The notes under the pieces were generated by a model. The model was not told the DNA's origin, made no database searches, and saw only the letters and a list, made by a program, of their open reading frames with translations. The position numbers and the translations under genes are program-made. A DNA stretch of 34,370 bases from Gammaproteobacteria bacterium (GTDB taxonomy: Bacteria; Pseudomonadota; Gammaproteobacteria; Pseudomonadales; Cellvibrionaceae): assembly GCA_022600975.1 (NCBI GenBank), contig JAHZJJ010000100.1, positions 1 through 34,370 on the forward strand, in the 5' to 3' direction. Below, piece after piece: positions 1 to 34,370 of this stretch (position 1 is its first letter; each line of letters starts with the position of its first letter).

Positions 1-249
1 GTTTGCAGTGATTTGACCTGTAACTATAACGTGATCACCACGACCTACAAAAAACGGTGGAAAGTGGAAGTGTTTCGTAAATCCTTGAAATCCAATGCTA
101 ATTTGACCAAGTCCCCAACAAAAACATTGAGGACCCAAAGCAACCATATATTCATGTCAATTTGTGCGACATTCAAACTTGAATGCTTGAGCCTCAAACA
201 TAAACTCAATCTCTTTGCACTATATCGCAAGTTACTCATTAATACATAA
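1..249 (+). CDS. IS4-type transposase, C-terminal part (incomplete at left edge)
   Basis: The reading frame is open from base 1 and ends with TAA at 247-249. It encodes a basic stretch beginning VCSDLTCNYN, followed by YKKRWKVEVFRKSLKSN, KTLRTQSNHIFMSI and KLECLSLKHKLN. From memory this resembles the C-terminal end of IS4-type DDE transposases, where the Y-(2)-R-(3)-E-(6)-K signature supplies the last catalytic Glu; here it reads Y-KK-R-WKV-E-VFRKSL-K. The N-terminal part lies outside the window, so it cannot be said whether the element is whole. The end looks short compared with relatives I remember, which usually carry some more residues after the HKLN-FAL segment. An internal TTG at 13 is an unlikely true start. 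No matching terminal inverted repeat was identified just downstream. Confidence 0.7.
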   Translation, partial: VCSDLTCNYNVITTTYKKRWKVEVFRKSLKSNANLTKSPTKTLRTQSNHIFMSICATFKLECLSLKHKLNLFALYRKLLINT

Positions 250-839
250 CGCTCAGCTTATACTGAACTTCGGAGAGTAATAGCGGCTGCGTAACATCAG
301 CTGTGTAATAACCAGTGACTTTCGATATGGCTAGCAATGTGAACCGCACCCCTTTTTCAAGGGCTCTGCCCCCAAGCTCCCGAAGTATTTTAAGGAGGCA
401 ATATGTGTTACAGTGTGCCTCATGGTACAGCCTGAAGAGGCGATAACCATGGAGATAACTGCGGCTTCTGCCGCTTGAATTACAACTCAAACTAGGCTAA
501 TTGCTCCTTAAATAGCTGCATTTTGTGCCCAGTGGATGGGATCCACTTCACGCTTTGGGTATAGCTCTGAGCAGAAGCTCGGTAAAAATCAACCTCAATC
601 GCGCGAGTGGGGCTTGTGCCAGAAATATACTTCAATCGAAAGGTGCGTGGGAGGGTATCAGCTTATCCTTTCGTTTGCATCGCAACCTTTAGAAAAATCG
701 ATTAAATTTCTTTCTGGAAACTGCAGCCGGAAAACCTTTAAAAAATAAGTCCTTCAGGTTACGTGAAAAAAAATTCTGCCATCCCAAGTACTTTTTGGTT
801 TTCTGCTTATTTTTTTTCACAAAACTTTAGTCTTTAAAT
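250..839. other. 590-bp stretch without a recognisable gene
   Basis: This lies between the transposase remnant and the end of the lysR gene. Short open frames exist on both strands (for example 239-490 minus and 536-748 plus), but their products are rich in Cys, Tyr and Ser, have no family resemblance I recognise and lack convincing ribosome binding sites. The segment is probably flanking or decayed mobile-element DNA. Its right end holds an A/T-rich inverted repeat, listed separately. Confidence 0.5.
763..820. repeat. 12-bp perfect inverted repeat downstream of lysR
   Basis: GTGAAAAAAAAT (763-774) is the exact reverse complement of ATTTTTTTTCAC (809-820), with a 34-bp loop. It lies 20-77 bp past the lysR stop on the minus strand, where the second arm contains a run of eight T. 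It could act as a weak transcription terminator for lysR, but the stem is A/T rich and the loop long. A chance pairing of A and T runs is possible. Confidence 0.35.
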
Positions 840-1718
840 TCATAGCTTAAGCTTTTTAAGATAGTCAATTAACACTCGCTGACGCATAGAATAGCGGTGA
901 GCGTATGGCCAAACAGCGTAAATCGAGGTGCTGGCATCGTTAATATACTCATCGAGCACAGTACAAAAAGCTCCTTTATTGAGATGCTCTTTAATAGATA
1001 CTTGAGGTAAGAAAGCTATTCCATTTCCATTAAGTGCTAACTTGATACGAGCCTCAATGTCATTGCAAATTATTGTCTGTGGTAGATGAATGGATTTAGA
1101 CTTTGTCAAAGGCCAGGGTTGAATCATTCCTGAATTTCTTGAACGATAATGAATTAGCGAGTGAGAGGATAGATCTTCTACCTTTTCAGGCCGCCCAAAG
1201 CGATTTAAATAATCAGGGCAAGCTACAATCACACTATGAATCTCCCCTATATAGTATGAACGCAAATTTCCATCAGGGTCATTACCAAGTCGAATCGCTG
1301 CATCAAAATTCTCACCAACTAAATCTACACAACGATCGGAGAAATCAAACTCTACTTCAATTGCTTTGTGTTCTTCCAAAAAAGCATTAAAGCAGTCACT
1401 AAAAAAGTTTGGGATTGGTGCAATACTAATTTTTAATCTACCAACAGGGCTTTCAGTAGAAGCCAGCATTGCATGCTCAATGTTATCAATTTCTTCAAGT
1501 ATACGCATCGCATGCTTTAAGAAACGTTCTCCTTCATAGGTGAGTGAAATTTTTCTGGTATTACGCTGCAACAGTTGAGCTCCCACGCTACTCTCCAAAC
1601 TGGCAACACGTTTTCCTACAGCAGAAGCACTCAATCCTAGAGTGCGCCCTGCTGAGGCGAAGCTTCCTACTTCCGCCACCTTGACGAACACCCCAATTGC
1701 CGAAAGTGAATCAATCAC
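840..1718 (-). CDS. LysR-family transcriptional regulator
   Basis: The 292-residue product has normal LysR length. The N-terminal winged helix-turn-helix is clear: VFVKVAEVGSFASAGRTLGL, then SASAVGKRVASLE, then GAQLLQRNTRKISLTYEGE (about residues 10-68). An effector-binding domain follows, beginning at SPVGRLKISIAP (about residue 91) and running to the end, and resembles the CrgA-like branch. The start is GTG (MIDSLSAIG), which places the HTH at its usual distance from the N terminus. The 3' end of an upstream ORF (1711-1881) overlaps this start, so translation may be coupled. The target genes and inducer cannot be inferred; no divergent partner gene, the usual LysR arrangement, is present. 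Confidence 0.9.
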   Translation of the reverse strand: MIDSLSAIGVFVKVAEVGSFASAGRTLGLSASAVGKRVASLESSVGAQLLQRNTRKISLTYEGERFLKHAMRILEEIDNIEHAMLASTESPVGRLKISIAPIPNFFSDCFNAFLEEHKAIEVEFDFSDRCVDLVGENFDAAIRLGNDPDGNLRSYYIGEIHSVIVACPDYLNRFGRPEKVEDLSSHSLIHYRSRNSGMIQPWPLTKSKSIHLPQTIICNDIEARIKLALNGNGIAFLPQVSIKEHLNKGAFCTVLDEYINDASTSIYAVWPYAHRYSMRQRVLIDYLKKLKL

Positions 1719-1881
1719 TTTTTTGACCTTCAGAGAGCTTGAATCCTTTTAAAGTGCACCCATTCAAAATGATCCCAGTATCTTGTTTTACAGGCTGAAC
1801 TGTTGTGGAAAAACCAGTACCATTGGGCGATTCGGTAATGAATGTTATTTTCCCAGCAAATAAAAATTGCTCTTTACTCAT
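1711..1881 (-). CDS. Small unrecognised protein (56 aa) overlapping the lysR start
   Basis: An ATG at 1881 opens a 56-codon frame on the minus strand, ending with TGA at 1713-1711 inside the lysR start region (8-bp overlap, different frame). A good Shine-Dalgarno, AGAGGA, lies about 8 bases upstream (AGAGGAAAACCATTATG). The product begins MSKEQFLFAGKITFITESPN and ends KLSEGQKSD, with alternating hydrophobic and polar residues suggestive of beta strands. It has one Cys and neither signal peptide nor membrane segment. I do not recognise a family. The ribosome binding site and start-stop overlap argue for a real gene or at least a translated leader that couples to lysR. It is also possible that it is a chance ORF. 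Confidence 0.5.
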   Translation of the reverse strand: MSKEQFLFAGKITFITESPNGTGFSTTVQPVKQDTGIILNGCTLKGFKLSEGQKSD

Positions 1882-2095
1882 AATGGTTTTCCTCTTTTTG
1901 AGGTCGTTCTTCGTAGATTAGCGAAAACTACTGGTTCCATATTCAGCCTGTCACAATAAAAAGTATATTGAGTTATTTAAGAGCGAATGACCGCACTTAT
2001 TGCAGGGAGAATTTGATGCCCTGTCAATTATTGCTGACGCCCTTCTTAAGTGTTCTTTCGGGCAGCTTGTGTGTCGCGCTCTCAGATACTCAATC

Positions 2096-2431
2096 CTAAA
2101 GACAATTAGTCGGCTTGGGTAGGCCTGCAATTTTACTGGCAATACGAGCGGGACTTGGTGGGAAGAGTTGTAATAGGTAAATACTGCGGCCCTTTTCAGG
2201 GCCCAGCTGTGAACTAATGTATTTTACCAACGGACGCATGGCGGGAGATAATTCGAATTGGCAATAAAAATCACGTAGCATCGTTATAATTTGCCAATGT
2301 GCTGCCGTCAATTCAATCCCTTCGGCACTGGCGAGCTGCTGTGCCACTTGCGGGCTCCAGTCATCCAAATGGCACAAAAAGCCCTCTTTATCCACGGGAA
2401 TTTGTCGATTTTGCAACTGTAGTTTTTGCAT
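2096..2431 (-). CDS. tusE: TusE, DsrC-like sulfur acceptor of the 2-thiouridine relay
   Basis: TusE takes persulfide sulfur from TusBCD and passes it on with MnmA for 2-thiolation of U34 in certain tRNAs. The 111-residue product, starting MQKLQLQNRQIPVDKEGFL, contains the DsrC/TusE pattern W-SP-VA-LA-EGIELT-HW-II--LR-FY and ends GLPKPTNCL, with the essential penultimate Cys. The residue 11 positions before that Cys is Ser, not the second Cys of sulfur-oxidation DsrC, which favours TusE. I chose the ATG at 2431 because it overlaps the tusB stop (TGATG) and matches family length. An upstream ATG at 2482 would add 17 residues lying inside tusB and is unlikely. Confidence 0.93.
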   Translation of the reverse strand: MQKLQLQNRQIPVDKEGFLCHLDDWSPQVAQQLASAEGIELTAAHWQIITMLRDFYCQFELSPAMRPLVKYISSQLGPEKGRSIYLLQLFPPSPARIASKIAGLPKPTNCL

Positions 2432-2709
2432 CACTTGAACCAACTGACCACGGGGTTTTGCTGACAACAAAGTTCCACCCAACGAGTATCATCAATACCC
2501 TGATATTCCATCGTCACTACTATACCACGTGCATTGACATCAGCTTTGAGGTAGTGGACAGCTTGCACAGGGATATTTTCTGGTAAGCTGCTGAGTGCAT
2601 AAACACCATCTTCAATAAGTAGTAAAATATCACCCTCGACAAAACTGTCGGCACAATCCATCAGTGCATTAGAGTAACCGGGTGATTTACTGACAATATG
2701 TAGCGTCAT
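2431..2709 (-). CDS. tusB: TusB (DsrH-like), subunit of the TusBCD sulfur-transfer complex
   Basis: The 92-residue protein has family-typical length and begins MTLHIVSKSPGYSNALMDCAD. It has the DsrE/H-like alternation of hydrophobic strands (DILLLIEDGVYAL) and ends with VSWF, typical of TusB. In the heterohexameric TusBCD complex TusB is the non-catalytic, structural subunit. It lies third in tusD-tusC-tusB-tusE, 48 bp after tusC, and its stop overlaps the tusE start by one base. Confidence 0.9.
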   Translation of the reverse strand: MTLHIVSKSPGYSNALMDCADSFVEGDILLLIEDGVYALSSLPENIPVQAVHYLKADVNARGIVVTMEYQGIDDTRWVELCCQQNPVVSWFK

Positions 2710-2757
2710 ATCAAAACCTTTTGCCGATCTGCTGATATTGTAAAAAACCAGGTTCTA

Positions 2758-3120
2758 TTAAAAACTCAGTACGCTATCGAACGCAGCAATAAAACGGCCA
2801 GGGTCTGCGATCAGTTCGATTGCAATGCCTGGTAGGCGAAGTTGACCACAGTTCAAATTTCTCTTTTCAAGGCTGTGCTGGCAGACATAAAGCTTATCGA
2901 TACCAAAGATCGAAAGGGCCTCTAGGTTACGACGCACACTTTTTTGTTCAATGCTTTTTGCGTTTTGGTCTTTGAGTAATTGAAATACGCCGTCATGCAT
3001 AAAAAGTAACACCGGGGCTTGTTCCATGGCTGCGGCAGCGAGCACCGCTTCTAACCCTTCGCGGGCGAGGGCATCCCCGTAAGGTGGGCGACGGCAAAGG
3101 GCAAGTATACTTTTAGACAT
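2758..3120 (-). CDS. tusC: TusC (DsrF-like), subunit of the TusBCD sulfur-transfer complex
   Basis: The 120-residue DsrE/F-like protein begins MSKSILALCRRPPYGDALAREGLEA in TusC fashion (split here only for reading: S-I-L-A-L-C-RRPPYG, then A-EGLEA). It continues with FMHDGVFQLLKDQ, a middle segment FGIDKLYVC and a C-terminal IAAFDSVLSF. TusC packs with TusB and TusD in the hexamer and has no known catalytic Cys of its own. Only three bases separate it from the tusD stop, consistent with cotranscription. Confidence 0.92.
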   Translation of the reverse strand: MSKSILALCRRPPYGDALAREGLEAVLAAAAMEQAPVLLFMHDGVFQLLKDQNAKSIEQKSVRRNLEALSIFGIDKLYVCQHSLEKRNLNCGQLRLPGIAIELIADPGRFIAAFDSVLSF

Positions 3121-3123
3121 GAA

Positions 3124-3516
3124 TCAGTCTCCAAAAGTGACCAAGCGATCCGAATACACTACGGCATCAACTAATTGGCCGAGACCCGCCAGTTCAAATC
3201 CCGCCGCTAGGTTGGCCGCTGGCTTTCCCAGACGCTCGGCCTCTGAGGCACTAAGCAAGCCGCGCCTTTGTGCCGCGGCAATACACACTACCAAATCGAG
3301 TTGATGTTGCTGCTGCAGCGCCTGCCAACCAGCTACAATATGGCTTTCATCTTGCGGCGGAGCCTCCAGTGCACTAGCGTTATGAACCCCATCGCCATAA
3401 AAAAACACCCGATACAAATTGTGTCCGGAGGCTAAAAGTGCTCGCGCGAAGCGCAGTGCACTAGCAGCGCCCTCCGCACTGTGGGGTGCACTAAAAATAA
3501 CCAGAGTAAATTTCAT
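3124..3516 (-). CDS. tusD: TusD (DsrE-like), catalytic sulfurtransferase subunit of TusBCD
   Basis: TusD receives persulfide sulfur from TusA and passes it to TusE. The 130-residue product matches family length and begins MKFTLVIFSAPHSAEGAASA. The catalytic cysteine lies in DLVVCIAAAQRRGLL at residue 78, the same number as in E. coli TusD. It is the first gene of tusDCBE. tusA is absent from the window. A hairpin lies 17 bp upstream of its start, between it and yccA. Confidence 0.94.
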   Translation of the reverse strand: MKFTLVIFSAPHSAEGAASALRFARALLASGHNLYRVFFYGDGVHNASALEAPPQDESHIVAGWQALQQQHQLDLVVCIAAAQRRGLLSASEAERLGKPAANLAAGFELAGLGQLVDAVVYSDRLVTFGD

Positions 3517-3532
3517 AGATCATTAAACGCAA

Positions 3533-3557
3533 AGTGCCCCGCAAAAAGCGAGGCACT
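3533..3557 (-). terminator. Hairpin terminator between yccA and tusD
   Basis: Read on the minus strand, AGTGCCTCGC pairs with GCGGGGCACT (10 bp, one T-G wobble) across a TTTTT loop, 38 bp past the yccA stop. The bases after it on this strand (TTGCGTTT) are only moderately T rich. On the plus strand the same stem, with one mismatch, is followed by ATTTTTTC. It probably ends most yccA transcripts. Because tusD begins just 17 bp beyond it, some read-through may feed the tus genes. Confidence 0.65.
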
Positions 3558-3594
3558 ATTTTTTCTTGCACTGTTAACTCAAAGTAAGCTGCTA

Positions 3595-4275
3595 TCAGTC
3601 GTTAGAGGCAAAACCAAAAATACTCAATAACGCTGTAAATAAGTTAAGAATGTCCAAGTACAGTCTTGTGGTCGCCATCAGGTAGTTGGTTTCACCACCA
3701 TTTACGATCTGGCTGGTATCATAGAGAATGAAACCGGAAAAGAGTAGTGCAATAGCCCCACTCAACACAACACTGGCCAGTGGCATATAAACGCCAAAGA
3801 AGCCGGCCACAACCATACCCAAGCTGCATACCAGTACCGCAATCAGGCCGACAAACAAAAAACCACCCATAAAGCTAAAATCTTTGCGAGTAGTCAGCAC
3901 GTAGGCGGAGAGTGCAAAGAAGACCAATGCTGTTGTGCCGAGTGCCTGAGTGATGATCTGGCCACCACCTGCGAGCCCGAGATAATGATTCAACAACGGG
4001 CCGAGAGAGGCGCCCAGCAGGCCAGTGAAGGCGAATACCACGCCTATGCCAGCACTGGAATTAGCGGTGCGTGGCAATACAAACCATACCAGGGCAATGG
4101 CTGCGATAGAGCAAATCAGGCCCATGCCACGGCCGACCCCCAGCGCTACAGAGAGCCCAGCGGTAACAGCGCTGAATAGTACTGTCATCGCCAACATGGC
4201 GTAGGTATTGCGCAATACCTTGGCGGTCTCCCGGCGATCCAGTGCCCGAGATTGTGAATAAAGTTGCGTTTGCAT
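3595..4275 (-). CDS. yccA: BAX inhibitor-1/YccA-family membrane protein
   Basis: The 226-residue, very hydrophobic protein has about seven transmembrane segments, starting after a short cytoplasmic N terminus (MQTQLYSQSRALDRRETAKV). The family signatures NTYAMLAMTVLFSA near residue 24 and SGFILYDTSQIVNGG near residue 180, with a C-terminal YLDILNLFTALLSIFG, identify the BI-1/UPF0005 family. E. coli YccA interacts with and modulates the FtsH membrane protease; other BI-1 members form calcium leak channels. The neighbouring tusE/yccA association is also seen in enterobacteria. It has its own sigma70-like promoter (4328-4356) and is followed by a terminator. Confidence 0.93.
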   Translation of the reverse strand: MQTQLYSQSRALDRRETAKVLRNTYAMLAMTVLFSAVTAGLSVALGVGRGMGLICSIAAIALVWFVLPRTANSSAGIGVVFAFTGLLGASLGPLLNHYLGLAGGGQIITQALGTTALVFFALSAYVLTTRKDFSFMGGFLFVGLIAVLVCSLGMVVAGFFGVYMPLASVVLSGAIALLFSGFILYDTSQIVNGGETNYLMATTRLYLDILNLFTALLSIFGFASND

Positions 4276-4327
4276 TAACGACTCCCAGTGCTTACCAGAA
4301 ATAAAAGTATATAGCTAAACAGCCGTT

Positions 4328-4356
4328 ATCATATAGCCACCAAATAAAATCATCAA
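4328..4356 (-). promoter_or_regulatory. Sigma70-like promoter for yccA
   Basis: On the minus strand TTGATG (4356-4351) and TATGAT (4333-4328) are separated by exactly 17 bp. Transcription would start near 4321, leaving a leader of about 45 bases before the yccA ATG at 4275. The intergenic region (4276-4408) is A/T rich. Confidence 0.6.
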
Positions 4357-4408
4357 GCGACACCTTAAATATTGTTAACTGAACCTGTCATTTGTTAGTA
4401 TTTTTGAC

Positions 4409-6931
4409 TCAAAATTGCGAATTTTCCCCTGGCTGAGGACTATCCGTCGCTGGAACCTCCAAATCGACCACTAAGGGCAAATGATCAGAAGCCATCCGTG
4501 TCAACTCATTGCGTGGTACCTGTACTCCGATAACCTTAAACCCGCCGTCGATAAAAACATGATCGATACGGGTTTTGGGCAAGCGACTGAAAAAAGTACC
4601 TTGTGGCTGATGTTGGGGCAGCTGCAGTTGGGCATCCAATAAGTGTCTTCTAAGCCGTCGGTATTCCGCGGAGCCGGGCATAGCATTAAAGTCCCCCAAT
4701 AGAATCCTCGGTTGTTGACAGCGCTCATTACAGAGCCAGTCTGTGCTGACCAGAGCGTCTACCTGGCGCAATCGTTCGGCTTTATTTAACCCCAGGTGGG
4801 TATTTAAAATTTGTAATTTTGCACCATTACACTGAACTTCGACCCATAGAGCCCCGCGAGGTTCAGCGTGACCAAATTGTCGAGATTGAGGCGCGGGGCC
4901 AGGAAGAATGTCTTTCTTGATCAATGTTATCGGCAGGCGCGATAATATTGCATCACCATAACGCTCTTCCTCTAGGTGTATTGCCGGCTGAAAGTGAAAC
5001 TCCATCGCCAAAAGCTCAGAGATCTGCACCACCTGGTCAACACCCCCCGTGCGCTGTCGCTGCACATCCACCTCTTGCAGTGCAACGATATCCGGAGCAT
5101 AACGGGCAATAACACGGGCTATTCGGCGCGGCGACAGTTTGCCATCGATACCGCGGCAAATGTGCACGTTGTAGGTCATAACCCGAATTTTTCTGGTGGT
5201 ATAATTGGCGGATACCGATGTTATCTTTGGTTTTCCATATAAAAAATCTAGCGCTGCCTGGCGAATATCCATTGGTCTCCAATGGCCACGCTGCCGATTT
5301 GGGGCCGGAATATCTTGTGGCATCAACGCAAAAGCGTGGGTTTCATTGGGCCCAGAACCACCGTGACTGCCACTTTCAATAGCAAAACTCACACTCTGAC
5401 TGCCGGCGCTCCAACCACAGAAAACAAAATCTCCAGCATCTGGATGATGGCACAAGTTGACTAGGTCCACCGCTGCCTCAGCCGCAAAAGGGTGTGCTTT
5501 GCCGAGCACTTTATCTGCATCTCGTGGCAATTCTACTGGGGTATCACGCCACCAGCCGAATGCCTTTAAGGACGCCTCTGCCGATACCCCTGTCGATTTC
5601 AATAAACCACTATTCGATACCAGCTTTGATCTGTAAAGAACCAGCGGTACGCCGGTTTTTTTCACCAGAAAACGGGCAACTTCCACCTGACTGCGATCAT
5701 GCAATTCTAAATTATATAGCAGCCCCAATGGCCCCATTGCTGAGAGAGCCAAGGGTGAACCGGGCTTACCTACTTCAGGCTCATCAACAGGAAACAGTTT
5801 TTGTATCCATTGGCCGCCGAATAAACGCACCCGCTGTAATTGCACACCGCGCTGACCGGCGCTGCTTAGGGTCTCCGATTCTGGATTTAGACTTGACAAC
5901 GCCGAGGAAACAGCTTCGGCCAACGGGCGCCCGTGAATTGCTTCGTAAGACTGACTGTCCTCCTGACCGTGGTCGGAGTAAATCCATACGTCGTAGTGTC
6001 GCCGAAATGAGCGTTGGGCAGCCCGCCATATGCGCGCCACCGTATCGTCAATGCCCTTCAAGGTCCAATGGGCAAATTTTGAACTGGGGCCGCGTCGGTG
6101 GGCCTGCTCGTCATACCCCAACAAATTGATAAAAATAATCGGTACACCGCGGGCAATATCGATTTTCACCCCCAGAGTGGACAGTTCCCGTGTGAGTATG
6201 GTGATGGCAAGGCGGGTGGGAATAAACATTAATTCGCGGATAAAATCCTGCCCTTGGACTAGGCCACGGAAAAAATCTACTAGTGATAACACTAGCTCTA
6301 CCAATAGTAGGCCGATTGTGCGTATTAACCCCCACAAGCTGGCCAGAATCATCAACACTATTGACAGCCATCCCGCCTCGCTCAATGCCGGCCCCCAACC
6401 TCGCGATGAAGAACAAAAATGTGCCTCCTTTGCATCGCTTCCGGCGCGAAAGACACTCACATAGCAACTGCCATCTTTTAACAGTGGTCTATGCCCTGTA
6501 GCCGCCAATTTTCGTTCAACGCAATCGGCTGCATACGGCTCATACATGCGCATCATCTGCCCCGTATCGCCGGAGAAAAATCCAAACGCCGGTACTGCTG
6601 TTTTTACGCCGTAAAAGATTTCCGCCTGCACCGCTGGCGTAGTGGCAGGCACTCCGGAATAGAGATGTTCCAAATGATAGTGTTCTCGCTCCAGCAGGCG
6701 CTTAATAAATGGCATTTTGCCGTTAGCCATGGCCTTTTGCAGCTGCTCGTGCGCGAGACCATCAATCTGAATCAAAACCAGCCCACGCTCATCTGGGTCA
6801 CCCTGATGGAACGATAGCTTTAATAATCTTGCAAGCCATTCACTGCGACTGAAATAACGACGCCAACGGCGCAATGTGGATTCAATTTGAGCAATCATCA
6901 ATGCTCCATGTGCAATCAATCGACGCATCAT
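4409..6931 (-). CDS. Alkaline-phosphatase-superfamily / EEP-domain fusion protein
   Basis: This is an 840-residue two-domain protein. The N-terminal half is a type I phosphodiesterase-like alkaline phosphatase fold: metal ligand in LIQIDGLAHE (D57), likely Thr nucleophile in SGVPATTPAVQAE (about 97), LLGYDEQAH (D274, H278), YSDHGQ (D320, H321) and SGSHGGSG (about H523). A hydrophobic stretch of about 35 residues (about 186-221) could form a membrane hairpin inside it. The C-terminal part (about 582-830) is an EEP domain with TYNVHICRG, ALQEVD, NTHLG, LLGDFNA and SDHLPLV. The ATG at 6931 overlaps the upstream stop (ATGATG). An ATG at 6898 with GGAG five bases upstream is an alternative start. 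A longer frame to 7189 lies inside the glycosyltransferase gene and is rejected. Substrate unknown; both folds commonly hydrolyse phosphodiesters, including phospholipids. Confidence 0.85.
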   Translation of the reverse strand: MMRRLIAHGALMIAQIESTLRRWRRYFSRSEWLARLLKLSFHQGDPDERGLVLIQIDGLAHEQLQKAMANGKMPFIKRLLEREHYHLEHLYSGVPATTPAVQAEIFYGVKTAVPAFGFFSGDTGQMMRMYEPYAADCVERKLAATGHRPLLKDGSCYVSVFRAGSDAKEAHFCSSSRGWGPALSEAGWLSIVLMILASLWGLIRTIGLLLVELVLSLVDFFRGLVQGQDFIRELMFIPTRLAITILTRELSTLGVKIDIARGVPIIFINLLGYDEQAHRRGPSSKFAHWTLKGIDDTVARIWRAAQRSFRRHYDVWIYSDHGQEDSQSYEAIHGRPLAEAVSSALSSLNPESETLSSAGQRGVQLQRVRLFGGQWIQKLFPVDEPEVGKPGSPLALSAMGPLGLLYNLELHDRSQVEVARFLVKKTGVPLVLYRSKLVSNSGLLKSTGVSAEASLKAFGWWRDTPVELPRDADKVLGKAHPFAAEAAVDLVNLCHHPDAGDFVFCGWSAGSQSVSFAIESGSHGGSGPNETHAFALMPQDIPAPNRQRGHWRPMDIRQAALDFLYGKPKITSVSANYTTRKIRVMTYNVHICRGIDGKLSPRRIARVIARYAPDIVALQEVDVQRQRTGGVDQVVQISELLAMEFHFQPAIHLEEERYGDAILSRLPITLIKKDILPGPAPQSRQFGHAEPRGALWVEVQCNGAKLQILNTHLGLNKAERLRQVDALVSTDWLCNERCQQPRILLGDFNAMPGSAEYRRLRRHLLDAQLQLPQHQPQGTFFSRLPKTRIDHVFIDGGFKVIGVQVPRNELTRMASDHLPLVVDLEVPATDSPQPGENSQF

Positions 6932-8202
6932 TGCCGTGAGATTTGCCTCAGTGCTGCACCTGCAGCGCCAGTAACTCCTTCGATAATCTCCCACTGAGCT
7001 CCAATAATATTGCGCAGCCTCAGCCATTGGGCATAGAGAGAAGCGTCCAACAACCAGGGTTGATGTAACAATGGTTGGTAATGGTCCAGGGCAGACTGAG
7101 CACAATTGGGCATTGAAAAAGCCTTTGCTGTAGTTAGCGCATTTTGACTCAAACATTGCCTCTGTGCCCGAGGCAGTTCGTAATACCATTGCAGTGCGGC
7201 CGCCAGTTCATGGGGATTGCCCTGCTTCACCAAGCGGCCATTGTGGTGATCTCGCACAACTTCGCGGCAACCATTGGCATCCAGTGTCACCACAGGAACT
7301 CCCGCAGCCATAGCCTCGGTGAGCACCATGCCCTGGGTCTCACTGGTTGAGGAAAAAGCAAAAATATCCATAGCATTGTAGGCATTGCATTGCTGCGCAC
7401 CATTGAGCATCCCGGTAAGATGTAAGCGCTCACTGAGCCCACAGTTAGCAAATTGTTTTGCCAACGCTTCTTTTAATGGCCCATCGCCAACCAGTAAAAA
7501 ATGTGCTGAAGTATTTTGTTGGAGAAATTCAATAACAGCACAACAGAGAAACTCGAGGTTTTTTTCCGCAGCCAAACGCCCGAGATGACCAACAACAAAA
7601 GCGTTTTCTGCTATTCCATAAGCTGCACGCACCTTTTTACCATTACCGTGGCAATAGTTTTCCAACTGTACTCCAGTCGGTATTACTGCAATGGGTTTGC
7701 TAACACCGCGGCTGCGCAACAGTGTGGCAATACTATGGCTGGGAGCAAATACTTGGGTGGCAAGATTGGCATAGCGGGTAGCCAGCTCAATTACAAAACG
7801 TTTAAGCATCTGCGAATCTGCCGGCACATAATGGGTATAACGCTCGTAGAGCGTATGGTGTGTAAATATCAGTGGTAATTCCCGTGCCCGGGCTATTCTT
7901 AGCGCGGTCATCCCCAATAAAAATGGATGGTGAGAATGCACAATATCGGGGCGAAATAAGTCGAGTCTTGTGCTCAACTCCCGTGACAACGGTAGCGCCA
8001 CAGAAAAGTCGCTACCGTTAAAATTTTGAATCGCAGGAATGCGAATAACATTGGTTTCATTGGCAATTTTTTCGGGAAATTCAGGCGCAATAACCAATAC
8101 CTTGTGTCCGCATGTTCGATAGGCTTCACTAAAAGCGCTGACAGATCGCGCAACACCGCCGACATGGGGCAAATAAGTATTGGTTAACATTAAAATGTTC
8201 AA
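6928..8202 (-). CDS. GT4-family glycosyltransferase, possibly lipid-directed
   Basis: The 424-residue GT-B enzyme begins NILMLTNTYLPHVGGVARSV, the usual N-terminal strand and glycine loop of group 1 transferases. HSHHPFLLG and FTHHTLYERYTHYVP follow (about residues 90-125), a pattern I associate with diacylglycerol glucosyltransferases. The C-terminal donor site is GRLAAEKNLEFL, then LVGDGPLKEAL and FAFSSTSETQGMVLTEAMAAG, with the E-(7)-E motif typical of retaining GT4 enzymes. I chose TTG at 8202 because it gives MNILMLTN and overlaps the upstream stop (TTGA). ATG at 8190 is an alternative. The ATG at 8298 would add residues that lie inside the hydrolase gene. Donor and acceptor are not known; the lipid acceptor is inference. 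Confidence 0.88.
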   Translation of the reverse strand: MNILMLTNTYLPHVGGVARSVSAFSEAYRTCGHKVLVIAPEFPEKIANETNVIRIPAIQNFNGSDFSVALPLSRELSTRLDLFRPDIVHSHHPFLLGMTALRIARARELPLIFTHHTLYERYTHYVPADSQMLKRFVIELATRYANLATQVFAPSHSIATLLRSRGVSKPIAVIPTGVQLENYCHGNGKKVRAAYGIAENAFVVGHLGRLAAEKNLEFLCCAVIEFLQQNTSAHFLLVGDGPLKEALAKQFANCGLSERLHLTGMLNGAQQCNAYNAMDIFAFSSTSETQGMVLTEAMAAGVPVVTLDANGCREVVRDHHNGRLVKQGNPHELAAALQWYYELPRAQRQCLSQNALTTAKAFSMPNCAQSALDHYQPLLHQPWLLDASLYAQWLRLRNIIGAQWEIIEGVTGAAGAALRQISRQ

Positions 8203-10451
8203 TTGGCTATTAATTCCACAAACTCTGCCCCTGCTGCTGCCGTGACCGGGCGATACCCTTGCGCGCGAATCTCCACAGTTGGCTTCTGACGATACCAATT
8301 AGCACTCCAACAAACACGTGGTCTATTTCCCGGTTGTATCTCCAAGGTGAGCGTACCAAATTCTGTCGGTGCCGGGCCAAAGCGTAGCGGCGCTTGAGCA
8401 CTGCCATCAGCCAACCATTCTGGCGGTAGGCCCGATGCCAGAATCAGTGCCTCGCCCTCCTCGCGCACAAAACAGTTACGCTGCATAGTCAACCATTCAG
8501 CGGCGGCCCAAGCGTGTTGGCCATCACCCATACAACCACCGAGAGAATGGGGGTGTATAGCCTCCGGCCACTGTCCCGTGGCAGAGGCCAAACTTGCAAC
8601 ATTACGCATCAGAGTGACACAGCGCGAATCACCGGCTCGCAGCAATACTTGAGCGACATGTAGCGTAAGATAGGCGTTAATACCAGAGTGAATCATGTCC
8701 TGAAAAAAGCCGCCCTTTACAAAGCAGTTTTTCAGCAAATAGTCCACCGAATCCATTAGCCTGGGATCATCTTCGGGGTATAATTTCAACGGATAGCCGG
8801 CAACAATAGAGCCGATGGCACCAGCATCCAGGCGCCGATTGGGAGATGCGGGTATTGCCTTGCGTCGCAGACGCTCTGCGACCCTGATCAGACCTCGATC
8901 CACAGTAGCTTGAAAATTTTTGGCCTGTTGCAAAAAAATATTTTGTTCTTCGGTCCAGCCCTCTCGCGCACAGATAGCCGCGGCGGCCTGTTGCCCGGCA
9001 ATACCCCAGAAATCATCCCAATAATAATAATCGTTGGGCCCCAAATGCTCTGCGCTAAATCCAGCGGGTAGCAAACCCCCACACAGACTGCCATCCTCCG
9101 GCAGGCGTTTTTTGTCTATCCATCTAGCACCGTGAAGAACCGGAGTTTTCCACGTGCTTTTTAAGGGCCGATTAGCCAATTTACAATACTGGTCAAAAAT
9201 CCACAGAACCTCGCCATTGGAGTCCCATTCACCATCTTGAGAATGAAAGTAGCCGTTGTGCTTTTGCCGTGCTGGAAAGCGTTCGAGAGCGCGTTCAGCT
9301 CTGCTGATTAATCCTGCATGTAACAGCGACTGAATCATAAATGCCGCGTCACGGAACCAGAATCGCTTATAAGTATAGGGCCCTGGGTACACATCTTGCG
9401 GTGAATGAATTATCAAGGTCCTCACTGCCGCATCATAAAGAAATTGAAACTGTGCATCCGGCACCGATAAGCTGCAGTGACCTTCAAGGCTTATTCTCCA
9501 GTTGTGCTTTACCTTTTTTTGTTTACGTGAGCAACGCAATGGTATTTTAACTTGGGTGGTTAACAACTGATCGGGCTCTAGTTTAAACAATGCCGCAGCG
9601 GTGGCCATGCCCACATTACACTGGCTATGCATTTCTTCACTGCTTTGGTGAAGATACAAATAGATATCCCCACGGCGGTAGTCCGATGCGTGATGCCGAT
9701 CTACTGGACGATCAAAAATAATTTTGTCTCTACCATCAATCAGCCATTGACGACGGCTTTTATTCAATGCAACCTGATGGATAAAGCTGACACCTTCCGG
9801 ATTGCAAGGGCGCAGAGCCACCACCAGCCAACCGCCGAGAATATGCTTGGCATCGATATCTATTAGGCATTGATTGTCAGCCGCGTCCAGTACAGAGTAA
9901 ATACGAGATTTAAGCCACATCGGGCCTTTGCTGGATTTCGTGACTACCGCCACACCATCGTTCAGATCTAATTGTTGCGATAACTTTTGCAATTGTGAGG
10001 GCATAAGGTGATCACTTTTGTTATTGCTATTGCCGATCACCCAACAATCCAGTGACCAACCATCATAATGGGGCGTTAGCAGCCCCCGGGGATCAACAAT
10101 AGGCATTTCCTCACTATCTGGCACCGATACTGCCGTCCAGTTGCGATGGCTCAAATTACAGTGGGTAATAGAAAAGGCTCGAGGTATAAAGGCCACATCA
10201 CCAGGGTCAAACTGACGTTCGATCCAATAGGGCCAAATCCAGTCGAGGTTATGTTGAATCACTTTGCTGTTAATTAGTGCCCGCGCATGAAATACCACCC
10301 CTGCCCGCAGCAACTCAATAGGCTCGCTCACCTCAGAGGGTTCGGCAAAGTGTTTTAGTCGAGCCATAATCGCCAATGGGTCAAGAAATCCATGGGCATT
10401 TGCGAGCTTGCGCACAAAAAAGCGCCAGGGCAACCACTTTATCCATGGCAT
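8199..10451 (-). CDS. GDE-like glycoside hydrolase (amylo-alpha-1,6-glucosidase type)
   Basis: The 750-residue protein has an N-terminal beta-rich domain (to about residue 330; RQFDPGDVAFIPRAFSITHC, then PIVDPRGLLTPHYDGWSLDC) and an (alpha/alpha)6-barrel catalytic region (about 340-690) like that of glycogen-debranching C-terminal domains. Supporting segments are YTYKRFWFRDAAFMIQSLLH, DSNGEVLWIFDQY, NDYYYWDDFWGIAGQQAAA and GDGQHAWAAAEWL. No signal peptide is seen, so it is probably cytoplasmic. The substrate cannot be named. Being encoded with a glycosyltransferase suggests it trims or makes a glucan or glycoconjugate rather than plain glycogen; no glycogen genes are nearby. Its ATG overlaps the stop of the upstream membrane protein gene (TGATG). 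Confidence 0.82.
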   Translation of the reverse strand: MPWIKWLPWRFFVRKLANAHGFLDPLAIMARLKHFAEPSEVSEPIELLRAGVVFHARALINSKVIQHNLDWIWPYWIERQFDPGDVAFIPRAFSITHCNLSHRNWTAVSVPDSEEMPIVDPRGLLTPHYDGWSLDCWVIGNSNNKSDHLMPSQLQKLSQQLDLNDGVAVVTKSSKGPMWLKSRIYSVLDAADNQCLIDIDAKHILGGWLVVALRPCNPEGVSFIHQVALNKSRRQWLIDGRDKIIFDRPVDRHHASDYRRGDIYLYLHQSSEEMHSQCNVGMATAAALFKLEPDQLLTTQVKIPLRCSRKQKKVKHNWRISLEGHCSLSVPDAQFQFLYDAAVRTLIIHSPQDVYPGPYTYKRFWFRDAAFMIQSLLHAGLISRAERALERFPARQKHNGYFHSQDGEWDSNGEVLWIFDQYCKLANRPLKSTWKTPVLHGARWIDKKRLPEDGSLCGGLLPAGFSAEHLGPNDYYYWDDFWGIAGQQAAAAICAREGWTEEQNIFLQQAKNFQATVDRGLIRVAERLRRKAIPASPNRRLDAGAIGSIVAGYPLKLYPEDDPRLMDSVDYLLKNCFVKGGFFQDMIHSGINAYLTLHVAQVLLRAGDSRCVTLMRNVASLASATGQWPEAIHPHSLGGCMGDGQHAWAAAEWLTMQRNCFVREEGEALILASGLPPEWLADGSAQAPLRFGPAPTEFGTLTLEIQPGNRPRVCWSANWYRQKPTVEIRAQGYRPVTAAAGAEFVELIAN

Positions 10452-11161
10452 CAGTTGCGCCCTCTATGCATTTTATGCCCGATTGCACGCCGGGCTATTC
10501 GTATAATTCCGATTAACGCAATAAGCGCCAACACAAAGCCACTGAGGTAAAGAGTCCACTCTATCGATGTACGCTGATCTCTGGGGCTGCCAATACTGGC
10601 AATGCTCGAAGCAATAGAGCCCAGATATACATTATTGAGACTGATTGGAATAATGCCGATAAAAGTACCCAGCACGAACTCTTTAAACCGCAACCGTGTC
10701 AAACCAAAAAAATAATTGGAAAGCTTAAATGGAAACAAAGGCAACAACCGTGTAAACATAACCAGCTTCCAACCCTCTTGCTCAATAATATCTCCAAGAT
10801 TTTGCGGACGAATATGGCCCATAACCCAAGCAGATGCTCGCCGCCCAAATAGATGGCGCGCTATCAGAAAAGCGAGACTGGCACCCAGCCCGGTGCCTAG
10901 AACTACCAATAGGGTGCCCTTCACCACGCCAAATATAAACCCCGCCCCCATAGTGAAAAATACCCCCGGCACTAACAGCATTACCGATACTGCAAGTATT
11001 AGGGTGAATACTAGGTCGGCAACCGAACCATGACCATCCAACCAATCCAGCAAATCAATGACATACTGCTGTACATCAAAGTAAAACAGCAGCCCGATAG
11101 CCACCCCGGCGATCAGTGCACTAGCTAGAATGACCCACAGCGGATGTATTGGCGATTGCAT
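10451..11161 (-). CDS. TVP38/TMEM64-family (VTT domain) membrane protein
   Basis: The 236-residue protein has about five to six hydrophobic segments. The VTT/DedA signature appears as LLVPGVFFTMGAGFIFG (about residues 61-77), GTGLGASLAFLIARHLFGRR and then FTRLLPLFPFKLSNYFFGLT, with a reentrant-loop style arrangement. Members of this superfamily (TMEM41B/VMP1, DedA) are linked to lipid scrambling or undecaprenyl-phosphate and phospholipid transport. It is the first gene of a four-gene cassette whose members overlap by a few bases. It has no strong Shine-Dalgarno, and no convincing promoter was found in the 225 bp upstream. Confidence 0.9.
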   Translation of the reverse strand: MQSPIHPLWVILASALIAGVAIGLLFYFDVQQYVIDLLDWLDGHGSVADLVFTLILAVSVMLLVPGVFFTMGAGFIFGVVKGTLLVVLGTGLGASLAFLIARHLFGRRASAWVMGHIRPQNLGDIIEQEGWKLVMFTRLLPLFPFKLSNYFFGLTRLRFKEFVLGTFIGIIPISLNNVYLGSIASSIASIGSPRDQRTSIEWTLYLSGFVLALIALIGIIRIARRAIGHKMHRGRN

Positions 11162-11386
11162 GGCAAAGGTTTGACCTGGGTTTTGCGCAACGCTACCCCT
11201 ATAGCCTAGTCAATCTATGCGTTAATGAACGACAAAGCTGTTACTGTTGCCCGCAGGATACCAAGAAAAAGCTTACCTTAAAGATTTTTTATCGGCGCTT
11301 CAGAGCTATTATCATGCTGAAGCACCAAAACGGCGGTACGCGAAAAGGTTAAATGCACAACTTATTGATATATATAGAAAATTTAA

Positions 11387-12460
11387 ATGATGAAGCAAGG
11401 TACTAAAAAGGCGGTGCTCTACGAAATTACCGTCAACGGCGTTCTTACTATGCTAAAATTTATTGCCGCGACCCTGACCCATTCAGCGGCGATGATGAAT
11501 GAAGCAGTGCACAGCCTAATGGATACCCTCAATCAGATAACTTTATTGATTGGGCTAAAAAGTGGTGATCAACCAGCAGACCAGCAATATGCCTTTGGCC
11601 ACGGCCAAAAAAAATATCTGTGGAACCTATGGAGTGCAGTTGGCCTGTTTTCGATTGGTTGCGGCGTTGGGCTCACCCACGCCTGGCACGCGTGGAAACG
11701 GCTTGAGTACGTCGATATTCCCTCTGTGGTACAAATTTTTGGCATTGGAGTATCGGCCTTTTGGATATCTGCAATGGTGCTTATTATTGCTTTTTGCCTG
11801 GAAGGTTATGTTTTATTAATTGTTTGTAGGGAATTTTCGATACGTATGCGTGCCAAGCGCATTACCAATCCATGGGAATATTTTTCCAAAGTTTATGACC
11901 CTACAATAACTGCGGTATTATTGGAGGATACGGTAGCCATTGCTGGCATCATTCTGGCTGCCGCTGGTATCGGGCTGACAAAACTGACGGGAAGCCCATT
12001 GTGGGATATTGGCTTTTCTGCTGCTATTGCCGTGATGCTTGGATTTACGGCAATTTTTCTCGCTAAAATCAATATGACCTACCTGACTGATATTCGCGAT
12101 TTGGAAGCGGAACAGACTTTTAGGGAAATTCTGCAGCAACATCGAGAAATAAAGCGATTTAATGATTTACGCTCCATCATTTTGGACGATAATCATACCC
12201 TTTTAGTGGCAGAAATTGAGCTTCGTGAAGAAGTTATTCTGGCGCAAGTCTATAAAAGTATTACCACATATAGTGACAAATTAATGGATAAGGTTCTGGA
12301 AGAAAAACATAATAGTGACGTACGCAGCTATGCTGAAACGCGCTCAATTGTTCAAGCAACATTTGAGTATACTGAAAAAATCACCAACGAATTGGAAGCA
12401 GAGCTCAAAGCCCGCTGCCCCCAGGTATTTCACGTAACGATCGAAGTCCAGGTTAGCTAA
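11387..12460 (+). CDS. ZnT9-like cation diffusion facilitator transporter
   Basis: The 357-residue membrane protein is of the CDF family and would export divalent metal (zinc most likely) in exchange for protons. TM2 carries the HxxxD metal site (NEAVHSLMDTLNQ, about residues 43-53). This is followed by YAFGHGQKKYLWNLWSAVGLF. TM5 reads AVLLEDTVAIAGIILA, where the usual His four residues before the Asp is replaced by Val and a Glu precedes the Asp, as in the SLC30A9/ZnT9 branch. It ends with a cytoplasmic ferredoxin-like domain (LLVAEIELREEV onward). Two ATGs are adjacent at 11387 and 11390; neither has a clear Shine-Dalgarno. The gene is more A/T rich than those downstream of iscR. Confidence 0.9.
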   Translation: MMKQGTKKAVLYEITVNGVLTMLKFIAATLTHSAAMMNEAVHSLMDTLNQITLLIGLKSGDQPADQQYAFGHGQKKYLWNLWSAVGLFSIGCGVGLTHAWHAWKRLEYVDIPSVVQIFGIGVSAFWISAMVLIIAFCLEGYVLLIVCREFSIRMRAKRITNPWEYFSKVYDPTITAVLLEDTVAIAGIILAAAGIGLTKLTGSPLWDIGFSAAIAVMLGFTAIFLAKINMTYLTDIRDLEAEQTFREILQQHREIKRFNDLRSIILDDNHTLLVAEIELREEVILAQVYKSITTYSDKLMDKVLEEKHNSDVRSYAETRSIVQATFEYTEKITNELEAELKARCPQVFHVTIEVQVS

Positions 12461-12475
12461 GAAATAGCTGTAGGG

Positions 12476-12505
12476 TTGACATTAAAGTTGTAAGTGCTTT
12501 AGAAT
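12476..12505 (+). promoter_or_regulatory. Sigma70-like promoter for the phosphoethanolamine-transferase gene
   Basis: TTGACA (12476-12481) and TAGAAT (12500-12505) are separated by 18 bp, in the 89-bp gap between the CDF gene and the ATG at 12550. A start near 12512 would give a leader of about 38 bases. This argues that the transferase gene can be transcribed apart from the transporter gene. Confidence 0.6.
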
Positions 12506-12549
12506 TCGGGGTAAGTACCGCACACACCTCTTCTGCTGTAACCTTTCTG

Positions 12550-14064
12550 ATGTTTGATTTTAAAATTATTTTTCGCTACACAGCACCGCTACTGTTCATC
12601 TATGCAGCTGCGGACATTATGTATAAAACTGCCGGTTATCATGCCAGCAGTTTAGAAAAGCTTTCCATTATTGCTTTTTATGCTGCAGTTAGCTCTTATC
12701 GACTTTCATTCTATTTGATCGGCTTGCCAGTCACGTTACTCTATGCAGCCTACACTCCGATTGGTTATACGTTTGGCGCACCCACATATCAATATATAGC
12801 ATCGATTTTTTCTACTAACGCCAACGAGATCTCTGAATTTGCATCTATCATTCCCCTTAAGTCATGGATCTACTCGCTAATTATAGCCGGGTGCGTATCT
12901 ATATTTTGGCTGTTGGTTAGAAAGAAAAAAATTAGCTATATACGCAATAAGTGCATTCTTGCTCTGTGTGTTACATTACTTTATTTTATAAATCCTAGTC
13001 CGTATCTCTTGCTTGAGACTGCTCTTTCCTCGTCTGGACAGGTCAAAGCCGAAATGGAAGCCTTAGAAAAAATGTCAGATTTTAATGACAGCTGGGGGAA
13101 ATCACGAGTTTTACCAGACGGATATGATGACTATGTTTTAATTATCGGTGAAAGTGAAAGGCGTGACTACATGCATAAGTACGGCTATGCTATTCCTAAT
13201 ACACCATTTATTGATAAGACTCCAGGAAAGGTAGTTGATGGCTTACTATCCGCAGGAAGTAATACAGTTGCATCACTACGCCTTATGTTAACCTTGCCGG
13301 AAGATGGCAAACCAAGATATCCACTTAACGTAATCGATCTCGCCCGCTCTGCCGACATATATACCTATTGGATATCAAATCAAGGCTATATCGGTGAACA
13401 TGATAGCCCAGTGACCGCAATTGCTAACAGAGCCGATAATATGTTTTTTTTGAAAAGTGGTGCTTACAATTCAAAGCCCACAAGTGATTACCAATTACTG
13501 CCAATCCTAAAAGCTAAAGTGGGCAATGAAGCAAAAGGAAAAAGATTATTTGTCGTTCACCTTTACGGGTCGCATATTAACGTGTGCAACAGAGTAAAAG
13601 ATTTTGATGGATTTTCAGTTATTAAGGACGAGTATAAATATATTTCATGTTATGTATCCAGCATTAAAAAAACGGATAGTGTAGTTAAAAAAATCTATGA
13701 TACAATGAAAGAATCACAAGAACAAAGTGGACGAACCTTCTCTATGGTTTATTTTTCTGACCACGGCCAAATACACCACAAAGATAACAAAGAAATCCGA
13801 CTCAGGCACGGAGATACAGCTTACGCCTATAGTGTACCGCTAATAAAAATATCTAGTGATGATACAAAGCAATTTAATATAAAAGCTAAAAAATGCGGGG
13901 TAAACTTTGTCAATGGCCTTGGCACCTGGATGGGAATTAAAAACGACCACCTAATGCACTATGATTTATTTTCGGAGCAATCAGATAGCGCTACGTGCAT
14001 CGGAAGCAAGGCTCCTGAGCTTGAGGATTCAGCAATAAATATCGAACCTTATTTATCAAAATAA
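12550..14064 (+). CDS. Phosphoethanolamine transferase-like protein (EptA/CptA/OpgE type)
   Basis: The 504-residue protein has four to five N-terminal membrane helices (to about residue 160) and a periplasmic sulfatase-like domain. The family would transfer phosphoethanolamine from phosphatidylethanolamine to LPS, glucan or another glycan. Metal and nucleophile sites are visible: VLIIGESERRDYMHKYGY (Glu ligand, about 202), AGSNTVASLRLML (Thr nucleophile, about 236), YFSDHGQ (Asp-His, about 405) and RLRHGD (His, about 424). The pattern of GES, GYAIPNTP and SLR is closer to CptA/OpgE-type than to EptA itself. The gene is notably A/T rich against its neighbours, with AAA, ATA and TTT codons, which suggests acquisition. 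The acceptor cannot be told from sequence. Confidence 0.85.
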   Translation: MFDFKIIFRYTAPLLFIYAAADIMYKTAGYHASSLEKLSIIAFYAAVSSYRLSFYLIGLPVTLLYAAYTPIGYTFGAPTYQYIASIFSTNANEISEFASIIPLKSWIYSLIIAGCVSIFWLLVRKKKISYIRNKCILALCVTLLYFINPSPYLLLETALSSSGQVKAEMEALEKMSDFNDSWGKSRVLPDGYDDYVLIIGESERRDYMHKYGYAIPNTPFIDKTPGKVVDGLLSAGSNTVASLRLMLTLPEDGKPRYPLNVIDLARSADIYTYWISNQGYIGEHDSPVTAIANRADNMFFLKSGAYNSKPTSDYQLLPILKAKVGNEAKGKRLFVVHLYGSHINVCNRVKDFDGFSVIKDEYKYISCYVSSIKKTDSVVKKIYDTMKESQEQSGRTFSMVYFSDHGQIHHKDNKEIRLRHGDTAYAYSVPLIKISSDDTKQFNIKAKKCGVNFVNGLGTWMGIKNDHLMHYDLFSEQSDSATCIGSKAPELEDSAINIEPYLSK

Positions 14065-14643
14065 CTAACCTGGATATTGCACCGGGCCCGACACAAACTT
14101 ACGTTGAACATAGCGCTATACAATGCTGAAGTCAGTCAATCTAGCGTGCCCAAAAAGCTTCAATATGCAGTGGTACTCGGGCTTATGCCTATCGCAGCTC
14201 TTGCCATAACTGACCGCAGAGTCTATAGCGCTCGCTTCCGCCTACATTGAGCTGAGCGTTTTTCAAGCATCTGCGACATTGCTTGTAGGTTAGCCCCTCT
14301 CAATGACTTCTCAATCATTCTGTGCGAACGATTAATTGAGATTTCCACAGTTATAACTAAAACTATACGCCATCCATACTTTATGCTGCTAACAGTTATA
14401 TTCAATTGTGAAAACTTCTACCTAGGCGCACCCAATTAATGTCAGTTTGGGGTGAATAGGGTCCTTTTGAAGCGCAAGGTAAGATTTCGTACGGAGAAAT
14501 CTGAACACATCAAAACACACAGCTTGAGTAAAGGCTTTTATCCAAATTACGTTTAGTAAAAAGCCTTGTTGCGCAATGGGTGCAATGCAAAGTCCGAGCT
14601 AGTCAATGGGCGAATATTGTAGTCGACAGAAGTGCTAAGCTCT
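14065..14643. other. Gene-free stretch before the iscR promoter
   Basis: No recognisable gene lies in this 579-bp region. cysE, which often precedes iscR in other gammaproteobacteria, is absent. The frame of the upstream transferase stays open for about 60 codons after its TAA, to a TGA near 14250, and contains a possible hydrophobic segment (YAVVLGLMPIAALAI), but with no start codon plus Shine-Dalgarno pair. A 9-bp inverted repeat, AAGGCTTTT (14531-14539) and AAAAGCCTT (14559-14567), has no T tract after it. Confidence 0.45.
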
Positions 14644-14676
14644 ATACTTGACCACTACAGTAAGGTATTGCATAAT
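14644..14676 (+). promoter_or_regulatory. iscR promoter with overlapping type-1 IscR site
   Basis: TTGACC (14648-14653) and CATAAT (14671-14676) are 17 bp apart. Bases 14644-14668 agree at about 22 of 25 positions with the type-1 [2Fe-2S]-IscR box (ATAsyyGACt...yAGT..rsTAT): the left half is ATACTTGACC and the right half CAGTAAGGTAT. The box covers the -35 element and spacer, as expected for repression of the operon by cluster-loaded IscR. The leader of about 40 bases ends with GAGGAG before the iscR ATG. Confidence 0.85.
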
Positions 14677-14721
14677 TCCCCCCTGGCAGCACAGGGACTA
14701 TGACTATTCCGAGGAGCCACA

Positions 14722-15204
14722 ATGCGTCTAACTACCAAGGGCCGCTACGCGGTTACGGCAATGCTGGATCTGGCGTTGAACGCGGGACAAACTCCGGTCA
14801 GTTTAGCCGAAATATCCAGGCGCCAGGAAATCTCGCTGTCATATCTTGAACAACTTTTCTCACGGCTGCGCCAATCCGGGCTGGTCTCCAGTGTGCGAGG
14901 CCCCGGTGGTGGTTACCTGTTATCGCAGCCAACTGAGAACATTTATGTGGCGGCAATCATTGATGCAGTCAATGAATCAGTCGACGCTACTAGCTGTGGT
15001 GGCAATAGTGATTGCGCTGCTGGCGAACAGTGCCTCACCCATTACTTGTGGAGTGATTTAAGCGCACAGATTTACAATTTCCTCAATGGTATTAGTCTTG
15101 CTGATCTAGTCCAGCGCACTGAGGTTCAGGTAGTGGCGCGACGCCAAAATTCACAAAAATCGCCATTGGAAGAACCGGTGGTAGTATTGGGCAGCCTCCA
15201 GTGA
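14722..15204 (+). CDS. iscR: IscR, Rrf2-family Fe-S regulator of the isc operon
   Basis: The 160-residue protein has a winged HTH ([19 protein letters not shown], then [19 protein letters not shown] and RGPGGGYLL). The [2Fe-2S] ligands are C92, C98 and C104 with H107 ([20 protein letters not shown]), the same numbering as E. coli IscR. Cluster-bound IscR represses its own operon through the upstream type-1 box; apo-IscR acts at type-2 sites. The Shine-Dalgarno GAGGAG lies 6 bases before the ATG. Confidence 0.97.
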
Positions 15205-15300
15205 GGCACCAACCACCAGTGAATAACTCAACATTGTAGTAATTTGTGCTGATCAAGCTTTTTTATGATAGCTATCAGCAGCCTACGGAGAGTACTGAGC

Positions 15301-16515
15301 ATGAATCACCCTATTTACCTCGACTATGCAGCCAGCTGCCCGGTGGATCCTCGCGTAGCCAAAAAAATGGCGGCGCAGATGACGATGGATGGCAATTTTG
15401 GCAACCCAGCTTCGCGTTCCCACTTCTACGGCTGGAAGGCAGAAGAAGCGGTTGAAAAGGCCCGCCGTGAGGTTGCCGAGCTGATTAACGCCGACCCCCG
15501 TGAGATTGTCTGGACCAGTGGCGCAACCGAGTCTGACAATCTAGCAATCAAAGGTGCTGCGCACTTTTATCAGGGGAAGGGCAAACACCTGATCTCTTCC
15601 AAAATTGAACATAAAGCAGTGCTCGACCCCTTACGTCAACTTGAGCGTGAGGGATTTGAAGTCACTTATCTAACGCCCAATGCGGATGGCATCATCACGC
15701 CCGAGCAAGTCGCCCAAGCGATGCGTGAGAACACTATTTTGGTCAGTCTGATGCATGCCAATAACGAAATTGGGGTCATTAACGATATTGCCGAAATTGG
15801 CGAGCTGTGCCGCCAACGCAAGGTCATTTTTCATGTCGATGCCGCACAAAGTGCCGGTAAACTACCCATTAACCTGGCCGAGCTAAAGGTCGACCTGATG
15901 TCGGTTACCGCTCACAAGATTTATGGCCCCAAGGGCATTGGTGCACTCTATGTACGCCGCAAGCCCCGCGTGCGCCTGGAAGCTCAGATGCATGGTGGCG
16001 GCCACGAGCGCGGCATGCGCTCTGGCACCCTGCCCACCCATCAGATTGTCGGCATGGGCGAAGCCTTTCGTATCGCCAAAGCAGAAATGACTGAAGAAAC
16101 AACGCGCCTGCTAAGCCTGCGCGACCGCTTCTGGAATGCGATTAAAGACATGGAAGAGGTACATGTAAATGGCTCCTTTAAACAGCGTGTAGCAGGCAAT
16201 CTGAATGTGAGCTTTGCCTTTGTGGAAGGTGAAAGCCTGATCATGTCACTGAAAGATTTGGCCATTTCATCCGGCTCTGCCTGTACTTCTGCGAGCCTCG
16301 AGCCCAGCTATGTGCTCAGAGCCCTGGGCGTCAACGATGAACTGGCCCACAGCTCTTTGCGCTTTAGCTTTGGCCGCTTTACCAGCGAGCAAGATGTGGA
16401 CACCGCTGCGGCAGCTGTGCGCAAAGCAGTAGAAAAGTTACGCCAGCTGTCGCCACTTTGGGATATGTACAAAGACGGTGTCGATCTGAATACTATTGAA
16501 TGGGCGGCACACTAA
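15301..16515 (+). CDS. iscS: IscS, cysteine desulfurase
   Basis: This PLP enzyme converts Cys to Ala and supplies persulfide sulfur for Fe-S clusters and tRNA thiolation. From the ATG at 15301 the product is 404 residues, the standard length. The PLP lysine is K206 ([12 protein letters not shown]) and the mobile-loop cysteine is C328 ([15 protein letters not shown]), both at E. coli positions. An in-frame start at 15265 would add 12 residues and is disfavoured because ACGGAG sits about 11 bases before 15301 and the family start is [10 protein letters not shown]. It follows iscR by 96 bp. Confidence 0.97.
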
Positions 16516-16575
16516 ACGCCGCTGTAAATGGCGGAGCCCACAGGGTCGCCGGCAACAAATCGAGAGGGAATAACC

Positions 16576-16959
16576 ATGGCTTATAGCGATAAAGTAATTG
16601 ACCATTATGAACATCCACGCAACGTCGGCCGCCTCGACGACAAATCCGCTGACGTCGGCACTGGCATGGTGGGTGCGCCCGCTTGCGGCGATGTTATGCG
16701 CTTGCAGATTCAGGTCGATGCCGAGGGCGTAATCGAAGACGCTAAATTTAAAACCTATGGCTGTGGCTCTGCGATCGCCTCCAGCTCGCTGCTCACCGAA
16801 TGGGTAAAGGGCAAAACTCTCGATGAAGCTGTCGCGATTAAAAACACCCATATCGCTGAAGAACTGGCCCTGCCGCCGGTCAAAATTCACTGCTCGGTGC
16901 TGGCGGAAGATGCTATTAAAGCCGCCGTACGGGATATTCGCGAAAAACGCGGCGAATAG
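16576..16959 (+). CDS. iscU: IscU, Fe-S cluster assembly scaffold
   Basis: The 127-residue scaffold carries the cluster ligands C37 and D39 (PACGDVM), C63 (TYGCGSA) and H105-C106 (KIHCS), and the HscA recognition motif LPPVK at 99-103. The ATG at 16576 is preceded by GAGGGAATAACC and gives the usual MAYSDKVIDHYEHPRNVG start. A GTG- or ATG-initiated extension to 16528 is not supported by the family. It lies 60 bp after iscS. Confidence 0.97.
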   Translation: MAYSDKVIDHYEHPRNVGRLDDKSADVGTGMVGAPACGDVMRLQIQVDAEGVIEDAKFKTYGCGSAIASSSLLTEWVKGKTLDEAVAIKNTHIAEELALPPVKIHCSVLAEDAIKAAVRDIREKRGE

Positions 16960-17011
16960 GCATAAGTAACTACTAACGAAAACAGATAACCGCGTAGGAG
17001 TAAGCAACGCT

Positions 17012-17335
17012 ATGGCAATTACCATGACTGCAACGGCAAAAGCACATGTTGAACGTCAACTTGCCAACCGAGGCAAGGGTGTCGGTATCCGCATCGGCGT
17101 AAGAACCGCCGGCTGTTCAGGCATGGCTTATGTGCTGGAATTTGTCGATACTACCGAATCCGAAGATATGGTGTTCGAACAGGATGGCATCAAACTGGTG
17201 GTCGACCCCAAAAGCCTTGCCTATCTCGACGGCACAGAATTAGATTTTATCAAAGAGGGGCTCAACGAAGGTTTTGCCTTTTCCAACCCCAATGCAAAAA
17301 ATGCCTGTGGTTGCGGCGAGAGCTTTCACGTATAA
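17012..17335 (+). CDS. iscA: IscA, A-type Fe-S carrier
   Basis: The 107-residue protein has the three conserved cysteines C35 ([10 protein letters not shown]), C99 and C101 (NACGCGESF). It carries iron or [2Fe-2S]/[4Fe-4S] clusters from IscU to targets. A Shine-Dalgarno TAGGAG lies about 10 bases upstream. Position and length match the E. coli isc operon. Confidence 0.96.
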
Positions 17336-17443
17336 CCTTTTGCAAAAAAGCGCCGCATACAACAATAGATCGGGTGCTGCGCTGCAGATACCGGCCTTTT
17401 TTATGGTGTTCCTGACAAACAATAGGCCCACAGGCAAAACTGC

Positions 17444-17968
17444 ATGAAGTTGCAACAAAACTATTTTCAAATTTTTGACTTACCTATCCGCTATGAGATA
17501 GACGCTGGCCTTCTGGCCCAGCGCTACCGTGCATTACAAAGAGAATTTCACCCGGACAAGTTTGCAACCAGATCTAGCCGCGAACAAATGCTGTCTATGC
17601 AATATACGACTCAGATTAATGAGGCTAATACCACACTATGTGACCCGGTCTTGCGCGCCACCTATTTATTGAAGCTGGCTGGAGTCGAGGTCAATCCCGA
17701 ACAGACCACCGGCGACAGTGATTTTTTGATGCAACAGCTGATATTGCGTGAACGGCTAGAAGAGGTGCGTACAGCTGCCGATTCCCAAACTTCACTCGAT
17801 CGTTTAAGCCGCGAAGCCCGTGCATTATTTATTGAGCAGCAGCAAGAATTTGGCAGCACCTTAGCCGCCAATGCACTCGATAAAGCGCAAAATACATTGC
17901 ATAAGCTGCAATTCCTCGCCAAATTACAGCGTCAAATAGAACAGTTGGAAGAGGATTTACTGGACTGA
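17444..17968 (+). CDS. hscB: HscB, J-domain cochaperone for Fe-S assembly
   Basis: The 174-residue protein has a type III J-domain at residues 1-75 with HPD at 36-38 ([12 protein letters not shown]) and a C-terminal three-helix domain (about 90-171) that binds IscU. HscB delivers IscU to HscA and stimulates its ATPase. It is 108 bp after iscA, and two bases separate its TGA from the hscA ATG, so translation is probably coupled. Confidence 0.95.
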
Positions 17969-17970
17969 AC

Positions 17971-19848
<1,878 letters not shown>

Positions 19849-19886
19849 ATTGCGCACAATATTCTGCCGATGAGAGTTGATCAGTT

Positions 19887-20225
19887 ATGCCAAAGATTGT
19901 AATTTTACCCCACGCTGAGCTCTGCCCCGAGGGCAAGATAATCGAAGCACAAAGCGGTGTTAGCATCTGTGATGCGGCTCTGGAAAATGGTGTGGAAATC
20001 GAACACGCTTGTGAAAAGTCATGCGCCTGTACCACCTGCCATGTCATTGTGCGCGAGGGCTTTGATTCTCTCGAAGAGCCGGATGAGCTCGAAGAGGATC
20101 TGCTGGACAAGGCCTGGGGGCTGGAGCCTGATTCACGGTTGTCCTGCCAAGCGTTGGTGACAGATCAAGACCTAGTAGTCGAAATTCCCAAGTATACGAT
20201 CAATCAAGTTTCAGAAGCACATTAG
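19887..20225 (+). CDS. fdx: ISC-type [2Fe-2S] ferredoxin
   Basis: The 112-residue adrenodoxin-like ferredoxin has ligands C42, C48, C51 (HACEKSCACTTCH) and C87 (LSCQAL), the E. coli Fdx numbering, with C46 as the extra conserved cysteine. It supplies electrons for cluster assembly on IscU. It lies 38 bp after hscA and 13 bp before iscX. Confidence 0.96.
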   Translation: MPKIVILPHAELCPEGKIIEAQSGVSICDAALENGVEIEHACEKSCACTTCHVIVREGFDSLEEPDELEEDLLDKAWGLEPDSRLSCQALVTDQDLVVEIPKYTINQVSEAH

Positions 20226-20238
20226 AGGGACATGCAGA

Positions 20239-20433
20239 ATGAAATGGACAGATATACACGACATTGCCATAGAGCTGAGTGATCGCCACCCAGAGGTTGA
20301 CCCACTGAAGATCAACTTTGTCGATCTGCGTTCCTGGGTGTTGGCACTACCGAAGTTTAACGATGAACCTCAGCGTTGCGGTGAAAAAATCCTCGAGGCG
20401 ATTCAAGCCGCTTGGATTGAGGAGACTGCCTAG
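20239..20433 (+). CDS. iscX: IscX, small IscS-binding regulator
   Basis: The 64-residue acidic protein begins MKWTDIHDIAIELSDRHPEV and contains DPLKINFVDLRSWVLALP, diagnostic for IscX (YfhJ). It binds IscS and iron and modulates cluster assembly rates. GAGGGAC precedes the ATG. It is the last gene of the isc operon here. Confidence 0.95.
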   Translation: MKWTDIHDIAIELSDRHPEVDPLKINFVDLRSWVLALPKFNDEPQRCGEKILEAIQAAWIEETA

Positions 20434-20483
20434 TCTAAAAAGAGGCGTGTCACTGCTGTTGTGAGCAGACTTGCATGATTTAA

Positions 20484-20598
20484 CTGCGGTTTCTAGGTCC
20501 GATAGTTCAGGCTTGAAGCAATTACAGGTATAATGGCAAAAACCGCGGCTTGCGGCACAGACAAACATTCAGAAAAGAGCAACTGCGGTTGCTCTTTT
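20484..20598 (+). promoter_or_regulatory. Alternative-pairing leader region upstream of ndk
   Basis: A perfect TATAAT lies at 20529-20534, with only a weak -35 match (TTCAGG at 20506), as candidate ndk promoter. CTGCGGTT occurs at 20484-20491 and again at 20583-20590, and each can pair with AACCGCGG at 20541-20548 (eight pairs, one wobble). The second copy overlaps the 5' arm and loop of the terminator hairpin at 20573-20598. The arrangement resembles an attenuator, but no regulator or ligand is indicated. Confidence 0.35.
20573..20598 (+). terminator. Intrinsic-terminator-like hairpin between iscX and ndk
   Basis: AAAAGAGCAAC (20573-20583) and GTTGCTCTTTT (20588-20598) form a perfect 11-bp stem with a TGCG loop. 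The 3' arm supplies the T run (CTCTTTTCG). It lies 140 bp after iscX and 33 bp before the ndk ATG, so it may end isc transcription or attenuate ndk. Confidence 0.65.
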
Positions 20599-20631
20599 CG
20601 TATTTGAGAAAACCTTACGCTGGAGAAAAAC

Positions 20632-21057
20632 ATGGCTCGGGAACGTACATTGTCCATTATCAAACCGGATGCCGTTGCTAAAAATGTGATTGGTGCTATT
20701 GAAAGCCGCTTCGAACAGGCGGGACTGCAAATTGTTGCACTGAAAATGGTTCAACTGTCTCAAGCAAAAGCTGAAGGCTTTTACGTCGAGCACAAAGAGC
20801 GCCCTTTCTTTAATGACCTGGTGCGCTTCATGACCTCAGGGCCGGTTGTCGTGCAAGTGCTGGAAGGCGACAATGCTATTGCCGCCAACCGCGACCTGAT
20901 GGGGGCGACCAATCCAAAAGAGGCAGCCACTGGTACCATTCGTGCAGATTTCGCCGACAGCATTGATGCCAATGCCGTGCATGGTTCTGACTCTGCAACT
21001 TCCGCCGAGCGCGAAATCAATTATTTCTTCAGCGCAGACGAACTTTGCGCGCGCTAA
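20632..21057 (+). CDS. ndk: Nucleoside diphosphate kinase
   Basis: The 141-residue enzyme balances NTP and dNTP pools by ping-pong phosphate transfer. It has the N-terminal [15 protein letters not shown] and the phosphohistidine H117 in [14 protein letters not shown] precedes the ATG. It opens the conserved ndk-rlmN-pilW-rodZ-ispG-hisS-yfgM-bamB-der order known from pseudomonads. Confidence 0.97.
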
Positions 21058-21131
21058 CCGTTTGTAAACGCACCACTTGCCGTGGGAGCTCTGTACAAGC
21101 CCCCACAGTCAGCTAATCCATCGAGCACCCC

Positions 21132-22286
21132 ATGGGCGAATTGCAAGTCAAACCCGCGCAAGCGGAAAAAGTAAATCTATTGGGTCTGTCAATCGACAAG
21201 CTCGTAGATTTTTTTGCCACATTGGGCGAAAAACGCTTTCGCGCCATCCAGGTTGTGAAGTGGATCCATCAAAGCGGGGTCGATGACTTCTCGCAGATGA
21301 CCAATCTCAGTAAGCCACTGCGAGCAAAACTAACAGCGCGGGCCGAAATACGCGCGCCCAAGGTGCTACAACAATTGGATTCTGTCGATGGCACCCGCAA
21401 GTGGTTGCTCGCAGTTGCCGCTGGCAATGCCATCGAAACCGTTTATATTCCCGATGGCAATCGCGGCACTCTGTGTGTTTCATCCCAAGTTGGCTGCGCC
21501 CTCGATTGTAGCTTTTGTGCTACCGGCAAACAGGGCTTTAACCGCGACTTGACGGCCGCAGAAATAATTGGCCAAGTTTGGATTGCGTGTAAATCCTTCG
21601 GACAGTTACAACTGCCTACCACTGGCAAAAATACCGCTGCCCGCAAAGTCACCAATGTTGTCATGATGGGTATGGGAGAACCATTGCTTAACTTTGACAA
21701 TGTGGTCGATGCCATGAATCTGATGCTGGAGGACAATGCTTACGGTCTGTCCAAGCGCCGCGTTACTCTCAGCACTTCCGGCGTAGTGCCCGCCCTTGAC
21801 AGGCTGGCAGATGTAACCGATGTCAGCCTCGCTATTTCTCTGCACGCACCAAATGACCAGTTGCGCGATCAACTGGTACCAATCAACAAAAAATATCCCA
21901 TCGCCATGTTACTCGACAGTGCACAACGCTACATCGAACGCATGCCCGACAATCGCCGTAAGATAACCATCGAATACACTATAATTCGAGAAGTTAACGA
22001 CCACCCAAAGCATGCAGAGGAATTGGCGACGCTACTGGCAACTGTGCCGGTAAAGATAAACCTGATACCTTTCAACCCATTCGAGCTTTCAGATTATCAA
22101 CGGGTAAGCAACAACGCGTTACGCCGCTTCCAACAAATATTGCTTGATAAAGGTTTTACTGTCACCGTTCGTACAACCCGAGGCGATGATATTGCTGCTG
22201 CTTGTGGCCAACTGGCTGGCAGTGTCAATGACCGCACGCGTCGTGCAGAACGCTACCGCGAGCGTGCCGTACGCATAGTTGGCTAA
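21132..22286 (+). CDS. rlmN: RlmN, dual-specificity 23S rRNA/tRNA m2A methyltransferase (radical SAM)
   Basis: The 384-residue enzyme methylates C2 of A2503 in 23S rRNA and of A37 in some tRNAs. The radical-SAM CxxxCxxC is C122-C126-C129 ([20 protein letters not shown]), the SAM-binding GMGEPL follows (about 186), and the C-terminal methyl-accepting Cys lies in [10 protein letters not shown] (about 359). It needs a [4Fe-4S] cluster, which the nearby isc products would provide. The first residues ([13 protein letters not shown]) are variable, so a slightly different start is possible. Confidence 0.96.
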
Positions 22287-22316
22287 ACACACACTATAAA
22301 CACAAATAGGTGGCCT

Positions 22317-23099
22317 GTGTTGGTTAAAAGTTTAATCTCCCCTCAGCTGAGCTTGGTGTTCGGTCTATTTCTAACTGGCTGCATCACTACTGGTGGCCTA
22401 CCAGAACCCAAAATCGATCTCGATAAGGCCCGGCAAACCCATGTGCAGCTGGGCCTACGTTATTTGCAAAGTGGAGACAATCGCGAAACTGCACGCCGTC
22501 ACTTTTTTGAAGCACTAAAATTGGGGCCTAAAGATCCTAGAGCACATCATGGCCTCGCCATGTTGTATCAGGTGGATGGCGAAATGGCGGAAGCTGAATC
22601 TCACTTTAAAAAAGCCCTACGCTACGACAGCAACTTTTCTATGGCGCGCACTAATTACGGTGTTTTTTTGTACCGTCAACAACGCTACAAGGAAGCACTG
22701 AAACAATTCAAACACTCTGCAGCAGATCTACAATATCCCCGTCGCTCTTACGCTCTGGCCAACTCTGGGCGTGCAGCGCTTAAACTCGGACAGCGAGAAG
22801 CTGCAGAGCAAGCTTTTACCCGCGCTTTGGCACTGAATCGTAATTTGACACTGGCACTACTGGAACTAGCCGAACTTAAATTTAATGCCGGTGAATATTC
22901 CCAAGCTAAATATTATCTAGAGCGCTTTAGTGCCAAGAATCGCCAAATACCGCAATCTCTCTGGTTGGGTATTCGCATTGAAAAAATCTTCGGCAATCGA
23001 GACAAAGAAAAAAGTCACGCATTAGCGCTGAAAAATCTTTTCCCCTATTCAGAACAAGCACTGAAGTACAAAAAAATGATGGCCGAAAATGACGAATAA
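22317..23099 (+). CDS. pilW: PilW/PilF-type type IV pilus biogenesis lipoprotein
   Basis: The 260-residue outer-membrane lipoprotein has a lipobox LTGC (lipidated C22) and about six TPR units (for example HVQLGLRYLQSGDNRETARR, HHGLAMLYQVDGEMAEAESH). In P. aeruginosa the homologue PilF is the pilotin needed for PilQ secretin assembly. GTG at 22317 is the likely start, with AGGTGG just upstream; TTG at 22320 is possible. It overlaps rodZ by 11 bases. The gene position between rlmN and rodZ supports the call. Confidence 0.88.
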   Translation: MLVKSLISPQLSLVFGLFLTGCITTGGLPEPKIDLDKARQTHVQLGLRYLQSGDNRETARRHFFEALKLGPKDPRAHHGLAMLYQVDGEMAEAESHFKKALRYDSNFSMARTNYGVFLYRQQRYKEALKQFKHSAADLQYPRRSYALANSGRAALKLGQREAAEQAFTRALALNRNLTLALLELAELKFNAGEYSQAKYYLERFSAKNRQIPQSLWLGIRIEKIFGNRDKEKSHALALKNLFPYSEQALKYKKMMAENDE

Positions 23100-24012
23100 A
23101 AACACCACCAAAACGCCTATTGAGGAGAGAGCAGCCACAGCCCCCCTCTCTTCCGGCAACCAATTACAACATCTTCGCACCACAGCGGGTATCAGTCGCG
23201 AACAGCTCGCCGAAAAACTGTGTATCAGTGCAAAAAAGCTGCAGTTACTTGAAAGCGATCAGTATGAACGCATGCCCGACATAACCTATGTTCGCGGCTA
23301 TCTTCGCAATGCTTGCAAAGTGTTAAAAGCCGATCCAGAACCACTACTGGAGGCATTTGAGTGTGAGCTTCCCAAAACAATGCGCAGCACCCTATCAATC
23401 TCAAAAGGTGCTAGCCAACAAGCGCTGATATTACAAACGAGACCTAACAGGCTAATTTTTTTTAGCGCCAGTGCATTGCTATTTTTTATTCTGGCTGCTG
23501 GTGCCTGGTGGTCATTCAATGGCAATCCAGCGCTAAAAGCAGAAATGTCCGAAACTATACACAATGAACCAGAATCATTAGCGCCTATTAATGTAAATCC
23601 GCAGGTATTTTTGCCAAATAACAGTGAAGTGCAACATACAACGGCGCCGATCCAGGAAAGACTGACAGAGGGTCACTCTTCAGAGCAGCAAACAGCAAAT
23701 GCTGTAATAGCTTTAACGTCCACTGAAATACTCCCAGGCACAACCACCGACGCCTCTGGCGGCCGAGATGCTTCTACCATCGCGCTACAATTCAGCCAAG
23801 AAGCCTGGATCGAAGTGGTCGATTCTCAGGGCGAGATTCTGTTATCAAAGATACAACCAGCGGGGTCCTCCATCGAGCTCTCGGGTGAACCCCCCTTTCA
23901 ATTGATGCTGGGTAATGCTGCCGCCACCACAGTAAATTACCTCGGTGAAGAGGTGGAAAGTGCTCCAATTGACAATCAGCGTACACGCACACTGTTGGTA
24001 GGTGGTGGCTGA
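23089..24012 (+). CDS. rodZ: RodZ-like helix-turn-helix membrane protein
   Basis: The 307-residue protein has a cytoplasmic HTH (LQHLRTTAGISREQLAEKL, about 26-85, with YVRGYLRNACKVL), a single membrane helix (LIFFSASALLFFILAAGAWW, about 124-145), a low-complexity periplasmic linker and a C-terminal beta domain (DUF4115, about 225-300; LQFSQEAWIEVVDSQGE). RodZ links MreB filaments to the elongasome and rod shape. The start overlaps the pilW stop. Confidence 0.9.
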   Translation: MTNKNTTKTPIEERAATAPLSSGNQLQHLRTTAGISREQLAEKLCISAKKLQLLESDQYERMPDITYVRGYLRNACKVLKADPEPLLEAFECELPKTMRSTLSISKGASQQALILQTRPNRLIFFSASALLFFILAAGAWWSFNGNPALKAEMSETIHNEPESLAPINVNPQVFLPNNSEVQHTTAPIQERLTEGHSSEQQTANAVIALTSTEILPGTTTDASGGRDASTIALQFSQEAWIEVVDSQGEILLSKIQPAGSSIELSGEPPFQLMLGNAAATTVNYLGEEVESAPIDNQRTRTLLVGGG

Positions 24013-24120
24013 GGCACAATGGGCAATCGGGCTCAAATCACCACTAGCGTGAAATTAAGGGGTTGATTTGCCACAACTACTTTGCGCACCCAACCCCTGT
24101 AGATGTTCGTCTTTTATCTC

Positions 24121-24126
24121 TATAAT
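24121..24126 (+). promoter_or_regulatory. Possible -10 element for ispG
   Basis: A perfect TATAAT occurs 63 bp before the ispG ATG in the 176-bp rodZ-ispG gap. No good -35 lies 16-18 bp upstream, so it is a weak candidate only. Confidence 0.25.
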
Positions 24127-24188
24127 TTACCTCAGCTTTTTCGCCCACGGCCGGATACTTACCGCCAACACTTGGCAAGGTTACTGCT

Positions 24189-25310
24189 ATGCAATTTGAA
24201 TCACCGATTGTTCGCCGCGTTTCGCGTCAGATTATGGTGGGCAAAGTACCCGTGGGTGGTGGTGCACCCATTTCAGTACAGAGCATGACCAACACCGAAA
24301 CCTGTGATGTCTCCGCCACCGTAGAGCAGGTTCAGCGCCTGGCGCAGGCTGGGGCCGATATTGTGCGGATTTCCGTACCCTCCATGGAGGCCGCAGAAGC
24401 TTTTGGCCAAATCAAGCAGCAGGTCGAAGTGCCATTAGTGGCGGATATCCATTTCGACTACCGTATCGCCCTGCGGGTAGCAGATCTCGGTGTAGACTGT
24501 TTGCGCATTAATCCCGGCAATATCGGCCGAGAAAAACGTATTCGTGCCGTTATCGACAAGGCCCAGGATAACAATATCCCCATCCGCATCGGCGTCAACG
24601 CCGGATCACTGGAAAAAGAGCTGCAAAAAAAATATCGTGAACCTACCCCCGACGCTCTGGTAGAGTCAGCCCTACGCCATGTGGAAATCCTCGATAGCTT
24701 GAACTTTCAAAACTTTAAAGTGAGCGTTAAAGCTTCCGACATTTTTATGGCCACCGCCGCTTATCGCAAGCTGGCAACCCAAATTGAGCAACCACTGCAC
24801 TTGGGAATCACCGAGGCCGGCGGCCGGCGCTCTGGCACTGTCAAGTCCGCCATTGGTCTCGGCGCACTGTTGCTGGACGGCATCGGCGATACTCTGCGGG
24901 TATCATTGGCGGCAGATCCGGTGGAGGAAGTCAAAGTGGGCTGGGATTTGTTGCGAAGCCTGCGCTTGCGCTCTAAAGGTATTAACTTTATTGCCTGCCC
25001 CAGTTGTTCACGGCAAAATTTCGACGTGATAAAAACGATGAATGCGCTGGAAGCGCGCCTGGAAGATATCACCACGCCACTAGACGTGGCAGTGATTGGC
25101 TGCATCGTCAACGGCCCAGGGGAAGCCAAAGAGGCAGACCTTGGTCTCACCGGAGGCACCCCCAGCCACGCCGTTTACACCGATGGCAAACCAAACCAAA
25201 AACTGAACAACGACAACCTAGTGGATGATTTAGAACGTTTGATTCGCGCCAAAGCTGCCGCTAAGGCCGAACGGGAAGCGCAAATTATTGCCAAAGGCGG
25301 CGCGGAATAA
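24189..25310 (+). CDS. ispG: IspG (GcpE), HMBPP synthase of the MEP isoprenoid pathway
   Basis: The 373-residue [4Fe-4S] enzyme converts methylerythritol cyclodiphosphate to HMBPP. A TIM-barrel part ([39 protein letters not shown]) is followed by the cluster domain with C270, C273 ([11 protein letters not shown]), C305 and E312 ([10 protein letters not shown]), the E. coli positions. It lies upstream of hisS, as in E. coli. The C terminus is a charged Ala-rich tail. Confidence 0.97.
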
Positions 25311-25369
25311 AATATCCGCGCCGCAAGCTCCCGGATTGTCGATATAGAAAAATTAAATTAGGACTCATC

Positions 25370-26662
25370 TTGAACCAATTTCGCTCCATTCGTGGTATGA
25401 ATGACCTACTGCCGGAGAAATCTCCGCTTTGGCAGTATGTAGAAACCACCCTAAACACACTTTTTACTCAGTACGGCTATCGAGAAATTCGCTTTCCATT
25501 GCTGGAATCAACGCAATTATTCTGCCGCGCCGTGGGTGAAACCACAGATATTGTCGAAAAGGAAATTTACGCTTTCGATGATAAGAGTGGCGACAGCATC
25601 GCCCTGCGCCCAGAAGGTACCGCCGGTTGCGTGCGCGCGGTCATTCAAAACAATTTATTGGCGACACCCCAGCGGCTGTGGTACTCCGGCCCCATGTTCC
25701 GCTACGAGCGGCCACAAAAGGGGCGTCTACGCCAATTCCATCAATTCGGTGTTGAGGTTTTCGGCATTTCCGGGCCAGATATTGACGCCGAGCTATTAAT
25801 TATGACTGCACGCCTATGGGCCCAACTGGGTATTGGTAGCGCGGTGACCTTGCAGATTAATTCCCTTGGCTGCAGCAACAGTCGCGCCACCTATCGCGAT
25901 GCACTAGTAACCTATCTACATAAGCGTTATGACCAGCTCGATGCCGACAGCCAACGCCGACTCGAACGCAACCCGCTACGCATTCTCGATAGTAAAAACC
26001 CCACTACTCAGGAACTGTTAACCGATGCACCTTGTCTACTGGACTTTCTAGATGAGGATTCAGCGGCACACTTTACCCAATTGCGCAGTTTGTTGGATGC
26101 TGCAGGAGTAGCCTACACGGTCAATCCGCGCTTAGTGCGCGGGCTCGACTACTATGGCAAAACTGTTTTTGAATGGGTTACCGACAGCCTGGGTGCTCAA
26201 GGCACAGTCTGTGCTGGCGGCCGGTACGATGGCCTGATTGCGCAAATGGGCGCTAAGTCCACTGCGGCGGCAGGCTTTGGTCTCGGTATCGAGCGTCTGG
26301 TATTGTTGCTAGAAACACTGAACGCACTGCCGGCAACCATCGATCGACAGCTGGATGCCTATCTGCTGGCCGTAGGTGATGTACAATCGACGGCTTTGGC
26401 TGCCGCGGAACAGCTGCGCAGCGCCCTACCCTGGTTGCGCCTGCAAACCCATTGCGGCGGAGGCAGTATGAAAAGCCAGATGAAAAAGGCAGACAAAAGC
26501 AACGCGGAATACGCACTGATTATTGGCGAGGATGAAGCTAAAAACGGACAGATCACGATAAAGTATCTGCGCACTCAGGTACCGCAACAAACCATTGCGT
26601 TGACCGAGCTGCCACAACGGTTACAAGATGAAAAAAAATGCACTAAACAACGGCGGGATTAA
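25370..26662 (+). CDS. hisS: Histidyl-tRNA synthetase
   Basis: The 430-residue class II synthetase has motif 1 around [18 protein letters not shown], motif 2 [13 protein letters not shown] with [20 protein letters not shown], the histidine-specific [13 protein letters not shown] (about 260-272), motif 3 GFGLGIERL and a C-terminal anticodon-binding domain. The start appears to be TTG at 25370 ([15 protein letters not shown]), with AGGA eight bases upstream. An ATG at 25397 would remove residues of the conserved start. Confidence 0.96.
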
Positions 26663-26742
26663 ACCTGTTGCTGTAGTCTACAAACGCACGCATAAATGCT
26701 GCATAGGGAGCACGAAAATTTATGGCAAAGGCAAACTAAATC

Positions 26743-27501
26743 ATGGCTGACCACTTAACCGAACAAGAGCAAATTGAAAGTATTAAACGCTGGTGGGCCG
26801 ACAATGGCCGCGGCATTATTACCGGCATAGTATTGGCATTGGCAGGCTATTTTGGCTATCAGTGGTGGCAAACAGACCAGCGCACCCAAGCTGAAAATGC
26901 TTCCAATCTTTACCAGACCTTTGTAGAAGCCGTTACTGCCAACGGAGGCCAACCCAATGATAAACAACTCACCACTGCCAAATCCTTGGCAAAGCAATTG
27001 AAAGAAGAGTACGGCAAGCACATTTATGCTTCCCAGGCCGCGTTGCGCATGGCTGCACTAAATGTAAAAGAAAACAATTTGGAAGCTGCAGCAGAGCAAT
27101 TACAGTGGGCCTTGGACAATGTCGAGCAGGATGCACTGAAATTTCTTGCCCAACGCCGCTTAGCCGCAGTAATAGCAGCCCGAGGCCAGTATAAGGAGGC
27201 ACTGACAGTGCTGAACAACACAGCTTCGGGCCCAATACCCAGCGCATTTGCGGCGTTGTTTGCCGAAACTCGGGGCGATATTTTATTGCAACAAGGGGAT
27301 AAAAACGCTGCTCGCAACGCCTATGTGCAAGCCAAGGCACAACTGTTGCCAGAACAAGCTAACATCTCCCAACTGCTGGACATGAAACTCAGCAGCATAC
27401 CCGAACAGGCAGTGGAAACTACCCCAAAACAGGGCCCACAGCAAGTACCAAAAAAAATTGAAACCAATGCCCAATCAGAACAGGAGAGTAACGCACAATG
27501 A
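26743..27501 (+). CDS. yfgM: YfgM-family SecYEG-associated TPR membrane protein
   Basis: The 252-residue protein has the family start LTEQEQIESIKRWWADNGR, one membrane helix (ITGIVLALAGYFGYQWW, about 26-43) and a periplasmic TPR-like region. A Gln/Pro/Lys-rich tail follows (about 220-252). YfgM works with PpiD at the translocon. Its TGA overlaps the bamB ATG (ATGA), linking it to the outer-membrane assembly gene. Confidence 0.93.
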   Translation: MADHLTEQEQIESIKRWWADNGRGIITGIVLALAGYFGYQWWQTDQRTQAENASNLYQTFVEAVTANGGQPNDKQLTTAKSLAKQLKEEYGKHIYASQAALRMAALNVKENNLEAAAEQLQWALDNVEQDALKFLAQRRLAAVIAARGQYKEALTVLNNTASGPIPSAFAALFAETRGDILLQQGDKNAARNAYVQAKAQLLPEQANISQLLDMKLSSIPEQAVETTPKQGPQQVPKKIETNAQSEQESNAQ

Positions 27502-28667
27502 TTTTTTCTCCCCGTGCAATCTACCGTTTTGCCAGCCTCACGCTTACCGTTCTGATGATCGCCGCCTGTGCTTCCAATGACGAAAAGGAAGATCTCGAGC
27601 CAATGGCACTAACGGAAATTAACGCCGAAGTAACTTTAGATGAAGTTTGGTCTAAAAATATCGGCGATATCGATATGCAACGCTATCCGGTATTCAGGCC
27701 TGCAGTGGCTGGAAACAAATTAATTGCCGCCAACAGTGACGGCGATGTTTTCGCTTTCGAACGCAGCACTGGCAAGCGCTTGTGGCGGATAGACCTAGAT
27801 CAACCACTTAGTGCCGGTGTTGGCGTTGGTCAGGGGTTGGCGGTGGTGGCGAACTATCGCGGCCGGGTGGTAGCACTTAATAGCGAGGATGGTACGGAAC
27901 GCTGGTCAAGCCAGTTGTCGGGAGAAGTGGTCTCCGCCCCCGCTGTAGGCTCTGGCATGGTGGTGGTACAAACTGTTGACGGCAAACTGTTTGGGCTCGA
28001 TGGCACCACTGGAGAGCAACGCTGGAGCCACGAAACCATTTTACCGCTATTGACCCTGCGCGGCACTGCCAGCCCCGTGATTTCCGGTGGAACCGTATTT
28101 ACCGGGCTCGACAATGGCAAGGTGATTGCGCTCAGAGCGAGCGACGGTCTACTGGGCTGGGAAGCGCGAGTCGCCATCCCTCAGGGTAACGCCGAATTAG
28201 AGCGGGTAGTGGATATCGATGGTGCGCCGATAGTGCGGGGCGACCTAGTCTTTGCAGCCAGTTATCAGGGGCGTCTGGCGGCGCTCTCCCGAGAGGATGG
28301 TCGTATTTTGTGGGCCCAGGATGCTTCAACCCATCACAGTGTGGCGGTGGGCGCCGGCAAGGTATACTTAAGCGATGAAAACGGCAAAGTGCGCGCCTTT
28401 GATGTCGGTAATGGCCAGATTCTATGGACCAATAATGCGTTATTGCGCCGCGAACTGAGCGCTCCAGTATTCTTTGATAACCGGGTGGCAGTGGGCGATT
28501 TAGAGGGCTATGTGCACATACTAGATCCCACCGATGGCCGTATTATCGGTCGAGAGCAAGTTGATGGCGCAGCTGTGCGCATACCAATGCTGGTGGATGG
28601 CGACCTACTGTTTGTACTCACGGATGACGGCGAACTGGTCGCATTACAACTGAAACCCGTGCAATAA
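27498..28667 (+). CDS. bamB: BamB, beta-propeller lipoprotein of the BAM complex
   Basis: The 389-residue lipoprotein has a lipobox IAAC (lipidated C24) and repeated PQQ-like blades of an eight-bladed propeller, for example VFAFERSTGKRLWRIDLDQP, VVALNSEDGTERWSSQLSGE, VIALRASDGLLGWEARV and AALSREDGRILWAQD. It binds BamA and helps insert outer-membrane proteins. Translation is likely coupled to yfgM. Confidence 0.96.
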   Translation: MIFSPRAIYRFASLTLTVLMIAACASNDEKEDLEPMALTEINAEVTLDEVWSKNIGDIDMQRYPVFRPAVAGNKLIAANSDGDVFAFERSTGKRLWRIDLDQPLSAGVGVGQGLAVVANYRGRVVALNSEDGTERWSSQLSGEVVSAPAVGSGMVVVQTVDGKLFGLDGTTGEQRWSHETILPLLTLRGTASPVISGGTVFTGLDNGKVIALRASDGLLGWEARVAIPQGNAELERVVDIDGAPIVRGDLVFAASYQGRLAALSREDGRILWAQDASTHHSVAVGAGKVYLSDENGKVRAFDVGNGQILWTNNALLRRELSAPVFFDNRVAVGDLEGYVHILDPTDGRIIGREQVDGAAVRIPMLVDGDLLFVLTDDGELVALQLKPVQ

Positions 28668-28708
28668 CCTGCTCACCCAACTGCACTGGGACACTTCTAT
28701 GAAAATAT

Positions 28709-28727
28709 CGCCTGCAATACGCGGGCG
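28709..28727 (+). terminator. Short hairpin with T-rich tail after bamB
   Basis: CGCCTGC (28709-28715) pairs with GCGGGCG (28721-28727), seven pairs with one T-G wobble, across the loop AATAC. TTTATCCTT follows. It lies 42 bp after the bamB stop in the 203-bp bamB-der gap and could end the upstream transcript. Confidence 0.5.
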
Positions 28728-28870
28728 TTTATCCTTATGCGCTACCGCTTGTGTACAGGTATGCACTTAGCCTTCAAATCCTGAGCCCAAGACACTTTTA
28801 TGCTACCCTCAGCGCCGAGACAATGAGCCCTTGCGCTGACGAATAGCGCCGCCCCGGAACCAACGTACTT

Positions 28871-30265
28871 ATGCAGCCTGTAATCGCCCTGGTGGGCCGC
28901 CCAAATGTGGGCAAATCAACCCTTTTCAATCGTCTTACCAAGAGCCGCGATGCCCTGGTAGCCAATTATTCCGGCCTCACCCGAGACCGCCAGTACGGAG
29001 AGGCAGAAATCGACGGCCACAAAATGATACTGGTGGATACCGGTGGTATTAGTGGCGATGAATATGGTATTGACGCTGCCATGGCTCAACAGTCCATGCA
29101 AGCGATTGAAGAGGCCGACTGTGTACTCTTTTTGGTAGACTGCCGCGCGGGCCTCACACCCGCTGATCAAATGATTGCCGAGCATTTACGCAGACGCTCA
29201 AAACCCACCCTGCTTGTAGCCAACAAAGTGGATGGGACCAATCCCGATATCGCCCTGGCGCCCTTCTACGAACTGGGCATTGGTGAAATTTTTCCCACCA
29301 CCGCCTCCCAGGGTCGCGGCGTGCACACACTGATGCAAAGCGTAATCAAAGGCCTACCCGAGAGCAACGAAGAAACCCTTGAAGAAACAACGACCGGGAT
29401 CAAAATCGGTATTATCGGCCGCCCCAATGTCGGCAAATCAACCCTGGTAAATCGCTTGCTGGGCGAGCAGCGAGTGGTCGTTTTTGATCAGCCGGGAACC
29501 ACCCGCGATAGCGTTTATATTAACTATGAACGCGCGGATAAGCCCTATACCCTCATCGATACGGCGGGGATTCGTCGGCGTAAAAATATTAAAGAATCGA
29601 TAGAGAAATTTTCTATCGTAAAAACCCTACAAGCAGTGGAAGATGCCAATGTTGTAATACTGGTAATCGATGCTAGCGAGGGTTTGGTAGATCAGGATCT
29701 GCATTTGCTTGGCAGTGTGATTCAAGCCGGTCGCGCACTGGTGGTGGCACTGAATAAATGGGATGGCCTTGATTCGGAACACCGCAGCTTTGTCAAAACC
29801 GAACTGGAACGACGTTTACGCTTTGTAGCGTTTGCCGATATTCATTTTATTTCAGCGCTCCACGGCACCGGAGTCGGCAAATTGTATGACTCCATCGAAG
29901 CCGCCTATCAATCGGCCACCGACAAGCTCTCCACCAATCACTTAACGCGAATATTACAGTGGGCGGTGAGCGAGCATCAACCACCGCTGATTAATGGCCA
30001 TCGCGTTAAATTGCGATATGCCCACGCAGGTGGTCAAAATCCACCGGTCATCGTCATTCACGGCAATCAGACCGATAAGGTTCCGCCCCACTATGTGCGC
30101 TATCTGGAAAAAACTTTTCGCACGGCACTGCAGCTGCACGGCACTCCGGTAAAAATTGAATTTCGCACCGGAGCCAATCCTTATTCGGGCAAAAAAAATG
30201 TGTTAACCGACCGTCAAAAAGCAAAAAAACGCCGACTGATGAAGTTCGTTAAAAAGAAAAGCTAG
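28871..30265 (+). CDS. der: Der (EngA), tandem-domain ribosome assembly GTPase
   Basis: The 464-residue protein has two G domains, each with [10 protein letters not shown] (about residues 8 and 182), DTGG/DTAG (about 56, 234), and NKVD (about 118) or NKWD (about 299). A C-terminal KH-like domain (about 360-440) and a basic tail ([13 protein letters not shown]) follow. It is needed for 50S maturation. The gene closes the conserved block begun by ndk. Confidence 0.97.
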
Positions 30266-30341
30266 TTTTGTGTAGATGAACATTTAACCTCACAGCAAAT
30301 AGCCCAGGCAGATCTGAATATTTACCAGACAGGAGAGCACT

Positions 30342-31799
30342 GTGTTAAAACTCAATAACCCTCAATTACTGCGCACCCAGTCTTATATTGACGGCAAGTG
30401 GCTGGATGCCGATTCCGCAGTAACAATGCAGGTAACCAACCCTGCCAATGGCGCTGCTATTACTAGTGTTAGTAGCTGTGGCGCCAAAGAAACCCGTCGC
30501 GCCATTGAAGCTGCCAACACCGCCTGGCCCGCCTGGCGCAACACCACAGTAAAAGAGCGATCTAGCATACTGCGCCGCTGGTATAATCTGATCCTTAATA
30601 ATATCGACGATCTAGCCAAAATTTTGACCGCTGAGCAAGGTAAACCGCTCGCCGAAGCCAAAACTGAAATTGTCTACGGCGCCAATTATCTTGAGTGGTT
30701 CTGCGAAGAAGCGAAACGCATCTATGGAGATGTAATTGCACCGCCAAGCCATGACAAGCGTATTTTGGTGCTCAAGCAAGCGGTGGGAGTGGCTGCTTCT
30801 ATCACCCCGTGGAACTTTCCCAGTGCTATGATTGCCCGCAAAGTTGCCCCGGCACTGGCCGCAGGTTGTACCTTTGTCAGCAAACCTGCCGCAGAAACAC
30901 CCTTGTCGGCACTGGCGCTGGCAGTGCTCGCCGAAGAGGCAGGCGTTCCTGCAGGTGTTTTCAATGTCGTAGTGGGCAAAGCGGCAGTGGAAATCGGTGC
31001 AGAAATGACCGCCAATCCACTGGTGCGCAAATTCACTTTTACCGGCTCCACTGCTGTTGGTAAAAAACTACAAGCCCAATGCGCAGACAGTATTAAAAAA
31101 ACTTCAATGGAACTCGGCGGCAATGCCCCATTTATTGTTTTTGATGACGCTGATATAGACGCTGCGGTGAAAGGCGCAGTAATTAATAAATACCGCAATG
31201 CCGGCCAGACCTGCGTATGCACCAACCGCTTTCTGATCCAGGCAGGTGTCTACGATGAATTTGCGCAAAAATTCACTTCAGCGGTAAACGCACTTACTCT
31301 CGGTGACGGCACGGCTACCGGTACTGAAATTGGCCCAATGATCAGCCCCCAAGCCGTAGCCAAAGTCAACGAACTAGTCGATGATGCACTGGCAAAAGGT
31401 GCCAAAGCGCTCACATCAGGCGGCCCCAGCCCACTTGGCAATTGTTTCTATGGGCCACAGGTGTTGACTGATATCACCACTGATATGCGGTTGTTCAAAG
31501 AAGAGATCTTTGGCCCGGTGGCACCATTAGTTAAATTCTCTACCGAAGAAGAAGCTATCAGCATCGCCAATGATACCGAATACGGCCTCGCCTCCTACTT
31601 TTACGCTCGAGACATCGGCCGTATCTGGCGAGTCAGTGAAGGGTTAGAGTATGGTATGGTCGGTATCAACGAAGGTATTATTTCCAATGAAATGGCACCC
31701 TTTGGCGGCATAAAACAGTCCGGTATCGGCCGCGAAGGCTCCAAATATGGCCTCGACGATTACTTGGAAATTAAATACCTGTGTATGGGTGGTCTCTAA
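30342..31799 (+). CDS. gabD: NAD(P)-dependent succinate-semialdehyde dehydrogenase
   Basis: The 485-residue aldehyde dehydrogenase is close to GabD: ITPWNFPSAMIARKVAPALA (about 153-172), FTGSTAVGKKL, catalytic Glu in MELGGNAPF (about 258) and catalytic Cys in NAGQTCVCTNRF (about 291, with a second Cys two residues later). The end MAPFGGIKQSGIGREGSKYG is typical. It would oxidise succinate semialdehyde to succinate, as in GABA breakdown, but no gabT is nearby. The start is GTG at 30342, with AGGAGA six bases upstream. Confidence 0.9.
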   Translation: MLKLNNPQLLRTQSYIDGKWLDADSAVTMQVTNPANGAAITSVSSCGAKETRRAIEAANTAWPAWRNTTVKERSSILRRWYNLILNNIDDLAKILTAEQGKPLAEAKTEIVYGANYLEWFCEEAKRIYGDVIAPPSHDKRILVLKQAVGVAASITPWNFPSAMIARKVAPALAAGCTFVSKPAAETPLSALALAVLAEEAGVPAGVFNVVVGKAAVEIGAEMTANPLVRKFTFTGSTAVGKKLQAQCADSIKKTSMELGGNAPFIVFDDADIDAAVKGAVINKYRNAGQTCVCTNRFLIQAGVYDEFAQKFTSAVNALTLGDGTATGTEIGPMISPQAVAKVNELVDDALAKGAKALTSGGPSPLGNCFYGPQVLTDITTDMRLFKEEIFGPVAPLVKFSTEEEAISIANDTEYGLASYFYARDIGRIWRVSEGLEYGMVGINEGIISNEMAPFGGIKQSGIGREGSKYGLDDYLEIKYLCMGGL

Positions 31800-31855
31800 G
31801 CTAAAACTCAACCAAGCACTAGCGGGCAGCCCCCCTGCCCCACCGCCAAGCTTTA

Positions 31856-32644
31856 ATGCAATCTACCCGTGATGGAGACAGCTACAGCTTCGATATGAAC
31901 CCAATAGCAACGGTGCGCTCCTGCTTTGGTGAAAAGTTTGGCATACCCCGTCAGCCACTTTTGGCTGACGCCAGTCGTGCAGCTATTCAGCTGTTGCCTC
32001 CTTTTGATCTCGCCGAAACCATCATAGATCTACAGGGGAATAGCCACCTATGGATTATTTTTCACTTTCACCAAGTGGCAGGCCAATGGTCACCTAAGGT
32101 GCGACCTCCGCGCCTCGGAGGCAATAAAAAGCTCGGAGTTTTTGCTACCCGATCGCCCTTTCGCCCTAATAATATCGGCCTATCCGCAGTGCGCCTGATT
32201 GAAATTCGCACGCATCCAAAAGTCGAATTGATCGTCGGCGGCGCCGACCTGCTAGATGGCACCCCAGTGCTCGATATAAAACCCTATATCCCTTACGCAG
32301 ATGCGCTCCCCACAGCCGCTAATCAGTTTGCCAAACAGGCACCGCCAGCAAAAACTGTGCATATTGATGGCCAGGCATTGCAGACTGCGAAAGAGTATCG
32401 CGATGATTGGGGCATAGATTTAGTACGCTTAATTAAGCAGGTACTGGAACAAGATCCAAAACCCGCATATCAAAACCCAGGGCCTGAAAGAATTTACGCC
32501 ACTAAACTGTGTGGTTTCGATTTGCGCTGGCGTTATATCCATAACGCAATAGAAGTAGTGGCGTTAGAAAAATTAAATATCACCAAACAGAGCCAGGAGT
32601 GGTTCTACCCGAAAGCCGCCAAATGTCACAAGGTAACGCTGTAA
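31856..32644 (+). CDS. trmO: TrmO (TsaA), tRNA t6A N6-methyltransferase
   Basis: The 262-residue protein has the UPF0066/TrmO beta-barrel domain: IATVRSCFGEKFGIPRQP near the start, LWIIFHFHQ, LGVFATRSPFRPNNIGLSAV (SAM-binding loops, about 98-117) and DLLDGTPVLDIKPYIPYAD. The C-terminal domain ends near YIHNAIEVVALEKL. It methylates t6A37 in threonine tRNA. I keep the ATG at 31856 because an ATG at 31895 would cut into the first strand (SYSFDMNPIATV); the Shine-Dalgarno is weak in either case. Confidence 0.92.
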   Translation: MQSTRDGDSYSFDMNPIATVRSCFGEKFGIPRQPLLADASRAAIQLLPPFDLAETIIDLQGNSHLWIIFHFHQVAGQWSPKVRPPRLGGNKKLGVFATRSPFRPNNIGLSAVRLIEIRTHPKVELIVGGADLLDGTPVLDIKPYIPYADALPTAANQFAKQAPPAKTVHIDGQALQTAKEYRDDWGIDLVRLIKQVLEQDPKPAYQNPGPERIYATKLCGFDLRWRYIHNAIEVVALEKLNITKQSQEWFYPKAAKCHKVTL

Positions 32645-32671
32645 GCTAAAATTAGCGAGACTTTCAAGGTA

Positions 32672-32687
32672 AAGTGGACCCCCACTT
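32672..32687. terminator. Small hairpin between convergent trmO and aldehyde dehydrogenase genes
   Basis: AAGTGG (32672-32677) and CCACTT (32682-32687) pair perfectly across a four-base loop. A 12-bp palindrome GCTAAAATTAGC (32645-32656) directly follows the trmO stop. Neither has a T tract on either strand, so a terminator role is only suggested by the convergent layout. Confidence 0.3.
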
Positions 32688-32742
32688 GTCGAGACAATAA
32701 ATTAATATTTTTAGATAAAATGTCCTGGTAAATTTAAAAAAG

Positions 32743-34266
32743 TTAGAAAAATCCCTGAGAGTTCACATCGTAACTTATCAATAAATTCTTCGTGTTTTGA
32801 TAATGGTTCAACACCATCTTGTGTGTCTCACGGCCAAAACCAGATTTTTTGTAACCACCAAAGGCTGCATGAGCAGGATACACATGGTAGCAATTTACCC
32901 ACACGCGCCCGGCTTCAAGCTTACGACCCATTCGGTAGGCAAGATTGCTATCCCGCGTCCAGACGCCCGCACCCAGGCCATATTGGCTATCGTTGGCCAT
33001 TTCCAATGCCTGCGCTTCATCCTTAAACTTGGTGATTGCGGTCACAGGGCCAAAAATCTCCTCTTGAAATACACGCATCTTATTGTGCCCCTCCAGCAGA
33101 GTTGGTTGGATATAATAACCCGATGCCAACGCATCTTTCTGCGGAGCGGCCTTCCCACCGAATAAAACTTTCGCACCTTCCTCGCGGCCAATTTCCAGAT
33201 AACTGAGAATCTTTTCAAATTGCTCCAGGGAAACCTGAGCACCAATCTGAGTGTCGGTGTCCAACGGATTACCCTGTTTAAGGGTCTTTGCTCGCTCGGC
33301 AATCTGTGCTACAAACCTGTCATAAATAGCTTCATGAACCAGGATACGTGAAGGGCAGGTACACACTTCCCCTTGATTTAAAAATGCCATTAAGGCGCCT
33401 TCAACACACTTTTCCAAGTAGCTGTCTTCGTAATCAAAAACATCAGAGAAAAATATATTAGGAGACTTGCCACCCAATTCAACGGTCGCCGGAATTAAGT
33501 TTTTCGATGCATAATTAAGAATCTGATGGCCCACTTCGGTGGAACCCGTAAAAGCCAATTTGGCGATGCGCTCACTGCTTGCCAGAGCCTGGCCGGCCTC
33601 TGTGCCAAAGCCATTGACCACGTTCACCACCCCTGCTGGAATCAGATCAGCAATTTTTTCCAGCAGAATAAGAAGAGAGACCGGTGTCTGCTCAGCCGGC
33701 TTGAGCACCACGCAACACCCTGCTGCCAACGCTGGAGCCAGCTTCCAGGTTGCCATTAAAATAGGAAAGTTCCAGGGAATAATCTGCCCTACTACACCGA
33801 TTGGCTCGGGAAAATGATAGCTTGCCGTATTAGAATCTAACTCGCTAACGCTGCCTTCCTGGGCACGGATACAACCGGCAAAATAGCGAAAGTGATCTAC
33901 CGCTAGTGGCAAATCTGCTGCCAATGTCTCGCGCACAGGCTTACCATTTTCCCAGGTTTCAACAACTGCAAGCTCCTCCAGATGCTCCTCAATGCGATCA
34001 GCTATTTTTAGCAAAATATTTGCACGTTCCGTAACATTGGTCGTACCCCAGCTAGGTAGAGCGCTGTGAGCCGCATCAAGCGCCAAAGAAATATCCGCTG
34101 CTCTGGAGCGGGCCACCTTGCAAAAAACTTTTCCGGTGACGGGTGAAATATTTTCAAAATATTCACCGGCAACCGGTTTCACCCATTCTCCGCCAATAAA
34201 GTTATTGTAATGTATTCTTTTAAAAGAAGTGATAGATTTTTCACTACCTGGCTGCTCGTAAATCAT
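32743..34266 (-). CDS. AldB/ExaC-type NAD(P)-dependent aldehyde dehydrogenase
   Basis: The 507-residue enzyme has the length and layout of acetaldehyde dehydrogenases AldB/Exa[20 protein letters not shown] at the N terminus, [20 protein letters not shown] (about 152-171), FTGSTEVG, catalytic Glu in [12 protein letters not shown] and catalytic Cys in [11 protein letters not shown]. It ends [20 protein letters not shown] and a terminal GFF. It would oxidise acetaldehyde or other short aldehydes. AAGGAAAAAAT precedes the ATG at 34266. The 104 bp upstream are very A/T rich, and any promoter extends to or past the window edge. It is transcribed toward trmO. Confidence 0.92.
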
Positions 34267-34370
34267 AATTTTTTCCTTATATAAATGGCTTAAAATGAAT
34301 AATAAAAAAATTTTATTTAAATTGAATACTTAAAGCTAAAAATAAAATTTCATAATCTTAAAAAAAGATA

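Follow-up and report, generated by a model that had tools for sequence, protein, structure and literature searches.

Four genes on the minus strand of the window, i.e., the whole stretch of 34,370 nucleotides analysed here, form a genuine and widely distributed cassette encoding, in this order, a VTT/DedA-superfamily membrane protein (VTT), a protein with a glycosidase fold (GH), a GT4 glycosyltransferase (GT4) and an NPP-EEP fusion. The unit and its conservation, the domain content of its products, their conserved active-site residues and the fold class of the GH are direct observations. We see an even chance that the cassette is a co-translated module for the glycosylation and recycling of glycerolipids at the inner face of the cytoplasmic membrane. 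A literature search, conducted mostly outside subscription journals, did not find a description of the four-gene set.

Organization of the locus

The window belongs to a genome of 179 contigs (2.81 Mb, 80.8% complete), placed in the genus that holds Microbulbifer relatives. The features of the cassette are as follows.

10451–11161, minus strand: first gene, VTT/DedA-superfamily membrane protein of 236 amino acids (PF09335, E 4e-25)
8199–10451, minus strand: GH, glycosidase-fold protein of 750 amino acids, without Pfam or NCBIfam match, assigned by fold search
Within the GH: candidate catalytic residues, base E630 and acids E468/D474/D479/D480
6928–8202, minus strand: GT4 glycosyltransferase of 424 amino acids (PF13439/PF00534)
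4409–6931 (840 amino acids) or, probably, 4409–6898 (829 amino acids), minus strand: fusion of an NPP-type phosphodiesterase and an EEP domain (PF01663, PF03372, PF23226)
6896–6910, minus strand: likely ribosome-binding site and start of the fusion (GGAG, 5 nt, ATG at 6898), from the sequence and the conserved Met12

The VTT gene (11161–10451) and the GH gene (10451–8199) have one base in common (TGATG), and the GH and GT4 genes overlap by 4 nt, the GT4 start being a TTG at 8202 that overlaps the GH stop and agrees with the conserved start position of GT4 relatives. Both junctions stand as initially annotated. The ATGATG at 6931, annotated as the start of the fusion, is possible but doubtful, and the start at 6898 is probably the better one, because Met12 (numbered from the 6931 frame) is kept in 38 of 38 aligned fusion rows, 36 of 37 relatives begin exactly at this position (with script-assigned starts) and a GGAG lies five bases upstream of the ATG. 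With this start, the spacing between the GT4 and fusion genes would be 29 nt.

Conservation of the cassette

A GH-based scan with one genome per species yielded 354 encoding stretches, the best 80 of which were kept, the loci being chosen by GH. The initial annotation had taken the four genes, with their start-stop overlaps, as one unit and had named a conserved order of the four families in other genomes as a check on it. The genes exist, and the order VTT-GH-GT4-fusion, with adjacent genes and gaps <400 nt, was found in 50 of these best 80 of 354 loci, two of which (L035 and L046) have the fusion gene truncated by a contig end; four-gene loci occur in Microbulbifer, Methylobacter, Rheinheimera, Desulfobacterota and others. 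All four genes are present in 51 loci, the exception to the order being L043, where the fusion lies upstream. The remaining loci comprise 5 VTT-GH-GT4, 7 GH-GT4-fusion, 4 GH-GT4 and 13 VTT-GH arrangements, counts that include some partial loci ending at contig ends. The overlaps recur as well (all with script-set starts): VTT/GH in 56 of 69 loci, GH/GT4 in 57 of 67, with exactly 4 nt in 53, and GT4/fusion in 24 of 58, of which 20 are 4-nt ATGA/GTGA overlaps, while 31 more lie within 60 nt. Clustering of the flanking genes indicates that the neighbours are lineage-specific, whereas the unit is conserved. Distance correlations of 0.88–0.94 over 49 loci were obtained without a genome-wide control and are not counted toward interaction. 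A contig labelled as a Halobacteria archaeon (L042) holds the full cassette, and its GT4 falls with a gammaproteobacterial one; this contig is probably misbinned.

Since the 80 loci had been selected by GH, 369 genomes sampled from the class, among them that of the window, served as the fair test (thresholds: E 1e-30 for GH and E 1e-100 for GT4, with at most two candidates scored per genome for GH and for the fusion). Here, GH is found in 16 genomes, GT4 in 21 and the full-length fusion in 11. By coordinates, GT4 adjoins GH in 16 of 16 GH-positive genomes, and the joint presence of GH and GT4 has a hypergeometric probability of 5e-24, kinship ignored. A GT4 adjoins each of the 11 full-length fusions, with a contig break there in G279; nine of the 16 GH-positive genomes carry the fusion and seven are without it, and GT4-fusion pairs without GH are present in G168 and G279. 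In five of the seven fusion-less GH-positive genomes (L145, L146, L147, L149, L156), a tblastn search of the sequence retrieved around GH-GT4 gave no VTT gene, and the fusion is absent genome-wide in two cultured GH-GT4 strains, Methylobacter sp. BlB1 and Thiohalophilus. Because of the two genomes without GH, the seven without fusion and the five of these in which no VTT was found, we call GT4 the core of the cassette; VTT, GH and fusion are partners that are sometimes missing. In Thiohalobacter thiocyanaticus, a fusion gene (L091) is unlinked from the GH-GT4 pair (L071) of the same genome; it matches model positions 1–644 of 806 only, with one stop counted.

In Marinobacter, just VTT and GH occur together (13 of 13 loci), and these are all the VTT-GH loci of the 80. 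None of the seven Marinobacter genomes searched has a GT4 better than E 1e-88 or a fusion, and therefore the GH must be useful without the cassette GT4.

Properties of the four proteins

The GH is the newest part of the cassette. Its fold combines an (alpha/alpha)6 barrel with an N-terminal beta-sandwich, which is the architecture of GH15 (PF00723), and the protein is probably a sugar-cutting enzyme. Searched against Pfam with a limit of E 10, the window GH had no model reported, GDE_C included (HMMER filters drop most matches above ~0.1), and there was no match in NCBIfam. In a gathering-score test with PF00723, the window GH gave no match and 3 of 48 aligned relatives matched, the best at E 0.18. 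With GH15 glucoamylases, glucodextranase and dextran dextrinase it shares 12–13% identity, its N-terminal 100 residues remaining uncovered. The sequence gives a slight preference for GH15 and none for GDE, so that of the "GDE-like hydrolase" of the initial annotation the glycosidase fold is retained and the GDE assignment is dropped. Membership in GDE was rejected on the missing match to GDE_C (PF06202) and on hhalign comparisons to GDE sequences (P 0.17–0.19 vs. 0.53–0.62 for unrelated negatives). The window's own genome has neither a GDE_C nor a GH15 Pfam match. Glucan trimming by a GDE, as once suggested, finds no sequence support, though amylo-alpha-1,6-glucosidase is among the near-ties of the fold search. 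The fold neighbours include many soluble glucosidases whose substrates are glucans or disaccharides, and hydropathy reveals no membrane segment in either GH or GT4.

The assignment of GT4 to its family is based on the Glyco_transf_4 and Glycos_transf_1 domains and the E-x7-E motif; residues E288, E296, R209 and K214 are kept in 38 of 38 aligned rows. In NCBIfam, the window GT4 scores highest with alpha-monoglucosyl-DAG synthase NF049988 (162.3 bits vs. 114 for the next), a model that all 38 aligned GT4s match at E 1e-20 or better. The score is nevertheless far below the curated cut-off of 400, so that GT4 is not a member, and the label does not discriminate. A Marinobacter protein (L088:1465–3708) joins an N-terminal metallophosphatase-like domain, just below the Pfam cut-off, to a hydrophobic segment and a GT4 part scoring 209 bits on NF049988, above the cassette GT4; GT4s with comparable scores are encoded in open frames of 751–832 amino acids in six further Marinobacter genomes, one of these frames containing a stop. 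Since this out-of-clade GT4 scores higher, NF049988 was set aside as weak evidence of glucosyl-DAG synthesis. The GT4 tree separates the cassette, DUF374-fusion and Halomonas-type GT4s from the Marinobacter proteins (100/100) but leaves 18 inner forks open, and a single origin of the cassette is therefore not claimed.

The NPP part of the fusion scores 44.5 bits on PF01663 (cut-off 23) and keeps D57, T98, D274, H278, D320, H321 and H523 in 38 of 38 rows, a D, T, D-x3-H, DH, H set that we take to be the metal and nucleophile residues of NPP enzymes. Likewise, the EEP part scores 90.9 bits on PF03372, above the cut-off, and N588, E620, H712, D747, N749, D790, D816 and H817 are kept in 38 of 38 rows; the N, E, D-x-N, D and SDH residues are presumably the EEP functional set. 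PF23226 (PGAP2IP-type EEP) is also matched. By hydropathy, a hydrophobic hairpin-like stretch (residues 181–226) lies within the NPP domain.

The second NCBIfam model of the window GT4, that with 114 bits, is N-acetylglucosaminyl-phosphatidylglycerol synthase, which would suit a direct decoration of phospholipids (e.g., to glycosyl-phosphatidylglycerol) with the NPP-like domain transferring head groups or editing them and not supplying diacylglycerol. Unidentified phosphatidyl glycolipids in Microbulbifer strains (PMC9637087, in part) point the same way. We consider such a decoration quite unlikely: the GT4 score is far below the cut-off of that model (480), and the complete NPP residue set fits a phosphodiesterase equally well.

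The VTT is probably, by its sequence, of the COG0398 type. In COG0586 DedA proteins, undecaprenyl phosphate flipping is tied to acidic residues in the tip of the first re-entrant segment, and COG0398 VTT proteins are termed putative phospholipid scramblases (PMC10127716, in part). Positions 60–80, which were assigned to this tip by eye, are without acidic residue in 27 of 27 aligned VTT rows, as is the PGxxxTxGAG segment of COG0398 DedA/TVP38 proteins; unlike for the cassette VTT, no glycosidase-fold or GT4 neighbours are named for the latter in section 7 of PMC10127716. We consider it very improbable that GT4 acts on an undecaprenyl-linked glycan while VTT recycles undecaprenyl phosphate. Flipping of this lipid by DedA-superfamily proteins of another subfamily (PMC10127716, in part) and a Glu at 81, near the first re-entrant segment, in 11 of 27 rows would speak for it; besides the tip, the shared neighbours, taken as ORFs without family annotation, argue against it in that they show no polysaccharide gene cluster.

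Evidence for a probable lipid substrate

Fusions of DUF374, presumably a lysophospholipid acyltransferase-superfamily domain, to a GT4 of the cassette clade occur in G039 and G185, which represent two genera of one family and are the sample's only genomes of that order; in G365, from another family, a stand-alone DUF374 gene lies 37 nt upstream of GH-GT4. Profile comparison of DUF374 with acyltransferases of the LpxL type gave no significant result (P 0.14), and among PDB sequences the only match was a designed protein (E 0.06). All four of the Halomonas-type genomes fetched (L150, L163, L164, L165) have GT4 next to a convergent VTT gene, with no GH beside it. Finally, all six EEP-only matches in the class sample (E 1e-40 or better; five genomes plus a second site in G224) have a PLD-like neighbour, divergent in L119, and in four it is a PLD-VTT fusion; in L120, L123 and L124, the EEP frame is known from the sequence match. 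These PLD-VTT fusion proteins adjoin the EEP genes in L120, L121, L122 and L123, with overlapping reading frames in L121.

Six Microbulbifer strains, including M. aggregans and M. rhizosphaerae, all contain glycolipids and unidentified phosphatidyl glycolipids (Table 1 of PMC9637087) and are all alpha-glucosidase negative by API ZYM (PMC9637087, in part). The whole cassette is present in the M. aggregans and M. rhizosphaerae loci (L004, L007), a match that is a correlation only, without a cassette-free control.

Because of the GT4-DUF374 fusions, the GT4-VTT pairs without GH, the EEP-PLD neighbours, the hairpin of the fusion and the Microbulbifer glycolipids, a lipid is the likely substrate of the cassette, though the link is indirect. 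The initial proposal that the cassette builds or remodels a glycolipid is accordingly kept in its lipid part, without the GDE glucan trimming. The first two of these findings, the PLD/VTT company of the EEP relatives and the membrane-linked genes, which make up two of the four in 50 of the 80 loci, weigh against a soluble alpha-glucoside or short glucan (osmolyte or reserve) made and degraded by GT4 and GH, with VTT and fusion as looser partners. We hold this to be unlikely, even if it would agree with the soluble glucosidases among the GH fold neighbours, the absence of a membrane segment in GT4 and GH, the five class genomes with GH-GT4 and neither fusion nor VTT neighbour, and the Marinobacter VTT-GH pairs without GT4.

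Proposed glycolipid module and known systems

In the glycerolipid module that we favour, the NPP-EEP fusion, membrane-held by its hairpin, would strip phosphate-containing head groups off phospholipid, and this removal would supply the acceptor, either diacylglycerol or trimmed phospholipid. GT4 would then add a sugar with retention, yielding an alpha-glycosyl lipid or phosphoglycolipid, VTT would let the lipid equilibrate across the leaflets, and the GH, as a GH15-like exo-alpha-glycosidase without membrane segments, would remove or trim the sugar, rendering the modification reversible. The order of these steps is tentative. Against the module count the Marinobacter VTT-GH pairs, the GH-positive genomes without the fusion, five of them also with no VTT gene found, the want of a strong Pho box and the negative alpha-glucosidase tests of the six Microbulbifer strains. 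Glucose has about a one-to-one claim to be the sugar, and a role of the GH as a lipid deglycosidase is conceivable, though we lean against it. It is doubtful that one operon holds a self-contained reversible membrane-glycolipid cycle made of head-group stripping, glycosylation, scrambling and cytosolic deglycosylation by a new glycoside hydrolase family.

By analogy, the cassette may be compared in its logic with a system built on PlcP, which we take to be a metallophosphoesterase. In the PlcP-Agt lipid remodelling operon of Pseudomonas aeruginosa (PA3219-PA3218), a phosphoesterase gene lies beside a glycosyltransferase gene, and a phospholipid head group is swapped for a sugar, as would happen with the cassette (PMC8528852, in part). 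PhoB control through a Pho box and MGDG/GADG-type glycolipids are marks of this pathway. The cassette differs in its NPP-EEP fusion, in the additional VTT and GH genes and in that no strong Pho box was found: the best site of the window scores 10 of 16, at background. Among 69 related upstream regions none reaches at least 13, and 2 of 69 reach at least 12.5, vs. 0.2% of 1,380 random same-locus stretches; the mean best score is 10.23 vs. 9.88 in these stretches, a control that is not composition-matched.

A further parallel involves ybhP, presumably an EEP protein. The ybhP-clsB-ybhN operon of Salmonella (PMC9241728, in part) and the PLD-VTT + EEP pairs resemble the cassette in tying an EEP protein to phospholipid synthesis, the pairs also in tying it to VTT. 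The cassette, in contrast, has no PLD enzyme, and its EEP is joined to an NPP domain.

If the proposed module is correct, the cassette would provide candidate enzymes for the unidentified glycolipids and phosphoglycolipids of Microbulbifer, a second, non-PlcP design for phospholipid/glycolipid exchange in Proteobacteria, and a glycoside hydrolase family whose window member draws no Pfam or NCBIfam model.

Neighbouring genes in the window

On the plus strand, a CptA/EptA-like phosphoethanolamine transferase (Sulfatase domain) is encoded at 12550–14064 in DNA of 39% G+C, with a CDF cation transporter beside it at 11387–12460. Downstream of the cassette, the minus strand at 2758–4275 encodes two proteins of the DsrE family and one that is Bax1-I/YccA-like; among the 80 loci, a Bax1-I gene stands beside the cassette in Microbulbifer loci only.
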